Positions 1-64,000 of a stretch of DNA of 64,000 nt are shown piece by piece (within the stretch, counting starts at the first letter, position 1; every line of letters starts with the position of its first letter). The notes under the pieces are model-generated. The model had not been told where the DNA came from, did no database searches, and saw only the letters and a program-made list of their open reading frames with translations. The position numbers were made by a program, and so were the translations under genes. Source of the stretch: a virus; the IMG/VR virus record IMGVR_UViG_3300042563_003307, positions 62,001 to 126,000 of that record. The stretch is one strand, 5' to 3'.

Positions 1-96
1 ACGAGGAGTAAAGTTCGAATAGACCAACGTAGTCCCTTTTGGATATTGTTGGTGATGTCCTGTTTTGTAACCGTCTGTTAAAAATAATGGGTTCAT
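1..96 (-). CDS. NAMPT/NadV-like nicotinamide transferase, N-terminal fragment
   Basis: Only the first 32 residues are inside the window; the gene runs off the left edge. The protein opens NPLFLTDGYKTGHHQQYP and continues KGTTLVYSNFTPR, matching the start of NAMPT/NadV enzymes (TDxYKxxHxxQYP ... VYSxFxxR). The family normally joins nicotinamide to PRPP to make NMN. A phage subfamily (Namat of the NARP1 pathway) uses ADP-ribose pyrophosphate instead and yields NAD+ directly. The Prs-like gene at 1941-2813 and the macrodomain at 614-1252 in the same run make a NAD+ role likely. Which donor is used cannot be decided from this fragment. The start is the ATG at 94-96, four bases after the upstream stop. 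Confidence 0.82.
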   Translation of the reverse strand, partial: MNPLFLTDGYKTGHHQQYPKGTTLVYSNFTPR

Positions 97-100
97 AGTA

Positions 101-346
101 TTAATATTTAGATATTGTTCTTAAATAAATTGCTTGTTGTCTAATTCCATACTCTCGGGTAAGTAAGCGGTCTGCATAATCATCACGCATAACAACCATA
201 ACATTATTAGACATTTCAGTTGCATCATGAAAACTATCTCTTCCTAGTATCATTCCTAAAGAATCTGCAAAGGATAGAATTAAATCTGCTAATTGTTTTG
301 CATTTTTACATTGATTAACTGCTTCCCATTTTTGTAATTCTGTCAT
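101..346 (-). CDS. hypothetical protein, 81 aa
   Basis: First gene behind the promoter at 368-402 and directly before the NAMPT-like gene. The protein is mostly helical with mixed charge and has no membrane segment or motif that I recognise. The start ATG lies only about 15 bases from the predicted transcription start, so the leader is very short. Its place suggests co-expression with the NAD+ gene, but no function can be read from the sequence. Confidence 0.7.
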   Translation of the reverse strand: MTELQKWEAVNQCKNAKQLADLILSFADSLGMILGRDSFHDATEMSNNVMVVMRDDYADRLLTREYGIRQQAIYLRTISKY

Positions 347-360
347 AGTGTATCTGTTTT

Positions 361-402
361 AATTATAATGTAAATATAATCAATAGTTTTAAATCGGTAA
401 AA
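361..402 (-). promoter_or_regulatory. middle/early promoter upstream of the 81-aa gene and the NAMPT-like gene
   Basis: -33 TTTTACC and -7 TATATTTACAT (368-378) with a 20-base spacer; TTAAC repeats follow upstream. Confidence 0.8.
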
Positions 403-422
403 TTGGGAGTGTTAAAATTATG

Positions 423-617
423 TTAAATTTCTTCAGGGTCTGGTAAACCTTCTACAATTGTAAACATAATTGGAAATGCCCATGCAAGCCTATTGGTTGC
501 TCCATAATCTCCAGTCCAAAAGCAATAAGAACTATGTTCAATTGTCATTTCTCGGCATTCAATTTTTTGTATGGTAGTATTACCATCGTGCTTGTGTATT
601 ACTTTATAATTTCTCAT
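423..617 (-). CDS. hypothetical protein, 64 aa
   Basis: Small soluble protein without a recognised domain. It starts inside the last codons of the macrodomain gene (overlap of 4 bases, ATGA type), so the two are probably translationally coupled. It ends just upstream of the promoter block at 368-402 and is the last gene of the unit that begins with the Prs-like gene. Confidence 0.65.
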   Translation of the reverse strand: MRNYKVIHKHDGNTTIQKIECREMTIEHSSYCFWTGDYGATNRLAWAFPIMFTIVEGLPDPEEI

Positions 618-1252
618 GGTTTATAAATTACAACTGACACTTGCATGTCCCTTAATTCTGTTTGAATAATGTTTTTAATCCTGTTCCAATCTCCACCAGC
701 CAGTCCGGCTCCAATTTTTGGAAGTCCAATACGTTTACCTGCAAAAGTCTTATTGATTTTACGTAGACAAAGCGCAAGTGCCTCATAATCAATTGGCTTG
801 GCAACACCATCTTTATGGTTAGCACCATAATTGTACTGTGTGTATGAATTCACAACTATAATATCTTTAACACCTGGTTGACCTGATGACTTTGAGTTCA
901 TTGGAACTGCAACTCCGGGTTCTGTAACCGATGGATGCTTAAACCATAGATATTGGTGTTGATAATCAATAGTACCAAGTTTATTAATGTCTCCACGATT
1001 TTTGGTTTTTACCAAATGCTCGTAACCCTCGTCGTCATACTCAATATATTGAGTTAGTTCCATTTCAAATTCATCGCATCCAAACGCATCTGCCATTTGA
1101 GGCGCTATTCCGGCGCCCATAGTACAAAAACAATTACACCCATGGGTGATTACATCAAATGTACCCTGTTTTGCCAAACGGATTAGGTCACCTTGGATTT
1201 CTTGATAGTTTGTTCCCATCGCTGATACTATTTGTTCGTTCAAATATCCCAT
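614..1252 (-). CDS. macrodomain protein (ADP-ribose-binding, Appr-1''-pase-like)
   Basis: 212 aa. The N-terminal half has GDLIRLAKQGTFDVITHGCNC followed by MGAGIA, the ADP-ribose-binding part of macrodomains. The C-terminal half has IGLPKIGAGLAGGDW, the second loop typical of ALC1/Poa1-like members. The family binds ADP-ribose, and some members remove phosphate from ADP-ribose 1''-phosphate or cleave ADP-ribosyl esters. An insertion of about 60 residues (roughly 75-135) separates the two halves. It shares an operon with a Prs-like and a NAMPT-like gene, which points to ADP-ribose or NAD+ handling. Binder versus hydrolase is not decided. Confidence 0.85.
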   Translation of the reverse strand: MGYLNEQIVSAMGTNYQEIQGDLIRLAKQGTFDVITHGCNCFCTMGAGIAPQMADAFGCDEFEMELTQYIEYDDEGYEHLVKTKNRGDINKLGTIDYQHQYLWFKHPSVTEPGVAVPMNSKSSGQPGVKDIIVVNSYTQYNYGANHKDGVAKPIDYEALALCLRKINKTFAGKRIGLPKIGAGLAGGDWNRIKNIIQTELRDMQVSVVIYKP

Positions 1253-1755
1253 TATGCAAATCTAAATTGTTTAAGGAAATCTCTTAGGAATATGATTTGG
1301 TCTGCTTCCTCTTCAGTTTCGGCAAAATTCATCTTCCATTCATAAAATTGTTTTTCAAGACTTCTACCTCCTAGTTTTTCTTCTATAGCATCTCCTTCAT
1401 AATCTGGCCAAGCAACTTTATCATATACTCTATCATCAACTAAGAAAACTACGGCAGTTAATTGGTCTCCCAAATCTGGTTCGTGGAATTCTCCAATACG
1501 GATGCATTGGTCATATAATGTAAAATAATGATTGTTAAGAGTTCCTTTGATAAAAGCCGTATTGTTAGTAGTACCTCCATTTAGAATTATAAAGGTCTTG
1601 TCTCTTCGGGCCCATGTCTGGTACTCTGGAGTCTCTGAGAATTCAAGTCCGTATTCAACAACAGCATGACCGAACTGGATGCCTTGCTGAATTGGACTAA
1701 TATTGTAAGGAACTAGTCCGTACATTCTAAATTCTCTATTGTCTCTATTGTTCAT
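1252..1755 (-). CDS. PTH2-fold-like protein, 167 aa (tentative)
   Basis: The first 50 residues read YGLVPYNISPIQQGIQFGHA and then a tryptophan-containing helix and KTFIILNGG. This resembles the start of PTH2-type peptidyl-tRNA hydrolases (a strand, then a K/Q-rich turn ending in QxGHA, then a strand). The match is by pattern only, and the C-terminal half (acidic, helical) is not typical. The stop overlaps the start of the macrodomain gene by one base. A role in peptidyl-tRNA recycling would fit a tRNA-rich phage, but this is inference. Confidence 0.6.
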   Translation of the reverse strand: MNNRDNREFRMYGLVPYNISPIQQGIQFGHAVVEYGLEFSETPEYQTWARRDKTFIILNGGTTNNTAFIKGTLNNHYFTLYDQCIRIGEFHEPDLGDQLTAVVFLVDDRVYDKVAWPDYEGDAIEEKLGGRSLEKQFYEWKMNFAETEEEADQIIFLRDFLKQFRFA

Positions 1756-1939
1756 CAGTTGCTTTCTTAATTTCTTCAGTTAATATCCTTTCTAGTTCGG
1801 TAGTTGCATCAATTCCAAGATGCTGAAAGAATTCTGATTCTACTACTTCTACCGTTTGTAGTTCATATTTAGAGCCTAAAATTGGGTCCTGAACTAATAC
1901 TAATTGCTCTACAAATATTGTTTTTGGTTTTTTTGACAT
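1745..1939 (-). CDS. hypothetical protein, 64 aa
   Basis: Small acidic protein with a strand-rich first half and a helical end (TELERILTEEIKKATDEQ). It overlaps the following gene by 11 bases and begins one base after the Prs-like stop, so it is part of the same tightly packed operon. No recognised domain. Confidence 0.65.
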   Translation of the reverse strand: MSKKPKTIFVEQLVLVQDPILGSKYELQTVEVVESEFFQHLGIDATTELERILTEEIKKATDEQ

Positions 1940-1940
1940 G

Positions 1941-2813
1941 TTATATTACGTTAAATTGTGTTGTGTTTGTTTTTTGTTCATATTCATTATCTGCAACATT
2001 TCTATGAGAATTTGTAGTATAAATGCCTTCGAAGTATTTGTTTAATTCTCCAAATCCGGTGCTAAAAATACCATGAGTTACTACTAGATAAACTTTAGCA
2101 GTTGGTCTGCTTCCTTTGATTGCTTTTGCAAGTTCAATAAAGGTTCTACCACCATCGCAGATATCATCAATGATAACATATTTTAAGTCATCGTGTTGAT
2201 TCAATGTAGGAATCTCAGTTCTTAGAATATTTCCACTTCGCATATCACGGACCTTAGTTGCGGTAATAATATTTTCAATTCCAAACTTCTTTGCAACATC
2301 ATAGATTTTTTTGTAGGCTCCAGCATCTGGACTTACTAAACAAATTCTGTCTTGGGCACCAATCTTATTATCAATCTTTGATAGTGCATGTTTTGCAAGT
2401 GTGTGATTATCTACCTTCTCGTAGTTATTCAAACATGCTTCTAAAACATCTGAATGAGGGTCTAATGTAATTACTGTTACAAAGTTTAAGGAATTGATAA
2501 TTGGGCAAATAACTTGCTTTAAGTAATTAACTCCGCCTTCAACAAATTTACGGTCTGAACGGGCTCCTATAAAATAAGGAACATAAAGTGCAATTTCTCT
2601 GGTTGGTTTAATATTACGAACGGCTGCAGTTGCGCAAATAATCAGTTCTAAGTCTTTAAAGGTATTTAAACGTGAATTGATTTTCACAGCGTCTTCGTAT
2701 CTTAATAAGTCTTTCCAATCCGTAAGGTCTACTGTTTGCTGACCGTCAGGAAATTGACTAATTTTGTATTTAATCTGTGATTTTTCTGGGTTAACCAAGT
2801 CTAATATTATCAT
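1941..2813 (-). CDS. prs: phosphoribosyl-pyrophosphate-synthetase-like kinase (Prs; possible ADPR-PP synthetase)
   Basis: 290 aa, slightly shorter than bacterial Prs (about 315). Visible family features are the SQFPDGQ stretch (about 19-25), LYVPYFIGARSDRKFVEG near residues 75-95, ITLDPHSD in the middle, LVSPDAGAYKK, and the PRPP-binding loop YVIIDDICDGGRTF near 213-226. The known reaction moves pyrophosphate from ATP to ribose-5-phosphate. A phage branch (Adps of NARP1) acts on ADP-ribose instead, and is usually annotated as Prs. The gene has its own promoter (2836-2870) and heads the unit containing the macrodomain gene; the NAMPT-like gene follows. It supplies the pyrophosphorylated donor for the NAMPT-like enzyme in either model. 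Confidence 0.88.
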   Translation of the reverse strand: MIILDLVNPEKSQIKYKISQFPDGQQTVDLTDWKDLLRYEDAVKINSRLNTFKDLELIICATAAVRNIKPTREIALYVPYFIGARSDRKFVEGGVNYLKQVICPIINSLNFVTVITLDPHSDVLEACLNNYEKVDNHTLAKHALSKIDNKIGAQDRICLVSPDAGAYKKIYDVAKKFGIENIITATKVRDMRSGNILRTEIPTLNQHDDLKYVIIDDICDGGRTFIELAKAIKGSRPTAKVYLVVTHGIFSTGFGELNKYFEGIYTTNSHRNVADNEYEQKTNTTQFNVI

Positions 2814-2835
2814 CTGATATGTTGTTTTTAATTAT

Positions 2836-2870
2836 ATGTAAATATAAACAAAAGTTTTTAATCGGTAAAA
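2836..2870 (-). promoter_or_regulatory. promoter of the Prs-macrodomain unit
   Basis: -33 TTTTACC, -7 TATATTTACAT, 20-base spacer. An AT-rich dyad AAAGTTTT/AAAACTTT surrounds the -33 box. Confidence 0.8.
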
Positions 2871-2887
2871 CTTTAATCAATTTATTT

Positions 2888-3256
2888 TTAAAACTTATTA
2901 ACAATTATTCTGGCAGCAACTCGGGTTCCTGTTATAGTTTCATCAATTGACCATTCGAATAGGTCGCTCTTCATAATTTGGTCGCAAATTTCACGTTTCA
3001 TTCCATACTTAACAGAATCAAGTGCGAATCCGGGTCTCATTGCCTCTCCAGCTCCATATGTTTTGTCATATTGATTCATGTATTTTTCGGATTGGATAAC
3101 AACTGGTTTGCCATGTCGAATATCATATACGATATTAGTATTTTTAGACTCTTTAATAATCTTACGGCTAAACATACTATAGATTGCTCCAAGAGGTCCG
3201 GTTAACAAAAAGGTTTTTAGGTCAACTTCACGATTTAATAGTTCTTTAATCTTCAT
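2888..3256 (-). CDS. hypothetical protein, 122 aa
   Basis: Soluble protein starting MKIKELLNREVDLKTFLLTG. The middle has several glycines and tyrosines and the end is strand-rich (TGTRVAARIIVNKF). No catalytic motif is evident. It is the last gene of the packed series that starts at 5901, ending about 20 bases before the promoter block of the Prs unit. Confidence 0.65.
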   Translation of the reverse strand: MKIKELLNREVDLKTFLLTGPLGAIYSMFSRKIIKESKNTNIVYDIRHGKPVVIQSEKYMNQYDKTYGAGEAMRPGFALDSVKYGMKREICDQIMKSDLFEWSIDETITGTRVAARIIVNKF

Positions 3257-3690
3257 TAGCTACGGTATCTTAATTCATTTTGACGGTAAACGCTCAACAC
3301 TGAACCCTGCCCGTGCGTGATTGCGAATTGGTACCCATAAAAATCATAAACCATTGAAGAGAAGTTCTCGGTTAGACCATCGATTGGGTCTATTTCAACA
3401 CCTTCTTTTGATGCAATTTCCCACATTAAATTCATAAGGTGTAGGGGTCTTTCAGCGTATGTTGAGTAGTGTCTTGCATCATATTTCTCCTGCTTCACTA
3501 AAATGTCCAACATTAAATAATCAAAGGTAGAATCGTCACAAACACCATACATTTCTAATAACCTCTTGGCTCTTGCCTGTTCGATAGCGTCCCGTTGGGC
3601 AAGTTTATTAAAATAGTCTTCCATCGATTTTTGTCCTTCTGGACTCTTCATATATTCTAATCCTTGCTTAAGTGTTTCGTTTGCGTTCAT
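3256..3690 (-). CDS. hypothetical protein, 144 aa
   Basis: The longer reading from 3720 would overlap the upstream gene by 26 bases. The ATG at 3688-3690 (MNANETLKQGLEYMKSP) avoids this and is preferred. The first half is helical and charged; the end is strand-rich with aromatic residues. No recognised domain. Confidence 0.65.
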   Translation of the reverse strand: MNANETLKQGLEYMKSPEGQKSMEDYFNKLAQRDAIEQARAKRLLEMYGVCDDSTFDYLMLDILVKQEKYDARHYSTYAERPLHLMNLMWEIASKEGVEIDPIDGLTENFSSMVYDFYGYQFAITHGQGSVLSVYRQNELRYRS

Positions 3691-3694
3691 ATTT

Positions 3695-3931
3695 TTATAT
3701 TTTAAATAGGTGACATGCATTAACAGAACGTCTTCTTGTTTCTGTACTAAATGATTCAGTTATCTTTCCCCAAAGACCTCTACGTTCTTGCACATTGTTC
3801 AATGTTACTTTAAGTTCATTTACCCTTTCGACAGTTCCTACAACTATAGTAACATGTCCGCTACTTTGTTGTGAATATCCGTATCTTTGTCCAATTTCAA
3901 TTGGATTTCCTAGTGCGTCTGTTGCTTCCAT
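3695..3931 (-). CDS. hypothetical protein, 78 aa
   Basis: Short strand-rich protein (GNPIEIGQRYGYSQQSSGHVTIVVGTV) that reads like a small beta-barrel (SH3/KOW-like), with a basic C-terminal third (TETRRRSVNACHLFKI). The barrel idea is inference; no family is recognised. Confidence 0.65.
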   Translation of the reverse strand: MEATDALGNPIEIGQRYGYSQQSSGHVTIVVGTVERVNELKVTLNNVQERRGLWGKITESFSTETRRRSVNACHLFKI

Positions 3932-3933
3932 GT

Positions 3934-4227
3934 TTAAATTTTAAATCGTTTCATTAACTTTAGTTTGTCAATTTCAGCACCCATTGCTTCTAATGATTTT
4001 GTATCATAGATAACCTCATTAGTTTTTGAGTCCATCATTACTCTATCATATTCTCCAGTTTCTTTACTTCTTGTAACAAAACAATAGATATTTTTTAGGG
4101 CATCTTTAAAAATACCATTATCGGTTTGGGCGTAATTGGTGGTTGTTTTATCATGGAACCATTCATGTGTTCCAGACTCAAAATATAAGCCATCGATTTC
4201 TAAGAATTGGTTTCTACTATTCATCAT
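3934..4227 (-). CDS. hypothetical protein, 97 aa
   Basis: Soluble protein rich in aromatic residues (FLEIDGLYFESGTHEWFHDK). It begins 11 bases inside the end of the small membrane-protein gene, and its stop lies two bases before the next start. No recognised domain. Confidence 0.65.
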   Translation of the reverse strand: MMNSRNQFLEIDGLYFESGTHEWFHDKTTTNYAQTDNGIFKDALKNIYCFVTRSKETGEYDRVMMDSKTNEVIYDTKSLEAMGAEIDKLKLMKRFKI

Positions 4228-4360
4228 CGTCAGATTTTGAAGACCATTGTGGAGTAAATATTAGTGCCCATAACGGCAATCCTGAACTTGTAAAATAACA
4301 TGCACCTCCGATTAAACCAAAGAATGCTATGTATATAAGTGCTATTGAAATGTATTTCAT
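4217..4360 (-). CDS. small membrane protein, 47 aa
   Basis: Begins MKYISIALIYIAFFGLIGGA, one long hydrophobic segment, and ends with an acidic tail SSKSDDDE. It fits exactly between neighbouring genes and overlaps the next start by 11 bases. Likely a one-pass inner-membrane peptide. Function unknown. Confidence 0.6.
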   Translation of the reverse strand: MKYISIALIYIAFFGLIGGACYFTSSGLPLWALIFTPQWSSKSDDDE

Positions 4361-4364
4361 AATT

Positions 4365-4901
4365 TTATTTGTTATGGTTCCAATCTATTTTAGGACAATA
4401 TTTATTATACGATGCTTTAACAAAACTTACAATAATCGAATCTTGTTCTTCTACAATAGGATTCCAAATTCGGTAGCCGTGTTCATCATATTTAATGTTT
4501 CGGTTTTTCCATAGTTTTGTTAAATAGTTATAAGCAGTAGCAATTCCAATTCCAAAAGAAAGTACCCATCCCATTCCTCCGATTACAATTGAATGATAAT
4601 ATAAGGTGTCTTTAACAGGTTCTACAAAGAGTAAACCAACCCATGATACCATACATATTAGAATAAATAAAATAAACCACGCAATAAATCCTAGACCTGC
4701 ACGTTCTCCAGTCGAATGCGTTTGGCTTCTATCTAGTCTCTCCATAATAATTACAGGAAGGGATAGAATCGAATATGGTAGGATAAACGTCCACATTAGG
4801 ACAAGTTTCCAGAAGTATGGACATAAGGATTCTGGCATTCTAGAAGTTCCATAGAACCATCTGTACAATTGTGCTGTGTTTGAATTGATGTTTAATTTCA
4901 T
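4365..4901 (-). CDS. multi-pass membrane protein, 178 aa
   Basis: Contains four hydrophobic segments, around residues 32-52, 70-92, 100-112 and 105-125 (for example FIAWFILFILICMVSWVGLL and GGMGWVLSFGIGIATAYNYL). The N-terminal motif FYGTSRMPESLCPYFW precedes the first of them, and the C-terminal 45 residues are polar. This is the general appearance of an inner-membrane accessory protein. No named family is recognised. Confidence 0.7.
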   Translation of the reverse strand: MKLNINSNTAQLYRWFYGTSRMPESLCPYFWKLVLMWTFILPYSILSLPVIIMERLDRSQTHSTGERAGLGFIAWFILFILICMVSWVGLLFVEPVKDTLYYHSIVIGGMGWVLSFGIGIATAYNYLTKLWKNRNIKYDEHGYRIWNPIVEEQDSIIVSFVKASYNKYCPKIDWNHNK

Positions 4902-4905
4902 AGTT

Positions 4906-5316
4906 TTATTTGTTAATGATTACGTGAAAGTTTTTGTCTGAACTTAGGATTAAGTCATCTACATAAGTTTGAGCCTCATTATTCGAGTCGAATGTTTTTC
5001 CAAAAGATTGTTTGTAACCTAGTCGGATTTCAACATGAGATTTATTGTAAATCCTTTTGTTGGTTTCATCAATTCGATATGATGAATAACCTTCAAAATA
5101 TGATGTTTTAGTTCTATCCCACTGCCATTTTTCATTTCCTGCACAATCTTTGTATTCGTTCCAACCTGCTGGAATTGCCTTATTAGTACCAATTGGAATT
5201 CCTAAGAACATCTTAGGTGTTGCAGGAATCTCTGGATACCATCGGTAAGCCGTTTCTCTTTCTAGTGTTAAAGTAATTGATTCTACTTTGTCTAATTCAA
5301 AATAATGTTTTTGCAT
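4906..5316 (-). CDS. hypothetical protein, 136 aa
   Basis: Soluble, aromatic-rich protein with a strand-like first half (ESITLTLERETAYRWYPEIP) and a C-terminal HVIINK. It may be a small binding domain, but no family is recognised. It sits between membrane-protein genes in the same operon. Confidence 0.65.
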   Translation of the reverse strand: MQKHYFELDKVESITLTLERETAYRWYPEIPATPKMFLGIPIGTNKAIPAGWNEYKDCAGNEKWQWDRTKTSYFEGYSSYRIDETNKRIYNKSHVEIRLGYKQSFGKTFDSNNEAQTYVDDLILSSDKNFHVIINK

Positions 5317-5317
5317 C

Positions 5318-5563
5318 TTAATAGGTATTAGTTATTTGTGTTGTTAGTATATGTGTGTCTCTTTCTTGCGACCCGATTCCTAATGATATTGATTTTCCAT
5401 AAGCCATTGCTTTAATCTGATCATCTTTTTCATCAAAGATAAATCTGACAAATCCGGCTCCAGTTGCTATTTCGTTGTGTCCAACCATATCTTTATGTTG
5501 GATAGCTGCTGAGAATATGATGGCACATCCATCAACAATTACGTATTTTGCGGCGCTTAACAT
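5318..5563 (-). CDS. hypothetical protein, 81 aa
   Basis: Compact alpha/beta-looking protein (MLSAAKYVIVDGCAIIFSAA ... GHNEIATGAGFVRFIFDEK). It shares a one-base stop/start junction with the upstream membrane-anchored protein. This layout recurs in T4-type phages, but no function is readable. Confidence 0.65.
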   Translation of the reverse strand: MLSAAKYVIVDGCAIIFSAAIQHKDMVGHNEIATGAGFVRFIFDEKDDQIKAMAYGKSISLGIGSQERDTHILTTQITNTY

Positions 5564-5901
5564 TACTTTACTTCTATAATGTTAGGGTATGAACTCAAAA
5601 AACCGATACGGTAACCCGATGTTTTGAAGGTATACGTAGAATCTTGTCTCAGTTTACCATACTCGTCGCTTGAATAAAAATTACCGCGGAAAAGGTCATC
5701 TTCTAATTTTAATGTACCTTTGTCAGTGTACACTAAATAATAAGAGTCGATTGTTTTTCCGTTCTGTTCGGTAATTCTCTCCTTACCTTCTACCTTTGCG
5801 GTAACTGTGTTTACGTTAGCATATCCAGTGATTCCAAAACCAATGGCCACGATAATAATTGCTACTACTAAAATTTGAATTGTTAAAATTGAATTTCTCA
5901 T
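5563..5901 (-). CDS. membrane-anchored protein, 112 aa (DUF1523-like)
   Basis: One N-terminal transmembrane segment (ILTIQILVVAIIIVAIGFGI) is followed by an outward-facing strand-rich domain: KVEGKERI, SYYLVYTDKGTLKLEDD, SSDEYGKLRQDSTYTFKTSG, IGFLSSYPNIIEV. This order resembles the DUF1523-type phage proteins that have a membrane anchor and a small barrel. It is the first gene behind the promoter at 5926-5960. Confidence 0.7.
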   Translation of the reverse strand: MRNSILTIQILVVAIIIVAIGFGITGYANVNTVTAKVEGKERITEQNGKTIDSYYLVYTDKGTLKLEDDLFRGNFYSSDEYGKLRQDSTYTFKTSGYRIGFLSSYPNIIEVK

Positions 5902-5925
5902 AATGTTTCTTTGTTAAAATTAGAT

Positions 5926-5960
5926 ATGTAAATATAATCAATTGTTTTGAATCCGGAAAA
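5926..5960 (-). promoter_or_regulatory. promoter of the DUF1523-like operon
   Basis: -33 TTTTCC, -7 TATATTTACAT, 20-base spacer, TTAAC pair upstream. Confidence 0.8.
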
Positions 5961-5987
5961 TCCAGAGTGTTAAAATTTTGTTAAAGT

Positions 5988-6920
5988 TTAGTATCTTCTA
6001 GAATTGCTATATGCTGTATTTGCCTCTTGTTCGTTTAAATACAATCGGGTAGTTTCCATTAAATTACCTTCTTTCATAAAACCTAGTGCATTTTCTCTAA
6101 TGTTGGTTTTACCTTTTTGTATGTAACAAATAGGGTCATATTCACCATATTTCATTTTAGGGTATTGTTCCTTAATCTCCTTGATTTTCTCATCAGAATA
6201 TTTTGCCTCATATCTTCTGGCTAATGCCAAATCCAGGACCATTTGAAGATTTTGTGATTCGTCGGTGAATTGAGGGTCTACTCTATCTCCTCTATCTTTA
6301 TCAGATGCTAAATAATTCTCTTTGACAATTTTGTTTTGAATAGGATATGATTTGATGTTATACTTCCCATCAGGGTCTTCGTATGCAAAGAAGGCTCTTT
6401 CAGGAGTTTCATTAACATAATAGAAAGTTTTGCTATCACTTCTATAACCATAACTTCTAGAATAGCCGTACGTTGCAATATTAAATGTACCTAAGTACAC
6501 CATTACATTTCCATGTTTACATATTGCACTAATAACTCTATCACCTGGAGTCAACGCTCTAACACCGTAGGTTGCAGCCTCCTCTTTCTCCTTCTTGTCA
6601 TGTATCATCTCCATGTAATCCAATGTATCGGCGCGGACAAGGACCATCGAACCTCCGACCATTACCTCTTCTACGAATGTGATTGGATTCTTAATAACAC
6701 CATATTCTAATTGGATAGTGTCTAATGGCAATTGATGGAAATCAACCCAAATATCTTTTGGTAAGTCTGGGTGACTTAGTTGAAACCCTAATTGGTTCCA
6801 TTTCATGATTTTTACGTCCGTCATCGGGTCATTTTTGAAAGGCACTGTAGTTTTGTCCTTTGTTTTACGAACTCTCTGTCCGATATGCACGTCTTTTAGT
6901 ATTCTGTAGTTACAATTCAT
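5988..6920 (-). CDS. hypothetical protein, 310 aa
   Basis: Large soluble protein. Strand-rich stretches at the N-terminus (GQRVRKTKDKTTVPF) and around residues 130-200 (GDRVISAICKHGNVMVYLG) could be small barrel domains; the C-terminal 100 residues are helical and charged. It ends inside the conserved TTAAC block upstream of the 5926-5960 promoter. No enzyme motif is evident. Confidence 0.65.
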   Translation of the reverse strand: MNCNYRILKDVHIGQRVRKTKDKTTVPFKNDPMTDVKIMKWNQLGFQLSHPDLPKDIWVDFHQLPLDTIQLEYGVIKNPITFVEEVMVGGSMVLVRADTLDYMEMIHDKKEKEEAATYGVRALTPGDRVISAICKHGNVMVYLGTFNIATYGYSRSYGYRSDSKTFYYVNETPERAFFAYEDPDGKYNIKSYPIQNKIVKENYLASDKDRGDRVDPQFTDESQNLQMVLDLALARRYEAKYSDEKIKEIKEQYPKMKYGEYDPICYIQKGKTNIRENALGFMKEGNLMETTRLYLNEQEANTAYSNSRRY

Positions 6921-6925
6921 ATTTT

Positions 6926-7084
6926 TTAGTCTAATTGGTTTTCGATTATGTCAAACGTTTTTCCAGAGCAGTAGCTTGTAGCATAGTGGTAAGCTTCATC
7001 ATAATCAGTAAAGCTCTTAACATCATTGAAGAATACTCCGTCATCTGGATTAGAAAAGTACGGTAAAACTGTGTAGATTGTCAT
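6926..7084 (-). CDS. hypothetical protein, 52 aa
   Basis: First gene after the terminator-promoter cassette at 7105-7148. The start ATG at 7082-7084 is about 15 bases from the expected transcription start. The protein begins MTIYTVLPYFSNPDDGVFFN and looks like a small soluble fold with a C-terminal helix. No recognised family. Confidence 0.65.
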   Translation of the reverse strand: MTIYTVLPYFSNPDDGVFFNDVKSFTDYDEAYHYATSYCSGKTFDIIENQLD

Positions 7085-7104
7085 AATTGTTTGTTTTAAT
7101 TATA

Positions 7105-7139
7105 ATGTAAATATAAACAAAAAACCTGACATGGTAAAA
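7105..7139 (-). promoter_or_regulatory. promoter with superimposed terminator
   Basis: -7 TATATTTACAT at 7105-7115, -33 TTTTACC at 7133-7139, 20-base spacer. The -33 box is the loop of the hairpin at 7123-7148. Confidence 0.8.
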
Positions 7140-7148
7140 TGTCAGGTT
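7116..7148 (-). terminator. terminator overlapping the promoter at 7105-7139
   Basis: 9-bp stem AACCTGACA/TGTCAGGTT, loop with TTTTACC, then TTTTTTG. It ends the SPFH operon and the next unit starts inside it. Confidence 0.75.
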
Positions 7149-7175
7149 AATTATTTTTAAAAAGTTATTAACAAT

Positions 7176-8021
7176 TTATTTTAAGCCATACATAGTATTA
7201 GCTCCACTTGCCAATTGAGTTGTAGGAAGTGCTCCATCCCATCTCTCTATCCATTGTTGCTGTAATAACATCGGAGTCAAGGTCGATTGTCTTAATTTAT
7301 TAGACTCTGCTTCTGCTCTTGCGTTTGTTAACAGGGCTTCAGCGTCTCCTTGTGCTTTTGCTACTTTAATTTTAGCTTGAGCTGTCGCAGTTTGTACTTG
7401 ATTCTCTGCGGTTAGGGCTGCCTGAACTGCGTTGTTCTTAGCATTAATGGCATTCTTAAATGATGTAGGATATTCTAAGTTAGATGTAAATTGATTAACT
7501 ATAAATCCTTCTTTAACAATCTGCGCTTCTAATAACCTTCTTACTTCAACTTCGAAAAGGGCTCTATTTGATATTAATTGTTCTGCTGAATATTTATTAG
7601 TTGCAAGTCGGAATGCGTCATATATTGCCGTCTTTAAGAAACCTTCCTCCAATTCTGGTAAGGTTCTACGATATTTGGCAAATATTGAAGGTGCTTTGTC
7701 GGCTGCTACTGAATAGTTTAAGATAGGTGCAACTCGGAACTCCGAACCATCTTTTGTATTTACAGTAAATGAATTGTCTCCTTCCTCTGAGTTCTTATAT
7801 TCTTTATGTTGAATAAATGTTGGAAACTCATAAATCTTTGTTGTAACAGGATTAAAAAATACCCATCCTGTGCATGCTGTTACATTATTGACCCCTTTAC
7901 CTGAGCCATACATGTTAACCTTTACTCCTACATGTCCTGCATCAATTACTTCGCATGAACTAAACATTGCGAAAATACCTACTACTACTGCTAAAATAAT
8001 TCCAATCGATTTTAATCTCAT
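7176..8021 (-). CDS. SPFH/prohibitin-domain lipoprotein
   Basis: 281 aa. The N-terminus has a signal segment and a lipobox (IFAMFSSC), so it is probably lipidated at Cys23. Then comes an SPFH-type domain (GHVGVKVNMYG, VNTKDGSEFRVAPILNYSV) and a long helical, Ala/Glu-rich stretch (about 195-245, AQGDAEALLTNARAEAES) typical of prohibitin oligomers. T4-type phages often carry a prohibitin-like gene of unknown role; membrane stabilisation or superinfection effects are possible. The next gene downstream (8037) also encodes a membrane protein. Confidence 0.85.
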   Translation of the reverse strand: MRLKSIGIILAVVVGIFAMFSSCEVIDAGHVGVKVNMYGSGKGVNNVTACTGWVFFNPVTTKIYEFPTFIQHKEYKNSEEGDNSFTVNTKDGSEFRVAPILNYSVAADKAPSIFAKYRRTLPELEEGFLKTAIYDAFRLATNKYSAEQLISNRALFEVEVRRLLEAQIVKEGFIVNQFTSNLEYPTSFKNAINAKNNAVQAALTAENQVQTATAQAKIKVAKAQGDAEALLTNARAEAESNKLRQSTLTPMLLQQQWIERWDGALPTTQLASGANTMYGLK

Positions 8022-8036
8022 TTTTTTTGTTTTAAA

Positions 8037-8321
8037 TTAATTATTTGGTTTTTGTTTATTACTTACTTTTTTTGCTCCACATTTACATGTAGTGCATTCA
8101 GAGTCTTTTTTGTTCTTTAACTTTATTAAATAGTCAGCTATAACATATACGGCACTTCCCCATATAAAAATTACAATTGCTAGATAAAAAAGTCCCAGAA
8201 AGAAGAGACCATCGTCCGGTGCACTTAATAGTTCAAATGCAATTTGTTGGAGTTGAAATACTCCGGCGATTCCGATAAAGATACCAAGAATCATCAAGAA
8301 AAATTTAGAAAATGTATTCAT
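8037..8321 (-). CDS. two-pass membrane protein, 94 aa
   Basis: Two hydrophobic segments (FFLMILGIFIGIAGVFQL and LFFLGLFYLAIVIFIWGSAV) and a cytoplasmic tail with CTTCKCGAKK, a possible metal-binding cluster. It lies between the metallophosphoesterase and the SPFH lipoprotein genes in one operon. Confidence 0.7.
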   Translation of the reverse strand: MNTFSKFFLMILGIFIGIAGVFQLQQIAFELLSAPDDGLFFLGLFYLAIVIFIWGSAVYVIADYLIKLKNKKDSECTTCKCGAKKVSNKQKPNN

Positions 8322-8333
8322 AGTTGTTTAAAA

Positions 8334-8999
8334 TTAAGAAGTTGCCGCGTCATTATGGTGGTCAAATTCATGGGTTAATAAAGATTTTATAGGTCTATTG
8401 CCAATTAGTTTCAAAACTTGTTGAATTGTGTATGGCTGAAAATCAGGACTTCCATCGATTCCAACATCCATCATTCGGCCAGGTCCAACTTTAAACTGGT
8501 GAGGTGTGTGAATATGTCCGTGGATGTGCATAACTCCCTGTCCCATATCTTGCCAACTAGCCATAGGGTAGTGACTCATTACGAATCGGTGTTTTGCACT
8601 TGGTCCGTTTTTAACCAATGGAGGCATAACGATTGTAACCATTCTTTGCTCATTTACTGAGGCGAAAAGGTCTTGAACATCTCCACGGTTTGTAAGGATA
8701 TGATGGTCGTGATTTCCTAAGAAAAGGTGGATATTTTTACAGTTTAATTTGTTTCTAAATTCTACAATAGAATCAAAACCACCAAAGCTCCAATCACCCA
8801 AGTGAATCAGGATGTCGTTTTCCATAACCAACATGTTTATATTGTCCTGCAAGTCGATGTTCATCTGGTCCAATGTCTTGTAATCCCTAGTACCTCGGGC
8901 ACCATCCCATTTACTAACTCCTCTACAAATATTTGTATGGTTGTAGTGAGTGTCTGAAGTAAAAAAGACTCTTTGTCCTGGGTTAACTACTATTTTCAT
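8334..8999 (-). CDS. calcineurin-like metallophosphoesterase
   Basis: 221 aa with the full set of phosphoesterase motifs: FTSDTHYNHTN (15-25), HLGDWSFGG (about 66-74), FLGNHDHH (about 92-99), VMSHYPM (about 140) and HIHGHIHTPH (about 157-166). These supply the two-metal site. Substrate is unknown; phage members act on cyclic phosphates or nucleic acid ends. It is the first gene behind the promoter at 9022-9056. Confidence 0.88.
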   Translation of the reverse strand: MKIVVNPGQRVFFTSDTHYNHTNICRGVSKWDGARGTRDYKTLDQMNIDLQDNINMLVMENDILIHLGDWSFGGFDSIVEFRNKLNCKNIHLFLGNHDHHILTNRGDVQDLFASVNEQRMVTIVMPPLVKNGPSAKHRFVMSHYPMASWQDMGQGVMHIHGHIHTPHQFKVGPGRMMDVGIDGSPDFQPYTIQQVLKLIGNRPIKSLLTHEFDHHNDAATS

Positions 9000-9021
9000 A
9001 ATGTGTTTGTTTTAATTTGAT

Positions 9022-9056
9022 ATGTAAATATAATCAATAGTTTTGAATCGGTAAAA
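9022..9056 (-). promoter_or_regulatory. promoter of the metallophosphoesterase operon
   Basis: -33 TTTTACC, -7 TATATTTACAT, 20-base spacer, TTAAC pair upstream. Directly downstream of the terminator at 9091-9117. Confidence 0.8.
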
Positions 9057-9090
9057 CTTTAAGTGTTAAAATTTTGTTAAAGTTATTAAC

Positions 9091-9117
9091 AAAAAAAGAG
9101 GAGCAATATTGCTCCTC
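9091..9117 (-). terminator. strong intrinsic terminator after the adhesin genes
   Basis: Perfect 10-bp palindrome GAGGAGCAAT/ATTGCTCCTC followed by seven T residues on the minus strand. Confidence 0.9.
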
Positions 9118-9141
9118 TCCTGTATTAAATGTATCTTTTAA

Positions 9142-9558
9142 TTAGTCTTTAGAACCGTAAAAATATGTTACTGTTGCTGGGCTAACCGGGTCATTATTTT
9201 TAATATCGATTTTGAAACCTGCAATGTCTGCTGCATAAATTGGTAGGAATGTTGCATTTCCAGATAGCAATCTTGCGAAATGTATGGTAACTGTAGGTGC
9301 GCTTTTATGTGTTAAATAAATATCAATTCCGAAGTTTGAATTAGTACTTGCAGATTGACAATATAGATAAATAATTCCAAAATTTCCAGATTGTTCGTTA
9401 GTTTCTAATAATACTTCTGTAGCAGATGGCTGAATTTGATTAGTAATTAATGATGTTGAATCGCCATTAATAGTCTCAGTATCTGTTGATTTTATTGACA
9501 ATGGATTTGGGAAAAGAGTACTTGAATCCAGTGTTATTGTTGTTTTTAATGATGCCAT
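9142..9558 (-). CDS. probable virion decoration or fibre-associated protein, 138 aa
   Basis: Strand-rich Ser/Thr/Asn protein starting MASLKTTITLDSSTLFPNPL. The opening is similar in style to that of the 775-aa protein upstream (MSIFKTTLSVESADQSTPV), suggesting a shared N-terminal assembly segment. It is the last gene of the unit and is followed by a strong terminator at 9091-9117. Virion location is inferred from context and composition. Confidence 0.6.
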   Translation of the reverse strand: MASLKTTITLDSSTLFPNPLSIKSTDTETINGDSTSLITNQIQPSATEVLLETNEQSGNFGIIYLYCQSASTNSNFGIDIYLTHKSAPTVTIHFARLLSGNATFLPIYAADIAGFKIDIKNNDPVSPATVTYFYGSKD

Positions 9559-9578
9559 CTCTTTATATTATTTTTTAT

Positions 9579-9983
9579 TTATGCAGGGTTTTCTGGAGTT
9601 TCTTCTACTACTGGAGTTTCTTCTACTACTGGAGTTTCTTCAACTACTGGAGCAACAGGAACTTCTGCTTTTGTTTTAAGTGGAAGAGTTGCTTCAAATT
9701 TTACTCCGTAAGAGGTTACTGCCTCGGTTCCAACTAAATCTTTTCCGTGCGCTGTAAGTTTAACATCAACTACCCCTTCTGGAAGATTTAATTTGGCTTT
9801 CACTGATGTGATAATTTCATCTGCAGTGTATGTTTCAATATTAGCCTCTGTTGATAAACTAAAAGCTCTTTTTTTAACGGGTTCTTTTTTATATTCAGAA
9901 AGAAGTTGTACTCCTTTTGAATCTTTCTTTTTATAATTTACATCTACTGTTTCGTAGATGTTTGCGTTAACTGTATAGTTCAT
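9579..9983 (-). CDS. hypothetical structural-type protein, 134 aa, with C-terminal PVVEET repeats
   Basis: The N-terminal 105 residues form a strand-rich domain. The C-terminus has three tandem copies of PVVEET made by an 18-base DNA repeat (about 9592-9650). Such short acidic Pro-rich tails are common in phage minor structural proteins, and copy number could vary by slippage. It lies between two probable virion proteins. Confidence 0.6.
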   Translation of the reverse strand: MNYTVNANIYETVDVNYKKKDSKGVQLLSEYKKEPVKKRAFSLSTEANIETYTADEIITSVKAKLNLPEGVVDVKLTAHGKDLVGTEAVTSYGVKFEATLPLKTKAEVPVAPVVEETPVVEETPVVEETPENPA

Positions 9984-10019
9984 ATTTATATGTTTTTGTT
10001 TTATATTAAATTTTAAAGA

Positions 10020-12347
10020 TTACCACCAGCCGTTGCTATCAAAAGCATAATTGTATCCATTAGGATGGGTTGTAGTTAACGAGCTTAGCAATTTCCCAAA
10101 TTTATAATGAGTATAGTTACCATTGTTGTCATAAAATACCCAGTAATTTAATTTTCCGTAGTTAGTATAATTATCATAATTTGGTTTTTCAGTATCGATT
10201 TCATATAAAAAACTAAGGTTAAGGTCAAAGACACGAACTTTCCAATTAATATTTGAGGTTTCCTTATAGGCTAAAACTACTGTTTCGGTGCTCATGTCTA
10301 AATTCCAACTGTTTATGTTTCCAAGTTTAAGTAATTCCTTTTCATTAGCCGCAGCTCCTCTGGTTATCATTCTACAATATAAGGTGTCTAATGTTGAGGT
10401 GAATTGAGGTCTAACTAATAAAATTTTACCAGGACTTACAGGGTATTGGTCACCTTCAGAATTAGCGTTCCAATAACTTCCATTAGTAAATGTTGGAAGT
10501 AGTGTCCATTTTTTAGTAGAGGTATTAAAGTACCACTCTTTGTCAGCAGCGTAATCTACGGCGATCAATGTATTAAATTCAGTAGACCAGTCATCATCAT
10601 TACTGATTAAAATTTTGTCCAGTACCTTTGAATCATAAACGGTTATTTCACGAGTGTATGGTGAAACAGTATCAGGTCTAAGCCATAATGCACGATAATC
10701 TCCAAAACAATCCGTATTATAATTTGAAGCATCATAAGTACTTAAATCATTAATAAGGTTAAAACGGGTTGGTTCAACTCCGGATGTAAAACGAGTTGCA
10801 ACCAATGGTCCACTTAAGTTACTATCGCCTGATAGTAATATAAAATCTTTATCAGTTGCATAGATTTTGGTGTTCCAATCGTTACTTGTATAGAAATTGT
10901 CTTCAGTATTTGGTACAATATAATTTCTTTGTTCCAAATCATTATTGATAATATAAGTTACTTCAAGGTCTCCGTCAGTGTCTGTATCTAATAAAAGACT
11001 GTTATTGACAAAATAATTACCATGCAAAATAATTGCAACTGATTCTGGTTTGTAGTCCCTTCCAGCTCCAGTGTGATAAGTATTGCTGATAACTTCATAA
11101 GCGTTATGATTTGAAGTCCAAGTTAGGTCCTCTCCGATAAGTTTTCCAGTAAGTTGGTTGTAGTTCAAGAATATGAAATCTCCAGAACTGTTATTTGTGT
11201 ATACCACTTGCATTTTACCCGAACCATAGAAATAGTAGTCACGCTGTGTCATTTCAATATTATTAAAATCTACAGTTTTAAGAAGTGTACCATCAGTGTT
11301 GAATATTTCTAGAGTTTCTATAACATCGTATGTATTTCCTTCGGTTAAAGTTTCAACTACAATAAAGTTACCGTATGAATATACGTAAGAATTTGTAAAA
11401 TTGGTGATTGGATTGGTGGTTTTGATTAAGGTTTTATTAGCACCTTTAATTAAAAATACGGCTTCATTTACTGTTCCATTATATCCTTCAACATACACAG
11501 TAAAAGTTCCATCAGCAGTACAGTTATCCCAGTTATTTTCAACGTAGATATTACTAATACCTATAAAATCATGTTGATAAAAGTTATCACCATCAAAATA
11601 GATTGCATGTCCATCATCTCCGTCATACCAAGTTATTAAGTTGGCTCTTCCATCTCCATTGTAACTGTTAAAAGTTTGATTAATATTTTCAGCACCGATT
11701 ATAGAACCTCTACTATTTACAAAAACAAATATATTGTTTCCGGCATTATCAAAAAATCTCCAAATATAACCCTTTCGATTAACAACTGCTTGAATTGTCT
11801 CATTTGGATAGTCAGTGTGGTTAATTGTAGTATCTACTATTGATCCGTTCATAAATATATTAGGCCCTTGTCCAGGGATTGCCGTATTAGCGTCTAATGT
11901 AAAATATTTCCACGTAGTACCAGAGTCTTTGAATTTTACAAGCACATTTTCTCCAACATCTTCTCCTCGACTTCCAGTAAAATATTCTAATTCTGCAGTT
12001 CCATTTGTTGTAAATGCTCCAATACCGTTACTTCCAAAAGGACCCTCGTTTTCATTATATGTATAAAGAGGAACAGCGGCAAATTCTCCAGGAGAAAGAG
12101 TGATTACGCCTCCACCAGTTACAATACCAATTATATTTTGCTTTGGGTTTGTTGCAGTTGATTTAACATAAAGGAATGAACCTCTAGATCTACCACCGCC
12201 TAATGGAATTTCTGTAGGATTAGTATTAACTGTTACCTTGCTCATAACAATATTATCTAGTAGATCGTTGTTATATGAAGTGGTAAATTTAACAGGTGTA
12301 GATTGATCGGCTGACTCTACACTTAAAGTCGTTTTAAATATTGACAT
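10020..12347 (-). CDS. large adhesin or fibre-like protein, 775 aa
   Basis: Asn/Thr/Tyr-rich, strand-rich protein with no enzyme motif. The centre has repeated aromatic-Asp/Gly segments (ITWYDGDDGHAIYFDGDNFY) that look like a beta-propeller or repeated barrel. It starts with the same type of segment as the 138-aa protein. A TATATA-type late box lies about 25 bases upstream of its ATG (12372-12381). A role in host recognition or as a head/tail adhesin is likely but inferred. Confidence 0.65.
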   Translation of the reverse strand: MSIFKTTLSVESADQSTPVKFTTSYNNDLLDNIVMSKVTVNTNPTEIPLGGGRSRGSFLYVKSTATNPKQNIIGIVTGGGVITLSPGEFAAVPLYTYNENEGPFGSNGIGAFTTNGTAELEYFTGSRGEDVGENVLVKFKDSGTTWKYFTLDANTAIPGQGPNIFMNGSIVDTTINHTDYPNETIQAVVNRKGYIWRFFDNAGNNIFVFVNSRGSIIGAENINQTFNSYNGDGRANLITWYDGDDGHAIYFDGDNFYQHDFIGISNIYVENNWDNCTADGTFTVYVEGYNGTVNEAVFLIKGANKTLIKTTNPITNFTNSYVYSYGNFIVVETLTEGNTYDVIETLEIFNTDGTLLKTVDFNNIEMTQRDYYFYGSGKMQVVYTNNSSGDFIFLNYNQLTGKLIGEDLTWTSNHNAYEVISNTYHTGAGRDYKPESVAIILHGNYFVNNSLLLDTDTDGDLEVTYIINNDLEQRNYIVPNTEDNFYTSNDWNTKIYATDKDFILLSGDSNLSGPLVATRFTSGVEPTRFNLINDLSTYDASNYNTDCFGDYRALWLRPDTVSPYTREITVYDSKVLDKILISNDDDWSTEFNTLIAVDYAADKEWYFNTSTKKWTLLPTFTNGSYWNANSEGDQYPVSPGKILLVRPQFTSTLDTLYCRMITRGAAANEKELLKLGNINSWNLDMSTETVVLAYKETSNINWKVRVFDLNLSFLYEIDTEKPNYDNYTNYGKLNYWVFYDNNGNYTHYKFGKLLSSLTTTHPNGYNYAFDSNGWW

Positions 12348-12371
12348 ACTTTAACTTTTTTTTTATTTAAA

Positions 12372-12381
12372 GTATATATCC
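12372..12381 (-). promoter_or_regulatory. late-type promoter box before the 775-aa protein
   Basis: Minus strand GGATATATAC, 25 bases before the start codon. Confidence 0.42.
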
Positions 12382-12404
12382 ATTTAAAACGACCATATTT
12401 TAAA

Positions 12405-13010
12405 TTATAGGTCCAAACTATTAGGGTAATACAATAAGGTTGGGTTCCTTTTTTGTATGTCCAGGTCGGGATATTTCTCTTTAAACTTTAACACATTGAA
12501 TTTCTTAGTAATCAAGTGATGTCCATTCTTGGTTGGGATAATAGCCTCGATTTTTGACTCTCCAAATGGTCCGCATTCATGGTCTATGTAGGCCATCATT
12601 ATAGGACTGGCTTCCATAATATCATCAACATCGATTATCCATCTCTTCTCTCCGGTTTTGATTTGTCCTACAACCGAATCGAATAGACCTTTTTGGTTGT
12701 GTTGACCATTTTGGATACGTTGAGCCAAGTCAACCATCATACTTAGACTTACATCGAAGTGGTTTTGTTTTTGTACGTGGATATAGGCTCTGGCTTTAAA
12801 CATTTCACAAAGTTGAATAACCTCATCCCATCTTCTTTCAAGGTGGTCGATACTCTCAATACAATAAGTCTTAATAGTCCTTACTGATTGGTGATTATCT
12901 CGTTCTTCTGCTGGCTGGTCCTTCTTGCGTTTAAAAACATAGAGCATATAAAAGTCTCCTTTGTTTTCAAAGTTTAGGAGTGGTTTGATTATTTCTAGGT
13001 TGTTTATCAT
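12405..13010 (-). CDS. hypothetical protein, 201 aa (primase-polymerase-like pattern, weak)
   Basis: The ATG at 13008-13010 (MINNLEIIKPLLNFENKGDF) follows the upstream stop by one base and is preferred to the longer reading from 13049. The second half has RWIIDVDDIMEA and then TKNGHHLITKKFN, strands and a GHH turn that recall small primase-like nucleotidyltransferases. This likeness is weak. Function open. Confidence 0.6.
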   Translation of the reverse strand: MINNLEIIKPLLNFENKGDFYMLYVFKRKKDQPAEERDNHQSVRTIKTYCIESIDHLERRWDEVIQLCEMFKARAYIHVQKQNHFDVSLSMMVDLAQRIQNGQHNQKGLFDSVVGQIKTGEKRWIIDVDDIMEASPIMMAYIDHECGPFGESKIEAIIPTKNGHHLITKKFNVLKFKEKYPDLDIQKRNPTLLYYPNSLDL

Positions 13011-13011
13011 T

Positions 13012-13317
13012 TTAATATGCGATTTTGTCCTTTGGAACTTCAAGTCCATTTAGGGCGTTTAATAATATTTGTGTTCCTTCCTCTACATCAGGTTTAACAC
13101 TTCCAGTACATCTCTTAGAGAATAGTTCGTCAGAAATATTAGTTCTTCCGGTAGAAGTAGCACTTACAGCCTTCATATACCATGGATTTCTACTAGGTCT
13201 CATTGTTAAAATGGCGTACCATTTATTATCACTGCATTGTACTAATACTCCTTCAACACTTGTTGTGGATTTTAAGGGCTTTGTTTTAACTACGGTAATT
13301 TCTACTTTTTCAGACAT
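13012..13317 (-). CDS. hypothetical protein, 101 aa
   Basis: First gene behind the promoter cassette at 13337-13376. Strand-rich first half with an aromatic patch (CSDNKWYAILTMRPSRNPWY), and a helical acidic C-terminus. No recognised domain. Confidence 0.65.
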   Translation of the reverse strand: MSEKVEITVVKTKPLKSTTSVEGVLVQCSDNKWYAILTMRPSRNPWYMKAVSATSTGRTNISDELFSKRCTGSVKPDVEEGTQILLNALNGLEVPKDKIAY

Positions 13318-13336
13318 ATTGTTTGTTTTAATTATA

Positions 13337-13376
13337 ATGTAAATATAAACAAAAAACCCCAGACCGTAAAATCTGG
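13337..13376 (-). promoter_or_regulatory. promoter with superimposed terminator
   Basis: -7 TATATTTACAT at 13337-13347, -33 TTTTACG at 13365-13371. Hairpin CCAGA/TCTGG around the -33 box, then GGGGTTTTTT. Confidence 0.78.
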
Positions 13377-13391
13377 AGTGTTAATGTTTTG

Positions 13392-14099
13392 TTAATTTAT
13401 GAATGTTACTTCATTAGTAACCGGGTCCCAATCGAATGTTACTGGTTTGTTCGTGTACTTATACTCTTCATTCAAGATTGAAGCATTAAAGAAATGAGTT
13501 CCATTCAAGAACTTATAACCATAACTACCGTGAATATGCCCAAAAACATGTATCTTTGGTTTAACTACATCTACTCGTTCTCTCAATAAGGCGCATCCTA
13601 AGAGTGGCTCATTATATGGAGGTCCACTAATATCCAAAATCTCTTGAGGTGGTCCGTGAGTGATTAATATATCAGTGTCTTCCGGAATGGCTTCCCATTT
13701 GCTCATTAATCCTGGTCCGCCTTTCGGAAGGTTAAAAGCCCAGTCATAGAACCATGGCTGCCATGGAGTACCATAAATAACTGTTTGTTGGTCATCCTCG
13801 TCCCATAAATCAAGTCTTTCGTCTTGTAAATATGTAATGCCTTTATAAGAACTATAAATCTCTCTTGCATCATCTGGAAAATCCTCAAAGGTTCTATCAT
13901 GATTTCCGGCAATAAATATCTTTTGGTCATAATGCTCAAGCGAATTATACCAGTGACAAAAATCTTTAATGTCATTTTTATTATAACCAGAGTTCATTAA
14001 ATCCCCAGCATGAAGTAATAAGTCTCCACCTGGAAGGTCCAATTTAGGGTCTATTAAACCGTGCTTAGTATGTGTGTCGCTAATTAATGTGATTCTCAT
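13392..14099 (-). CDS. metallophosphoesterase (YfcE/MPPED-like)
   Basis: 235 aa. Motifs: LISDTHTKHG (4-13), LLLHAGDLMNSG (about 27-38), FIAGNHDRTFED (about 62-73), ILITHGPPQ (about 146) and HVFGHIHGSYG (about 186). This is the MPPED1-like arrangement with GPP after the third-motif histidine. Likely a nucleotide or RNA phosphodiesterase. It is distinct from the gene at 8334 and from the degenerate copy at 29126. Confidence 0.88.
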   Translation of the reverse strand: MRITLISDTHTKHGLIDPKLDLPGGDLLLHAGDLMNSGYNKNDIKDFCHWYNSLEHYDQKIFIAGNHDRTFEDFPDDAREIYSSYKGITYLQDERLDLWDEDDQQTVIYGTPWQPWFYDWAFNLPKGGPGLMSKWEAIPEDTDILITHGPPQEILDISGPPYNEPLLGCALLRERVDVVKPKIHVFGHIHGSYGYKFLNGTHFFNASILNEEYKYTNKPVTFDWDPVTNEVTFIN

Positions 14100-14100
14100 C

Positions 14101-14292
14101 TTATTTTTTATTTATTATAATTTGGTCTATAAAGTCTCCAGGTTGCAGTTCAACATTTTGAAGTATTAAAGCTCTTAGCATCTCTTCGGTTATTTCCAAA
14201 GTTCTTTCTACATCTTGATTGTCTTCATACTCTTGGTCTGTCCAATCCTCGTTGTCTATAATGTACTCAAGTACAATTTTTACTTTGCTCAT
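14101..14292 (-). CDS. hypothetical protein, 63 aa
   Basis: Small acidic protein (YIIDNEDWTDQEYEDNQDVE) with a C-terminal LQPGDFIDQIIINKK. It lies one base from the phosphoesterase start and four from the upstream stop. No recognised family. Confidence 0.6.
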   Translation of the reverse strand: MSKVKIVLEYIIDNEDWTDQEYEDNQDVERTLEITEEMLRALILQNVELQPGDFIDQIIINKK

Positions 14293-14295
14293 TTT

Positions 14296-14679
14296 TTATA
14301 TTTTAAGTAGTTTATAAATTCTATTATTGATTTTTATTAAATATAAAGTATTGGGCAGGGATTCAAAAAAAATAGTTTCTTCATTTTTTATTCTACTACT
14401 TTTAATCAATCTTCCAGTTAAATCATAGACTTCATAGTCTATAGACTCATCAATTCTAGAATTCACAATTATATTATTCTTAGTAGGATTTGGATAAATA
14501 GTAACTTCGGAAATTAAGTTATTTAGTAAATTTAACTTAGGTTCTTCATCAGAAATTTGTATCCCTTCAGGTGCTACATAAAATATTTGACCAATACTGT
14601 ATTCATATTGACCAGATGTTAGTATAACCTCTTGTGAGTATGTTGTTAAGTAAAACAGTAAAATTAGATATTTTATCAT
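14296..14679 (-). CDS. secreted protein with type IX secretion C-terminal sorting domain
   Basis: 127 aa. A signal peptide (MIKYLILLFYLTTYS) is followed by EYSIGQIFYVAPEGIQ, the segment that precedes the sorting domain in many flavobacterial proteins. Residues 56-127 form a complete T9SS type A domain: VTIYPNPTKNNIIV, IDYEVYDLTGRLIKS, and LPNTLYLIKI ending in a basic tail. In the host this domain directs passage through the outer membrane and is then removed or used for anchoring. There is almost no passenger apart from the domain. It starts inside the next lipoprotein gene's stop region (ATGA overlap). A host-derived gene is likely. Confidence 0.85.
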   Translation of the reverse strand: MIKYLILLFYLTTYSQEVILTSGQYEYSIGQIFYVAPEGIQISDEEPKLNLLNNLISEVTIYPNPTKNNIIVNSRIDESIDYEVYDLTGRLIKSSRIKNEETIFFESLPNTLYLIKINNRIYKLLKI

Positions 14680-14882
14680 AATTTTATATATTGTCTTTTA
14701 AATCTGGTTTGTTTCTCATTCAGGACTAAAATATATCGAGTGCCTAGAGCGGTCTTATATACTTGGTACCTTTCATTATCCGTATAGCACCATTCATTAG
14801 TGTAAGAGTGTTTATAGATTCTCTGCTCTACAGAACAAGAGGTTAATAATAGTAATACAAGTAAAAGCAATAATTGTTTCAT
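14676..14882 (-). CDS. small lipoprotein, 68 aa
   Basis: Signal peptide with lipobox (LLLLLVLLLLTSC), so lipidation at Cys16 is expected. The mature part is short, strand-rich and basic. It overlaps both neighbours by four bases, placing it in a cell-envelope cluster with the T9SS-domain protein and a membrane protein. Confidence 0.7.
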   Translation of the reverse strand: MKQLLLLLVLLLLTSCSVEQRIYKHSYTNEWCYTDNERYQVYKTALGTRYILVLNEKQTRFKRQYIKL

Positions 14883-15097
14883 ATCTTATTTATTTTAAAA
14901 TATTGATGTTGCCTGCATTCTTTACACTGGAGAGTACATCCATACTGCGGCATATTAGCTCTATGAAATTCGTAACATTTCCATTTGCGCTTTGCTAGTA
15001 ACTTTTTAATTCGGACCTTTTTAAGCGGTTCGATAACTACAAATCTTATAAATAATCCTGCTGTAATTCCTAATAGTCCAAATATAACTTCTCTCAT
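14879..15097 (-). CDS. membrane-anchored zinc-ribbon-like protein, 72 aa
   Basis: N-terminal transmembrane segment (VIFGLLGITAGLFIRFVVI), a basic stretch, and a C-terminal set of cysteines and histidines (KCYEFHR ... YGCTLQCKECRQHQYF) that could bind one zinc ion. The leader AAACAAGCAAACT before the ATG is identical to that of the next gene upstream. Confidence 0.65.
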   Translation of the reverse strand: MREVIFGLLGITAGLFIRFVVIEPLKKVRIKKLLAKRKWKCYEFHRANMPQYGCTLQCKECRQHQYFKINKI

Positions 15098-15849
15098 AGT
15101 TTGCTTGTTTTATTTCTCTTTTCGTATGCTAACTCTTCTCTAAGAAGTTTTATTTCTTTTGCATCTTGTTCTTGTTGCCATTTAGCACCTCTTTTGAATC
15201 CATCTCTAGCTGCAGTTATTTCTTCTCTGTTATAATCATCACTTCTATACCATTCCTTAATTGGAAATTCTAGTAATGATGCCTTATCAATAGTTTCTTC
15301 AAGTGTTTCTTGTTTAGCATTTTGGATAAACCTTTCCATTATTTCATCTTTGGGAAGGTTTATTGAATATTCAACCCTCTTTCCATAACAAGTTTCGCAT
15401 CCACGACCTTGATGCAATGTGCATGTCATGTCTGTAAAACAAAGGTCATCAACTCCATTACATCGACCGCAGCATCTGCTCTTTTCTACTGTTTCTATCT
15501 TTTCACAATTTTGATTCTTAATATACCATTTTAAGAATTCCTCTGGAATGGCCTGAACCCCTTCATTAATAAGAGCAGTATCCGTTGTTAGGATAATCCT
15601 TTTCCATTCTCTTCTATCAATTAAACCTTGAGCATCAACCAGCTTTGGACTGGCTTTCATTACCTCAATCCCGTCTGTAACGTAATCTCCTCTATTAAAT
15701 TTACCATTGGCAGTAATATAGAGCTGCTGAGTACTTCTTTCAAAGGCCCTAAACAGCGAAGTATATTTGCTAAGAGTTAACTCAGAACTATTACCTAGAT
15801 AATATAATCTGCTTGGATTCGGTGTTGCTAATAAGTGTACATTTTTCAT
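15094..15849 (-). CDS. hypothetical protein with Cys-rich centre, 251 aa
   Basis: The ATG at 15847-15849 (MKNVHLLATPNPSRLYYLGN) is preferred to the longer reading because the 13 bases before it match the leader of the gene at 15097 exactly. The VHLLATPNPSRLY opening is a phage/Bacteroidota protein type of unknown role. Residues 130-165 have many cysteines (SRCCGRCNG, CFTDMTCTLHQGRGCETC), probably binding metal. The C-terminus is helical. Confidence 0.7.
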   Translation of the reverse strand: MKNVHLLATPNPSRLYYLGNSSELTLSKYTSLFRAFERSTQQLYITANGKFNRGDYVTDGIEVMKASPKLVDAQGLIDRREWKRIILTTDTALINEGVQAIPEEFLKWYIKNQNCEKIETVEKSRCCGRCNGVDDLCFTDMTCTLHQGRGCETCYGKRVEYSINLPKDEIMERFIQNAKQETLEETIDKASLLEFPIKEWYRSDDYNREEITAARDGFKRGAKWQQEQDAKEIKLLREELAYEKRNKTSKL

Positions 15850-15928
15850 AGTTTGCTTGTTTATTTTACCCAAAGGCTTAAAGACTTAAGTTATATTCAA
15901 TGGGTAGGTTTTTGTTTCTTTATTTTAA

Positions 15929-16079
15929 TTATAATTTATAAAAAGCTAATAATTCTTTAGATTTTTTAATTTGTTGTCTCAGTTCTTCCATTTTTGAGTG
16001 AGACAACTCTGACATGTCATACAATGCTTGCATCATCACTATTTGATTTTCTAACATTAATATTTCTATTGCATTCATA
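15929..16079 (-). CDS. hypothetical protein, 49 aa
   Basis: The ATG at 16077-16079 (MNAIEILMLENQIVMMQALY) lies just after the promoter at 16102-16135. The longer reading to 16171 would put its own start upstream of the promoter and is rejected. Short helical protein ending in KSKELLAFYKL. Confidence 0.6.
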
Positions 16080-16101
16080 ATTTTCTTTGTTTTAATTAGA
16101 T

Positions 16102-16135
16102 ATGTAAATATAATCAAAAACTTTTTATCAGGAAA
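16102..16135 (-). promoter_or_regulatory. promoter of the 49-aa gene
   Basis: -33 GTTTCC, -7 TATATTTACAT, 20-base spacer. Confidence 0.72.
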
Positions 16136-16168
16136 CATTAATCCCAAAAAGTTATTAACAATTTTACA

Positions 16169-16195
16169 CAAAAAAGCCCGGCATTAACCGGGCTT
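16169..16195 (-). terminator. intrinsic terminator after the HNH gene
   Basis: Stem AGCCCGG/CCGGGCT with a T run on the minus strand, directly after the HNH stop and before the promoter at 16102. Confidence 0.88.
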
Positions 16196-16202
16196 TGAGA
16201 AT

Positions 16203-16715
16203 CTACTTGTCGAAAAATAGATATTGTTTCCATTCGTCTGGAATGTTTTCGATATGTTTCATTAACATAAGGAAATGAGGTCTTCTGGGTTGCGGAATGG
16301 TCTTACCGTACTCTTCCAGACTTAAGTCTGCTTTTTCACCATTGCATTTTTTGCAGGCAGTGGTAAGATTTTCCCAGGTGTTAGGACCTCCTTTTGATTG
16401 GGGAATAACATGGTCTATTGTAAGTTTCTTTCTGTCGGATTCTTCGCAATAAACGCATTTATGGTTGTCTCTCTTAAAGACATTTTCTCTGGTTAGAGGA
16501 ACGTTTCGGTGCTCAGTATAAATGTACTTTTGTACTTTTATAATCGAAGGCTTATAGATTTCAGCATCAGGGTCGCATAGACCAAATTTACAATCATGCT
16601 CCCAAATCACTTTTGCGTTTCCCTTATACACTATTGAAAATGCTCTAAGACTACTGATAACACTTCGAGGCATATAGCTCGAATCGATTACTAATGTTTT
16701 GTTAAAAATGTTCAT
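16203..16715 (-). CDS. HNH endonuclease
   Basis: 170 aa. The HNH core is clear: CVYCEE and a paired KKCN hold the zinc, LTIDHVIPQSKGG gives the first H, and TWENLTTACKKCN gives the N and second zinc half. The N-terminal 80 residues (TLVIDSSYMPRSVISSLRAF) are those of the common stand-alone bacterial/phage HNH family. It may act in packaging, homing or host DNA breakdown. It is followed by a strong terminator (16169-16195) and sits at the 3' edge of the tRNA array. Confidence 0.88.
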   Translation of the reverse strand: MNIFNKTLVIDSSYMPRSVISSLRAFSIVYKGNAKVIWEHDCKFGLCDPDAEIYKPSIIKVQKYIYTEHRNVPLTRENVFKRDNHKCVYCEESDRKKLTIDHVIPQSKGGPNTWENLTTACKKCNGEKADLSLEEYGKTIPQPRRPHFLMLMKHIENIPDEWKQYLFFDK

Positions 16716-16730
16716 GATATTAAATATTTG

Positions 16731-16816
16731 CGGAGAGCAGAGGTTACGATCCCCATCCGGTTCTCCCGGACCAACTGTTTAGCAAACAGCACTGAAGCCA
16801 CTTCAGATTACTCTCC
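16731..16816 (-). tRNA. tRNA-Ser(GCT)
   Basis: Cloverleaf with 7-bp acceptor GGAGAGT/GCTCTCC, anticodon loop TTGCTAA, long variable arm and a T-arm with loop ATCGTAA. Encodes no CCA. Last gene of the array in transcription order. Confidence 0.85.
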
Positions 16817-16826
16817 AAGTTAATTG

Positions 16827-16920
16827 CGGAAGATGACGGATTCGAACCCCCACACCATTTTAATGATCGACGCATTTCAAGTGCGCTGCCGGTACCCAGA
16901 CTCTTTCGGCTTAATCTTCC
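16827..16920 (-). tRNA. tRNA-Ser(TGA)
   Basis: Acceptor GGAAGAT/ATCTTCC, anticodon stem GCGCA/TGCGT with loop CTTGAAA, a long variable arm, T-loop TTCGAAT. Class II, as expected for Ser. Confidence 0.88.
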
Positions 16921-16930
16921 AATTTGTTTG

Positions 16931-17003
16931 TACCCCTAGAAGAATTCGAATCTCCATTTAACATCTTAGAAGGATGTTGCATTTCCATTTATGCTATAGG
17001 GGC
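16931..17003 (-). tRNA. tRNA-Arg(TCT)
   Basis: Anticodon stem ACATC/GATGT with loop CTTCTAA; acceptor GCCCCTA paired with TAGGGGT apart from the first pair; discriminator A. Reads AGA, a common codon in AT-rich phages. Confidence 0.88.
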
Positions 17004-17098
17004 ATAAAGCCAATCCCGTAGATTGGCCGCTCGGCTTTAGGTACCAAGTTTGCAAGAATAAATCTCTGACCAGGACTTATACCCTCTGGGTATCGTCG
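17004..17098 (-). other. structured tRNA spacer
   Basis: No complete cloverleaf. Two strong hairpins are visible on the minus strand: one with stem ATACCC/GGGTAT, one with stem CCAATC/GATTGG inside a wider AAAGCC/GGCTTT pairing. Possibly a processing element or a decayed tRNA. Confidence 0.4.
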
Positions 17099-17170
17099 TG
17101 TGTTTCCGGGTTTCGAACCCTGTTCTCTACATTCACAGTGTAGCACTTTACCGATTAAGCTAGAAACACC
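17099..17170 (-). tRNA. tRNA-His(GTG)
   Basis: Anticodon stem CTACA/TGTAG, loop CTGTGAA; acceptor GTGTTTC/GAAACAC with an extra G at -1 as needed for tRNA-His. The T stem has one A-G mismatch. Confidence 0.85.
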
Positions 17171-17177
17171 ATATTAG

Positions 17178-17248
17178 TCTCGAATAGTGGAATCGAACCA
17201 CTGCCCTTTGCATGTAAAACAAATACGCTACCATTACGCCAATTCGAG
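17178..17248 (-). tRNA. tRNA-Val(TAC)
   Basis: Acceptor CTCGAAT/ATTCGAG, anticodon stem TTTGT/GCAAA, loop TTTACAT, discriminator A. Confidence 0.86.
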
Positions 17249-17312
17249 TTTTGAGAGGGTTAGGTATGGCTCACCTCTCCGTGACTGACGTCCTACCTTA
17301 ACAGTCTAATTG

Positions 17313-17385
17313 TTCCCCCGGATGGCCTCGAACCATCTACCCCTCCGTTAAAAGCGGAGTGCCCGTCCACATGAGCTTCGAGAGA
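17313..17385 (-). tRNA. tRNA-Lys(TTT)
   Basis: Anticodon stem CTCCG/CGGAG, loop CTTTTAA. Acceptor TCTCTCG pairs with CGGGGGA through several G-U pairs. Confidence 0.86.
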
Positions 17386-17395
17386 TTGTATTTTG

Positions 17396-17467
17396 TTGCG
17401 ATAAGGAATTTCGAAATCCTGACATCTCCAATATGAGCGGAGTACTCTTCCTCTGAGTTATATCGCA
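17396..17467 (-). tRNA. tRNA-Met/Ile2(CAT)
   Basis: Acceptor TGCGATA/TATCGCA, anticodon stem CTCCG/TGGAG, loop CTCATAT. Elongator Met or lysidine-type Ile2; the sequence alone does not decide. Its 5' end overlaps the last codons of the upstream endonuclease gene by 10 bases. Confidence 0.82.
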
Positions 17468-18090
17468 TTTTTTAATTTTTCAAATTCACTTAATACAAAT
17501 TTTTCATTATATCTACCAGAATCTTTAATTATATAAGGAACATATCCACATTTAATTATTTCTTGGATTTTTATCCTATCTCTGTTTTGGACCTGTTCTA
17601 ATGAATGATTTTTGGTAATTTTTTCATAGTGCCATTTACCATTCCATAAAATAGCAATTTTTATTGAAGGTATTATAACGTCTGCATCCCATCCATTAAA
17701 TATACATTCATTTGTTAAAATATTTTTAAATTCATTTTGACATAATTCAGCAAATAGTATTTCATTTTTGCTTCTTTTATTTTGAGATTTAGCGCTATTT
17801 AATCCACCTCTTCTACTGTATTCTAAATGATTAGGATGTGCAACTGCACATGATTTAGAACAAAATTTAGAATTTCTTTTGTGCCATTTTACCGTAAATT
17901 CATTTTGACATGACATGCAACATAGTTTAACGTCAGGGTTTGCATTGGCACTTATTTTTTTAGAAACTTTTTCATTAATTTCTTTTCTTTTGGCTTTAGT
18001 ACTAAAACCTCTAGAACATTTTGTTGAACAGAATCTGCCAGAACCATAAGTTCCTTCATGTTCGTTGTTGCAATTTTCACATGTTTTCAT
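17458..18090 (-). CDS. free-standing homing endonuclease, EDxHD/Vsr-like
   Basis: 210 aa. Two N-terminal Cys clusters (CENCNNEHEGTYGSGRFCSTKC and CCMSCQNEF ... KFCSKSC, residues 4-25 and 57-82) look like zinc fingers of homing nucleases. The C-terminal half has E in KNEILFAEL, D in GWDADVIIP, H in WNGKWHYE and D in NRDRIKIQ, the order of the EDxHD homing family with a Vsr-like fold. It sits between two tRNAs inside the array, and its stop codon lies within the tRNA-Met gene, as for a mobile gene inserted at a tRNA boundary. Family call is by motif only. Confidence 0.75.
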   Translation of the reverse strand: MKTCENCNNEHEGTYGSGRFCSTKCSRGFSTKAKRKEINEKVSKKISANANPDVKLCCMSCQNEFTVKWHKRNSKFCSKSCAVAHPNHLEYSRRGGLNSAKSQNKRSKNEILFAELCQNEFKNILTNECIFNGWDADVIIPSIKIAILWNGKWHYEKITKNHSLEQVQNRDRIKIQEIIKCGYVPYIIKDSGRYNEKFVLSEFEKLKNAI

Positions 18091-18135
18091 ATTATATATA
18101 TCTACATATTATTCGAACTTTTAAATTTGCCTTAG

Positions 18136-18208
18136 TAGTCTATGAAGGATTCGAACCCTCATCTTCCGATCCGTAGTCGAATGTTACTATCCGTTGAACT
18201 AATAGACT
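18136..18208 (-). tRNA. tRNA-Arg(ACG)
   Basis: Acceptor AGTCTAT/ATAGACT, anticodon stem TTCGA/TCGGA, loop CTACGGA. ACG needs adenosine-to-inosine editing by host TadA to read all CGN codons. Confidence 0.85.
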
Positions 18209-18213
18209 AATTG

Positions 18214-18288
18214 TGTCCTTGGGAGGGATCGAACCTCCATATCTCTCGGTTATGAGCCGAGCGCCTTCACCAATTTAGCTACAAGAAC
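18214..18288 (-). tRNA. tRNA-Met/Ile2(CAT)
   Basis: Acceptor GTTCTTG/CAAGGAC, anticodon stem CTCGG/CCGAG, loop CTCATAA, discriminator A. Class I, elongator-like. Confidence 0.84.
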
Positions 18289-18295
18289 CTTACAG

Positions 18296-18366
18296 CACGG
18301 GTGGAGGGATTTGAACCCCCATCGCTGGTGTTGGAGACCAGAATGCTACCGTTGCACTACACCCGT
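18296..18366 (-). tRNA. tRNA-Trp(CCA)
   Basis: Acceptor ACGGGTG/CACCCGT, anticodon stem CTGGT/ACCAG, loop CTCCAAC, discriminator G. Confidence 0.88.
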
Positions 18367-18442
18367 AAATATGTAGGATATCGCTTAACCTACCAGGTTT
18401 TACCCATTAAATCATATTAAATGACCCAAGACGATTTTTTTG

Positions 18443-18533
18443 TAGATATGGGCAGAATTGAACTGTCCGGCACGTCCATGTTCCTTGCAACTGCGAAGTA
18501 CTGAGGATTGCTCTACCACTGAGCTACATATCT
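18443..18533 (-). tRNA. tRNA-like gene with enlarged anticodon arm, isotype undetermined
   Basis: Perfect acceptor AGATATG/CATATCT, a normal D-arm (GCTCAGTGGTAGAGC) and a T-arm with loop TTCAATT. Between them are 41 bases instead of about 22, with no 5-bp stem closing a 7-base loop. The best pairing (TCCT with AGGA) leaves an 18-base loop that contains TTGCA. Either a decayed tRNA or one with an insertion. Confidence 0.5.
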
Positions 18534-18540
18534 GACCTAG

Positions 18541-18618
18541 TTGCGATTAGAGGAGTTGAACCTCTGGAGGGTATATCTACCGATACGGCTCATGAGACCG
18601 TCTCTGACCAACATCGCA
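18541..18618 (-). tRNA. tRNA-like gene, CAT anticodon, class II arm and minimal D-arm
   Basis: Acceptor TGCGAT/ATCGCA, anticodon stem ACGGT/GCCGT with loop CTCATGA, a variable-arm hairpin GGTA-GATA-TACC and a good T-arm (AGAGG/CCTCT). Only about 10 bases separate acceptor and anticodon stems, so there is no standard D-arm. A long variable arm with a CAT anticodon is not a normal Met or Ile type. Confidence 0.5.
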
Positions 18619-18621
18619 TTT

Positions 18622-18797
18622 TAGAGCCACGTAACAGGGATCGAACCTGTCTACCGAATCTTGTCAAATACTCTCATCTTGTCGACCTTTCAGAGGCATA
18701 TTCTATTTAACTCTTCATGATTTTCCACCTTACGTCTAAAGTGTTCCATACATAACTAGTTAAAAGATCCAGTTGTCACCATTGACTACGGACATTT
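18622..18797 (-). other. tRNA spacer with isolated T-arm remnant
   Basis: Near 18625-18655 the minus strand has a full T-arm (ACAGG-TTCGATC-CCTGT) followed by TACGTGG, but no matching 5' acceptor or anticodon arm within tRNA distance. The 130 bases upstream hold a direct repeat ATCTTGTC (two copies on the plus strand) and no gene. Probably the 3' half of a lost tRNA. Confidence 0.4.
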
Positions 18798-18873
18798 TGG
18801 TGGACCCTGTAGGAATCGAACCTACTCCTCTAGTTCTTCAGACTAGCGTACGCACCAGCTATACCAAAGGTCC
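18798..18873 (-). tRNA. tRNA-Phe(GAA), CCA encoded
   Basis: Acceptor GGACCTT/AGGGTCC, anticodon stem CTAGT/ACTAG, loop CTGAAGA. The 3' end reads ACCA, so CCA is encoded, unlike most genes of this array. Confidence 0.88.
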
Positions 18874-18908
18874 ATAAAAGTATAATATCCGTTATAATAC
18901 CGACCCAG

Positions 18909-18945
18909 TTTCCCAGGACCAGGTTGGATTCGAACCAACATCTCT
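18909..18945 (-). other. isolated T-arm, tRNA 3'-end remnant
   Basis: The minus strand carries a perfect T-arm (GTTGG-TTCGAAT-CCAAC) and CTGGTCC, but the tRNA-Tyr gene lies directly upstream, leaving no room for the other arms. A truncated tRNA. Confidence 0.45.
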
Positions 18946-18953
18946 TTTTTACG

Positions 18954-19035
18954 TGGGCAGCAGTGGACTCGAACCACTCCCTTTAGAGACCGATTTTACA
19001 GACCGGCTGCCGTATCCGAACGACTTTTGCTACCC
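18954..19035 (-). tRNA. tRNA-Tyr(GTA)
   Basis: Acceptor GGGTAGC/GCTGCCC, anticodon stem CCGGT/ATCGG, loop CTGTAAA, long variable arm as in bacterial Tyr, discriminator A. Confidence 0.88.
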
Positions 19036-19041
19036 TTATTG

Positions 19042-19115
19042 TAGTGATATTAGGAATCGAACCTAAAACCTCTTCGGTATCAGCGAAGTGCTCTAACCAA
19101 TTGAGCTATACCACT
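19042..19115 (-). tRNA. tRNA-Ile(GAT)
   Basis: Acceptor AGTGGTA/TATCACT, anticodon stem CTTCG/CGAAG, loop CTGATAC, discriminator A. Confidence 0.88.
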
Positions 19116-19120
19116 AGTTG

Positions 19121-19176
19121 ATTACCATCTGACTCTTTTCGAACTTTGCAGGCTCGTATCATTCCTTAATGGTAAT
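19121..19176 (-). ncRNA. 56-base tRNA-like stem-closed element
   Basis: Ends pair perfectly over 8 bp (ATTACCAT/ATGGTAAT). The interior has a CATT/AATG hairpin and a GTTCGAA sequence like a T-loop, but no anticodon arm. It is too short for a tRNA and is wedged between tRNA-Ile and tRNA-Asn. Confidence 0.35.
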
Positions 19177-19179
19177 TTG

Positions 19180-19251
19180 CTCTTCCCCTAGGACTCGAAC
19201 CTAGATAAAATGATTAACAGTCATCCGTAATAACCTTTATACGAGAGAAGA
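19180..19251 (-). tRNA. tRNA-Asn(GTT)
   Basis: Acceptor TCTTCTC/GGGAAGA, anticodon stem GATGA/TCATT, loop CTGTTAA, discriminator G. Confidence 0.87.
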
Positions 19252-19257
19252 ATTTTG

Positions 19258-19329
19258 AGGACCCTGAGAATTTCGAAATCTCGACCCGTTGCCTAACAAA
19301 CAACCGCTCTGCCTCTGAGCTAAAGATCC
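19258..19329 (-). tRNA. tRNA-Asn(GTT), second copy
   Basis: Acceptor GGATCTT/AGGGTCC, anticodon stem GTTGT/GCAAC, loop TTGTTAG. Differs widely from the first Asn gene and has T as discriminator base, so it may not be charged normally. Confidence 0.75.
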
Positions 19330-19424
19330 AATTTAGTCTTTTGCTTACCTCTAAATAATTTACTTTGCCAACCGGGCCTTAGTTCCCGGCGCTTACCAAT
19401 CATACTGGAGTAATTATTCCTTTG
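19330..19424 (-). other. structured tRNA spacer
   Basis: 95 bases without a gene. One strong hairpin CCGGG/CCCGG with loop AACTAAGG on the minus strand. Nothing else seen. Confidence 0.35.
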
Positions 19425-19498
19425 TTGCGGGTGAGGGACTCGAACCCCCGACCTTAAGCTTATGAGGCTCACGAGATACCAACTTCTACCAACCCGCT
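19425..19498 (-). tRNA. tRNA-fMet(CAT), initiator-like
   Basis: Anticodon stem TGAGC/GCTTA with loop CTCATAA. The first acceptor pair is A-A, an unpaired 1-72 position as in initiators, and the order AAGGTCGGGGG after the anticodon arm resembles bacterial fMet. It lacks the three G-C anticodon pairs of a typical initiator. Confidence 0.7.
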
Positions 19499-19503
19499 AT
19501 TTG

Positions 19504-19592
19504 TTTCCCTTGAAGGACTCGAACCTTCATCAACTTACGTTGAGCAACCACATTCAATAGTGGTCCATGTTTGCCAATTTCACCAAAGAGAA
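19504..19592 (-). tRNA. tRNA-Leu-like, 8-base anticodon loop
   Basis: Acceptor TTCTCTT/AAGGGAA, Leu-type D-arm (GGTGAAATTGGCAAACATGG), a 5-bp variable-arm hairpin TCAAC-GTAA-GTTGA and a normal T-arm. The anticodon stem ACCAC/GTGGT closes an 8-base loop, TATTGAAT, so the anticodon cannot be assigned by rule. Extra loop bases are known from frameshift-suppressor tRNAs. Confidence 0.65.
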
Positions 19593-19696
19593 AACTACTA
19601 AATAAATTTCGTCTGCAAAGTACTCTTTATCATATGTAGTAACCTTATAGTCCCGATAGAATTTGCAGATTCTATACTTGCCTATCCAGTTTGTTG
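19593..19696 (-). other. tRNA spacer
   Basis: 104 bases without a gene; inverted copies of TCTGCAAA and TTTGCAGA at about 19612 and 19663 could pair. No tRNA arm set seen. Confidence 0.35.
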
Positions 19697-19770
19697 CCGA
19701 GATGACGGGACTCGAACCCGTGACCTTCGCCGTGACAGGGCGACATTGTTACCAACTCTACTACACCTCG
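19697..19770 (-). tRNA. tRNA-Asp(GTC)
   Basis: Acceptor CGAGGTG/CATCTCG, anticodon stem TCGCC/GGCGA, loop CTGTCAC, discriminator G. Confidence 0.88.
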
Positions 19771-19779
19771 ATTATTTTG

Positions 19780-19855
19780 CGGTCCCGGAGGGTTTCGAAC
19801 CCTCATTTTAGAGCAGTGACAGTGCAATTCCCCGACCAATGGGGCTCACAAGACC
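19780..19855 (-). tRNA. tRNA-Asp(GTC)-like, weak anticodon stem
   Basis: Acceptor GGTCTTG/CGGGACC and a good T-arm. Loop CTGTCAC is closed by only three pairs (GCA/TGC) and the D stem is unusually long (CCCC/GGGG). Possibly diverging from a second Asp gene. Confidence 0.65.
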
Positions 19856-19860
19856 TTTTG

Positions 19861-19932
19861 TGGAGCTACCGGGATTCGAACCCGGAATAACAGAATGCAA
19901 ATCTATCGTGATGCCAATTTCACTATAACCCC
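19861..19932 (-). tRNA. tRNA-Ala(TGC)
   Basis: Acceptor GGGGTTA/TAGCTCC including the G3-U70 pair required by alanyl-tRNA synthetase; anticodon stem ATAGA/TCTGT, loop TTTGCAT. Confidence 0.9.
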
Positions 19933-19971
19933 AAATGCACTTCCTCGACTGTTTAGTGCGAACCAACGTAG

Positions 19972-20043
19972 TATTGCGTATGGGATTCGAACCCATGCCT
20001 CATCATAGAAAGTGATACGTGTTTACCCCTTCACTAACGCAAC
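19972..20043 (-). tRNA. tRNA-Glu(TTC)
   Basis: Acceptor GTTGCGT/ACGCAAT, anticodon stem TATCA/TGATG, loop CTTTCTA, discriminator A. Confidence 0.87.
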
Positions 20044-20049
20044 ATTTAG

Positions 20050-20121
20050 AGCCTCTACAAGGAATCGAACCCTGTTATCTTGTGTACAAAACAAGCGCAT
20101 CACCATTTATGCTTTAGAGGC
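20050..20121 (-). tRNA. tRNA-Thr(TGT)
   Basis: Acceptor GCCTCTA/TAGAGGC, anticodon stem CTTGT/ACAAG, loop TTTGTAC. Confidence 0.88.
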
Positions 20122-20127
20122 AAATCA

Positions 20128-20196
20128 ATTAAAGTGGGTGTTTGAATCCCTTCTCCGCTTTATCAGTGCGGTGCTTTACTACTAAGCTAACTTTAA
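20128..20196 (-). tRNA. tRNA-Ile(GAT)-like, degenerate
   Basis: Acceptor TTAAAGT/ACTTTAA. Anticodon loop CTGATAA with an A-A mismatch closing the stem (CCGCA/AGCGG), and a T-arm whose closing pair is also A-A. Either a fast-evolving second Ile tRNA or a decaying gene. Confidence 0.6.
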
Positions 20197-20202
20197 TCCT
20201 TG

Positions 20203-20275
20203 TACCCAGGGAGGGATTCGAACCCTCAATATCTAGTTCCTAAGACTAGCGTGTCTACCGTTCCACCACCAGGGC
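20203..20275 (-). tRNA. tRNA-Leu(TAG), short variable arm
   Basis: Anticodon stem CTAGT/ACTAG, loop CTTAGGA, Leu-type D-arm (GGTGGAACGGTAGACACG). The variable region is only ATATT, unlike the long arm of bacterial Leu. The acceptor has one T-T mismatch. Confidence 0.78.
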
Positions 20276-20334
20276 AAATCTAATTCTATGCTCACAATAT
20301 GTAGTTCTATGAATTAGTAACAATCTCATCTGTG

Positions 20335-20410
20335 TCTGGATAGCAGGATTCGAACCTGCGTGCTCTAGCGTCCAAGGCCAGCGAGATAAACCGGGCTCCT
20401 CTACATCCAG
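20335..20410 (-). tRNA. tRNA-Pro(TGG)
   Basis: Acceptor CTGGATG/TATCCAG, anticodon stem CTGGC/GCTAG, loop CTTGGAC, discriminator A. Confidence 0.87.
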
Positions 20411-20420
20411 AAATTATTTG

Positions 20421-20491
20421 TTGCCTGTGGAGGTAACGATCCTCCTCCGATGCTGTCAAAGAGCATTGTACTACCTTTATACGAACAAGCA
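20421..20491 (-). tRNA. tRNA-Gln(TTG)
   Basis: Acceptor TGCTTGT/ACAGGCA, anticodon stem ATGCT/AGCAT, loop CTTTGAC. T-loop is ATCGTTA instead of TTC-type. Confidence 0.84.
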
Positions 20492-20870
20492 TTATTTCAA
20501 ACTTGGTTTTTAACTAGGTTTCGGAGCGCATCACTTGTATTTTCAAAGTAACGGAACATTCTTAAAGCTTATTGAATGAACTGCCTAATTAAATTTCCAG
20601 TATCACCGCGAGGAGGTGTTTGATTGATACCGCTGAGCTTCGTTATTCTCCGGAGAATATTCTCCTTTGGATATTCGTTTCATGCTACTTCTATGTTTAT
20701 CGGCCGATTCCATATTTTCGCCATTATACAATTTATTTCTTTTCGTCATCCCCTACTGCCCACTTGGATGCGGTTACGAAAGCGTTCCAGTCTGTTCACG
20801 ATACAATTTACAGTACCTCGAGAGCGATTTCCCGTTAAGAACCGATACTTGTGACCGGCAATCAATTTAG
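20492..20870 (-). ncRNA. 380-base non-coding block in tRNA array, possible structured RNA
   Basis: No convincing gene: several short frames are open in parallel on both strands, as expected by chance in sequence with few AT stops. The GC content looks higher than in the surroundings. Plus-strand dyads include GTATCA/TGATAC around a CACC/GGTG hairpin (near 20600-20630) and two overlapping palindromes around TTCTCCGGAGAA and GGAGAATATTCTCC (near 20645-20667). It could be a structured RNA like the small RNAs of T4 tRNA clusters, or debris of tRNA loss. Confidence 0.35.
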
Positions 20871-20946
20871 TTATCATGACAGGATTCGAACCTGCGATTG
20901 GAAGACTATTACCTCTACCCGTGCTAACCATCTACACTACATAATA
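20871..20946 (-). tRNA. tRNA-like gene with irregular anticodon arm, isotype undetermined
   Basis: Good acceptor TATTATG/CATGATA, D-arm GTGT/GCAC and T-arm GCAGG/CCTGT with loop TTCGAAT. The best anticodon arm is GAGG/CTTC closing loop TAATAGT, which lacks the invariant T33 and would read as anticodon ATA. Isotype uncertain; probably non-standard. Confidence 0.5.
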
Positions 20947-21010
20947 GCTACACTGTGGTATATCAATTTAATACCCTTAATATTTACTCAATGACGAGCA
21001 GTATAGTTTG

Positions 21011-21082
21011 AGCAGATAGGGAGAATCGAACTCCCATCTTTAGATTGGAAGTCTAAAGTAATGGCCATTATACGATATCTGC
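21011..21082 (-). tRNA. tRNA-Gly(TCC)
   Basis: Acceptor GCAGATA/TATCTGC, anticodon stem TTAGA/TCTAA, loop CTTCCAA. First tRNA after the promoter at 21128-21162. Confidence 0.88.
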
Positions 21083-21127
21083 AAATTTGGTTATCAGTAT
21101 GTCAAAGAACCTTTGTTCTAATTTGTT

Positions 21128-21162
21128 ATGTAAATATATAACAATTCTTTCAATCGGTAAAA
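21128..21162 (-). promoter_or_regulatory. promoter of the tRNA operon
   Basis: Minus-strand -33 box TTTTACC and -7 box TATATTTACAT, 20 bases apart, with the TTAAC repeat upstream. It drives the array from tRNA-Gly onward; tRNA-Cys lies upstream of it. Confidence 0.8.
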
Positions 21163-21198
21163 CTTTAAGTGTTAAAATTATGTTAAAGTTTTAATTTG

Positions 21199-21268
21199 AG
21201 TCTCCGTACAGAATCGAACTGTATCTGTAGCGTTTGCAATGCTACCGGTCGCCATAACCATCAGAGAC
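21199..21268 (-). tRNA. tRNA-Cys(GCA)
   Basis: Acceptor GTCTCTG/CGGAGAC, anticodon stem TAGCA/CGCTA with a final A-C mismatch, loop TTGCAAA. Separated from the rest of the array by the tRNA promoter. Confidence 0.82.
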
Positions 21269-21274
21269 ATATAA

Positions 21275-21312
21275 AATCAAAAAAGGACCAATCATTTCTG
21301 AAAGGTCCTTTT
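21275..21312 (-). terminator. intrinsic terminator
   Basis: Minus-strand hairpin AAAAGGACC/GGTCCTTTT followed by T residues, after the 46-aa gene and before tRNA-Cys. Some read-through would be needed to express tRNA-Cys. Confidence 0.8.
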
Positions 21313-21335
21313 GAATATTTGTATGTTAATAGAGT

Positions 21336-21476
21336 TTAACTCATATTAACTAATTTTGTTTCAAAAGAACCATAATGCTTCCAATCCCCATTATTTCTAT
21401 AAGAGGCACATATCGGGCTACCTGTCGTAAGGACTGGTTGTTCCATAAAAATGATATGTTGTTGAATTGCTTGCAT
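21336..21476 (-). CDS. hypothetical protein, 46 aa
   Basis: Begins MQAIQQHIIFMEQPVLTTGS. A TATATAAT box lies 60-70 bases upstream (21538-21548) and a terminator lies just downstream, so it may be a single-gene unit. No recognised domain. Confidence 0.55.
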   Translation of the reverse strand: MQAIQQHIIFMEQPVLTTGSPICASYRNNGDWKHYGSFETKLVNMS

Positions 21477-21588
21477 TGTAATTGTTTTATTTGTTCTAAT
21501 CTATATATAAGATTTAATTTTCTTATGTATATTATAGTATTATATATCTTTTTGTTTCATGAAATTCAATGTAAATTCCATTTATTTT

Positions 21589-21948
21589 TTATTTATTTTT
21601 AGATGATTGGTTTTCAATTGAAAGGGCTTTGATATGTTTACAATCTCCTCTTCGGAAGCTCGATGCGGGACAATTACAACTCCAAACCCCTCTCTGAAAC
21701 TTGACCAAATATTCTGACTTTCCGTTTGATGATGGTACCTTAAATTCTAGGTCCACCTGTGGTTCAGCCTTCAATTGGGTTGGAACTATTGGTTTCTCAA
21801 TAATTATACTGTCATCGAACTCTACATCATCTCTAGTTGTTCCCTCATCTACAGGAATCCAACCCGGACATATATAGGTACCAAACATGGTTCTCATAAT
21901 TCCAAAGTCTTTAAAGACCCGGTCTCTAGGTATTTTATATTTAGCCAT
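21589..21948 (-). CDS. SWIM-type zinc-finger protein, 119 aa
   Basis: The C-terminal part has VWSCNCPASSFRRGDCKHIKAL, the CxCx(n)CxH pattern of SWIM zinc fingers, used for DNA or protein binding. The N-terminal part is a short basic/aromatic segment (FKDFGIMRTMFGTYICPGW). The start overlaps the upstream stop by one base. Confidence 0.8.
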   Translation of the reverse strand: MAKYKIPRDRVFKDFGIMRTMFGTYICPGWIPVDEGTTRDDVEFDDSIIIEKPIVPTQLKAEPQVDLEFKVPSSNGKSEYLVKFQRGVWSCNCPASSFRRGDCKHIKALSIENQSSKNK

Positions 21949-22172
21949 TATCTTTCTAGGATTACGAATTCACCGAATGCATTATCAAATGCTTGTAAGA
22001 GATTCTCATAGTCTCCGCTCATCATTTCGTTTATGAGTGCTTCACCTCTATCTTTCCATCCTAACTGGGTTGCAAATCGTTTAGCGTAAGCCATAAGAGC
22101 AAATGCATTTCCATCAGGACCTGTAAGGTCTATAATAATCGGGGTGGTTTTGACTTGTTTACTTCGTATCAT
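21948..22172 (-). CDS. conserved phage protein, 74 aa
   Basis: Contains IIIDLTGPDGNAFALMAYAK, a segment seen widely in small proteins of T4-type and other phages. Otherwise helical and acidic. First gene after the cassette at 22192-22233. Function unknown. Confidence 0.7.
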   Translation of the reverse strand: MIRSKQVKTTPIIIDLTGPDGNAFALMAYAKRFATQLGWKDRGEALINEMMSGDYENLLQAFDNAFGEFVILER

Positions 22173-22191
22173 AATTGATGTTTTAATTATA

Positions 22192-22233
22192 ATGTAAATA
22201 TAAACAAAAAACTCCAGACCCGAAAGTCTGGAG
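22192..22233 (-). promoter_or_regulatory. promoter with superimposed terminator
   Basis: -7 TATATTTACAT at 22192-22202, -33 TTTCGG at 22220-22225. Stem CTCCAGAC/GTCTGGAG around it, then TTTTTTG. Confidence 0.78.
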
Positions 22234-22257
22234 TGTTAAAATTTTGTTAAAGTTTAA

Positions 22258-22425
22258 TTACTTTACAGTGTCTACTTTTGTAGTGTCTACTGATACGGTG
22301 TCTACTTTTACTGAATCAACTTGTACTGTTGTTGAATCTGTTCCGGTAGTTGTAGTTTCTACTTGCTTACAAGATGTAGCTACTAGTGTTGCCATAAATG
22401 CAATCGCTAAAAATACTTTTTTCAT
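22258..22425 (-). CDS. small lipoprotein with TDSV-type repeats, 55 aa
   Basis: Signal peptide and lipobox (MKKVFLAIAFMATLVATSC), then a low-complexity tail made of (V/T)D(S/T)V(K/S)V units. Only the antisense frame is long here, but the minus-strand gene has a clear start, lipobox and stop. The host surface layer or periplasm is the likely location. Confidence 0.7.
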   Translation of the reverse strand: MKKVFLAIAFMATLVATSCKQVETTTTGTDSTTVQVDSVKVDTVSVDTTKVDTVK

Positions 22426-22488
22426 TTTGGTTTAGTTTAATGTTATTTAATTTAAAAGTTATATGATTTAAAACCTTTTTGTTTCAAA

Positions 22489-22668
22489 TTATTCTCTTTT
22501 CTTTTTATCAATAACTGACCATACTATTCCGATAAGAGTTGCAACTGCACCGATTCCAGTGTTAAGTGTTACTTCTGTTAAAACTCCTGAAGTTACAAGG
22601 TAACCTCCTACGAATGTTAAAATGTGTCTAACAAATCCTAATGTTTTGTCTAATGATTCTTGTGTCAT
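22489..22668 (-). CDS. putative holin, 59 aa
   Basis: Starts MTQESLDKTLGFVRHILTFV, then GGYLVTSGVL, a second hydrophobic segment TGIGAVATLIGIVWSVID and a basic tail DKKKRE. Two membrane segments, a short loop and a charged end match small phage holins of Bacteroidota phages. No endolysin gene is seen next to it. Confidence 0.65.
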   Translation of the reverse strand: MTQESLDKTLGFVRHILTFVGGYLVTSGVLTEVTLNTGIGAVATLIGIVWSVIDKKKRE

Positions 22669-22670
22669 AA

Positions 22671-23213
22671 TTATAAATCTATTTTTTGTTTAGAGCCATC
22701 TGTCATACTATAAGTAATATGCAGCGGTTTTAGTGAATGTTCTCCTGAATTTAGTATCTTTAAATATTCAGAACCTTTACCTGGTTTTAAGTAGGCAACA
22801 GTCATGTGGGGCATATAATCTGGGTAGTCCGTAGTGTGCGGAAGTTCACTAAGTGATTTATTTGCATTATGAAGATTATCACCTTCCATGTCAAATTTTA
22901 GGACATCAAATTTATCATTTTCAAAAAGAGAAAGATTGTAGGCTTTGCACTCTCCGAGTTTAATCCCTTTTAATTTGTCTGCAACCTGATCAACAGTTAC
23001 TTCAGGGTGAAGTCCGTATAATAAAGTACAGTGTGGTTCATTTTCAAGACCGTAACTTTCATCAGCTTCTACTGTGAAAATATCTTCAGGTCTTATTGAT
23101 TGATGTAGAGTTGCCATTGCTGGAAAGTCAAAATATAACATTGCACAATTAAAATCATGTGTTGTTTTTATTTTTTCATTTAAGAACTCTTCGAATAGTT
23201 TAATTCTTTTCAT
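22671..23213 (-). CDS. 2H phosphoesterase with capsid-targeting-like N-terminus
   Basis: Start at 23211-23213 gives MKRIKLFEEFLNE, shared with its neighbours; the longer reading is rejected. The catalytic pairs are HCTLLYG (about residue 61) and HMTVAYL (about 134), the two HxT motifs of 2H phosphoesterases. This superfamily includes 2',5'-RNA ligase-like enzymes, and phage Acb1 that degrades cyclic-oligonucleotide signals. The N-terminus ends in LNE, a T4 gp21-type (L/I)xE cleavage site, which predicts packaging in the head. The start overlaps the upstream stop by 14 bases. Confidence 0.82.
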   Translation of the reverse strand: MKRIKLFEEFLNEKIKTTHDFNCAMLYFDFPAMATLHQSIRPEDIFTVEADESYGLENEPHCTLLYGLHPEVTVDQVADKLKGIKLGECKAYNLSLFENDKFDVLKFDMEGDNLHNANKSLSELPHTTDYPDYMPHMTVAYLKPGKGSEYLKILNSGEHSLKPLHITYSMTDGSKQKIDL

Positions 23214-23718
23214 TATTTTCTTTTTTATTAATTTCATCCATTTTTTTCATAGCCCAATCAACTCCTTCATCTCCACCCCAAATCAACCATGCAACATATC
23301 CATTGTCTTTCCACGGTTCTGATTTATGTTCTGGTGCTATTTTCGAGTTCTTTCTATGTCGATTAAATTGTGCCATTCGGGAAACTACATCTTGCGAAAG
23401 TTTTTCTCCTTTTGCCAACTGATTTGCGCGTTGCCATCCGACTGGAGTACCTGCAGTTACTTCATCACGTCCATATTGGTCTCTCCAATCCAGGGCCTTC
23501 TTTGCATTCTCCTTTGCGGCAGCAGGATAGTCATTGTAAGTATCTTCTGATTCTAAAACAACAGATTCTTGCGCGTCCTCCCAGTCCTCTTCATCGGGAT
23601 AATCTTTATCACCTGGCTTTGCAGGTTTTTCGCCGCGCTTTCTTTTAGCCCATATATTGTCCCAAAGACCCTTCTTTTTTTCGTCTAGGAACTCTTCAAA
23701 TAATTTTACTTTTTTCAT
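23200..23718 (-). CDS. CTS-tagged protein of unknown function, 172 aa
   Basis: Begins MKKVKLFEEFLDE, the same capsid-targeting-like tag. Then KGLWDNIWAKRKRGEKPAKP, a basic segment common in phage proteins. Residues 60-165 form a domain with YPAAAKENAKKALDWRDQYG, LSQDVVSRMAQFNRHR and GYVAWLIWGGDEGVDWA, a module known from many phage structural or internal proteins without assigned role. Overlaps the ATP-grasp gene by four bases. Confidence 0.72.
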   Translation of the reverse strand: MKKVKLFEEFLDEKKKGLWDNIWAKRKRGEKPAKPGDKDYPDEEDWEDAQESVVLESEDTYNDYPAAAKENAKKALDWRDQYGRDEVTAGTPVGWQRANQLAKGEKLSQDVVSRMAQFNRHRKNSKIAPEHKSEPWKDNGYVAWLIWGGDEGVDWAMKKMDEINKKENNEKN

Positions 23719-24659
23719 TCTACTTCAAATCTTTTTGGGTCAAAGTCCAGGGTTTTCTTAATCATATAGTCACTCAATTTCTCGAGCTCGGTGTTAGCCG
23801 CTGGATTTACATCACGACCGTAAAAATCATTAAATAATTGTCTGTATGCCTGAACTGTAGAATCAAATGGTACTCCCGGCTGACTGTTACTTTCAATTAT
23901 ATATAGTTTTCCAGATTTATCTTCCATAATATCAAAACAGATATATGGCAAGTCTGAGAATATTTTACCGAATTTTTCAACTAGGTCATTAAATTTCTGT
24001 GGTATTTTGGTAACGTCCTTTTTAATGTATTTAAACATCATTTGTTCGTCTCCTTTTCCTTCTCCAGATTTTGCTTTAGCATTCAATGGGTTTCTTTCCA
24101 TCCAGAAAAATGGTTTACCCTTAAATGTAATCAATCTGTGTTCGGCTGCTTTGTCAATATATTCTGAATAAACATCCAACTTCGAATGGTCTGCATCGTC
24201 CCATGATTTCTGGTCCTTAAAGATTTGAATACCAAGTCCTGAGTGTCCTTCTGCTGGTTTTCCAATTAATGGGAATCCAATTTTTAGGGCATCTTTTTCA
24301 TTATGCGCAGTTTTTGGGATGTTTTCATCACCATCAACCAACTTATGAAATTCTGCCTTGGAACCAGATTGTTTGATATGTTCTGGTAGGTTATAGACAT
24401 TTTCTTTTTTAATTAACCCTTCATCTAGGAGCTTTTGAGTTACTTTAGAATTGTATGTAAGGATTGGGTATTCTGAATTGATGTTAATGTCTTTGTAATT
24501 ATCAAGTGTTACCTGTACAAAGAAATTATCTCCGGCGAAGTCTTTATAAGACCACCATCTATGCCCACTATCAGGATTAATAGCCAAATAGATTTTATGC
24601 AAATCGGAATTGTCTTCCTTCTCTGCAATAAACTGTTCAAATAATTTAATTCTTTTCAT
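23715..24659 (-). CDS. CTS-tagged ATP-grasp (RimK-like) ligase
   Basis: 314 aa starting MKRIKLFEQFIAE; FIAE is the same ending as the capsid-targeting peptide of T4 internal proteins. ATP-grasp features: IGFPLIGKPAEGHSGLGIQIF (lysine and glycine-rich loop, about 128-148), SEYIDKAAEHRLITFKG, and CFDIMEDKSGKLYIIESNSQ (metal-binding E and N near the end). The family joins a carboxylate to an amine using ATP. Substrate unknown. Co-transcribed with two other tagged proteins. Confidence 0.82.
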   Translation of the reverse strand: MKRIKLFEQFIAEKEDNSDLHKIYLAINPDSGHRWWSYKDFAGDNFFVQVTLDNYKDININSEYPILTYNSKVTQKLLDEGLIKKENVYNLPEHIKQSGSKAEFHKLVDGDENIPKTAHNEKDALKIGFPLIGKPAEGHSGLGIQIFKDQKSWDDADHSKLDVYSEYIDKAAEHRLITFKGKPFFWMERNPLNAKAKSGEGKGDEQMMFKYIKKDVTKIPQKFNDLVEKFGKIFSDLPYICFDIMEDKSGKLYIIESNSQPGVPFDSTVQAYRQLFNDFYGRDVNPAANTELEKLSDYMIKKTLDFDPKRFEVE

Positions 24660-24671
24660 GTATTATATATC

Positions 24672-25127
24672 TTATAAATACGAAGACGAAAGTTCTTTAA
24701 GTTGTTTTAATATAGTAGGGTCTTCAATCTTATGAATCACCTTCATTCCGTCTTGTTGTCGACGGATTCCAATTGCAGTTGTTCCAGAATTAAATTTAAT
24801 TGTATGCAGTTTTGCGACCTTAGGGTCCATTTCAAAAATGCAACCCGCAAATTGGTCCTCTTGAGTTTGTAATGGGACTGAAACCCAATAAACCCGATGT
24901 GAATTCATAATCTTATCATGTTGGCTCTTTGGAAATGAAAACGAATCGTAATAGATTAAGGGTGCATTTGTTTTTACCTCAATGTTATATCCATCAATTA
25001 TCATATCTTTATCCGAATCAAAAACGTTTAGGGATTCCTCGACCTGATGTCCGGAATCCCTAAAGTGTTTTGCAACTATCTTTTCTCCTAGCATTCCTAG
25101 AAGTACTCTTTTGTAATCAACTGCCAT
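24672..25127 (-). CDS. PD-(D/E)XK nuclease-like protein, 151 aa
   Basis: GEKIVAKHFRDSG (helix with E), SDKDMIIDGYNIEVKTNAP (D ... EVK) form the nuclease core in residues 14-56. A second half with strands and FKFNSGTTAIGIRRQQDG follows. Restriction-enzyme-like fold is likely; DNA or RNA target is unknown. It starts one base after the RNA ligase stop. Confidence 0.72.
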   Translation of the reverse strand: MAVDYKRVLLGMLGEKIVAKHFRDSGHQVEESLNVFDSDKDMIIDGYNIEVKTNAPLIYYDSFSFPKSQHDKIMNSHRVYWVSVPLQTQEDQFAGCIFEMDPKVAKLHTIKFNSGTTAIGIRRQQDGMKVIHKIEDPTILKQLKELSSSYL

Positions 25128-25128
25128 A

Positions 25129-26253
25129 TCAGTGAGAATCTCCTACGTTATTCTTTTCACCATAAATCAAGTAGTCTGGATTAATTACTTTCGCAACTTT
25201 TTGTCTTTCACCAGTAATGTGCTTGATTACAATTCCTTCATGTGGGACTTTAGTACCGTCGATGAAGTTACCGAAAACCAAACCATCTTGTACCTCTTGA
25301 TTCCATAATCCTTCATAAAGAACTGTAACATGAGAGAGTTCTAGAACTTCCTCAACAATGTATTCTGTTAATTCAGGGTCCATATACTTTCCATCAATTG
25401 TTAAATCAAATGCAGCAAATCTAGTATCTTTTAAACCATATTCATAGTTCTTTTGAATTCCTGCACCATAGATTTCACCATACAAAACAAAACCAGAACC
25501 AATTTCTTCGACTGATTTTCTTTTTACAGCTCTCCAAAGTTTTTCTTTGATACCATATTCTTCGGCAGTTGTTCTCCAAACGTCAGTTGAATAAAATCCT
25601 TGAGAATCAGATCCTTTCTCACAATTATGAGAACCATAAATGTACTCGTAGTTAACCCATTCGTCAGCAATTCTTAAGAATTTTCTTACTCTGTCCCAAA
25701 GGGTCAATTTAGATTTCTTTACAATACCATAACGTGCATTTGTTCCGTGCAATTTTCTGGTGATTTGAACCTCATCCGCTTCAGTAAATAATCCAGCCAC
25801 ATTTTTCAAGTTTGGAAACTTGTAGTAGATATGGAAGTTTTGGTTATCTCTCCATTTGATTTTTCTACCAGATGCTAATTGGATTTGTTTAACTGGTGGC
25901 TCATATTTAGTGATACCTAACTCTTCCATTAAATCCTTTCCTTCTACAATAGATTTTGCTCTAATATATGTAACTGGAATGATTAAACATTCTGAATAGA
26001 CTCCACGCAATTTTACAGTTCGGACTCTTGTACCTTTTCTTAGGTAGTTTGCAACTCCCATTTTTTCAGAAAGGGCTTCAGGTATTACTGCATCTGTTGT
26101 TGCAATTACTGTTAGGGAACCTTCTCTAAATTCACCTTTCTTTGTGATGGCATTCCATCCACCTGCGATAACTAATTCGATGTTATCTGCTCCTTCGATT
26201 GCTCGAACTTCATTTATTTTTGCTACGTAGCAAACTGAATTTTGATTTTCCAT
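25129..26253 (-). CDS. RNA ligase, Rnl5/DraRnl-like, with N-terminal OB domain
   Basis: 374 aa. The N-terminal 110 residues form an OB-like domain (IEGADNIELVIAGGWNAI). The nucleotidyltransferase core follows: motif I QITRKLHGTNAR (about 163-174), motif IIIa/IV VLYGEIYG (about 257), EGIVIKHI and VAKVINPDY near the end. This order (OB first) is that of Deinococcus-type RNA ligases that seal nicks with 3'-OH and 5'-phosphate. It sits with a P-loop kinase, a repair pair. Confidence 0.85.
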   Translation of the reverse strand: MENQNSVCYVAKINEVRAIEGADNIELVIAGGWNAITKKGEFREGSLTVIATTDAVIPEALSEKMGVANYLRKGTRVRTVKLRGVYSECLIIPVTYIRAKSIVEGKDLMEELGITKYEPPVKQIQLASGRKIKWRDNQNFHIYYKFPNLKNVAGLFTEADEVQITRKLHGTNARYGIVKKSKLTLWDRVRKFLRIADEWVNYEYIYGSHNCEKGSDSQGFYSTDVWRTTAEEYGIKEKLWRAVKRKSVEEIGSGFVLYGEIYGAGIQKNYEYGLKDTRFAAFDLTIDGKYMDPELTEYIVEEVLELSHVTVLYEGLWNQEVQDGLVFGNFIDGTKVPHEGIVIKHITGERQKVAKVINPDYLIYGEKNNVGDSH

Positions 26254-26636
26254 TATATTAATTCATATTTGGTTAATGTGTCTCTTCTCTCTTCTTTGTT
26301 AATTCCTATCAAATAGTTCTTAACGTTTTTAACGATTAACTTACTATAAAATGTTCCAATGTATGCTAATGTTACCTTCTTTTTTTCTGACGGTCTTGTT
26401 TTTAAATCTATTTTAACATTTTTAACATCACTAATTGCGGATAGTATTTGATTTTTATAGCCAGAATTACCATCGATTAAATTAATAACTCTATTTGTTA
26501 AAATACCATTAACAACTACCCGGATTTGATGGGGTTTATTACCTTTAAGATATGTGATTTGATACTCATCATATCCAAGGTGTTTAAACCCTTCATCCGT
26601 CTTTTCGTATTTGGCAACTTTAAAAATGTTTTCCAT
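26253..26636 (-). CDS. hypothetical protein, 127 aa
   Basis: Basic protein between the ligase and the kinase, joined to the ligase start by a one-base overlap. Strand-rich with KPHQIRVVVNGILTNRVINL. It may be an RNA-binding partner, but no domain is recognised. Confidence 0.65.
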   Translation of the reverse strand: MENIFKVAKYEKTDEGFKHLGYDEYQITYLKGNKPHQIRVVVNGILTNRVINLIDGNSGYKNQILSAISDVKNVKIDLKTRPSEKKKVTLAYIGTFYSKLIVKNVKNYLIGINKEERRDTLTKYELI

Positions 26637-26639
26637 CCT

Positions 26640-27023
26640 TTATAGTTTTACTTCAAATCTTTGTTTCATTTTTTCTAATGTTTCTTGCGGAACATTGTGC
26701 TCATTTACCCCTCCATGTCGGTTTTCTACGATTAAGGAGTATACTCTATAGTCATATTTTTCAGCCAAATCATAGTAGGCTTGCATTTCCCATTCTTGGG
26801 TAAATGTGTTTGCTACTGCTATTTTAAGTTCCATTTGCATAAACTCTTCACATCGGATTCTACACCATTCATGCGCATCTTTTAATTTAGTTGCATTAAA
26901 TTCATAAGTACCATTACTCATAAAATACTGGTCTGCTTCTAAACGATAACAATTTAATGATTCTGCCAGCGTAGATTTTCCAGCTCCTGGTAGTCCTCTT
27001 AATAAAAATAGTTCTTTACTCAT
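26640..27023 (-). CDS. P-loop kinase (AAA_33/PNKP-kinase-like)
   Basis: The start at 27021-27023 (MSKELFLLRGLPGAGKSTLA) overlaps the upstream stop as ATGAGTAA and is preferred to the reading from 27047. Walker A is GLPGAGKST; later ANTFTQEWEM and VYSLIVENRHGGVNEHNV match the lid and substrate region of polynucleotide kinase-type enzymes. Likely 5'-end kinase acting with the ligase. About 127 aa, kinase domain only. Confidence 0.8.
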   Translation of the reverse strand: MSKELFLLRGLPGAGKSTLAESLNCYRLEADQYFMSNGTYEFNATKLKDAHEWCRIRCEEFMQMELKIAVANTFTQEWEMQAYYDLAEKYDYRVYSLIVENRHGGVNEHNVPQETLEKMKQRFEVKL

Positions 27024-27165
27024 ACCATTGTGATTTTTGTAGTTCATAATATTCCTCTTCAGTCATTGGCCTTTCATTGTAAATTGCTTCTGCGACCAAG
27101 AATCCAAATAGGAAAGCCATTAAAGCAATTATCAAAATTACTGCATTTGTATCTTTGTCTCCCAT
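27016..27165 (-). CDS. small membrane protein, 49 aa
   Basis: MGDKDTNAVILIIALMAFLF with one transmembrane segment, then an acidic tail ERPMTEEEYYELQKSQW. Fits tightly between neighbours. Function unknown. Confidence 0.6.
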   Translation of the reverse strand: MGDKDTNAVILIIALMAFLFGFLVAEAIYNERPMTEEEYYELQKSQWYE

Positions 27166-27166
27166 C

Positions 27167-27475
27167 TTATTTGTTGATTTGAGATTCTACTTCTTGAATA
27201 AAATCTGATGCTGATACTTTACCTCCAACATTAAATTTCATCAATTCATTTTCAGTGTATTCTCTTGAACCGGTCTTCCAGTCATATATTGTAAAAATAT
27301 CACCTTCAAAATCTACAACCCATTCAACTTGAACTTTATTATCTCCACTTGGCTCATTGTATGTAGGTTCTCCTAGTGCCTCTAGTAATTGACTATAAGT
27401 TGCAACAATATAACCTTGAAGTGATGTTCCTGATTCGTCTGCGTCTTCGATTGAAAGTACCTTAAAATTTTTCAT
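27167..27475 (-). CDS. conserved phage protein, 102 aa
   Basis: First gene behind the promoter at 27500-27534. Contains VEWVVDFEGDIFTIYDWK, a pattern present in many small phage proteins of unknown role. Acidic and soluble. Confidence 0.7.
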   Translation of the reverse strand: MKNFKVLSIEDADESGTSLQGYIVATYSQLLEALGEPTYNEPSGDNKVQVEWVVDFEGDIFTIYDWKTGSREYTENELMKFNVGGKVSASDFIQEVESQINK

Positions 27476-27499
27476 AGTGTTTCTTTGTTAAAATTAGAT

Positions 27500-27534
27500 A
27501 TGTAAATATAATCAATAGTTTAGAATCCTGAAAA
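27500..27534 (-). promoter_or_regulatory. promoter of the RNA-repair operon
   Basis: -33 TTTTCAG, -7 TATATTTACAT, 20-base spacer. Dyad TTTAGA/TCTAAA around the -33 box. Confidence 0.78.
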
Positions 27535-27554
27535 TCTAAAATGTTAATTTTTTG

Positions 27555-28118
27555 TTAAAGTTTTTGTCTTCGAAAGCTTAAACTTAATCGAGGTTCTACA
27601 TCATTTTTTTCTTTTGGAATTCCATGTAAATATATGTCTTGCATACCAGGACCCATAAATAACATAGAATTATGTTTTAGTACAACCTCGTATCCAATGT
27701 TGGTAAATCTATTAATCAATCTCATTTTACGATTAGAATTGCCGAGTGTAAGTGTCGCAACAATCATTGGTTGTTCTAGGTCTGGCATTTTGTCGGTATG
27801 ATCCCTAAAAGAACAATTTCCACTATTATAATAATTAAGAGTGCATGTATTAAAATAATCAGCGTTAACAGGTAACTTCTCCTCTAATTCTTTTTTAATT
27901 CTTAAAACAGTTTCAGAGTAGTTTTTTCGACCATACTTTTTGCCAAATAGTGTGTATGTAATACCCTTATCGGTCATTCTACACATTTTTCTACCACCTC
28001 GACCGGGTTTATCAAAACTGGCTTCTACTTTAACACTATCAAAAAGATTTGGATAATTATCAATGTCCAATATATCTTCAATTAAATAGATGTTGTCAAT
28101 TAGTTTTATTGCTTTCAT
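27555..28118 (-). CDS. AlkB-like 2-oxoglutarate/Fe(II) dioxygenase
   Basis: 187 aa. The iron site is the HxD in SFRDHTDKMPD (about 110) with the distal histidine in IYLHGIPKE; the 2-oxoglutarate-binding arginine is in PRLSLSFRRQKL at the end. The family removes alkyl groups from nucleic acids. It is first behind the cassette at 28134-28177. Confidence 0.82.
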   Translation of the reverse strand: MKAIKLIDNIYLIEDILDIDNYPNLFDSVKVEASFDKPGRGGRKMCRMTDKGITYTLFGKKYGRKNYSETVLRIKKELEEKLPVNADYFNTCTLNYYNSGNCSFRDHTDKMPDLEQPMIVATLTLGNSNRKMRLINRFTNIGYEVVLKHNSMLFMGPGMQDIYLHGIPKEKNDVEPRLSLSFRRQKL

Positions 28119-28133
28119 TTAATTAAATTTAAT

Positions 28134-28177
28134 ATGTAAATATAAACAAAAAACCTGACACGGTAAAATGTCAGGTT
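28134..28177 (-). promoter_or_regulatory. promoter with superimposed terminator
   Basis: -7 TATATTTACAT at 28134-28144, -33 TTTTACC near 28162-28168; 9-bp stem AACCTGACA/TGTCAGGTT, near-identical to the cassette at 7105. Confidence 0.8.
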
Positions 28178-28204
28178 AATTATTTTCAAAAAGTTATTAA
28201 CAAT

Positions 28205-28417
28205 TTAACAAACTTCATGTTTTTTAATTTTATGTTGTTTTTTATAGCTCTCTATAAAACTGCCACCAACTCCAATCTCATCGATAATATAATTATTCGG
28301 AATCATTGGTTTCCTGGCATTCAGATTTATAATTTTATCCGGGTTTTGTTCATTCTCAAACACAATCATGTATTTTGTTTTTGAACTGCTAGATTTTCTA
28401 TAGACAACAACAACCAT
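28205..28417 (-). CDS. hypothetical protein, 70 aa
   Basis: Basic small protein; first residues VVVVYRKSSSSKTKYMIVFE look like a strand pair. It shares a one-base junction with the sigma factor gene and could be its partner, but no family is recognised. Confidence 0.6.
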   Translation of the reverse strand: MVVVVYRKSSSSKTKYMIVFENEQNPDKIINLNARKPMIPNNYIIDEIGVGGSFIESYKKQHKIKKHEVC

Positions 28418-29031
28418 TACGACATCATATTTTCTTCGATGATTGCTTTACCTCTACGAATACGGTTTTTAATAGTTTGTAGCGGTAAGTCATGTTTTTC
28501 TGCGATTTCTTCGTACTTCATCTCATTAATCAAACGATCAATTACAATTTCACGGTACATTCCTTTCAGGTTTTCAATTTCAGTAAGAGCACGACCATAC
28601 TTTGCCATAAGTTCGTCATCTTCCTCAAGGAAATCCTGTTCGGTTTTCATTACGTAATCTTCAATAGCACCATTTAATCCTTTTGAGCCACTTACAAATT
28701 CACCATTCTCACTTACTTCAACACCGTAATCAGATAGGGCATCCAGGGAGGATTGTTTGTTTCTATTATTGATATGTCCTAATGCATCATTGAATGCAAT
28801 TCGGTACAACCATGTAGTGATCTGGTATTGTGGGTCATATTGATCAATTTTAGTCCACAATTTTGTTAAAGTGTTTACGGCAATATCTTCAGCCATTTCG
28901 CGATCTTTTACTATTTTATTAATATAAGTCGTAAGTCCTGGTTTTACTTTGTAAAAAAGTGCAGTAAAGTCTGCTTCAGAACGGGTTGATAAAAAATTCT
29001 CTGTTAATTCTCTGTAAGATTTAGATGCCAT
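28417..29031 (-). CDS. ECF-like RNA polymerase sigma factor
   Basis: 204 aa. Region 2 is VKDREMAEDIAVNTLTKLW ... YQITTWLYRIAFNDALGHIN (residues 42-90), and region 4 is YREIVIDRLINEMKYEEIAE with a helix-turn-helix to RIRRGKAIIEENM. A 60-residue acidic linker joins them. It has its own promoter (29056-29089). A second sigma factor (gp55-like) lies at 61485, so this one may serve middle genes or recruit the late system; the target promoters are not shown. Confidence 0.85.
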   Translation of the reverse strand: MASKSYRELTENFLSTRSEADFTALFYKVKPGLTTYINKIVKDREMAEDIAVNTLTKLWTKIDQYDPQYQITTWLYRIAFNDALGHINNRNKQSSLDALSDYGVEVSENGEFVSGSKGLNGAIEDYVMKTEQDFLEEDDELMAKYGRALTEIENLKGMYREIVIDRLINEMKYEEIAEKHDLPLQTIKNRIRRGKAIIEENMMS

Positions 29032-29055
29032 ATTTGTTTTTGTTTTTTAATTATA

Positions 29056-29089
29056 ATGTAAATATAATACAATTTTTTGAATAGGGAAA
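29056..29089 (-). promoter_or_regulatory. promoter of the ECF-like sigma gene
   Basis: -33 GTTTCCC, -7 TATATTTACAT, 20-base spacer, TTAAC pair upstream. Confidence 0.75.
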
Positions 29090-29125
29090 CACTAGAGTGT
29101 TAAAATTTTGTTAAAGTTATTAACA

Positions 29126-29644
29126 TTATTCTACTTCATTGAAGAGCTCAATTATCTTGGATAATTCTACGGGTTTAAATTCCCAAAAGTCACAACAACA
29201 ATTAATTGTTTTGGTCTTATGGTTACTTGCATACTTTTTATTCGGAAATCCTATGATTGAATAGGCACCTTTTGATTTGCGTGGCCATTCAAGGAGAGGC
29301 CAATATGAAAGAACTGCGTTCTCTTCTGAAAAGACTTCTAATAGTCCATTAAAAAAGTCAATATCTAGGGCAGAGGCGGTCTCTTCTAGCTCTTCAAGGG
29401 CCTGGTCAAATTCTCCGTCTATATTAATAATAGTCCCGTTCAGGTTTCTAAGGAAATATTCCGCAGTTTCTGGGTCCCATGCAAAGTTACCTAAAACGTA
29501 CACTATATCTTCCGGAGAGACTGTTGAATTCCATGATTCAAAAAGAGTTTGATTCATTTCTTGGACATCCTCGAAGGGTCTTTTATATGATTTTATGGCA
29601 CCTGGTCGGCCAAATTGCTGATTTGATGTTACGAATGTTTTCAT
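29126..29644 (-). CDS. degenerate metallophosphoesterase, 172 aa
   Basis: The layout follows the phosphoesterase at 8334, but each metal ligand is changed: VTSNQQFGRPGAI for SDTHFGH, YVLGNFAWDPE for LGDFAW, and NIDGEFD for GNHD. Catalysis is therefore unlikely; a binding or regulatory role is possible. The gene is intact and in a tight operon, so it is not a pseudogene by frame. Confidence 0.7.
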   Translation of the reverse strand: MKTFVTSNQQFGRPGAIKSYKRPFEDVQEMNQTLFESWNSTVSPEDIVYVLGNFAWDPETAEYFLRNLNGTIINIDGEFDQALEELEETASALDIDFFNGLLEVFSEENAVLSYWPLLEWPRKSKGAYSIIGFPNKKYASNHKTKTINCCCDFWEFKPVELSKIIELFNEVE

Positions 29645-30180
29645 TAAACTATTGCAAATTTTACGTTAAAATTATCCCACAAATTCTCTAAGAATTTTTG
29701 TTCATTTACTGCAGATGAGCCTTTGACGATTCTACCATCCTCACTAACATCAATAAACATATAAATAACAAAATCATAAGCAGTTGAATATACTATTGAT
29801 TGTCCAAATCCTTCTCGTAAGGATGAACCTCTGTCTCCCTTCTTAAATTCGATGGCAATAGTAACCCCTTCGCTTTGGATTGTCATATCCGGACGGTTTT
29901 GAGTCCCCATGAATTGAATTTGTTTCACAGTGGTATTTACATTACCCTCCCATTTAATCATTGTTCTTGCTTTTTCTTTGGCAAGAGATCTGCTAAAGCC
30001 CTTCTTTTCCATGACATATTCTGTCAACTGAGTAAGAAGGTGAGGATAAATAAATTGAATTATTTTATCCTCACTTTGATTCTTGTAGCCAATTGTTTCA
30101 AAAACATCACGAGTAGTAATGCCGTCTTGGATAGCTTCTAGCAAATCTAAACGTTTTTTAGATTTACTTGCTAATTTCAT
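29644..30180 (-). CDS. PD-(D/E)XK nuclease-like protein, 178 aa
   Basis: RPDMTIQSEGVTIAIEFKKG (about 96-115) gives the D ... ExK core, followed by LREGFGQSIVYSTAYDFVIY, the usual helix with Q and a strand. The N-terminal 90 residues are helical, with a basic patch. Similar folds occur in phage nucleases and recombination factors. DNA target unknown. Confidence 0.72.
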   Translation of the reverse strand: MKLASKSKKRLDLLEAIQDGITTRDVFETIGYKNQSEDKIIQFIYPHLLTQLTEYVMEKKGFSRSLAKEKARTMIKWEGNVNTTVKQIQFMGTQNRPDMTIQSEGVTIAIEFKKGDRGSSLREGFGQSIVYSTAYDFVIYMFIDVSEDGRIVKGSSAVNEQKFLENLWDNFNVKFAIV

Positions 30181-30182
30181 AA

Positions 30183-30701
30183 TTATTGTGCGATTTCTTC
30201 TACTGCAACCTCAGGTTTTTCTGCTTCATCAATAGCAACATCAAGTTCTGCTAATTGAACGTGTTTCTCTTGGATTACCTTGTTAGCCTCAGCCATTTCA
30301 TTTAAGGCATTTGAGATTTGAGCACCTACATTTGTTAGTAATCTAGTAAAGATTTTAGCTCCATCAATACCAGTACCTGTTATGTTTGTGATAATAGTGT
30401 ACAATTGATTAAGTTGAACTCCACTAAGTTGAACAGTAGATTCTCCCTTGTCTGCGATTTGGAATTGTTTCTTTTGGTCTGCTAATGCATCATAAAGGTT
30501 AATTACAAAAGCAGCATTTTTAATACTCCACTCGTAATTTTTGTCAATTTGCTTTAAGATAGCGTTAATGTTTTGGATGCTTTCAAGATTTACAGAATAT
30601 TTCTTTTCTGCTAAGTCTTTTTGTGCCTCGTTAACTTCAATTTCTAATTGAGAACGTAGGTCTTTTAATTCTGCTGTAGATTTTTGTTTTGCTTTCGCCA
30701 T
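30183..30701 (-). CDS. coiled-coil hypothetical protein, 172 aa
   Basis: Helical, with coiled-coil stretches at the start (TAELKDLRSQLEIEVNEAQK) and the end (ANKVIQEKHVQLAELDVAID). No membrane segment. Possibly a structural or scaffolding helper. Confidence 0.65.
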   Translation of the reverse strand: MAKAKQKSTAELKDLRSQLEIEVNEAQKDLAEKKYSVNLESIQNINAILKQIDKNYEWSIKNAAFVINLYDALADQKKQFQIADKGESTVQLSGVQLNQLYTIITNITGTGIDGAKIFTRLLTNVGAQISNALNEMAEANKVIQEKHVQLAELDVAIDEAEKPEVAVEEIAQ

Positions 30702-30728
30702 TTGAATTGTTTTAGGTATTATATATTA

Positions 30729-31208
30729 TTAAAAGTTTTCATTAGTTATTTTACAATCAAAATCAAAAAAGTTTCTAAATTGTTCATTATCTGCTGAAAT
30801 TCTTCTGTCAGTTGAATCATTTTTATCATTTCGATCACCTAGGCGCTCTCTACGAATCTCTTCTGGGATGTCTAAGTATATTACAAAGACCCTGTTTCTG
30901 TAGTCCTGTTCAAGCAGAGTAACAGCCTCAGCATTTAGAATCATCACATCGCATCGCTCAAATTCATCTTTGGTTAGGCCATATTTCCAACCATTAAATT
31001 CTTGCCATTCTGCAAATTCTCCTCTTTCAATTTTAGAATCAAATTCCTCAGTTGTTAGATAATAATAGTCCTTTCCATGAACTTCGCCCTCTCTAGGTAA
31101 ACGGGTTGTACATGAAACTCCATACACAAATCCCTTGTCCATCATTCGTTTTCTTAAGTAATCCTTACCGGTAGCAGCAGCTCCGACAATTGCAATTTTT
31201 CCAGTCAT
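30729..31208 (-). CDS. guanylate-kinase-like protein
   Basis: 159 aa. P-loop is VGAAATGKDYLRKRM; the GMP-binding region has VSCTTRLPREGEVHGKDYYY and FDSKIERGEFAEWQEFNGW, as in Gmk. The lid is shortened. Likely makes GDP/dGDP for phage DNA synthesis. A related enzyme (dNMP kinase) exists in T4 with a different fold pattern. Confidence 0.8.
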   Translation of the reverse strand: MTGKIAIVGAAATGKDYLRKRMMDKGFVYGVSCTTRLPREGEVHGKDYYYLTTEEFDSKIERGEFAEWQEFNGWKYGLTKDEFERCDVMILNAEAVTLLEQDYRNRVFVIYLDIPEEIRRERLGDRNDKNDSTDRRISADNEQFRNFFDFDCKITNENF

Positions 31209-31216
31209 ATAAATAT

Positions 31217-32062
31217 TTATTTTTTAGTGTATGCTTCAGGGCTTGGCATTCCGCTATAGTGACACCAAGTATCAGAGTCAAATTCAACAAGGTCCCATTT
31301 CCGGTCGTACCAAAATCTTCGACCATTGGCATCAACTATATTTGCCATAGTTGGATTTGAGTAACATTGAAAGAAATGTTCTGGAGCGGCGTCTAATCCA
31401 AAGGGGTTTTTCCAGTCTTTAATACTTCCACCTCCCATTACGTAGGCAAGTTGCGGTATTTCTCGGCATAAGGTTAAAATGTCAGGGTATTGTTGCAGAA
31501 TCTCTCTAGCCGGAAGGAATGGATTTGCATCTGCAACTCTATATAAAATCTCAGCTCGTAAGTAGTTTCCAATTCCATTAAAGTACTTCTGGTTCATCAT
31601 TACCAAGTGAACTGGTTTATCAAATTCCTTCTTGTCAATATTGTCCATTATGTTTTTTTGGAATCCTTCAAAGTCCTGTGTGGGGTCTGGTCCTCTGTCC
31701 GCTGACCAGTCGCTTTCAACTTTCCACTTTCCAAATCGTCGAACATCTACAAAACTCAGGGTCTTTCCACATTCTGAATAGAACTTAAGATGGGCATGTT
31801 TTGATTCTTTACCTGTTGGGGTTATTTGAAAATGTCCAGCCATACCCATGTTCATTCTGAGAGAAACATATCCGATTGGAGAGATTAAATACACCATCAA
31901 TTCTTTTCCTCGGCTCTTTGCACTAATTTTAAAAACCGTAGATTCTGCATCAATTTCAACCCCTTTATGCACGGGATTCTTTTCAATCTTATTAAAAAAA
32001 AGACCTTCAGATACTGTATTAATATACGCTGCTGTAAGTTTAAGTTCTGCTAATTCTGGCAT
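31217..32062 (-). CDS. formamidopyrimidine-DNA glycosylase (Fpg/Nei)
   Basis: The start at 32060-32062 gives MPELAELKL, placing the catalytic Pro and Glu at positions 2 and 3; the longer reading would block catalysis. Other features are RGKELMVYL, SLRMNMGMAGHFQI, FGKWKVES and QKYFNGIGNYLRAEILY (helix-two-turn-helix). The C-terminal FWYDRKWDLVE stands where the zinc finger should be but lacks the cysteines, as in zincless members. Base-excision repair. Confidence 0.85.
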   Translation of the reverse strand: MPELAELKLTAAYINTVSEGLFFNKIEKNPVHKGVEIDAESTVFKISAKSRGKELMVYLISPIGYVSLRMNMGMAGHFQITPTGKESKHAHLKFYSECGKTLSFVDVRRFGKWKVESDWSADRGPDPTQDFEGFQKNIMDNIDKKEFDKPVHLVMMNQKYFNGIGNYLRAEILYRVADANPFLPAREILQQYPDILTLCREIPQLAYVMGGGSIKDWKNPFGLDAAPEHFFQCYSNPTMANIVDANGRRFWYDRKWDLVEFDSDTWCHYSGMPSPEAYTKK

Positions 32063-32063
32063 A

Positions 32064-32261
32064 TTAAGATTTAAAAAATGAAACAATAAATACTATTAGA
32101 AAGAATGGCCAAAATACGGCCAATAAGACATGTTCAAACCTTGTATATGGTTTTAAATGGATTCCAATCGGATTACTCTCATTTAACAGTTCTCTTAGTT
32201 GGTGCATCCCAAATGAATAGGACACACCAAATAATAAGTACAAAATGATATTGTGTATCAT
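32064..32261 (-). CDS. small membrane protein, 65 aa
   Basis: Two hydrophobic segments (IHNIILYLLFGVSYSFGM and VLLAVFWPFFLIVFIVSFF) flank a polar centre. One base from the Fpg start. Function unknown. Confidence 0.65.
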   Translation of the reverse strand: MIHNIILYLLFGVSYSFGMHQLRELLNESNPIGIHLKPYTRFEHVLLAVFWPFFLIVFIVSFFKS

Positions 32262-32262
32262 T

Positions 32263-32481
32263 TTATTTTTTGCTTGAGGTTGAAGTTCCTTTGAATAGGA
32301 TTGAAAATAAGAAATTCAATCCAAGAGCTTGCCAAAATGTGATTGGGTGAACTCCATCAACTGCACTAATTAAACATCCATTCCATAATAATTGTACTGG
32401 CCATGCAAATAAGATTGCAGCCACGACTAATAATGCTATCCCAGCAAAGATTAATCCGATTCCTGTAGTTAATTTTTCCAT
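32263..32481 (-). CDS. small membrane protein, 72 aa
   Basis: Two membrane segments (GLIFAGIALLVVAAILFAW and FWQALGLNFLFSILF) with a Lys-Ser tail. Part of a run of small membrane proteins between 32.0 and 34.2 kb. Confidence 0.65.
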   Translation of the reverse strand: MEKLTTGIGLIFAGIALLVVAAILFAWPVQLLWNGCLISAVDGVHPITFWQALGLNFLFSILFKGTSTSSKK

Positions 32482-32486
32482 AATAA

Positions 32487-32636
32487 TTATATTTGTTCTT
32501 CGGGTTTTGTTTCAATTACTAAATAAGTTCCAACCTCAGTACGTTTTACCGTTCCATAGGTTACAAGTCTCCTAACTACTTCTAAATCGGTTGTAGCCAT
32601 CAGGTTTAATGTGTGTTCCATGTAGATTACTTTCAT
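32487..32636 (-). CDS. hypothetical protein, 49 aa
   Basis: MKVIYMEHTLNLMATTDLEV with a helix and two strands (KRTEVGTYLVIETK). May be a small winged-helix-like domain. Overlaps the next gene start by four bases. Confidence 0.55.
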   Translation of the reverse strand: MKVIYMEHTLNLMATTDLEVVRRLVTYGTVKRTEVGTYLVIETKPEEQI

Positions 32637-32824
32637 ATTTTCTTTATTTTAAAGTTTAATACCAACCATCCTAAAATTAATGTAGGTATTCCAACCCACC
32701 ATATCCATTCTCTATTATATTCAATTCCTCCAACTTTACCAAAAAAATAGGACATTGTTGGTATTAACCATATAGTCATAGACCCTATTGGATTCGAAAA
32801 AATGCTTCGTTTAACTATTTTCAT
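32633..32824 (-). CDS. small membrane protein, 63 aa
   Basis: MKIVKRSIFSNPIGSMTIWL, with two hydrophobic stretches (SMTIWLIPTMSYFFGKVG, WIWWVGIPTLILGWLVL). Function unknown. Confidence 0.62.
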   Translation of the reverse strand: MKIVKRSIFSNPIGSMTIWLIPTMSYFFGKVGGIEYNREWIWWVGIPTLILGWLVLNFKIKKI

Positions 32825-32830
32825 ATCTTT

Positions 32831-33493
32831 TTATTTTACTTCGTCAATTTTAGTTATTTCGGCAGTTTGAAAATCTATTCGGTAGATTCCTAATGGTAAT
32901 GCTATCTCTTTGTCATACCAACTATATGTATGATTGATAATTATACAGTTGACTCCTTGGATTGTTGGTGAACTTTTAGGTGCAATTGCATTTCCAGTTC
33001 GTAAATCATATATGTAATTACCAATCGAAGCAAGATGTCCTCCTATATGGTATGGATAATCTAAACTTTCCCTATTTAAACAAATTTCTCCAAGTCTATT
33101 AATAATTACATGGGTTCCAAATGAAAAACCATTATCGTTCTTTTTTGGTTGTTTTGTTTTAACGTAATTAATTAAAGAGCAATAACCATCTTTAAAAGTT
33201 CCGCCAAGTCCGCCTTTACGAAAGATTAAGTCCGATACTTTAAGGTCATTATGATATAGGTGAGAATATTTCATCCCTACAATTCTAGAGTTTTCAGATT
33301 GTTTTTTTGTAAGAGGAATCGGTCGAAGTTCATATCCATCTCCTAATTTTTGGTATGGATATTTTTCTATCGGTTCAGGTTTATGTAAACCTCCAAAGAT
33401 ACTCTCAAGCATTCCACCTGAATTTGAAATAAAAGCATTCATTAATTTTAATCCTTCTAATGCATCATCGATGTTTTTTTCTTTATTGCTCAT
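32831..33493 (-). CDS. hypothetical protein, 220 aa
   Basis: Soluble; strand-rich C-terminal half with GTHVIINRLGEICLNRESLD and a repeating pattern. No motif recognised. The start overlaps the upstream gene by 11 bases. Confidence 0.62.
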   Translation of the reverse strand: MSNKEKNIDDALEGLKLMNAFISNSGGMLESIFGGLHKPEPIEKYPYQKLGDGYELRPIPLTKKQSENSRIVGMKYSHLYHNDLKVSDLIFRKGGLGGTFKDGYCSLINYVKTKQPKKNDNGFSFGTHVIINRLGEICLNRESLDYPYHIGGHLASIGNYIYDLRTGNAIAPKSSPTIQGVNCIIINHTYSWYDKEIALPLGIYRIDFQTAEITKIDEVK

Positions 33494-33689
33494 TACTTGT
33501 TTTTTTAAATTGTTCAGGATATAAAATAGTGTAATTTCTGGTTATGCACCATTTTGCATACATTAATGGAATTCCCCAGAAATATTTTAAGACAGGTTTT
33601 ACAAAACGGTGTCCATTGTAATCTCCTACTAATAAATAACTATCAACAGTATAATCATGGTCTACTTCCCATTTAATAATTCCGTCCAT
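33483..33689 (-). CDS. hypothetical protein, 68 aa
   Basis: Aromatic-rich small protein (WEVDHDYTVDSYLLVGDYNG) with one moderately hydrophobic segment. Linked to both neighbours by short overlaps. Confidence 0.6.
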   Translation of the reverse strand: MDGIIKWEVDHDYTVDSYLLVGDYNGHRFVKPVLKYFWGIPLMYAKWCITRNYTILYPEQFKKTSNEQ

Positions 33690-34105
33690 TATTTTACGTA
33701 TTTAATTTTAGTTTTTATAATGGCTAGCATTTGTTTCATTTTATCATAGTGGGGTCCTCCACCTGATAATCTTCTAAGAGTTCCACCTTCTATAAATTCA
33801 TCATTGATTATTGCATGCAGTTCCTTTGAAGTTTCAGCAGCTTCGATTCTTTCACTAACCTCTTCGGCCCTGTCCCAGAATAATGTATTGGACTTTGACA
33901 TGCTAACCATAAGTAGGGCAATAGCAGTAAATGGAATTGACATTAGGCTTGAAAATTTAAGAGATGTCACTGGATTTGTAAATACATCTTCAGGTCCTCC
34001 CATTGCTTGAGAGAGTCCAAACCATATTATAAATACGACCGTTGTCATTATTGCATACCATATTGGAAGTGCAAGGTACCATTTTAAGTTTGATAGTTTT
34101 TCCAT
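33689..34105 (-). CDS. membrane protein, 138 aa
   Basis: Two transmembrane segments (YLALPIWYAIMTTVVFIIWF and FSSLMSIPFTAIALLMVSM) and a cytoplasmic helical domain with EEVSERIEAAETSKELHAII. No recognised family. Confidence 0.65.
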   Translation of the reverse strand: MEKLSNLKWYLALPIWYAIMTTVVFIIWFGLSQAMGGPEDVFTNPVTSLKFSSLMSIPFTAIALLMVSMSKSNTLFWDRAEEVSERIEAAETSKELHAIINDEFIEGGTLRRLSGGGPHYDKMKQMLAIIKTKIKYVK

Positions 34106-34107
34106 GA

Positions 34108-34284
34108 TTAAACTAGTTTAGCTATTAAATCTATTAATAATTGTTTTTTAATTTCAAGTTCAATTATGCTTTCGGCTAATTGTTTACTTCTTAATACTGA
34201 ATGAATATCATCACATGATTCTTTACTCATTGATAACATTAATGCATTTTGTTTTGTGCAAACTTTTTGTAATTCGTCTAGCAT
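34108..34284 (-). CDS. hypothetical helical protein, 58 aa
   Basis: MLDELQKVCTKQNALMLSMS followed by a long helix rich in Leu/Ile/Lys, a possible coiled coil. Two bases before the next start. Confidence 0.55.
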   Translation of the reverse strand: MLDELQKVCTKQNALMLSMSKESCDDIHSVLRSKQLAESIIELEIKKQLLIDLIAKLV

Positions 34285-34327
34285 AGTCTTATTTTTTAAT
34301 TATTGCTTGCATTTACGCATGCTGTTT

Positions 34328-34642
34328 TTATATTTGTTTAAGTGTTAAATTAATATGTTTGATTGAACCTATTTTTGTACCTTTGAAGACTATATCCTCG
34401 TTAATAATTAGACCCATTTGAATTAACCAATCGATTTCATTTGGAATTGGTAAGGGTTTCCATGGTTTTCGTTTGCCATCGTATCTTATACGAAGTTCTA
34501 AAAGTAATTCTCCATAAGCCCTATCATTATAGATTGTTGCATTATTAAAGACCTCTTTGAACCATAAGATGTTAGACAAATGTTGATGTCCTATTCGATT
34601 AAATCTTTTACGTTTTCCAAATGCGGTTGTCCAATATCCCAT
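34328..34642 (-). CDS. hypothetical protein, 104 aa
   Basis: Basic and aromatic N-terminus (WTTAFGKRKRFNRIGHQHLS) suggests nucleic-acid contact; the rest has KRKPWKPLPIPNEIDWLI. No recognised domain. Confidence 0.6.
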   Translation of the reverse strand: MGYWTTAFGKRKRFNRIGHQHLSNILWFKEVFNNATIYNDRAYGELLLELRIRYDGKRKPWKPLPIPNEIDWLIQMGLIINEDIVFKGTKIGSIKHINLTLKQI

Positions 34643-34646
34643 GCTT

Positions 34647-34802
34647 TTATTTTTTAATTATTGCTTTTGCAACCTTCTTTTTGCCATTAATACCTATCAC
34701 TGTGATTTGGGTCTTTGTATTAGTGAATTCGTAATCGGTGCAACCTAAGTGGCTTAATTGACCCATTGCTTCTGATACTGTATTGAACTTAAATGTCGTC
34801 AT
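34647..34802 (-). CDS. hypothetical protein, 51 aa
   Basis: First gene behind the promoter at 34824-34857. MTTFKFNTVSEAMGQLSHLG then a strand pair and a basic tail (INGKKKVAKAIIKK). Confidence 0.6.
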   Translation of the reverse strand: MTTFKFNTVSEAMGQLSHLGCTDYEFTNTKTQITVIGINGKKKVAKAIIKK

Positions 34803-34823
34803 ATTTCTTTGTTTTAATTAGAT

Positions 34824-34857
34824 ATGTAAATATAATCAACTTTTTTGAATCCGGAAA
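34824..34857 (-). promoter_or_regulatory. promoter of the 51-aa gene
   Basis: -33 GTTTCC, -7 TATATTTACAT, 20-base spacer, TTAAC pair upstream. Confidence 0.75.
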
Positions 34858-34887
34858 CTATTTTGTGTTAATTTTTTGTTAAAGTTA

Positions 34888-35034
34888 TTAACATATTGCA
34901 AAAGTGCTAGCCTTATATTTCTTGTCCAATGCTCTGGCTGCCCCGTGGGGTTTGGGATTCCAACTTAGTTTAATGCATAGTATGGCTATCAAGATACTAT
35001 TTTTACATCTTGTGAATAAAATATAATTTTTCAT
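34888..35034 (-). CDS. hypothetical basic protein, 48 aa
   Basis: MKNYILFTRCKNSILIAILC then KLSWNPKPHGAARALDKKYK, basic. Its stop lies in the conserved TTAAC block upstream of the next promoter. Short, so moderately sure. Confidence 0.45.
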   Translation of the reverse strand: MKNYILFTRCKNSILIAILCIKLSWNPKPHGAARALDKKYKASTFAIC

Positions 35035-35035
35035 A

Positions 35036-35134
35036 TTACATTACAGGTGAAAAGTGAGCAACTAGAGCTGTAAGTATTAAGACAATAATACAGCATAATG
35101 CAAACTGGAGATTGCTTTTTACATTTTGTTTCAT
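35036..35134 (-). CDS. membrane peptide, 32 aa
   Basis: MKQNVKSNLQFALCCIIVLI with one hydrophobic segment, ending FSPVM. Its stop is two bases from the next start. Real but tiny gene, or chance. Confidence 0.42.
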   Translation of the reverse strand: MKQNVKSNLQFALCCIIVLILTALVAHFSPVM

Positions 35135-35169
35135 GGCGTTTATTATTAATTTTTAAATGGTACAAGTTT

Positions 35170-35307
35170 TTATAAATCCTCGGATTTATCTTTATGCTTT
35201 ATTTTCTTATAATACTTCTTTTTATTACGATACGGTGCCGGTACTTTTAGGGCATCAAACCATTCCTCTAATGTGAAGTTTATTTTTGTAAGTTTTTTCT
35301 TTTCCAT
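35170..35307 (-). CDS. hypothetical basic protein, 45 aa
   Basis: First gene behind the cassette at 35328-35370. MEKKKLTKINFTLEEWFDAL then a highly basic end (RNKKKYYKKIKHKDK). May bind nucleic acid. Confidence 0.6.
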   Translation of the reverse strand: MEKKKLTKINFTLEEWFDALKVPAPYRNKKKYYKKIKHKDKSEDL

Positions 35308-35327
35308 GGTGTTTAATTTAATTAGAT

Positions 35328-35370
35328 ATGTAAATATAATCAAAAAACTCCAGACGGTAAAATCTGGAGT
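35328..35370 (-). promoter_or_regulatory. promoter with superimposed terminator
   Basis: -7 TATATTTACAT at 35328-35338, -33 TTTTACC near 35356-35362; 8-bp stem ACTCCAGA/TCTGGAGT, then TTTTTTG. Confidence 0.8.
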
Positions 35371-35391
35371 GTTAAAATTATGTTAAAGTTT

Positions 35392-35901
35392 TTAATCTAT
35401 GTTTTTGAATTCCTCAAACATTTTAATTCTCTGCATCTCATTAAGATAGCCAGAATTTAGTACATATTTCTTAAATACATTTATTGGTGTTTGATGTCCA
35501 TTACTTTCAAAGTGAATATTAAAATTTCCAGGATTCTTTTTAACCCATTCAATTGTCCCTTCAGGGTTAATTAAATTATCCCTCTTACCAAGAATAACAG
35601 TATGATTTGCTTTCATACTTCCAATTTGTACTGCTGGTTCCATTGAACGACTATGAACTGCTGGATTAAAAAGAATAGTTGGTATTCCAGTGATTGTTGA
35701 AAGACAATATGCAAACCATCCTCCCATTGAGCTTCCAATTAAAACGTCTGGTCTATTATTTTGTATCTTTGCTAAGATTTCATTAAACATCCCAGGATTT
35801 TTGTAGTCCATTACAGGACATTCGGCATCAAACTTTGCTAAGAACTCTGACTTTTGACTCCTAGCTTTACTTTCAAGACCATGTAAAAATAGTGCTTTCA
35901 T
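35392..35901 (-). CDS. YqiA-like alpha/beta hydrolase with C-terminal CTS-like tail
   Basis: 169 aa. FLHGLESKARSQKSEFL at the start, the nucleophile elbow VLIGSSMGGWFAY (Ser near 58) and VILGKRDNLINPEG (acid), with a histidine in ESNGHQTP, form a complete YqiA/UPF0227-type esterase. The last 14 residues, MQRIKMFEEFKNID, copy the capsid-targeting tag that stands at the N-terminus of other proteins here. The gene stops one base before the next tagged gene's end region. Function: esterase of unknown substrate. Confidence 0.78.
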   Translation of the reverse strand: MKALFLHGLESKARSQKSEFLAKFDAECPVMDYKNPGMFNEILAKIQNNRPDVLIGSSMGGWFAYCLSTITGIPTILFNPAVHSRSMEPAVQIGSMKANHTVILGKRDNLINPEGTIEWVKKNPGNFNIHFESNGHQTPINVFKKYVLNSGYLNEMQRIKMFEEFKNID

Positions 35902-35902
35902 A

Positions 35903-36493
35903 CTATACCTTTGGTTTACCTAACATTACTTTTTCATGGGCTCCTCCACCTATAGTTCGACTATACCAACCTCCGCCAGTTCCACCGTCTAGGTTTCCAA
36001 TCCAATCGACCTTTTTACCCAAGACCTTTTCTACTGTTTCTTGGTCGGTTACAATAGGTACTTGGTACTTATTAATTAAGATTTCGGCAATTTTACCAGA
36101 AACTTCTATATAATATCCAAGTTGTTTTAATTCTTTTCCTCGTCTATCCATATAATCTCTCTTAGCATCTTTGGTTCCATCATGGCCAACTCCTGAGAAT
36201 TTAAGTCCAAATCGGGTTTTTTCACCAAACATGATAACATCAAAATCATTACTGCCGTGAATATCTATTCCCTCCCAATAGTTCCAATCAGGGTCTTTAA
36301 ATACATCACTAGGTGATTGTACCTTGATATGTCCTCCAATCTCAGAGTACGCTGTACTAATAAGATTAAAGAATTCCTTTTCTAATTCTGTATCTTTAGT
36401 CGGTTTTAATATGACTGGTTTGTTTTTCTTAGGATTAAAAAGCTCTCCGCTTCTCTCTTCTATAAATTGTTCATATAGTTTAATTTTCTTCAT
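35903..36493 (-). CDS. CTS-tagged protein of unknown function, 196 aa
   Basis: Starts MKKIKLYEQFIEE, with the (L/I)xE end of a T4 capsid-targeting peptide. A module follows with GGHIKVQSPSDVFKDPDWNY and DFDVIMFGEKTRFGLKFSGV, then GHDGTKDAK, a pattern found in several phage proteins with unknown role. Glycine-rich end (GNLDGGTGGGWYSRT). First gene behind promoter 36515-36549. Confidence 0.72.
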   Translation of the reverse strand: MKKIKLYEQFIEERSGELFNPKKNKPVILKPTKDTELEKEFFNLISTAYSEIGGHIKVQSPSDVFKDPDWNYWEGIDIHGSNDFDVIMFGEKTRFGLKFSGVGHDGTKDAKRDYMDRRGKELKQLGYYIEVSGKIAEILINKYQVPIVTDQETVEKVLGKKVDWIGNLDGGTGGGWYSRTIGGGAHEKVMLGKPKV

Positions 36494-36514
36494 ATTCTAT
36501 ATATTTTAATTATA

Positions 36515-36549
36515 GTGTAAATATAAACAAAAAACCTGACGCGGTAAAA
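36515..36549 (-). promoter_or_regulatory. promoter of the CTS-protein/hydrolase unit
   Basis: -7 TATATTTACAC, -33 TTTTACC, 20-base spacer. One arm of the terminator stem (CGTCAGGTTTTTTG) is present but the other arm is lost, so the hairpin is broken. Confidence 0.72.
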
Positions 36550-36579
36550 CTTTTTCAATAATTTTTTACAAAAAGTTTA

Positions 36580-36587
36580 GATAAATA
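36580..36587 (+). promoter_or_regulatory. late-type promoter box of the plus-strand basic protein
   Basis: Plus-strand GATAAATA, one base from the T4 late consensus TATAAATA, 26 bases before the start. Confidence 0.5.
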
Positions 36588-36613
36588 ATCTAATCTAAAA
36601 ATATTCATACATC

Positions 36614-36751
36614 ATGGCAAAAGGCACTACAGGAGGGGCTTTCAACGCAACTCCAAAAAAGAAAAGAAAAGGGGTTCATTCTAAAACTAAAAGTACTAAG
36701 AATAAAGGAGCCCAAAAATACAAAAAAGCTTATAAAGGCCAAGGTAAATAA
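36614..36751 (+). CDS. small highly basic protein, 45 aa
   Basis: One of only two plus-strand genes. MAKGTTGGAFNATPKKKRKG, then HSKTKSTKNKGAQKYKKAYK; a third of the residues are Lys/Arg. Similar small KGVHSKTKxSxxK proteins occur in Bacteroidota phages. A GATAAATA box lies 26 bases upstream (36580-36587) and a terminator overlaps its stop codon. DNA-binding or virion-internal role is inferred. Confidence 0.72.
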   Translation: MAKGTTGGAFNATPKKKRKGVHSKTKSTKNKGAQKYKKAYKGQGK

Positions 36752-36764
36752 CCTTGGCTTTTTT
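36738..36764 (+). terminator. intrinsic terminator overlapping a stop codon
   Basis: Plus-strand stem GCCAAGG/CCTTGGC with the stop codon in its loop, then TTTTTT. Confidence 0.85.
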
Positions 36765-37077
36765 ATTTAGCGCAAAAGTTCTCGTTTGTAGTATGCGCAA
36801 ATGAATTAGGGTTTGCAGTTCCTGTATGTGTTGTATATTTCCCATACAACGGCTGGTTTTCTGGTCGAAAAGTCCAATCACACTGCGGAAACATTGGATT
36901 ATATGGTGTATTTGGAGCAGTGTATGGCTGATACGGCAAGGTTGTTCCAGGACCAATCCATGGATTTGGATTTGGTAACCATTTAGTATTTTCAGTCTTT
37001 AATAAGACAACTGCTTCTTTAGCAGTTATTAATTTCTCGTCTAATAATCGTTGAACAATTGATTCTTTAGTTGGCAT
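36763..37077 (-). CDS. proline-rich hypothetical protein, 104 aa
   Basis: The ATG at 37075-37077 (MPTKESIVQRLLDEKLITAK) overlaps the thioredoxin stop and is preferred to the longer reading. The first 30 residues are a helical pair; the rest is Pro/Asn/Tyr-rich and likely unstructured. Convergent with the plus-strand basic protein gene. Confidence 0.65.
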   Translation of the reverse strand: MPTKESIVQRLLDEKLITAKEAVVLLKTENTKWLPNPNPWIGPGTTLPYQPYTAPNTPYNPMFPQCDWTFRPENQPLYGKYTTHTGTANPNSFAHTTNENFCAK

Positions 37078-37321
37078 GATTCTCAAATTTTTCAAGATAG
37101 AATTCAACTGGATTAACTCCTACAAATCTTTCAAGTTCAACTCCATTCTCATTAATTAATACTACTGTTGGAATATTTCGGATTCCATACTTTTCGGTTG
37201 TTTCTGTGTCTGAATCTACTAAGATTTTTTCAACAGTAACACTTTCTGCAACTAATTCCATTTTTGGTGCTAATTGTTTGCAAGGTCCGCACCACGGTGC
37301 ACTAAAATAAAGGTATTTCAT
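37067..37321 (-). CDS. thioredoxin-like protein, 84 aa
   Basis: YFSAPWCGPCKQLAPKME holds the CGPC redox centre, and IRNIPTVVLINENG holds the cis-proline. Shorter than host thioredoxins (about 105). Similar to small phage thioredoxin/glutaredoxin partners of ribonucleotide reductase. Confidence 0.88.
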   Translation of the reverse strand: MKYLYFSAPWCGPCKQLAPKMELVAESVTVEKILVDSDTETTEKYGIRNIPTVVLINENGVELERFVGVNPVEFYLEKFENHAN

Positions 37322-37363
37322 AATTTTATAAATTTTATATTATATAAAAAATGCGTGGTTTGT

Positions 37364-40054
37364 TTATTCTGGTTTGATCTTAACAGTAATGAATGTATCA
37401 AAACGTTCTTCTAATGATGTTATTGCATCAATAAGTGGCTGAAGGTCCATAACACCTTTTGCATCGGCTGTCATTTTGCTTACATCCTTTTTAACTCCAG
37501 TAACAGTTTCTTTAATATTGTTAAATGCTCCAGAAACAACATCTGCGGCAGCGCTAGTATTATCTCCTTGTTTTGCAACACTATCTTCAAGATTTTTAGC
37601 TGCTCCAGTAAGTTCTTTAACAGCAACCAGTAATTTATCGGCTAAGACTCCCATTGCAGATTGTCCATTATTCTTGGCAAGATCCGTAAGGGCTTTAAAC
37701 ATGTTTGTAGTAGTTTCAATTGCTTTAACATTTAATGTTCGGCTTGCATTTGAAATCTTAGCGTAAGAGTTTGCAATACTACTTAATGATTTTGCGTTTG
37801 CAGTTAAATCATCAGCATCAGTGTCTCCGACAAATTTAGTAACGCTTTCAAATGCTTTAGAAACTCCGTTTGCTGATTTATTAATAAGAGCAAATCCAGT
37901 ACCAACAGCAGTAAGCGGTGCTGCTAGTGTTTGTATTTGTGGTCCGAGCGTTGCAAGTTCCCTTAATATATCAAGAGGTGAAGGAGTACTACCTCCGAAA
38001 AGAGATGAGATTCCATTAAAAATTGCTCCAACTGCTCCGGCTGCCGAACCAAGTAATCCTGCAACATCTCCACCAGCTACTGCAGCAGAAAATATTAACC
38101 AAGCGCCTCCTAAGGCAGCAACACCAATAGCAAGAGGAATCATATTTTCAATTCCAATTTCATCTTTAAATCGGGCAAATGCTGTGATAATAGCATTTAC
38201 CGGCATCATTACAATATCGACAAATCCACTGGCAACTCCTTTAAGCGCTGGCATAGCCGGTGCTAATAAGGAAAGAATCCAACCAACTGCCACGATTGTT
38301 ATTGCAATTACTATAATACCTAGTGCTCCTAAAAGAAGTGTCGCTGGACTCAATGCTTGTACAGCTATACCAACTCCCGAAATAACAATGGCAAATGCAC
38401 CAATTGCTAAAGCGGCAGATAATGTCCAATCCATTGGTGGAGCAATAAATGTACCTGGTAACATTGAAAATAACAATGCAACTGCAATTACTGCGAATGA
38501 TGCTACAACAACCCCTAATAGGGCTTTAAGCATATCACCCATACTTAATTTTCCAATACTTTTGCTTGAAAGATACATCATAGCTCCGAATAGGACAACA
38601 GAAAGTGCGGCTTTAAGACTCCATTCAGGTTCGGGTGCTTCAAATTTAATCCCAGCAAGTCCTTGAAAAATCCATGCGGTTGCAAGAACTCCAAATGCAA
38701 TTATTGGAATTGCAACTGCCATAAATAACATTTCTTTCAGACTCATTCCACTGATTGCTTTTGAAATTATATAAAAAGGAATTGCAAAAATAAGCATGGC
38801 AAAACCAGCTTTAAGAACCCACATAGGGTCTGGCGCTTTTAAATTGTCTCCTTCCGGAAGAGCCATAAAAATCCAAGATGTCAAAACAATACCAATTGCC
38901 ATAACTGGAATTGCTACTGCACCAAATATAATATCTCTAAGAGAAGCTCCTTTGATAGCTTTCATAATGAAATAAAATCCAACTGCAAAAAGTCCAATTG
39001 CAAGTGCAGATTTAAGAGTCCATATAGGATCCGGCGCCATTAAATTGTCTCCTTGCGGAAGCATCATAAATATAACTGAAATTGCTACTAATGATAGTGC
39101 TATTAATGGAATTGCCAAGGCACCATAAAGAAGTTCTTTAGGACTGGCTCCTTTAATTGCTTTCATAATAAAATAAAAACCAACTGCAAATAATCCAATA
39201 GCAAGAGCAGATTTTAGGACCCATATAGGATCTGGAGCTATTAAATTGTCTCCTTTTGGTAATAACATAAACGCGTAAGCTGCTCCAACAATACCAAGTG
39301 CCATTAATGGAATTGCTGCTGCTGCAAACATTAATTGTTCTTTTGTAATATCTTTGGATGCTTTAAGAATCATTGAATATGCAAAAGCGGCTGGAATCAT
39401 TATAACTGCAACTGCTAATGCTGTTAAAAATTGACCACCTGTAATAACTGGCATCAAACTAAATATTGCTCCACTTAATACTATAGATATTGCAATTCCT
39501 ACCATCGCAAGAGTCGTTGCTCCTGCAAGTGCAAACATAGATTTTGGTTTACTTAAATCTACTCCCTTTCCATTTCCAGCAAGGTCTTTTTGTCCACTAA
39601 GTACTTCTGCTATTTTAACAAATGTAGGTGCAATAAGTGCAAAAATACCTGCAACTGCAAGTACTGTAAGTAATTGTCCTATTGAAATAACTGGAACTAA
39701 TGTAAATATTGCAGCTGCTCCAACAATTGCTCCAGCAACTCCAACTATCATTAGCGCTGTTAATCCAACATCTTTAGCCGACATTGGGGAGAACATTCCT
39801 CCTCCAGCGCCACCTTTTGCTCCAGCGCCTGATGCTAATACTTTATTCTGCTCTCTTAAGATGCTTCGAATATCGGTAAGTATTGTTGTTTGTTTTTTAA
39901 GCTCATCTGAAGTGGTCTCTCCGGATTTACTACTCGTTCCGTTAAGAACAACTTCAGCGATTCTATTAAGAATAACCGCAGTTGCTTCGGTAGCGTCTTG
40001 AATTTTATTTAATGGGCTTGTTAGTAATCCAATTTGTTTATTGCTTTGAGTCAC
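37364..40054 (-). CDS. tail tape-measure protein with tandem transmembrane repeats
   Basis: 896 aa, mostly hydrophobic. After an N-terminal polar stretch come about nine pairs of membrane-like helices. At residues about 270-480 a unit of about 67 residues repeats several times: DNLIAPDPIWVLKSALAIGL, DNLMAPDPIWTLKSALAIGL, DNLKAPDPMWVLKAGFAMLI. The C-terminus is polar and helical. The place (directly after the tail-assembly chaperone pair, near tube and sheath) identifies it as the tape measure. Function: sets tail length and forms the membrane channel during injection. Long antisense frames here are by-products of the composition. Confidence 0.8.
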   Translation of the reverse strand: MTQSNKQIGLLTSPLNKIQDATEATAVILNRIAEVVLNGTSSKSGETTSDELKKQTTILTDIRSILREQNKVLASGAGAKGGAGGGMFSPMSAKDVGLTALMIVGVAGAIVGAAAIFTLVPVISIGQLLTVLAVAGIFALIAPTFVKIAEVLSGQKDLAGNGKGVDLSKPKSMFALAGATTLAMVGIAISIVLSGAIFSLMPVITGGQFLTALAVAVIMIPAAFAYSMILKASKDITKEQLMFAAAAIPLMALGIVGAAYAFMLLPKGDNLIAPDPIWVLKSALAIGLFAVGFYFIMKAIKGASPKELLYGALAIPLIALSLVAISVIFMMLPQGDNLMAPDPIWTLKSALAIGLFAVGFYFIMKAIKGASLRDIIFGAVAIPVMAIGIVLTSWIFMALPEGDNLKAPDPMWVLKAGFAMLIFAIPFYIISKAISGMSLKEMLFMAVAIPIIAFGVLATAWIFQGLAGIKFEAPEPEWSLKAALSVVLFGAMMYLSSKSIGKLSMGDMLKALLGVVVASFAVIAVALLFSMLPGTFIAPPMDWTLSAALAIGAFAIVISGVGIAVQALSPATLLLGALGIIVIAITIVAVGWILSLLAPAMPALKGVASGFVDIVMMPVNAIITAFARFKDEIGIENMIPLAIGVAALGGAWLIFSAAVAGGDVAGLLGSAAGAVGAIFNGISSLFGGSTPSPLDILRELATLGPQIQTLAAPLTAVGTGFALINKSANGVSKAFESVTKFVGDTDADDLTANAKSLSSIANSYAKISNASRTLNVKAIETTTNMFKALTDLAKNNGQSAMGVLADKLLVAVKELTGAAKNLEDSVAKQGDNTSAAADVVSGAFNNIKETVTGVKKDVSKMTADAKGVMDLQPLIDAITSLEERFDTFITVKIKPE

Positions 40055-40091
40055 CTATTGTCGATTTTTTTGGGATAAAGGTTTTATCTTT

Positions 40092-40102
40092 GTTATATAT
40101 CC
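40092..40102 (-). promoter_or_regulatory. late-type promoter box before the tape-measure gene
   Basis: Minus strand GGATATATAA, 38 bases upstream of the start. Same core as boxes before capsid, sheath and portal genes. Confidence 0.5.
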
Positions 40103-40106
40103 AAAT

Positions 40107-40134
40107 AAAAAAGGGCCCGATTAGGGACCCTTTG
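40107..40134 (-). terminator. intrinsic terminator
   Basis: Minus-strand hairpin AAAGGG/CCCTTT with inner CCC/GGG pairing, followed by a T run, right after the chaperone pair and before the tape measure gene. Confidence 0.75.
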
Positions 40135-40136
40135 TT

Positions 40137-40385
40137 TTACATTTTCGGCATGCTAATATTTGGCATTTTCATGTTAGGCATTTTCATATTACCCATCATT
40201 CCTGATGCTGCATCATTTTGATTAGTGTTCTGTTTATTCTCCTCCTTAATATGCTCTATCAAGTCTTTAACAAGATAATGGAATTCATAGTATTCCATTC
40301 TCTCAAGTTCCGATGGTTGCGTATGGAGTTTAAGATATATTTGAAACTTCGTTTTAAAGAAGTTCTCCAGCGATATCTTGAACAA
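40137..40385 (-). CDS. tail-assembly chaperone, downstream part (probable +1 frameshift extension)
   Basis: 82 aa from a TTG codon; the next in-frame ATG is 30 residues on. It overlaps the end of the 324-aa gene by 32 bases in the +1 frame. The overlap holds the sequence CTT CTT TAA A, which fits an RF2-type slip from CTT to TTT. Expression as a C-terminal extension of the upstream protein is the likeliest reading, as for G/GT of other tails. It ends in NMKMPNMKMPNISMPKM, a Met/Pro repeat. Confidence 0.65.
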   Translation of the reverse strand: MFKISLENFFKTKFQIYLKLHTQPSELERMEYYEFHYLVKDLIEHIKEENKQNTNQNDAASGMMGNMKMPNMKMPNISMPKM

Positions 40386-41328
40386 TGAAAAGAGATTTGA
40401 TTCCGTCGCGAAAACTGATGGGAACCTCTTCCTCCTCGTCCCCTAATTGTACTAGCATGTTTGGTTGAATTCCGACTTTCATTTTTTCAGCCAACGTATA
40501 AACCAGATTGTATTTTTTATTTGTCCAACCGTTTAATTCAATTTCAAATTCAAAAATTGTTTTGTCATTAAAAGTTCTCCAATCTTTGTGTAAGTATGGA
40601 ATGATTTGAAGTACTGACTGGTCAACTTTAAGTCCTTTTTGCTGCTTTTCTTTAATATATGCAGTAATTTTTTGCATAACTCCGATAGCAGGTGGTTTCA
40701 TTTCAATAGTACCAAATGAACGCGTTTCAACTTGAAATGATTTTGTTTCAGAATCATAATATTTGTCAAGTTCTGTTGGAATTTTAAAGTATTGAAAATA
40801 ATCTTTTTTAATTTCAATATCATGCTTCTCTCCTTTTTTGCTAGTGTGCTCAATTTTTAAGTTTGATTCTGGCTCTGGAAAAGTTAAGTCTCTAATAGAA
40901 AGAATAACGTAAAAACGGTCCTCTTCTAAAAGGTCTTTATAAGATAATCTTTTTATTGAACATGTAATTCTTGTACATGAATCTACTATTGTATTCAGTT
41001 TTTCATCGATATCTAACACGTTGGTCTCATCAATCGTTGAAAAATGTCTAACTTCTGCAACTTTAGCAGATCTAATTGAAAGTTCGGTTCCTTCCGGGTA
41101 AAACATACCACCTGAAGGTAATGAAAGTAATGGAATTGTGTGGTAACCTAGGTGAAAATCTGCATCTTCAGCTTTATCTCCAGTAAATCTTTGCATGTTA
41201 ACTTTTCCTAGATTTAAGGGTGCCTCTTGTGCTGGTTCCGGAACTTCTACATAAACCTCTTGGTTTTCTACAGACTGAACCATATTTTTATATTGTTCTT
41301 CTAGATTTGAATCATTTTCTGTATTCAT
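40354..41328 (-). CDS. tail-assembly chaperone/baseplate hub-like protein, 324 aa
   Basis: Contains TIPLLSLPSGGMFYPEGTEL at about 63-82 and TRITCSIKRLSYKDLLEEDR, the pattern of T4 gp26-type proteins and the related chaperones. An acidic N-terminal 50 residues precede. The order tube, this gene, frame-shifted short gene, tape measure is that of tail chaperones in many phages. The last codons CTT CTT TAA are a candidate frameshift site. Confidence 0.7.
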   Translation of the reverse strand: MNTENDSNLEEQYKNMVQSVENQEVYVEVPEPAQEAPLNLGKVNMQRFTGDKAEDADFHLGYHTIPLLSLPSGGMFYPEGTELSIRSAKVAEVRHFSTIDETNVLDIDEKLNTIVDSCTRITCSIKRLSYKDLLEEDRFYVILSIRDLTFPEPESNLKIEHTSKKGEKHDIEIKKDYFQYFKIPTELDKYYDSETKSFQVETRSFGTIEMKPPAIGVMQKITAYIKEKQQKGLKVDQSVLQIIPYLHKDWRTFNDKTIFEFEIELNGWTNKKYNLVYTLAEKMKVGIQPNMLVQLGDEEEEVPISFRDGIKSLFIVQDIAGELL

Positions 41329-41331
41329 AAA

Positions 41332-41550
41332 TTATTTGTTTTTAAGTTTTTTAATGTCGATTTTATTAAATTTGGTTATTGTATCTGCTCTCTTGTCTAT
41401 TTCGGTTCTTATAACATCTCTAATAAATGCTGAGATTGAAATTGGTCTTTGTCCTGTTTCGATAGCTTCAGTAAGTATTATTCGATTAATTAAAGTTACT
41501 TCATCTTCTGATAATAAGACCTGTAACTTTTTGGTTAGTTTATCCATCAA
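41332..41550 (-). CDS. ribbon-helix-helix-like protein, 72 aa
   Basis: KLQVLLSEDEVTLINRIILT (strand then helix) and ISISAFIRDVIRTEIDKR (helix) follow the RHH plan used for DNA binding. The start could also be the second Met. It stands between the tail tube and the chaperone gene and could regulate them or be a structural helper. Confidence 0.65.
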   Translation of the reverse strand: MMDKLTKKLQVLLSEDEVTLINRIILTEAIETGQRPISISAFIRDVIRTEIDKRADTITKFNKIDIKKLKNK

Positions 41551-41585
41551 TATATTATATTATCATTATATTATGTTTTTGTTTC

Positions 41586-41621
41586 AAAAAAATATAGGGA
41601 ACAAATCAATTATTCCCTATA
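41586..41621 (-). terminator. intrinsic terminator after the tail tube gene
   Basis: Minus-strand hairpin TATAGGGAA/TTCCCTATA followed by seven T residues, 14 bases past the tube gene stop. Confidence 0.8.
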
Positions 41622-41634
41622 CTTTATAAAATAA

Positions 41635-42189
41635 TTATGCTAGAACTTCTTTCCAAGCATCACATCTCCATCCTACTTCTAATGTAGCAGCATCCTTAGA
41701 ATCGTAATTTAATTCAGTAGTAAAACCTAAAGCTGAAGAAATTTGGCAATCTTCTAAAGTTACTGTTCTATAAATATCTCCAGCTCTGTTGAACTGTACG
41801 ATAACAATAGTACCTACGTAATCTTTTTTAAGACCCATTGTACCAGTATTCGGATCGTATCTTAAGTTATACCATTGTCTCATTGCTTTGTATAAATAAG
41901 CTTGATTTGCTTCATTTAAGTTTAATGAGAAGTTAATGGTTACATCAACTGCAGTTCCATCAGGCATACCAGCGAACGATCTAGTAACCCATTTGTATTT
42001 TTGTTCTACTGCAGCAATGTCTTTATATAATTCTAATCCTGAGATTGAATTAACGTGCTGTAATAAAAGTGGAGCATCTGCAACACCAGCTGGTGGAAGT
42101 ATTGTAACTTCAAACAGGTTAGGCTGGATTGGTTCAAAATTTCTACCTTTTCTAGACGTTTGGTCTTGATTATAGTGTGGTAATCCCAT
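41635..42189 (-). CDS. gp19: tail tube protein gp19
   Basis: 184 aa, close to T4 gp19 (163) in size. MGLPHYNQDQTSRKGRNFEP, FEVTILPPAGV, LYKDIAAVEQKYKWVTRSFA, INFSLNLNEANQAYLYKAMR and LGFTTELNYDSKDAATLEVG fit the T4-type inner tube fold. It lies directly downstream of the sheath gene. Forms the inner tube hexamers inside the contractile sheath. Confidence 0.88.
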   Translation of the reverse strand: MGLPHYNQDQTSRKGRNFEPIQPNLFEVTILPPAGVADAPLLLQHVNSISGLELYKDIAAVEQKYKWVTRSFAGMPDGTAVDVTINFSLNLNEANQAYLYKAMRQWYNLRYDPNTGTMGLKKDYVGTIVIVQFNRAGDIYRTVTLEDCQISSALGFTTELNYDSKDAATLEVGWRCDAWKEVLA

Positions 42190-42210
42190 GTTAATTAATT
42201 TTTATTTTTT

Positions 42211-42218
42211 TATATATC
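42211..42218 (-). promoter_or_regulatory. late-type promoter box before tail tube gene
   Basis: Minus strand GATATATA, about 22 bases before the gp19 start. Confidence 0.45.
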
Positions 42219-42222
42219 ACGA

Positions 42223-44511
42223 TTATAGGTTACCTGATTGAATTTCTCCAGTATTTAAAACTGTTGTTCTATGAACTACAATTTCTAAACCTTTAACTGG
42301 TTCTACGTAAGTATCAATTATACCCATATTGTTATCGATAATCTCATTAGTGTTATTCGTAGAGTCCATTACATTTTTAAACTCATAAATACCATTATCT
42401 TGTTTAACACCTTGTAAGAATGAATCTGCAAGGGTCTTGATTTCAAGTCTTGTTTGTGCAGTGTTAAATTCAAATACGTAATCTTTAAGAATATTTGCCA
42501 TACCATCTTCGATGTAAATAAGTACCTCTCTTACGTGAGCAGAAGAAAGTGCAGATTTAATAGATTGTTGCGCAGTTTTATTACCTAAGATAGTTAAACC
42601 TGTTCCTCTTTGGAATACAATTGGATTGTAACCAAATGGCTCTAAAATATCTCTATCACCTTTGTCAAAAGAATATTCAACTCCTTTAACGTTTGTACCA
42701 GATACAACTCCTCTTCTTGGACCAGCAACGATTGACCATGGAAGGGCGTTCGTGTATTTGTCGATGTAGTTGTTAGCAACATAAGCAGCTGGAGGAACAA
42801 TAATGTCTTTTCCATTGTCGCTTACAATTAAACCAGGTCCGTAGTAGAATGCATAATTTGCACCTTCATTTATACTTGGTAGAGCATATATTTTAGTAGG
42901 GTTTTTATCTTGATTACCACCATCTGCAATATAAGCAGTATCAAAAGCTCCATTTGCATCTGTGAAAGATGGGTCTGTAGATTTTTTGAAATCTTCAATT
43001 GTTGGTGCATTTAAGATTGCGGCAGCATTTTGTCTATCTTTTGCTAATTGAGAAAGATTGCGTTTGTTGTTTAAACCATTCACATCAAAAGATGTAAAAG
43101 TATCTACAACATATCTAAAATCAATAATGTCTTTGTCGATTAGGGCATCATAGATTCCATTACCTCCAGAAAGAACAGATAAATAGTCGCTTATTTCTTT
43201 TCCAGTTATATTTGCTTTTTGTAATACAAATGTCTTATAAACTAGAGAAGCTGATTCATAAGATTTAATAATTCTACTTTGGTAATCCGGTACTACATCA
43301 GTATAGACTGTAAAAATAGTATCTCCGCCAACTATTGCTTTTGCAATTCTATTAACTCTTGCAAGTCTAGTTCCAAGATTCTCAGAATCAACGTATTGTC
43401 CAACTGTAATTGGGAATGTTGTAGGCTCATCTCCAGTCGTATAAGTTACAGTGAAATTTGAACTACCTAATGTATTGTCAGTTCCTATAGTAGCGCCATC
43501 AGTTATAAAATCAAATATAGTTTCTCTATCACCTGCAGGAACATAGTGAGATAGTAATTCATAAGAATTAGCACTATTATGAACATGTCCTACAAAATCA
43601 ACTTGAGTTCCTTGTTCGTCCATAACTGCATCTTCATTAACTGCACAGAATAAACCAGTTCTTCTAGCTTCTGCGTTAATAGTTGATTCAATATATAAGT
43701 TTCTACCTTCAAGGTCTTTAAATCCTGGTAAGATAGAACCTGTGTATTGTGCAATTAAACTAACCTGTCTAAGGTTTGCAAATTGTGCAAGTTTTGTTTT
43801 ATCTAAACCGTCTGCTGTAAAATAAGCAGAATAGATTGGGTCATTTATCATTGCAGCAGCATCGAATTCTCCTTTGAATACAAATACATCAACCATAAAA
43901 TCTGACATTTTATCGAAATCATTTAAGTATTCTGGAACATTTCCAACACCATACCATTCTCTTGCAGTTAAGTCAAATTCTTTAACTTCTTGAGCCTGTC
44001 TTACGATGATTGTGATTGGTTCTTGTTTAATATTAACAAAGTTTAAGACGTGATCGTTATCAGGAACTATAGTTGCTAATGTTTCAGCATCTGAAGGAAC
44101 CATGAATTTATCATTATCAAAGAAATCTGCGTATCCTGAATTACCACTATCTGATGTAATGTTAACTGCTCCAGCACCTCCACAGGTTACTGGACTTTGG
44201 TAAGATGCAATATCTCCAGGAACAAATTGCTCAAGATTTAGTGCTAATATAGGACCTCTTGAAAGTGCTTCGATACAAGATCTGTGGAAAAACATTCCCT
44301 TTTTTTCTAAACTTTTATCAATGTTTCCAAACACATTTACAAGAGTTTCAACTGAATCAATCAAAACCGGTGTGTTGTAAGGACCTTTTTTAGAGTGACC
44401 TACCATTAATCTAAGAGTCTCGACATTTATATTTGCTGTCTGAGATTTATCAAACTCAAGTCTATAAACTCCTGAGCTCTTAAAATTTAATAATTGCGGA
44501 CTTAGTGCCAT
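42223..44511 (-). CDS. gp18: tail sheath protein gp18
   Basis: 762 aa (T4 gp18 is 659). The N-terminus SSGVYRLEFDKSQTANINVE and SKKGPYNTPVLIDSVETLVN, and the C-terminal block ALPWSIVAGPRRGVVSGTNV with FQRGTGLTILGNKTAQQS, REVLIYIEDGMANILK and the end LEIVVHRTTVLNTG, match contractile sheath proteins. The extra length lies in the central surface domains. The outermost contractile layer of the tail. Confidence 0.9.
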   Translation of the reverse strand: MALSPQLLNFKSSGVYRLEFDKSQTANINVETLRLMVGHSKKGPYNTPVLIDSVETLVNVFGNIDKSLEKKGMFFHRSCIEALSRGPILALNLEQFVPGDIASYQSPVTCGGAGAVNITSDSGNSGYADFFDNDKFMVPSDAETLATIVPDNDHVLNFVNIKQEPITIIVRQAQEVKEFDLTAREWYGVGNVPEYLNDFDKMSDFMVDVFVFKGEFDAAAMINDPIYSAYFTADGLDKTKLAQFANLRQVSLIAQYTGSILPGFKDLEGRNLYIESTINAEARRTGLFCAVNEDAVMDEQGTQVDFVGHVHNSANSYELLSHYVPAGDRETIFDFITDGATIGTDNTLGSSNFTVTYTTGDEPTTFPITVGQYVDSENLGTRLARVNRIAKAIVGGDTIFTVYTDVVPDYQSRIIKSYESASLVYKTFVLQKANITGKEISDYLSVLSGGNGIYDALIDKDIIDFRYVVDTFTSFDVNGLNNKRNLSQLAKDRQNAAAILNAPTIEDFKKSTDPSFTDANGAFDTAYIADGGNQDKNPTKIYALPSINEGANYAFYYGPGLIVSDNGKDIIVPPAAYVANNYIDKYTNALPWSIVAGPRRGVVSGTNVKGVEYSFDKGDRDILEPFGYNPIVFQRGTGLTILGNKTAQQSIKSALSSAHVREVLIYIEDGMANILKDYVFEFNTAQTRLEIKTLADSFLQGVKQDNGIYEFKNVMDSTNNTNEIIDNNMGIIDTYVEPVKGLEIVVHRTTVLNTGEIQSGNL

Positions 44512-44537
44512 AATTTTAAGTGTATTTTTTTTCTTTT

Positions 44538-44547
44538 ATTATATATC
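44538..44547 (-). promoter_or_regulatory. late-type promoter box before sheath gene
   Basis: Minus strand GATATATAAT, 26 bases before the gp18 start. Confidence 0.5.
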
Positions 44548-44563
44548 TAAATTAAAATGGATT

Positions 44564-46399
44564 TTATCCCAACAAATCGTATATGTCATACTGAAGGTCT
44601 CCACTTGTTTCATTATTTTTATATAATATTTTCTCCATGAGAGAGTGCTTTTCAGGCTCTATAATATCTAATAGTTCTTCAACATAATCGGCATAATCAA
44701 CTGTTGTAAAAAATTCGGTTGCGGTAATGCATGTCATGATTGAATCATCATTTCCCATCTGGGCTCCATAACTTCCGTTTTTAACAATTCCAAAAAGACT
44801 TGCCTCTTGAACTGTTTGAATGTCATTTATTTTAACACGATTAATTTCTATAAACTTTTTAAAGTTTTGGCAAAACACTGATTTATTATCAGATTTAAGT
44901 CGTATTCCAGGTTTTGGTGCTTTTGCATCATGCCTGTGTTTAAATCTTAGGACCAATTCATCTTCAAATTCATTTCGACCTGGGAAAACCGTTGAAAGGT
45001 ATTGCAATAAGATACTTCCATAAGTATTATATTCAATAATCAATTTAACGTTTTCAGCATTAAATACATCAAGTGCTAATATGTATAAGATTTTTGCAAA
45101 ATCTTCGATTGGATGCTCATTACTTCGGAATATTCCAACCTGATTAATCCGGAAAAAATCATACATCGCTCCTGGATTAATATAATTTTCTATGTCTTTA
45201 TCCGGAAGTGGTTCAACTTCAAACATATTTATAACTGAATAGTCTCCTCCATTTCCTTCTGCAATATCAACTGTAAATAGATAATATTTTTCTTCGTTTC
45301 CGGCCTCTTCAATATCAAAACTTGGATTAAATGAAAGAAATCCTTGAGTATCAATATGGGCATTTTCAAACTCTTCAATATCATGCCAAACAAATTTCTT
45401 GGCATTTTTTCGGATATTTTTCATAGTGCCAGGACTTAATAATAAACTGGATGAACTTGTAAACTCATTTCCGTATTGTCTATTAAAAGCATCTTCAGAA
45501 CCTAAGTTTCCAAGTTCTCTTTTATACCAGGCATCGTCCCTATCAGGATGTTGCCACCAATCTATTCGGGTTGCTTTATATTCATTAAGTCCCTTTTCAG
45601 CATCGGCATAAATTTCATAGAACTTATTAAATCCATTTGGTGTAGAGGTAATATTAATCCTCGAAATCTTCGATGCAGAAAGCGTAGGGTAAACGTTTTC
45701 ATAGAATGAGTTTACAATCGTTGGGTGAACGTGAGCAAACTCATCAAGATATAAATTGTGAATAGTAAAACCAATACCTGACTTAGCTGTAGTTGACTGA
45801 CCAACAAGTCTACAACCATTATCAGCCCTTACGTTCATTACATCATATTTGATAATTCCCGGCTTCATAAAGAATGGAAGGTTCTCAATTACAACTTTAG
45901 CCTTGTCAATAATCTCTTTTGTTGATTCAGATTTATTTGCAAGTAGTAGGGTTGTTTTGTCATAGTTAAATGTAAGGTACCATGCATTAAAAATACTGGC
46001 AGTTACAGTTTTACCCATCTGTCTGGATGCTAAGACAATATTAAATCTATTGTGTTGAAAGTCCCTTAAGAGGTCTTTTTGATATTCACGTAATTTTACC
46101 TGTTGAATACCATTATCGGTCATTACAACCGCATAGGTTTCTGCAAAGTAAACGATATCATTTGCGCACTTTGCAATTTCTTTAAGTTCTGCATCAGTAT
46201 ATTCAAATACAATATTACCTCTTCGTAGGAATTGTTTTCCTTCGTAGAATGGCATGCTGACTTGGGGTCTATAACCTTTATCAAGCGCAACCATTAAATC
46301 ATTAATGATTTTAGTTGACCATACTAGTTTCTGTGCATCCTGGTCTGATTCTCCTGAGGGAATCCATTTGTTGTCTCCAACATATCCTTCGTTTGCCAT
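44564..46399 (-). CDS. gp17: terminase large subunit gp17
   Basis: 611 aa. Walker A is VLASRQMGKTVTASIF (about 131-146), Walker B is LYLDEFAHV (about 218), and the nuclease domain begins YLFTVDIAEGNGGDYSV (about 377) with later acidic residues in KLIIEYNTYG and NDDSIM. The packaging ATPase and nuclease of the headful motor. It starts two bases after the putative gp16 stop. Confidence 0.95.
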   Translation of the reverse strand: MANEGYVGDNKWIPSGESDQDAQKLVWSTKIINDLMVALDKGYRPQVSMPFYEGKQFLRRGNIVFEYTDAELKEIAKCANDIVYFAETYAVVMTDNGIQQVKLREYQKDLLRDFQHNRFNIVLASRQMGKTVTASIFNAWYLTFNYDKTTLLLANKSESTKEIIDKAKVVIENLPFFMKPGIIKYDVMNVRADNGCRLVGQSTTAKSGIGFTIHNLYLDEFAHVHPTIVNSFYENVYPTLSASKISRINITSTPNGFNKFYEIYADAEKGLNEYKATRIDWWQHPDRDDAWYKRELGNLGSEDAFNRQYGNEFTSSSSLLLSPGTMKNIRKNAKKFVWHDIEEFENAHIDTQGFLSFNPSFDIEEAGNEEKYYLFTVDIAEGNGGDYSVINMFEVEPLPDKDIENYINPGAMYDFFRINQVGIFRSNEHPIEDFAKILYILALDVFNAENVKLIIEYNTYGSILLQYLSTVFPGRNEFEDELVLRFKHRHDAKAPKPGIRLKSDNKSVFCQNFKKFIEINRVKINDIQTVQEASLFGIVKNGSYGAQMGNDDSIMTCITATEFFTTVDYADYVEELLDIIEPEKHSLMEKILYKNNETSGDLQYDIYDLLG

Positions 46400-46400
46400 A

Positions 46401-47045
46401 TTATTCTGTTATTTCAACATCTTGAATGTCAGCTTCGGAAGAATCGATTCCTTCGCGGATCATTCTCATTAGGTCTTTAGTACCTCTTTGAACATTTCCA
46501 GAACCTGCGTCTCCGCCTGAAACTTCTATTTCTCTGATGTTATCTCGTTTTCTGTATATCTCAATATCTCGTGCAATTCTTTTGGCGCTCTCTTCAGTTG
46601 CCATTAAATACATTGTTTGAGATTTGATTATATCGAGCATTGATTTTTGTAGGGTTGCAAGTACTTCAAACATTCTAGGAGCAACTTCGCCATCTTCAAT
46701 TGCATTAAGCAAGGTTGTAAGAGCCCGCTCTCCGGCTTGAAGTTGATAAACTAATGAACTCATTGTCATTTCGTCCATCTTCTTTTTAGCTTGAATATAC
46801 TCATCTCGCTCTATAATATCCTCATCCAAATAGAACTTCATTAAGGCAGTAATAGTTTTCTTAGCCTTTCGGGTAGAGCTCTCTTTAAGTTCGGCAAAAG
46901 TTACATGATTTTGTGCTCTTCTTGCCGGAAGTGCTACATCAGTTTCTATTACTTCAGATATTTCTCCGCTTCCTGCCCCGATTAATTCGTCAAGGTCTTT
47001 TCGGATATCCTCTGCCTGGTCTTTTATACTTTTATTTTCTGACAT
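46401..47045 (-). CDS. putative terminase small subunit (gp16-like)
   Basis: 214 aa, helical: MSENKSIKDQAEDIRKDLDE, LMKFYLDEDIIERDEYIQAK, ALTTLLNAIEDGEVAPRMFE. This is the helical, central coiled-coil build of T4 gp16, and the position directly before gp17 supports it. Acidic C-terminus (SSEADIQDVEITE). Sequence identity to gp16 was not tested. Confidence 0.7.
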   Translation of the reverse strand: MSENKSIKDQAEDIRKDLDELIGAGSGEISEVIETDVALPARRAQNHVTFAELKESSTRKAKKTITALMKFYLDEDIIERDEYIQAKKKMDEMTMSSLVYQLQAGERALTTLLNAIEDGEVAPRMFEVLATLQKSMLDIIKSQTMYLMATEESAKRIARDIEIYRKRDNIREIEVSGGDAGSGNVQRGTKDLMRMIREGIDSSEADIQDVEITE

Positions 47046-47063
47046 ATAAATTTGTTTTATTAA

Positions 47064-47073
47064 ATTATATATC
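47064..47073 (-). promoter_or_regulatory. late-type promoter box before gp16-gp17
   Basis: Minus strand GATATATAAT, 18 bases before the gp16-like start. Confidence 0.5.
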
Positions 47074-47077
47074 GAAA

Positions 47078-49012
47078 TTAACGAGCATTGGCATATTTTT
47101 GGAATCCTATGCTTGGAATTGCATTATCAACAATAATTGCGTGCTGATTATCTCTTACAACGTATTGATTTAAAATATTTGAATGCTGTTCAAATTCAAC
47201 AGGAGTATCGAATACTCTAATATTGGTCATTATCATATTATTAGCTTGTAATTCAAATTTTGCTTGAGAAGTCCAAATCTGTTCTTCAAGTTGCGGTACT
47301 ATTTGGGTAAATTCATTAGTTAAATTATTTCCAGCGCTTTGAGGAAGCATCATATTGTTTGACGTATCAAGACTATATATTGATGCAGACATTTGAAGAA
47401 ATTCATTATTGATATTAACAACATAACCATACCATTTTGCAGGGTTAAAAGCTATTCCATGTGTAAAGTATTGTACTCCTTGTGGTGTTGTAACAATTAA
47501 CTCGGTATTACTTATTGTTATTGAAAACTTGTCGGCAGTATCTCCAATTAATCTATAATCTAAAACTGAATTAGATGCAAATCGAGGGGCAAACCATGAA
47601 GAGAATGCAATTCCATGTCCTGATTTAACTTCAGATTGAGCTTCGTAAACAACAGCAGAATCTCCTAGTGTCATATTTAAAAAATTGTAATGATTTTTGC
47701 TGACAATAGTCCATCTATTTTTTAAGTCATAATCAACTATTCCAAGTTTTGTATCAACAAAGGTTCGGATTCCATCGTTATATTTATTAATAACTGTTTG
47801 GAATATTTCCGGCTTAAGATTCTTTTTATATTCGTCTTGAATTCTTTCTCCAAATATTTCTTCAATTCCAGTTATTAATACGTCAGTATCGTCGTCAAAT
47901 TGTCCTTTGATAACATCTCCGCGGTCTTGGTATTTAACAAGTTTAACTTTCCAATATGAATGGCTTCTATTAAATTCATCTGCTAAAGAAACAGAGTTTA
48001 TTTCGTACATTCTATTAATAATTGGAATAAACATATAGTCCTTGTTTCTTGGATATTTTCCTGCCCCAAAATGAGTTTCAAACTCTTCAGCAGTTATATG
48101 AATTTCAAAGTCCTCTAATTCAATTCCAAATATATCATAAGTGCTAGCTTCTGTAGGGAATTCATTATCTGGAACCATTATCTTTATTGTTTGCTTGTCA
48201 GTTACATTATGTAATGAATATTCCATCAAAATAACATCAGATGTTCTTGCGTCAGGTTCAGTTTTAAAGTAGGTAACCTCATGTCCAAAAATTCCATTAA
48301 CAATGTTAACAAGTTGCTTATACATTTTAACTGATTTGGTAAGAGCGTATGGATTAAATTGGTTTGATGCATTACATGTAACTTGAATATTTGCGCAACC
48401 ATTCATTGCAAAAGGATCGGTACAATCAGTACAGAAATTTGGACATGATACTATTATACCATCCCCGGTTATAATTGAAATTGTAATTGAAAGAAATGTT
48501 AACGTATTTCCAGTTGCAAGTCCAGCAACCTCTGCCTTAATATCAAAATAAAGAGGCTTGGTAGGGTCAAAAGTAATTCCTTGAATATCTCCAGAGCCTG
48601 TTCCATGATTTAATGGAGCAAATTCAGAGAAAATTGTTCCAGATTTGGACCATCTAAATTCATATTCAAAAAAGTTTACAAGGTCTGGTGTTGTATAATA
48701 TTTAGCATTTGTAAAATTGTATTGTAAGGGTTCAGTAACAGTCAATTCAGTATCACTAATAACAACGTCGATTTCGTATGTTATATTACCAATAATTATA
48801 GAATCTCCAGAAGCAAATGACGTAGTGAATTGAGTTTCATATCCAAAAACATTCAATGATGTACTTGAACCAGTAACATTACCAGTCATGTGAGGTTTTT
48901 TAAGACCTACAACAATATCCCAGTTGTCAACTTGGGTTGTATTAAGATATGGTTGTTGGATAGATGCGACAAAGAAATCTCCGTATTCATTTGCTGTATA
49001 ATTGGTTACCAT
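47078..49012 (-). CDS. virion structural protein, 644 aa
   Basis: Strand-rich with a central Cys cluster (CPNFCTDCTDPFAMNGCANI, about 197-216). Segments such as GNVTGSSTSLNVFGYETQFT look like barrel strands and the C-terminal 200 residues like a lectin-type domain (GIAFSSWFAPRF, WYGYVVNINNEFLQMSASIY). No T4 homologue recognised. It sits among head/tail genes, so a neck, baseplate or fibre role is likely. Confidence 0.6.
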   Translation of the reverse strand: MVTNYTANEYGDFFVASIQQPYLNTTQVDNWDIVVGLKKPHMTGNVTGSSTSLNVFGYETQFTTSFASGDSIIIGNITYEIDVVISDTELTVTEPLQYNFTNAKYYTTPDLVNFFEYEFRWSKSGTIFSEFAPLNHGTGSGDIQGITFDPTKPLYFDIKAEVAGLATGNTLTFLSITISIITGDGIIVSCPNFCTDCTDPFAMNGCANIQVTCNASNQFNPYALTKSVKMYKQLVNIVNGIFGHEVTYFKTEPDARTSDVILMEYSLHNVTDKQTIKIMVPDNEFPTEASTYDIFGIELEDFEIHITAEEFETHFGAGKYPRNKDYMFIPIINRMYEINSVSLADEFNRSHSYWKVKLVKYQDRGDVIKGQFDDDTDVLITGIEEIFGERIQDEYKKNLKPEIFQTVINKYNDGIRTFVDTKLGIVDYDLKNRWTIVSKNHYNFLNMTLGDSAVVYEAQSEVKSGHGIAFSSWFAPRFASNSVLDYRLIGDTADKFSITISNTELIVTTPQGVQYFTHGIAFNPAKWYGYVVNINNEFLQMSASIYSLDTSNNMMLPQSAGNNLTNEFTQIVPQLEEQIWTSQAKFELQANNMIMTNIRVFDTPVEFEQHSNILNQYVVRDNQHAIIVDNAIPSIGFQKYANAR

Positions 49013-49014
49013 TA

Positions 49015-49419
49015 TTAGTCTTTATTTTTATTTACCTCGTCTTGTGGAGCATAAACCTCTCCAGCTAGCCAAGATGCTACAAATCCAGTTAATGATACAA
49101 AATATAGTGCAAGTTCATTTAAGTTTGCTTTAAACCAAATGGCTCCGCAACCTGCGATAGCCCAAAGAATAACAATAACATATATCATTACCTCTTTTCG
49201 AGAGTTTGGTCCCGGCTTAAGAATTGCTGATTTTGAGCTTGGTTTCTTGGATTCAGCCCATATATAAGTTGCAGCGTATGCTGTTAGGGATCCAAAATAT
49301 ACTGAAAGGTCTGTGAAGCTTGCCTCTTTAAAGGCTCCAAAAAGTCCCATACCTACCCAAAGAGTTACTATAATATAGATTAATGCTTCTCTTTTACCGA
49401 AATTACTAAAGAAATTCAT
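49015..49419 (-). CDS. four-pass membrane protein with internal duplication
   Basis: 134 aa made of two copies: REALIYIIVTLWVGMGLFGA / KEVMIYVIVILWAIAGCGAI, and LSVYFGSLTAYAATYIW / LALYFVSLTGFVASWLAGE. Each copy has two membrane helices. Holin-like or lysis-inhibition roles are possible. Its place between late structural genes suggests late expression. Confidence 0.7.
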   Translation of the reverse strand: MNFFSNFGKREALIYIIVTLWVGMGLFGAFKEASFTDLSVYFGSLTAYAATYIWAESKKPSSKSAILKPGPNSRKEVMIYVIVILWAIAGCGAIWFKANLNELALYFVSLTGFVASWLAGEVYAPQDEVNKNKD

Positions 49420-49435
49420 ATTAAATGTTTTTCTT

Positions 49436-49445
49436 TTATATATTC
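49436..49445 (-). promoter_or_regulatory. late-type promoter box, weaker match
   Basis: Minus strand GAATATATAA, 17 bases before the four-pass protein start. Confidence 0.35.
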
Positions 49446-49453
49446 ACGAAATA

Positions 49454-50098
49454 TTAGTAGTCGGTAATTAATAGGATTAATGGGTCCTCTTTTTCAATTT
49501 TTGACTCAAGTATATCTAAAATGTCGGTAACTATTCCAGCATCGGAATCTTCAGGGTCTTTTTCATCAAGATAGAAAAGTATACTATCATAGAGTTCTTT
49601 TGCATTAAGTCTAGCAAATGGAATTCCCTCTTCGAATACTTCAATTTCTTCTAGAATCTTATTAACTAATGGAAGTTCTGTGTCTTCATATAAATCATAA
49701 AGTCTCAGAGTTGCAGTTAGTAGTTTAAAACTGAATTGAATCATTTTTATACCATCAGTTTCAATTATTCGGGAGTACTTTTTATCCTTATTGAGGGTTA
49801 ATTTGATATATTGTAAATTTTCCATTTCTATTAATATTTGGAAAAGAAAAAAGACTGTGTTGATTTCTTTATGCATAAAATCGGAACCAACCGATTTAAT
49901 TTTATTGATAGAATTTTGATAATATGTATCTAATATGTATTTTAATTGAGATGACGATACCATTATAGAGTCATTTCCAAGTTCGATAAAATCAATATCG
50001 TTTTGGATTTGTGCCCATAATTTATTGTCAATGTAATTATATTTGTACAGCGTAACGTCGATCGCAGTTGGGATCGAACTAAATTCAAATTGTTGCAT
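49454..50098 (-). CDS. hypothetical protein, 214 aa
   Basis: Helical, acidic protein (KYILDTYYQNSINKIKSVGS, ILEEIEVFEEGIPFARLNAK). Starts nine bases after the stop of the gp62-like gene. No recognised domain. Confidence 0.62.
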   Translation of the reverse strand: MQQFEFSSIPTAIDVTLYKYNYIDNKLWAQIQNDIDFIELGNDSIMVSSSQLKYILDTYYQNSINKIKSVGSDFMHKEINTVFFLFQILIEMENLQYIKLTLNKDKKYSRIIETDGIKMIQFSFKLLTATLRLYDLYEDTELPLVNKILEEIEVFEEGIPFARLNAKELYDSILFYLDEKDPEDSDAGIVTDILDILESKIEKEDPLILLITDY

Positions 50099-50107
50099 AG
50101 TCGGATA

Positions 50108-50536
50108 TTAATATACCTGCATCGAATTCTCTATTCTCTGTAAAGAGGTATAAAGTTCTTCTTTAGCAAATTTTTCAAGTTCTTTAAATTCTCTTTTGCC
50201 AATTTCATTTCTTTGCATAAAGAATGAGATGGCTTCTTCTGAGGGTATATATTTGCTTTTTGAAGTCACTTCTTTTTCTGACTTTTTGGTCTTAGTATAA
50301 ATCCAACCCGGTACACTTTTAAATCGGGCTGCAACAAGAGACCAACTATCAATTACTGCAAGTGGATTAATCCCATTTTTATTAAATAATTGGGCATTTG
50401 CTGGGTATTGAATCGAAAAGAAGCGATTAATCATGAAATGATGTCGCTTCTTATTATGGTTACTTATTTTTTTATATTCAGCAGGTTTGGTGAATATTAT
50501 TTTTATAAAATCAAACAGTTTTGTTTCGTCTAACAT
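50108..50536 (-). CDS. putative clamp-loader small subunit (gp62-like)
   Basis: 142 aa. KLFDFIKIIFTKPAEYKKIS, then FMINRFFSIQYPANAQLFNK and WIYTKTKKSEKE follow the order seen in short gp62 proteins of T4-type cyanophages (an invariant NR, then a short helix, then a basic end). Close to the gp44-like and RNase H genes. A tentative call by pattern. Confidence 0.45.
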   Translation of the reverse strand: MLDETKLFDFIKIIFTKPAEYKKISNHNKKRHHFMINRFFSIQYPANAQLFNKNGINPLAVIDSWSLVAARFKSVPGWIYTKTKKSEKEVTSKSKYIPSEEAISFFMQRNEIGKREFKELEKFAKEELYTSLQRIENSMQVY

Positions 50537-50681
50537 TTTTTATTGCTTTTTTAAAAAGTTCAATTCGTGTACTAGTTATATCGGTTTTTTGTAATTTGTT
50601 TACCTCAGCAATAACCTTGTCAAAGTCGCCGTCTTTGTGCGCTTCAATTAGTAATTCTGTTAAAATATCCTCGCTAGTCAT
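50511..50681 (-). CDS. hypothetical protein, 56 aa
   Basis: Helical protein MTSEDILTELLIEAHKDGDF overlapping the gp62-like gene by 26 bases and ending in a basic helix (KKAIKNVRRNKTV). One base after the RNase H stop. No recognised domain. Confidence 0.6.
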   Translation of the reverse strand: MTSEDILTELLIEAHKDGDFDKVIAEVNKLQKTDITSTRIELFKKAIKNVRRNKTV

Positions 50682-50682
50682 T

Positions 50683-51915
50683 TTAAAATAACGTGTTTAT
50701 TTTTTTAGTTTCAGGTTGTTGAGAAACTTTGTCTAGTTGTAACGTTGCAAATGGGTCAAAACTCTTTGGAGCACCACTTCCGGTTGCACCTTTTGAATTC
50801 CACTGTGTACCTTCTAATATCTTTTCCATCTGAGTTAATCCGGCCAATCTTGTTTCAACTGTAAAATCTTTTTCAATTTCATCATATATTGCTTTTAGAA
50901 TTCCACCAGGTATCGTATTAAAGTGAAGTAACATTAAGTCTAGATTTTGATTGAATCGCAAACGGATTTCATCAATTGTAGATTTACCAACAACATCATG
51001 AATCATATTAACTATAGTTTTAACCTGTTCCTCAGAGAAAAAATGGTCGATGTGGAAGTTACCTTCAATTTCACGATATTTTTCTAGGATTTGAATTGCC
51101 TGTTTTTCAGTTATTGAATAGTTTCGGATAGAACCAGTACTAGTTCTTTTAGTCCATGAAACGACTGATTGAATGTTATCGCTTTTATCACCTTGTAAGA
51201 TTTTAGAGAAGATAAAATCATCGCAATTAATCTCTTCTATTTCTACGCCGTTTTTAGCAATCCAACTGATAAAATCACCTTTAAGTTGGTTATTTAGCAC
51301 ATCAGCAGAACCCATGTTAAATAATAAGTCATCATTTGAAATTTCTACCTCATTAGGTTTGTTAATAAGGTTTTCGAAACCTTCGAATGCTAACAATCTA
51401 CGCTTAGAATTATAGTACCATAAGGTATATGCATCTGTTGCTTCATTATAATTAACTAATTGAATAAGGTCACGGTCACCTGTCCAAACAATACAATTTT
51501 TACCTTCATTGTTTAACTGTGTCGACCAACCGAATAGAATATCATCTGCTTCTGCACCGGGAACTTTATGAATGATTACACCCTGCTTTGCAAGAATATC
51601 TTGGAACTCTGTATAAACATTAAATACATTTTCCCAGTTAACTGAACTATCGGCAACTCTGGTACCTTTATATTCTGCGGTTGGGAATAGGTCTTTACGC
51701 CATGATTTTGAATCGACTGCAACTACGATTTGGTCGACAAAGGGTGTCATCTTTCTGACCTCTGACGCAAAGTCAATACACAATTTTCGCATAAATTGTT
51801 CTTGGCCATCTCTGTCTCCTAATAATTGTTCTTTTTTAGGACGTGGAAGTACAAAAAGTCTGCTATGTACGAAATAGTTTCCATCGATAATAAGTGTATG
51901 TTTTCCTAGTTTCAT
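50683..51915 (-). CDS. rnh: RNase H / 5'-3' exonuclease (T4 Rnh-like FEN family)
   Basis: 410 aa (T4 Rnh is 305). Acidic metal ligands are in LIIDGNYFVHSRLF, IVVAVDSKSWRKDLF, VPGAEADDILFGW and WTGDRDLIQLV. The helical arch KRTSTGSIRNYSITEKQ follows. Removes RNA primers and flaps in lagging-strand synthesis. It has a promoter of its own (51931-51965). Confidence 0.88.
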   Translation of the reverse strand: MKLGKHTLIIDGNYFVHSRLFVLPRPKKEQLLGDRDGQEQFMRKLCIDFASEVRKMTPFVDQIVVAVDSKSWRKDLFPTAEYKGTRVADSSVNWENVFNVYTEFQDILAKQGVIIHKVPGAEADDILFGWSTQLNNEGKNCIVWTGDRDLIQLVNYNEATDAYTLWYYNSKRRLLAFEGFENLINKPNEVEISNDDLLFNMGSADVLNNQLKGDFISWIAKNGVEIEEINCDDFIFSKILQGDKSDNIQSVVSWTKRTSTGSIRNYSITEKQAIQILEKYREIEGNFHIDHFFSEEQVKTIVNMIHDVVGKSTIDEIRLRFNQNLDLMLLHFNTIPGGILKAIYDEIEKDFTVETRLAGLTQMEKILEGTQWNSKGATGSGAPKSFDPFATLQLDKVSQQPETKKINTLF

Positions 51916-51930
51916 AGTTCTATAATTTAT

Positions 51931-51965
51931 TTGTAAATATAATCAAAAGTTTTGACACGGGAAAA
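51931..51965 (-). promoter_or_regulatory. promoter of the RNase H gene
   Basis: -33 TTTTCCC, -7 TATATTTACAA, 20-base spacer; AT dyad AAAAGTTTT/AAAACTTTT around the -33 box. Confidence 0.75.
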
Positions 51966-51983
51966 CTTTTATCAATTTATTTT

Positions 51984-52934
51984 TTAATTTTTTACAATTT
52001 CTTGTATTTTGTACGTGCATGAAAGTAACGTAATAACCGGGTCTATTACCAGGGTTCTTTGAGCCTGGTGTTCTGCAACACAGATTGCAATTTGTGGAAT
52101 GTGTCGAGCGTTTTGTGGCTTTTCTGTCTGTATGTATTCGATAAATTCTTGGCCAAGTGTTTGGAGCACATCATCAACTCTATTTGAATATTCTCCTACA
52201 ATATACTTATAATTAGTTACAGGGTCCATTTGATTAAAAATCAGGTCAAACATATCCTTGTAGACTGAGTTAAATTTCTTAACATCATCGAGTGTAATAT
52301 TCTGCGTACCTTGAGTTTTATAACCTTGTAACTTATTAAGAGTTGTTCGAAGGTCTGGAAAGTTTCTTTTAACAAATTCTACCAGGGCTGGTTTTTCAAT
52401 TGCCATTCCTTCTTTTCCACAAATATCATAAACCCTTCTAATATATTTCTTAGTCAATTCATTCTCTTCAGATTTATCGAAGTCAAAATTGATAACTTCA
52501 AACCGTGAAAGAATTGGATCTGGAATTTTATTAACATAATTACAAGTTGCAATAAAACGGGAGTTACTTGCAAACTGCTCCATGGTTGCACGAAGTGCTT
52601 TAAAGAATTGGTCAGATACACCATCAACCTCATCTAATATAACAACCTTAAATTTTCCTTGGTCATCTAGGATTGACATCGTTGAACAGAAATCAGTGAT
52701 CCGGGTTCTAATCACGTCGACTGAAGTATCGGTAGATGCATTAATATAAAGGTATGGTAATCCAAATTGATTAACAATAGCCTTTGCAGTTGAAGTTTTA
52801 CCAGTACCTGGGCTACCTGCCAATAACATATTCTGTGTTAATCCATTTTCAAATTTCGACATTACACGTTCTGGAAGGATTAAATCTTCTAGATTTTTAG
52901 GACGATATTTTTCTGTAAAAAGTGCTTGAATCAT
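51984..52934 (-). CDS. gp44: clamp-loader large subunit gp44
   Basis: 316 aa. Walker A LLAGSPGTGKTSTAKAI (about 37-53), Walker B KVVILDEVDGV, the SRC-like segment ILSRFEVINFD, and the sensor SRFIATCNYVNKIP match RFC-type AAA+ loaders. Opens the sliding clamp for phage DNA polymerase. Confidence 0.93.
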   Translation of the reverse strand: MIQALFTEKYRPKNLEDLILPERVMSKFENGLTQNMLLAGSPGTGKTSTAKAIVNQFGLPYLYINASTDTSVDVIRTRITDFCSTMSILDDQGKFKVVILDEVDGVSDQFFKALRATMEQFASNSRFIATCNYVNKIPDPILSRFEVINFDFDKSEENELTKKYIRRVYDICGKEGMAIEKPALVEFVKRNFPDLRTTLNKLQGYKTQGTQNITLDDVKKFNSVYKDMFDLIFNQMDPVTNYKYIVGEYSNRVDDVLQTLGQEFIEYIQTEKPQNARHIPQIAICVAEHQAQRTLVIDPVITLLSCTYKIQEIVKN

Positions 52935-52998
52935 TTTTTAGGTTTAAGTTTATAGGTATTATATAAGAAGGTCTCTATAAGTTTCAGATAAATATTGT

Positions 52999-53499
52999 AT
53001 GGCTTTTAATAACAAATACCCAAAGATTCGTCGTACTGGAGGACCCTATCCAAGGAATAGGTATGGTGTATGTTATGAAGGACTCTCGCGACAACAGCGT
53101 CGATTACTATTAGAGAATCCATTAATGAAAGAAAGGGCTCAATCTGACCAGTTTCTACATATTATCTTTGAGATGTGTAAATATAAAAATGATTCGAAGA
53201 GGGACAAATATTATTATGATTGGTCTACTGGGGAGCTTATGAAAAGTGAAGAGCTTTCGGATAGTTACGATACAATTGATTGGACTTGCGCTCTATCTGG
53301 AGAACCTATCAGGTCTAATATAAATAACTTTAATGCGGAGAACTTTGTTCATCCTGATTATCACGATACTCTTGGCGGTAAAATGGTGGATGGTAGAATC
53401 CTAAAATCTTCTGTTGCCTTCCAACAGCACGTAAAAAAACTCCTATTGAATCAACAAAAGGAGTTTTTAAATATTGCTAGAAAAAATTCGAAATTATAG
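52999..53499 (+). CDS. hypothetical protein, 166 aa, plus strand
   Basis: Starts MAFNNKYPKIRRTGGPYPRN, basic and aromatic, then YEGLSRQQRRLLLENPLMKE. Acidic middle (TGELMKSEELSDSYD). It is divergent from gp44 and convergent with the scaffold-type gene, whose stop it overlaps by six bases. A terminator for the opposite strand lies inside its last codons. Role unknown. Confidence 0.7.
   Translation: MAFNNKYPKIRRTGGPYPRNRYGVCYEGLSRQQRRLLLENPLMKERAQSDQFLHIIFEMCKYKNDSKRDKYYYDWSTGELMKSEELSDSYDTIDWTCALSGEPIRSNINNFNAENFVHPDYHDTLGGKMVDGRILKSSVAFQQHVKKLLLNQQKEFLNIARKNSKL
53433..53468 (-). terminator. terminator embedded in the plus-strand gene
   Basis: Hairpin AAAAACTCC/GGAGTTTTT with a T run on both strands; it ends the minus-strand scaffold-type gene and may also attenuate the plus-strand transcript before its stop codon. 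Confidence 0.65.
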
Positions 53500-54603
53500 T
53501 AATCTAGAGAATCTATCTTTAACACTTAGATTTTGGTATTTAGATTCATTTAAGGTATTTGAATATTCAGCCTTTTTAATTATTGCATCATATTTTTGAT
53601 ACAGTATAGTTCCTTCATCTAATTGCCAATCAAACTTAGAACCAATTTCAGATGCTAATTCATTTAAACCAACTGAGTTTGCTCTATTAACTAAAGATTC
53701 TGAGGATTTTTGTTTTAATGTTTCTAATCTTTTCTTTTTACCTGCAATTGCACCTTTTAATAAATCAATGGCTTTAGTATCTTTTGCTTCTACTGCATCT
53801 GCTAAATTCTTTTCATCACCTGTAATTTCATCTTCTAATGCTTTTACCTTTGGATCTTTTTCAGTTTCTTCTGGAGTTTCAGTTTCTTCTGGAGTTTCAG
53901 TATTGTCTTTTTTAGCAGCTTTAGAAGCAGCTGCATCATCATCTAATTTTTTTTGTGCTGCTTTAGCATCATCAGATTTCTTTTGCTCTTCTTTCTTTTT
54001 TTCAATTTCAGCCTTTTTATCATCTTCCGAAGGTTCAAGTTCTTTAATTGCAGCCTGATCTTCTTTGTATTTATTTTGAAGTTCAGTCATTTTTTCTTTA
54101 TAAGATGCTACCTTTTCCGGGTCATCTTCTAATCCTGAAGCTCTTTTAATTGATGCGATTTGACCAGCTATTTTTGCATTATGAAGTGCCTTTGCAACTA
54201 GTTCACCTTTTGCATTAAATTTATCATCAACCATCTTTTGAAGTTCTCCTGCCTGATCTCTTGCAATTTTTGCTTTTGCATTAATTTTTGCCTTTTGTTC
54301 TGCGTCTGGAGCATCTTCGGCCGCTGATTCCATATCAGTGACATTCAATTTTATTTTATTGACTTTTGACTGTGCTTTTATTGCCTTTGGCATCCACCAA
54401 ATCCATTGCCAAACTTTGCTTGGACCTTCAGCATCAGCTTCGTTTAATTCATTAAATTCCGGAGAATCAAGTTCTTCAGTTAATTCTTTAACAAGACTAC
54501 CTAAAGAATCTATAATTGTATCGACATCTCTAGATAATGATTTAATAGGAGCTGTTGCAACCTCTTCAAGTATACTTGTATACCAATTTTCAAATGTTTC
54601 CAT
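53494..54603 (-). CDS. prohead core or internal protein with CTS-like start, 369 aa
   Basis: METFENWYTSILEE ends in a (L/I)xE site like the capsid-targeting peptide. The rest is charged, helical, Lys/Glu/Ala-rich coiled coil (AKINAKAKIARDQAGELQKM), with two copies of PEETET. It follows the capsid gene, so it may be a core/internal head protein like T4 IPs. Confidence 0.68.
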   Translation of the reverse strand: METFENWYTSILEEVATAPIKSLSRDVDTIIDSLGSLVKELTEELDSPEFNELNEADAEGPSKVWQWIWWMPKAIKAQSKVNKIKLNVTDMESAAEDAPDAEQKAKINAKAKIARDQAGELQKMVDDKFNAKGELVAKALHNAKIAGQIASIKRASGLEDDPEKVASYKEKMTELQNKYKEDQAAIKELEPSEDDKKAEIEKKKEEQKKSDDAKAAQKKLDDDAAASKAAKKDNTETPEETETPEETEKDPKVKALEDEITGDEKNLADAVEAKDTKAIDLLKGAIAGKKKRLETLKQKSSESLVNRANSVGLNELASEIGSKFDWQLDEGTILYQKYDAIIKKAEYSNTLNESKYQNLSVKDRFSRLL

Positions 54604-54628
54604 ATTTTAATTTATTTTGTTATGATAG

Positions 54629-54638
54629 ATTATATATC
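54629..54638 (-). promoter_or_regulatory. late-type promoter box
   Basis: Minus strand GATATATAAT, 25 bases before the 369-aa protein start. Confidence 0.5.
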
Positions 54639-54640
54639 AC

Positions 54641-54671
54641 AAAAAAGGGAACTGATTTCTCAGTTCCCTTT
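54641..54671 (-). terminator. intrinsic terminator after the capsid gene
   Basis: Minus-strand 12-bp stem AAAGGGAACTGA/TCAGTTCCCTTT with a GAAA tetraloop and a T run, just past the gp23 stop. The late box at 54629 follows it at once. Confidence 0.85.
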
Positions 54672-54706
54672 AAGTATAATTAGAATGTTAGTTCTAATTT
54701 AAAATA

Positions 54707-56239
54707 TTAAGCTAATGTTAACAAGTTACCAGTAGCAGTTCCATTAACAGTTACATTGAACTCAACGTATTGAGTTTCAGGGTGGAATCCTGCATCAACT
54801 AGAGCGAATCTAGATTTAACAGCTACTTTAGGAGCCATAGTTCCTTCAGCAATTGCTTGAACTGATTCAGCCATTAAGTAAGGCATGAATACGATACCAG
54901 GTCCGTTTCCGTCTCCTTTTCTACCAACTGCGATTGAATAATCGTACCAGTCCATTGTAGGGTCAGTATAAATGTTAATTCCAGCAACAGATCCTAATGG
55001 GTAGATAGCTCCAGCAGCTTGTGCGAAAGTATTTGCCATTGGGTTTGCAACGAAACCAGCGATTGATTGTAAAACTGTAGCAGTTTGTGGTCCACATACT
55101 GCGAAGTTACCAGCACCTCTTCTACCTCTGTTAGCGATCAAGTTAGCAGAAGCTAAGATTTGAGAAAGGATTCTTCTGTGAACAGAAGGTAAAGTTTCTC
55201 CACCAGCTAATGCAGATGCAAGAGGTAAGTTTAAGTCAAATGCATTAGCACTGAATGCTCTAGTAACGTTAAGAGCACCTAATGTTCTGATTCTTCCTAA
55301 GATGTATTGGTTAATACCTTGAGTTAATTCATTAGTTAAAACAGCTTCAACTTGAGCAACAGCATCAACTCCGAATTGTTTTAAATCTTGAACTTGTTCT
55401 CTTGTAACGGCAGCAGCAACTTGGAAAGTTTCAGCTGTAACGCTTTTAGAGAATAAAGATAATCCCATGATTTTATCTGGAGTTTGTTCTCCAGCTTCTC
55501 TTGAGAATGGAGTACCAGATGCATTAGAAGCAGCGAATCCTTTAACGTGATCCTCTAAAGCTTTAACTAATTCTACATCAGTCGCAGTACATGCATGTGT
55601 TAAACCAACAAATGCTAATTTAATATCGTCATTAACGTTAGCGTTAGCAGCGTCAATAGAATTTACTTTAAAAATCATTTTACCATCAATTCTAGAAGTT
55701 CCTATTAAAGTATAAGAACCATAAGTTCCACCAACAGCTACAATAGTATCATCAGCAAGTGCTTGAATTTCAGCTAATGCAGTTGCAAACGTACCAGTTG
55801 CAAGACCTACTTTAACATAAGTTGGAGCAGTAGTAGCAGTTACACCATTAAGACCGATTTTACCACCTTCGTAAACAAAGTCTAAGTAAGACAATAATCC
55901 CATTGGACCAGCCATAGGAACTACTGGTACTAAGTCAAGACCGATAGTTTGAGCAGCAACTTGCATTGCTAAAGGAAGTAAAGAAGGAGCTTTATCACCA
56001 GAACCTTTAGTAGTAGACATACCACCTGAGAAAGTATTACCTGGTAAAGTTGTAGCACCCATACCAAAGATGTTACCAGCAGTACCTAAAGTCATTTGAG
56101 AAGCATCTTCGTATAATTTGTGGTTGTGACAGTATTCTGACATCCAAGCTAATTTGCTTGAATCGTTGATACCTGTCGCAGATTCGATAATCGGAGCCCA
56201 CGTTGCTCTGATTTCTGCTTCATTAATTAAATTTGCCAT
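54707..56239 (-). CDS. gp23: major capsid protein gp23
   Basis: 510 aa (T4 gp23 is 521). It has the T4 head order: helical start, AMQVAAQTIGLDLVPVVPMA, FSREAGEQTPDKIMGLSLFS, TAETFQVAAAVTREQVQDLK, NRGRRGAGNFAVCGPQTATV, YDYSIAVGRKGDGNGPGIVF and SRFALVDAGFHPETQYVEFN. The conserved spacing of these blocks supports the HK97-type fold. Its most likely neighbours in the virion are the portal and protease. The codon use is the most regular in the window. Confidence 0.95.
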   Translation of the reverse strand: MANLINEAEIRATWAPIIESATGINDSSKLAWMSEYCHNHKLYEDASQMTLGTAGNIFGMGATTLPGNTFSGGMSTTKGSGDKAPSLLPLAMQVAAQTIGLDLVPVVPMAGPMGLLSYLDFVYEGGKIGLNGVTATTAPTYVKVGLATGTFATALAEIQALADDTIVAVGGTYGSYTLIGTSRIDGKMIFKVNSIDAANANVNDDIKLAFVGLTHACTATDVELVKALEDHVKGFAASNASGTPFSREAGEQTPDKIMGLSLFSKSVTAETFQVAAAVTREQVQDLKQFGVDAVAQVEAVLTNELTQGINQYILGRIRTLGALNVTRAFSANAFDLNLPLASALAGGETLPSVHRRILSQILASANLIANRGRRGAGNFAVCGPQTATVLQSIAGFVANPMANTFAQAAGAIYPLGSVAGINIYTDPTMDWYDYSIAVGRKGDGNGPGIVFMPYLMAESVQAIAEGTMAPKVAVKSRFALVDAGFHPETQYVEFNVTVNGTATGNLLTLA

Positions 56240-56347
56240 TTGTAAATTTATTTTTTTTTAATGGTTTTATATTTTCGTATATTACGAGTTTTCGATATAA
56301 TTTCAGTTTTTTGCTTCTTAACTGAGCATCGAATATGTTTTAATAGT

Positions 56348-56357
56348 ATTATATATC
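56348..56357 (-). promoter_or_regulatory. late-type promoter box upstream of gp23
   Basis: Minus strand GATATATAAT, about 110 bases before the gp23 start; the long leader between may hold regulatory sequence. Confidence 0.45.
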
Positions 56358-56397
56358 CTTGTTTTTTTGGTTTTTTTAAAAAAACCCAAAAATAATG

Positions 56398-58320
56398 TTA
56401 TCTGTTAAATCTTTTTGCAATTTCAGCACCTAATTCAGTAGCGTCATAACCTAGCGTTTGAGTTGTTTCAACCACTGATTCATTTACCATAGCGATTTTT
56501 TCCATTACTGGAGCAACCTCTCTAAGGTCTCTAGTTTGCCAGAAGTTTGCAACTTGGTAAGCTGTTTCTAATTTATGATATTTAGATTGTGCTACTATTT
56601 GGTTTTTCTTACCTTCAGAACATTTAGCCCAAGTATCATGGTATTCAGTTGGCATTAATTTGATAACATTAGGTGTGTTGTTAGTTTCTACAACTCCTGA
56701 TAATGAAGTGTTCCATAGAGCTAAAATTTGTCCTTCAGTAAGGTAACCTCTTCCTTCAACTGCGCTTACAACTTTAGATTTTTCTTCAATAGTTAATGTA
56801 TTAAATTCATTTACTTTCTCTTCAGAGATAAATTTAAAGAATGTTGGATTTTCTGATTTTTTAGAATTTACCTTTTCAACAATTGCTTCTAATTTAGAAG
56901 TAATTGAATTTTTGTAAGCTTCCATTTGGTCAACTTGTTTACCAGCAGCTTCTCCTTCACCTTCAAGGTCTAAGTCTTTTTCTACGTCTTCTGGTTTTCC
57001 AGTGATTACATTACCATCAGCATCAACTACATCAACAGTAACATCTTTAGTAGCAGTTTTAATGTCTTCGGCAGGAATTCCTGCTTCAGTTCCATCATTT
57101 GCTTCTGTAATTTCTTTACCAGCAGCATTTCCTTTACCAGCAAGTTTTATGTCTTTTGCAACATCTTCTGGTTTTCCAGTGATTACATTACCATCAGCAT
57201 CAACTACATCTGGAGAAACATCTTCAGTTTCATCTTTAAGAGCTTCAGCTGGAATTCCTGCTTCGTCTTCTAATAATAGGTTAGTATTAACTGTTTCTGC
57301 AACGTATTCTGCGTATTCAGTTACTTTCTCTAAGTTCTCTCTTAAATATTCAGTATATTTAATTAAGTTGTCATAAGAAGTAGAACCTTCATTGTAAGAT
57401 TCAGCTAAATAGTTAGTGTAATTTTTGATAGCATCAACGCTTTCAGCGATATGCTCAGAATATTGAATACCTTGATCAACTTTTTCTGCAAGTGTTTCTG
57501 CATATTGAATACCTTGGTCTGCTTTTTCAGCAACGTGTTCTGAATATGCGATTGATTCTTCTAATTTCTTAGCTAAATAATCGGTATATTCTTTTAATGA
57601 TTGTACTTGAGAACTAGTAGACTCTGCTTCTGTTAAAGAATTCATACTTTCTTTAATAGATTTGATTTCTTCAGAAAGATATTTAGAGTATTTATTAAAA
57701 TCCTCAGTCGTAATAAATTTAGACTCTGCCATTTTTGTTTCGTTTATATTTTCGATTGATTGTTTTTTGTTTTCTTTATTTATCTCGTAAATAAATAGGT
57801 CGTTTCCTTCATTAACAAAACCATAAGCTTCATTAACTCTTTTCAATTCAGCGTTTTCAAACCCAGGGTCTGCAACTAAATCGTAAGTAAACAATTGTTT
57901 GATTTTTACAGTTCCATTAGATTCAACTGCACCAGCTGCTCTACTTGAAATTTGTAATGGAACTCCAGCATCTACAAGAGCTTTTGCCTGTCTTCCTGCA
58001 TCAGTATCTAATAGTCTGATACGTCCTTTAACTTGTTTTGTCTCTGTATCATAAGTAAGTTCTTCAATAATATGTGATACATTTTTTAAAGAAACATCAA
58101 ATGTTTGTGGGTGGTCTAATTCACCTAATAGCTTAGATGATTTAATTTTGGCCTGTAGAGCTTCAATTTGCGGTAAGTATTCAGATTCAGTATAGATTCG
58201 GTTATTACGATTTTTCTTATCGATTTCTCCAAAGATACCCTCTAGAACATAAGTCCCACCTTCTTGTTTAAACTCTAATTCCGTTGACGATCTTTCTAAG
58301 ATCAGTAAGTTATTAGTCAT
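56398..58320 (-). CDS. gp21: prohead protease gp21 fused to a scaffold protein
   Basis: 640 aa, three times T4 gp21. Residues 1-165 are the protease: LEGIFGEIDKKNRNNRIYTE, catalytic His in LLGELDHPQTFDVSL and Ser in LQISSRAAGAVESNG. Residues about 190-345 are coiled-coil scaffold with units ending in YLAEKVDQGIQYSEH-like repeats. Residues about 345-465 hold two copies of a unit with DVVDADGNVITGKPEDV. The C-terminus is helical. No separate gp22-type gene is seen between gp21 and gp23, so the scaffold is likely carried here. Confidence 0.85.
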   Translation of the reverse strand: MTNNLLILERSSTELEFKQEGGTYVLEGIFGEIDKKNRNNRIYTESEYLPQIEALQAKIKSSKLLGELDHPQTFDVSLKNVSHIIEELTYDTETKQVKGRIRLLDTDAGRQAKALVDAGVPLQISSRAAGAVESNGTVKIKQLFTYDLVADPGFENAELKRVNEAYGFVNEGNDLFIYEINKENKKQSIENINETKMAESKFITTEDFNKYSKYLSEEIKSIKESMNSLTEAESTSSQVQSLKEYTDYLAKKLEESIAYSEHVAEKADQGIQYAETLAEKVDQGIQYSEHIAESVDAIKNYTNYLAESYNEGSTSYDNLIKYTEYLRENLEKVTEYAEYVAETVNTNLLLEDEAGIPAEALKDETEDVSPDVVDADGNVITGKPEDVAKDIKLAGKGNAAGKEITEANDGTEAGIPAEDIKTATKDVTVDVVDADGNVITGKPEDVEKDLDLEGEGEAAGKQVDQMEAYKNSITSKLEAIVEKVNSKKSENPTFFKFISEEKVNEFNTLTIEEKSKVVSAVEGRGYLTEGQILALWNTSLSGVVETNNTPNVIKLMPTEYHDTWAKCSEGKKNQIVAQSKYHKLETAYQVANFWQTRDLREVAPVMEKIAMVNESVVETTQTLGYDATELGAEIAKRFNR

Positions 58321-58343
58321 AATTATTATTTTATTATATTTCT

Positions 58344-58353
58344 ATTATATATC
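58344..58353 (-). promoter_or_regulatory. late-type promoter box before protease-scaffold gene
   Basis: Minus strand GATATATAAT, 24 bases before the gp21 start. Confidence 0.5.
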
Positions 58354-58390
58354 CAGTTAATTTTTGAAGATTTTTAAAAATTTTAAATTT

Positions 58391-58741
58391 TTATAGACCG
58401 GCTAACGGATCCTCTTCTTCTCCACCTGCATCGCCTTCTGAATCTTTTTCAGCGTCCTTTTCTTTTTGAGCCACTTCTTCTTGATAATCGTTAAAAAATT
58501 TAACTAGAGTAAACATATCCTCTTCGGTAAACGCTGTATTTCCGTATTCTTTATAGAAATATTCTTTAAATTCTTTTTCACTTTTTGAGGACAATATAGT
58601 CCCTAAAATTTCAGTAGATTTAATTTCTTTTCCTGAGTCAAGAGTTACATCATCAACTACTACTTTTGAATCTTCTCCTGCATCAATTGCATCTTCTTGA
58701 AGAGAGCTAGTAAATTCTTCAAATGTTTTAATTATTTTCAT
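58391..58741 (-). CDS. prohead core protein (gp67/68-like) with CTS-like start
   Basis: 116 aa between portal and protease, the T4 place for core proteins gp67/68. MKIIKTFEEFTSSLQE begins with the capsid-targeting pattern and ends in LQE; the rest is helical and the C-terminus is acidic (EGDAGGEEEDPLAGL). Expected to be cut by the protease. Confidence 0.72.
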   Translation of the reverse strand: MKIIKTFEEFTSSLQEDAIDAGEDSKVVVDDVTLDSGKEIKSTEILGTILSSKSEKEFKEYFYKEYGNTAFTEEDMFTLVKFFNDYQEEVAQKEKDAEKDSEGDAGGEEEDPLAGL

Positions 58742-58762
58742 TTTATTTATATTTTTATTTAA

Positions 58763-60352
58763 TTACATTCCCATCATTGGATTTTCCTCTTCTGGTTCGG
58801 CAGCTTTCTTTGCAGCAGTTCTGGCTTTATATGCATCATTAGCTGCTTTATCATCTGGAGAGAGTTTAAGGTATCTATCAACTAAGAAGTCCATATCAAA
58901 ATATGGAGTTTCTTCCATTGTCATTGGATCTGTTTTAACCAGTGAATCTTTCATCGTACTAATAAAATCAAGTCGCTTTTGCATGATTTCCATTGTCTTT
59001 AATTCAGAGAACATATTATCCTCATTAAATCTTAGTGCAATTTGAGTTCTAAATCCTGCATCCTCTTTAAATTCTGGAAATTTAAGACACATTTGAATCC
59101 AAAGGGGTTTAATCAATATCTCTTGGAATGAACTACGTAAACGATTAATAAATTTACTGAATTTAATCTCATCTCTAATCATACCATCAGCAGCTAGATT
59201 GAAATCTCCACCTCCATCTTCATACATGAATCTATTGTAAGGAATTTTTGAAACTGCTTTAAGTTTATCTGAGAAGTATTTTAATGATTCAGTGTCGCTT
59301 AATTCTGGACCTTCTCCACCCAAGGTTTCAATCTCAGGTTGTTCTCCATCCTTGCTAGGTAACCAATATTCTTTGTTAAATTGTAACATTGGTTTACCGT
59401 TAGTTGTAAGAGATGCACTATCCCAATCAAAATCTACAACTTCTTTATAGTTATTCATTAACTGAGCAAGGGATTGCTTTGCTCTTGTTTTAGATTTACC
59501 ACCAACTGGTATAATAAATTTCATTCTATAAGATGAATTTGTAACAGCCCAAATAACTCTGGTATGCTCCATAATTCTCATTAAGTTGAATGCTCTTACA
59601 AGTCGCTCAAGGTAAGAAACCCTTGATGCTGTAGTAATCGAAGAGTATGATATGTACACAATCTGTGAATCATACAATTTTCTCTGTTTAACTGGATCGT
59701 CTTTAAACTGAATCCAAACTTTTTTACCATCTTCATGGTTATATCCTGGAACCAATGTGATTGGATCAATTTCTTTAAATCCAATAACATCTGACATTTC
59801 AGGATTATAAATAATCTCAAATGATAGATAACCATCAATTAACCATTTTCTAAAAAAATACCATGCTGATTGGTCTAGATTGAATCCAAAATATTGATAG
59901 AGGTCTCTATATGCTTTATTAAGATATTTCTGCACATCTTCAGAAACTTCCATACCGATAATCTCTGGATTGGCCATGAAGTTTTTGCTATCATACACAA
60001 TTGACTCATCGCAAAGTATATCTAAGATGTCTTCAATTTCATCATGTTGTGCAAATGCTCTAAGTTCATCTCTTTTACCACGGTATGCTTGGTCAAAAAA
60101 TGGAATATTTTTACGCATTGTAGTATCAGCCATCGAAAGGGCTGCAAATGCGCCATACATGTCATCACTATCAAGACCTGTTGGGTTCATTTGGCCATAA
60201 CCAATTGCATCTTCTACCGGTCCGATTGCTTGAGATTGTCTAAGCACCAAATCGTCATAGTACATACCAAAAGAAGATAACTTCTTAAGAGTACTACTTA
60301 GGTTAAAAGGTCGCTTAGTCAATGGACCATTTCTTTGTACAAATCCTGCCAT
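58763..60352 (-). CDS. gp20: portal protein gp20
   Basis: 529 aa (T4 gp20 is 524). DEIEDILDILCDESIVYDSK, NLDQSAWYFFRKWLIDGYLS, FEIIYNPEMSDVIGFKEIDP, RMKFIIPVGGKSKTRAKQSL and NRFMYEDGGGDFNLAADGMI are the conserved order of T4-type portals. Forms the dodecameric head vertex and DNA entry channel. Confidence 0.95.
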   Translation of the reverse strand: MAGFVQRNGPLTKRPFNLSSTLKKLSSFGMYYDDLVLRQSQAIGPVEDAIGYGQMNPTGLDSDDMYGAFAALSMADTTMRKNIPFFDQAYRGKRDELRAFAQHDEIEDILDILCDESIVYDSKNFMANPEIIGMEVSEDVQKYLNKAYRDLYQYFGFNLDQSAWYFFRKWLIDGYLSFEIIYNPEMSDVIGFKEIDPITLVPGYNHEDGKKVWIQFKDDPVKQRKLYDSQIVYISYSSITTASRVSYLERLVRAFNLMRIMEHTRVIWAVTNSSYRMKFIIPVGGKSKTRAKQSLAQLMNNYKEVVDFDWDSASLTTNGKPMLQFNKEYWLPSKDGEQPEIETLGGEGPELSDTESLKYFSDKLKAVSKIPYNRFMYEDGGGDFNLAADGMIRDEIKFSKFINRLRSSFQEILIKPLWIQMCLKFPEFKEDAGFRTQIALRFNEDNMFSELKTMEIMQKRLDFISTMKDSLVKTDPMTMEETPYFDMDFLVDRYLKLSPDDKAANDAYKARTAAKKAAEPEEENPMMGM

Positions 60353-60374
60353 TATATTATTATATTAATTTAAG

Positions 60375-60384
60375 TTATATATTC
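60375..60384 (-). promoter_or_regulatory. late-type promoter box, weaker match
   Basis: Minus strand GAATATATAA, 22 bases before the gp20 start; it overlaps the stop of the upstream gene. Confidence 0.35.
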
Positions 60385-61010
60385 TTTTTTAAATAGTCAT
60401 TAAACATTAATCTGACCTTCATTACATTTGTTTTGTTAAAGTCCATAAAATCACATAGTGCTATTTCTGGCCATTTTGAATAACTAACAACTGCTTGGTC
60501 CCTCTTTCTTGAAGGTATATATTGCCTTAAGGCAAACTCATATCCATCCTTTTTAAGGTATGCTTTGATTCCTTCATAAGTTATCCGGAGAGGTTTTTCT
60601 TTAAGTGCATTATTCTTACTAGGAGTTTCAATTCCTAAAATTTCTGAAATTATGTCTGTTTCTTGTTTATCTACCTTAATATTCATACGGGTAAATAATT
60701 CATCTAGCAATTTTTCTTTGTAAAGAACCGGCAGTAGGTTTAAATTAATTCCTAAGTCATTATTATTAACTTGTTCAATTGCCAATACTACTGGATTTGC
60801 ATCAAACCATGGAAGTTCTTTCTTGTATTTTGGATCGTATTTAAAAACATAAATCTTTCCAGGTTGAAAACGTGTCCGGGTTATTTTAGCCTCATTTTGG
60901 GTTTTAGATTTAATTCCAGCTTCATACCAATCCATGCATGCCATAGAAGCCTTTACTTTACCTCCAAATTCCTTGCTTAATTCATCTATTCTTTGTTTAA
61001 TGTAACCCAT
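60375..61010 (-). CDS. conserved T4-type virion/assembly protein, 211 aa
   Basis: FQPGKIYVFKYDPKYKKELP and WFDANPVVLAIEQ, followed by LGINLNLLPVLYKEKLLDEL, is a pattern found in many T4-type phage genomes near head and wedge genes. The C-terminus has YIPSRKRDQAVVSYSKWPEI. Start overlaps the gp4 stop by 14 bases. Exact role not known to me. Confidence 0.68.
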   Translation of the reverse strand: MGYIKQRIDELSKEFGGKVKASMACMDWYEAGIKSKTQNEAKITRTRFQPGKIYVFKYDPKYKKELPWFDANPVVLAIEQVNNNDLGINLNLLPVLYKEKLLDELFTRMNIKVDKQETDIISEILGIETPSKNNALKEKPLRITYEGIKAYLKKDGYEFALRQYIPSRKRDQAVVSYSKWPEIALCDFMDFNKTNVMKVRLMFNDYLKKNI

Positions 61011-61485
61011 TTTTAATAGTATCTTCAGTTAGGACAATAAATCGCCAATAACGACTAGCCGCATATTCTTTAGCAGCATTATATTTATCCATATTTTTTA
61101 TATATTGTTCCGTAAGAAATTTATAGGATGCAAGACTTTTTTTAGTTGGATTTGCCGGAGGTTTTGGCTTTTGTATTTGATTTTTTGGTTTGATTTCAGC
61201 AAGAAACTCTTCGCTGGAGCCATCTTGCTTTAGTATTTTAAAGTAAAAGTCTGGGTGATATGTTCTTTGTTTGTTTCCCTGACGCGACCAATATTTAATC
61301 TCAACAGGTTCGCTTGACCAGCAAAGGACTTTGTCATTAATATCACACCAAATCATAAACTTATATTCCCAAGAGCTTCTGTAAATAATAGGCAATGGAC
61401 CTACATATTTTTCAGGGTTCTTGGGATTAAAATATCCTTGGTTAAATCCGGACTTTTTAGTTGGTTTTAAATTCTTAATTGACAT
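60997..61485 (-). CDS. gp4: head completion protein gp4
   Basis: 162 aa. NPKNPEKYVGPLPIIYRSSW, FMIWCDINDKVLCWSSEPVE and YHPDFYFKILKQDG are the T4 gp4 (50/65) pattern, a nuclease-like fold with WE ... D ... E. Seals the head with other completion proteins. One base from the sigma factor stop. Confidence 0.9.
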   Translation of the reverse strand: MSIKNLKPTKKSGFNQGYFNPKNPEKYVGPLPIIYRSSWEYKFMIWCDINDKVLCWSSEPVEIKYWSRQGNKQRTYHPDFYFKILKQDGSSEEFLAEIKPKNQIQKPKPPANPTKKSLASYKFLTEQYIKNMDKYNAAKEYAASRYWRFIVLTEDTIKNGLH

Positions 61486-61856
61486 TAAATAGAATAAATT
61501 CCGCCACTATCATCATCGCCCGATGTTCTACTCATAGAAATAGTACCTTTGTATTTTTGTGGGTGAATTTTATTCCAACCTTTGGCATATCCTCTTTTAG
61601 CAATTTCTGTAAAGTATGCAAAGGCATTTGGATAGACTGGGTTAAATCCTCTCCAGTATTTTAAGAGGTCTAACATTGCAAACTGAAGACAGTCATCTCT
61701 ATCATCTTTATTAACGTACGACATTCTATTGATTGCACGTTCTGCTAATAGAATTAACATTTTTTCTGCAGTTGGAGTTAATTTATCCAAATTCTTAGAT
61801 TCACTCATTGCATCGTGCAAGTCCTTATTATTTAGATAGTTTTTAGTTTTAGCCAT
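61485..61856 (-). CDS. gp55: late sigma factor gp55-like
   Basis: 123 aa. YLNNKDLHDAMSESKNLDKL, then RDDCLQFAMLDLLKYWRGFN and PNAFAYFTEIAKRGYAKGWN follow gp55 of T4-type phages (region 2 helix with the conserved NPFAYFTQI motif). It lacks region 4, as gp55 does. Directs host polymerase to late promoters with coactivator and clamp. Smaller than T4 gp55 (185). Confidence 0.85.
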   Translation of the reverse strand: MAKTKNYLNNKDLHDAMSESKNLDKLTPTAEKMLILLAERAINRMSYVNKDDRDDCLQFAMLDLLKYWRGFNPVYPNAFAYFTEIAKRGYAKGWNKIHPQKYKGTISMSRTSGDDDSGGIYSI

Positions 61857-61923
61857 TTTAATTTATTTAGTTTAACTTTATATAACAAAATGTTGGTACT
61901 GTTTCAATTCCAGTCTAGACACC

Positions 61924-61948
61924 AAAGGGGCTGCTTGGCAACCCCTTT
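61924..61948 (-). terminator. hairpin, probable terminator without T tract
   Basis: Stem AAAGGGG/CCCCTTT between the 253-aa gene and gp55. No T run follows, so it may act as a pause or processing site instead. Confidence 0.4.
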
Positions 61949-61973
61949 AATATTAATTTAAAAACTATATAGA

Positions 61974-62735
61974 TTATGCATTTAGGGCAGTAATCTTGTC
62001 TTCCCATGAACGGATTTCTCCATTGATTAAAGACTCAGCCTCTTTAATAGCTTCATCATTTCTATCAGCGTTTGATAGTATTCCTTTTTGGTCTTTTAAG
62101 AAAGAAATCATAGCTTCGTATGTTGCTAGTTTTTCCTCTTTAATTGCTAAGTCAGCAGATTCTCCTTCAACCATTTCTTTTAAGAATAAAAGAGCAGATT
62201 CTCCAGTTTCTTTAGTAACATATTCAGCAGCTTCATTAGCACTGTTTGCTTTAAAGAATTTAGTAATTTTATTTGAATGGTTATTACGTGCAATGTAAAT
62301 ATCTTCGTTTAGTACAAAAAGATTTACAGTTGTGTTATTTCCTTCAAATGTTGCAGCAAAATCAAGAGTTACAAAATTTTCTAAAAGTGTAGGAAGTGAT
62401 TCAAATAATTCAGCAATCGGTTTTTCAGCGTATCTGATATGTCCGGCTGCCATAATATGGTTTGAAAATGTGCTTCCAATAATTTCTGAATTGTTATGTT
62501 GAAAAATACCTTCAGCTAAATTGTAAATAAATTTGCTTGGTCCATGGAACCATCTAACAGAATCTTCAGTAAATTGAAAAGATTCAAATGCATTAATTGC
62601 ATTAATTAAGGTTGAATTTTGGGTTCCTTCAACTTCTTTAATTTCAGTGTCATTCATTTCGAAAAGTCTTCCACTTACATAAAATTGGAAAGATTCGTCT
62701 AATTTAACAAATGGTGCAAGAATATTAGTTGTCAT
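61974..62735 (-). CDS. hypothetical protein, 253 aa
   Basis: Soluble, helical end (EEKLATYEAMISFLKDQKGI) with a strand-rich middle (VTLDFAATFEGNNTTVNLFV). It is preceded by a late-type box, so likely a virion or assembly protein. No T4 homologue recognised. Confidence 0.65.
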   Translation of the reverse strand: MTTNILAPFVKLDESFQFYVSGRLFEMNDTEIKEVEGTQNSTLINAINAFESFQFTEDSVRWFHGPSKFIYNLAEGIFQHNNSEIIGSTFSNHIMAAGHIRYAEKPIAELFESLPTLLENFVTLDFAATFEGNNTTVNLFVLNEDIYIARNNHSNKITKFFKANSANEAAEYVTKETGESALLFLKEMVEGESADLAIKEEKLATYEAMISFLKDQKGILSNADRNDEAIKEAESLINGEIRSWEDKITALNA

Positions 62736-62757
62736 ATTGTTTTATTATTTTATTTTA

Positions 62758-62767
62758 TTTATATATC
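62758..62767 (-). promoter_or_regulatory. late-type promoter box
   Basis: Minus strand GATATATAAA, 22 bases before the 253-aa protein start; it overlaps the end region of the 59-aa gene. Confidence 0.45.
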
Positions 62768-62770
62768 TCT

Positions 62771-62950
62771 TTAAATAGGAGCTTCTTCTATTACATAAGG
62801 TTGTTCATCATACCAAGTCCATCCATCTACTGGATATGTATATGTGTCTTTTAATTCTTTCTCTAATGTATAATCCGGCGCACTCACAAAGTTGGGTGCG
62901 TACTGCCAATTATCATCTTCTAATTTGTAAAATCCTGCTGTTGTTTCCAT
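62771..62950 (-). CDS. small acidic protein next to fibre gene, 59 aa
   Basis: METTAGFYKLEDDNWQYAPN then WTWYDEQPYVIEEAPI. Five bases after the LRR fibre stop. Small proteins in this place often help fibre folding; that is inference here. Confidence 0.58.
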   Translation of the reverse strand: METTAGFYKLEDDNWQYAPNFVSAPDYTLEKELKDTYTYPVDGWTWYDEQPYVIEEAPI

Positions 62951-62954
62951 GTTA

Positions 62955-64000
62955 TTATCCTGTTACGGTCCATCCTTTAGCAGTTGCTATAGACCTTGTG
63001 CAACCTGCTGCTCCAGTGCAACCTGTTATATTTATTGTTTTTGATGTTACTGTAGTTAAATCTGTAAATAATTGGTCTAATGCTGCTATTCCTAAATCAC
63101 AGTAAGATACGTTTATTTGCGGAGAACTTCCTACCCATTGTCCTATTGATGTATTTAATAATCTTAGACTATTAAGCTTATTAAAACGTGAATTAAATGA
63201 GCCATTTACAGCTAATTGAGAGAATGGACAATTAAAACTTAGTGATGTTAGTGCATATGTTTGGGATGTAAAAAATGATCCATTAACTAAAGGAGTAGCT
63301 ACTAAACTTCCTATTTTGTCTAAATTATTTACTGTTGTTAATACTCCGCATTGAGTTAACATGTTTGAAATAGTATTTATTGCAATCATTTGCGTTGTTG
63401 GAAGTGTTATAGTTTTTAAATTAGTACATCCAAGAAATGTTTGTTGAAAACTGGAAATTGCTCCTGCTGTTGTAGGTAGCGTGATTGTTTCTATCTTAAT
63501 GCAGTTGGTAAATGCTAAGGCTGCACTAGTAAGAGATGTTGTGCTTATAGGTAATGTAAGAGATGTTAAATTGAAACAGTTTAGAAACGTATTTGCCATT
63601 GTAGTTAAAGAAGGCATTGATGCTGGAAACACTACAGAGGATATTCTTATGCAGTTAGAAAATGTATTTTGCAGTGTATTGACTGAAGTTAAGCTTGTAG
63701 GTAGTGTAATAGATTCTAATTTATAACAGTTGTTAAATGTACCTAACATTGTAGTTATACTATCCTGGGTGTTATTTGGTAAAACAACTGTTTTTAAACT
63801 AATACAGTTGTTGAAAGCGTTATTTAATGCGCCTAGTGTCCATGCAGATGGAATTGTTATAGATTTTAATGCATAACAACTATTAAACGTAGATTGCATG
63901 CTAACAGATGCTCCAACAGTAACTGGTAATGTTACTGACGTTAACAAATAACAAGTTTGGAAAGTCTGATCCATCATTGTTAGATTAGGCATTGGTGATT
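62955..64000 (-). CDS. BspA-type leucine-rich-repeat fibre protein, C-terminal part
   Basis: The frame stays open to the right edge, so the start lies outside the window. At least ten copies of a 23-24-residue repeat with consensus TFxNCxxLxSITLPxS are visible (for example TFNSCYALKSITIPSAW, TFNNCYKLESITLPTSL). This is the BspA-like LRR class, common in surface proteins of Bacteroidota. The C-terminal 100 residues are a different strand-rich cap. A tail fibre or adhesin that binds the host is likely. Confidence 0.82.
   Translation of the reverse strand, partial: SPMPNLTMMDQTFQTCYLLTSVTLPVTVGASVSMQSTFNSCYALKSITIPSAWTLGALNNAFNNCISLKTVVLPNNTQDSITTMLGTFNNCYKLESITLPTSLTSVNTLQNTFSNCIRISSVVFPASMPSLTTMANTFLNCFNLTSLTLPISTTSLTSAALAFTNCIKIETITLPTTAGAISSFQQTFLGCTNLKTITLPTTQMIAINTISNMLTQCGVLTTVNNLDKIGSLVATPLVNGSFFTSQTYALTSLSFNCPFSQLAVNGSFNSRFNKLNSLRLLNTSIGQWVGSSPQINVSYCDLGIAALDQLFTDLTTVTSKTINITGCTGAAGCTRSIATAKGWTVTG

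Follow-up and report, generated by a model that had tools for sequence, protein, structure and literature searches.

Why do several enzymes of one phage begin with the same short peptide? In the stretch of DNA analyzed here (the window; 64,000 nucleotides, bases 62001–126000 of a 234,066-bp virus record), a 2H phosphoesterase, a 172-aa protein, and an ATP-grasp-like protein are encoded side by side and carry a common 13-residue tag at their N-termini (Table 1). Capsid-targeting sequences have been described in T4 and related phages, where they accompany a few cargo proteins, with demonstrated roles in anti-restriction and in modification of the host RNA polymerase; the T4 sequence is found on IPI, IPII, and IPIII (and on Alt) and is cut by gp21. 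The original prediction for this locus was that the tag is of this type, and that the tagged enzymes are packaged in the phage head, trimmed, and injected together with the DNA. We consider it very probable (roughly 85%), based on the sequence comparisons described below, that the shared start is indeed a T4-type, cleavable capsid-targeting propeptide.

Table 1. Tagged Genes, Their Tags, and Head Genes of the Window
Feature	Position in window	Strand	Remarks
2H phosphoesterase, Acb1 relative, 180 aa including tag	22671–23213	−	tag MKRIKLFEEFLNE
13-residue tag of 2H phosphoesterase	23175–23213	−	MKRIKLFEEFLNE; predicted cut after E13
172-aa protein, tagged	23200–23718	−	tag MKKVKLFEEFLDE
tag of 172-aa protein	23680–23718	−	MKKVKLFEEFLDE
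ATP-grasp-like protein, 314 aa including tag	23715–24659	−	tag MKRIKLFEQFIAE
tag of ATP-grasp-like protein	24621–24659	−	MKRIKLFEQFIAE
196-aa tagged protein, function unassigned	35903–36493	−	full tag MKKIKLYEQFIEE
tag of 196-aa protein	36455–36493	−	MKKIKLYEQFIEE
major capsid protein	54707–56239	−	phrog_138
prohead protease (Peptidase S77) fused to scaffold-like part, 640 aa	56398–58320	−	proposed tag-removing enzyme
116-aa protein, T4 gene-67 position	58391–58741	−	weaker tag form MKIIKTFEEFTSSLQE
portal protein	58763–60352	−	position and size in T4 gene order (compared with T4, PTm1)

Extent of the Shared Start

The tag, with the consensus MK-x-[IV]-K-L-F-E-x-F-[ILV]-x-E, stands at about 22 ORF starts in the record, and its conservation among these ORFs spans residues 2 to 13, with an abrupt stop at residue 14. 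The original prediction had named five tagged proteins, namely the adjacent trio, which is found where it was described on the minus strand, and the products of the ORFs at 35903 and 58391, both of which are present, the latter with the weaker form of the tag. The tag is real on all of these proteins, but the scale of tagging had been underestimated. In the window, a degenerate DNA pattern gives six matches (at most three mismatches) against 0.00 expected from 100 shuffles; over the whole record, the DNA pattern for MK[KR][IV]KL[FY]E[EQ]F matches 23 times at the same tolerance, on the coding strand in 23 of 23 cases, and gives 0 matches when read backwards. These two comparisons rule out a chance origin of the tag. 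Translation of the record yields 22 ORFs with recognizable tags, to which the weak form at 58391 can be added.

One of the 23 record matches is an odd C-terminal peptide at 35407–35436. An alpha/beta hydrolase (UPF0227) is encoded directly downstream of the 35903 protein, and its C-terminus is the tag-like MQRIKMFEEFKNID (35392–35436, minus strand); in Tenacibaculum phage pT24, a homologue of the 35903 protein is likewise followed by an esterase. Upstream of the tagged trio, also on the minus strand, lie two untagged genes, encoding a 151-aa protein in which a nuclease-like pattern was noted by eye (DKDMIIDGYNIEVKT; 24672–25127) and an RNA ligase (phrog_968; 25129–26253).

With regard to the start of the 2H phosphoesterase, its longest ORF begins eight codons further upstream, at 23237. 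However, several relatives have no upstream methionine and begin with MKRIKLFEEF, such that 23213 is the likely start. We note also that the tag positions of contig G010, which appears near-identical to this record, coincide with those of the record itself after a shift of ~21.2 kb with wrap-around, and the 234-kb record may therefore be a near-complete, circularly permuted genome.

Head Genes and the Candidate Tag-Removing Protease

The head genes of the window follow the order seen in T4 (portal, gene-67-position protein, protease, and capsid protein). The protein at 58391 had been predicted to stand in the place of a T4 core protein, and this is borne out, as it lies between the portal and the protease/scaffold genes and upstream of the major capsid protein, which is the position of T4 gene 67. 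A relative of this protein (L023:5010) begins with MKRIKLYEEFIESLKE. The neighboring protease matches Pfam S77 with 44.7 bits, and phrog_207 (head maturation protease) across residues 12–478. The N-terminal region of the major capsid protein contains the (L/I)xE sites INE7, IIE19, and LYE44, and several relatives' major capsid proteins have N-termini with such sites as well.

The tag and the protease also occur together elsewhere. Of 12 large contigs with the tag, 10 encode an S77 protease, as do 13 of 16 tested viral contigs that hold relatives of the 2H enzyme, whereas the 14 control genomes encode none; among the contigs compared, G005, G008, and G010 look near-identical to our own record and are not independent of it. 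In three contigs (G002, G003, and G004), the protein directly upstream of the S77 protease is tagged, as is the case here. The huge phage LR756508 and Maribacter phage Molly also match S77, yet their 2H relatives have no [ILV]xE leader. A second S77-like ORF (132 aa, MKTSVLKSNTVNLNGRMYTDECLEQ...) is present besides the prohead protease at ~17115–17369 of L139 (minus strand), corresponding to ~36.1–36.4 kb of the record, outside the window, with coordinates transferred via G010.

Cut-Site Signature in Related Phages

In T4, ipII and ipIII start with MKTYQEFIAE, followed by A after the cut (NC_000866). Suppressor mutagenesis of IPIII has assigned targeting mainly to residues 4 and 7 and cutting to residues 8 and 10, and T4-type proteases are known to cut after an [ILV]xE-type end (PMC9026906). 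When aligned from the cut site, these four T4 residues correspond to F/Y7, F/Y10, [ILV]11, and E13 of the tag studied here, all of which are strongly conserved.

The original prediction had proposed looking for the tag on other cargo in related phages, and such cargo is plentiful. In IMG/VR, at least 117 stretches of viral contigs match the pattern exactly, and the tagged ORFs of IMG/VR and of our own record form 87 cargo clusters (blastp with the tag removed, E 1e-4, a threshold at which remote homologues may be counted apart). The cut-site statistics were taken from the 85 mutually dissimilar clusters whose tags align without any offset. In 80% of these, residue 13 is the last residue of an [ILVM]xE motif, compared to ~1–2%, and 7% at most, at neighboring positions; A, S, or G comes next in 44 of 68 cases (65%), against a background of ~20%. 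Since the search pattern covered residues 1–10 only, this signature is an independent outcome of the search. E13 is kept in 71 of the 85 clusters, and the 14 clusters that are missing it may not be cut there. In six tagged proteins (L021:996, L029:1315, L065:6001, L077:4973, L078:2954, and L103:11695), a zinc-ribbon-like stretch (CDNCGWKWRLEDGG..CHECGHDN) takes the place of xE after the tag, and these proteins may be uncut, or cut elsewhere.

A cultured example of a comparable arrangement is Sphingomonas (Sphingobacterium) phage PAU, in which ~20 ORFs start with MKT[LI]xxLYE or close variants. Several of these starts continue with KLNE and then A or S, many of the tagged ORFs adjoin the portal, protease, and capsid genes of the phage, and gp154 is annotated as "internal capsid protein". 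A PAU protein at 146167 was considered as a homologue of the 35903 protein and dropped, as the alignment gave no support. We found no virion proteomics of a cultured relative in the literature.

As far as sequence tests can speak to it, then, the predicted targeting and cleavage is supported by the end at [ILV]xE, the small P1' residue, the match to the functional T4 residues, the association with S77, and the tag on the gene-67-position protein.

The 2H Phosphoesterase and Other Cargo

The suggestion that the 2H protein could be a signal-cleaving phosphoesterase is strengthened by its similarity to Acb1, at the level of Pfam, family profile, and structure. The protein matches Pfam Acb1 with 31.3 bits (curated cut-off 27), and the profile of its family matches Acb1 alone among solved structures (7t26, E 1e-4). 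Its two HxT motifs, H61-x-T63 and H136-x-T138, are invariant in 13 aligned relatives. The structure model has a pLDDT of 82, with low confidence at residues 1–18 (tag and linker), and the Foldseek matches are 2H enzymes, with Acb1 (7t27 and 9q2g) among the best, although the scores are alike for poxvirus cGAMP phosphodiesterase, Usb1, and Acb1.

Leaders of this enzyme family carry the cut-site motif even where they differ from the tag of our record. Among 79 2H relatives in viral contigs, [ILVM]xE ends 6–11 residues ahead of the point where conservation of the enzyme begins in 56 of 56 distinct leaders (~20% expected), which, due to shared ancestry, do not represent 56 independent events. About a dozen types can be told apart among them, such as MIKLLDLLKE, MESQEFKRMQELAGIIVEE, MKLMDIINE, and MKTLNEQISKIKRIMGLNE, and because these leader types are mixed, simple inheritance of one leader is unlikely. 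The 2H relative of LR745206 has yet another leader, MKLKKYKQFIKE followed by S; this enzyme (L172:3061–3574, minus strand, and following residues) is fused to a DEDD-type exonuclease-like domain via a linker with more IxE sites. When each contig was searched for its own Acb1-like leader on other proteins with a simple ungapped score, extra copies were found in G043 only; with a looser search, additional starts that resemble leaders and close with [ILVM]xE turned up in G040, G044, and G049, which is suggestive only.

The ATP-grasp assignment of the neighboring protein is weak, being drawn from sequence matches to several ATP-grasp Pfam families, including ATPgrasp_ST (6e-6), all below their curated cut-offs, and to phrog_2599 (2e-5), with a mean pLDDT of 43 for the structure model. 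Its tag is well maintained, with K2, I4, K5, L6, F7, E8, F10, and E13 invariant in 11 relatives. The 172-aa protein holds a KKGLWDN-type stretch that is common to many phage proteins, and the 196-aa protein has its cargo in common with 18 further tagged ORFs from viral contigs.

Pfam searches on the tagged proteins of related phages yield Tad3 (9e-22), GNAT acetyltransferases, P-loop kinase/zeta-like proteins, a BPL_N/DJ-1-like protein, and a cytidylyltransferase-like protein (nucleotidyltransferase). Going by its Pfam name, we take Tad3 to be a Thoeris inhibitor. It is present in 6 of 34 contigs, with five copies tagged and the sixth (L187) untagged, and a tagged Acb1-like gene lies within ~3 kb of the tagged Tad3 in four of the five (L188, L190, L191, and L192). 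We found no earlier report of a capsid-targeted Acb1 or Tad3 in open-access papers, a coverage that makes this a weak absence.

Proposed Mechanism and Alternative Explanations

By analogy with T4, the prohead core would recognize tag residues 1–10 during head assembly, gathering the tagged proteins, after which the S77 protease would, judging from the motif, cut after [ILV]xE13, such that the tag is lost. The mature proteins would stay with the DNA inside the head and pass into the host along with it. On this view, the phage marks ~22 proteins for loading with one general label, although most of them are unrelated to one another; some are enzymes. Once injected, the Acb1-like phosphoesterase would degrade the cyclic nucleotides that signal alarm, ahead of phage gene expression, and the tagged Tad3 of the relatives would likewise block Thoeris. 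We lean, if only somewhat, toward such an early action of the tagged cargo on host immune defenses.

Among the alternatives, the one with the greatest weight, which we nevertheless consider unlikely, retains the capsid-targeting propeptide but assigns the cargo mainly to head assembly or to filling the core, with the enzyme-like domains idle in the newly infected cell. Such a role would suit the 172-aa protein, whose domain is common to head proteins of other phages (it coincides with head-gene annotations, prohead protease and portal, in haloviruses), as well as the many cargo proteins without recognizable function, and T4 IPIII does influence head assembly (PMC9026906). It fits less well with the retention of the HxT catalytic motifs in the 2H family, with the presence of two immune-evasion families, Tad3 and Acb1, among the cargo, or with T4 itself, where Ip1, Ip2, and Ip3 target host restriction enzymes (PMC12373910).

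It is considerably less probable that the start is an uncut helix that docks the proteins not to the head but elsewhere, at a phage or host structure such as a membrane or replication site. A short amphipathic helix is conceivable for the 13 residues, but the sharp [ILV]xE end followed by A, S, or G is the cut signature of T4-type proteases, and both the tag on the gene-67-position protein and the association with S77 proteases point to the head. We give almost no credence to the shared starts being a by-product of DNA duplication or a conserved translation-start signal, with no targeting role. Several tagged genes are adjacent and overlapping; however, the amino acids of the tag are fixed while its codons vary synonymously, and the DNA upstream of the tagged ORFs is not conserved, which indicates that the constraint acts on the protein and contradicts a DNA-level duplication as the source of the tag. 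Moreover, the leaders of other lineages differ from this tag but close with the same motif.

Returning to the capsid-targeting propeptide, we find slightly better than even odds for a broader picture, in which a large, loose group of phages with T4-like heads (probably mostly of Bacteroidota) would carry a modular injected anti-immunity payload of exchangeable enzymes and inhibitors directed at nucleotide-signaling defenses, with Acb1-like proteins against CBASS, Tad3 against Thoeris, and others, loaded by lineage-specific capsid-targeting propeptides. Second-messenger immunity would then be disarmed before phage gene expression, and the tag would be a reliable finder of anti-defense genes. 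If this is true, it is common for phages to bring along preloaded proteins that act against immune signals by destroying or blocking them, which would explain the success of phages against defenses that fire soon after infection. It also provides a search rule, whereby proteins that have a short N-terminal tag in common, with (I/L/V)xE at its end, become candidates for injected effectors. In the present analysis, this rule recovered two known immune-evasion families (Acb1 and Tad3) without prior input, and ~80 further cargo clusters remain as candidates. The tag could also be used to load proteins into phages beyond the T4 group.

Comparison with Known Systems

The principle of a capsid-targeting tag with variable anti-defense cargo is already known from T-even phages (PMC12373910, PMC9026906). 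The present system resembles that of T4 in its short N-terminal MK..(F/Y)(Q/E)(E/Q)F(I/L/V)xE before unrelated cargo, and in its head gene order and T4-type S77 protease; in T4, the cargo is injected and has an anti-restriction role. It differs in that the tag is three residues longer, in that ~22 proteins are tagged in this one genome compared to the three IPs of T4, and in its cargo, which includes enzymes, an Acb1-like protein, and, in relatives, Tad3. The host group also sets it apart, being probably Bacteroidota, as inferred from relatives. Judged against the open-access literature, what appears to be new is how large the set of cargo proteins is, that it contains enzymes, and that Acb1-like and Tad3 proteins carry the tag.

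T4 encodes Acb1, the anti-CBASS 2H phosphoesterase of gene 57B (PMC9117128), with which our enzyme shares the 2H fold, the two HxT motifs, and a Pfam Acb1 match above the cut-off. In T4, the injected anti-restriction gene ipI adjoins 57B (L156 11592–12411); the T4 Acb1 protein has no capsid-targeting start, whereas all 56 distinct leaders examined in the family described here bear the predicted cleavage motif. Finally, the ejection proteins of SPN3US and phiKZ offer a parallel, in that a phage protease processes head proteins that are then ejected (PMC5694885), but their propeptides are mostly longer than 100 residues, in contrast to the one short tag shared by the proteins of this phage.
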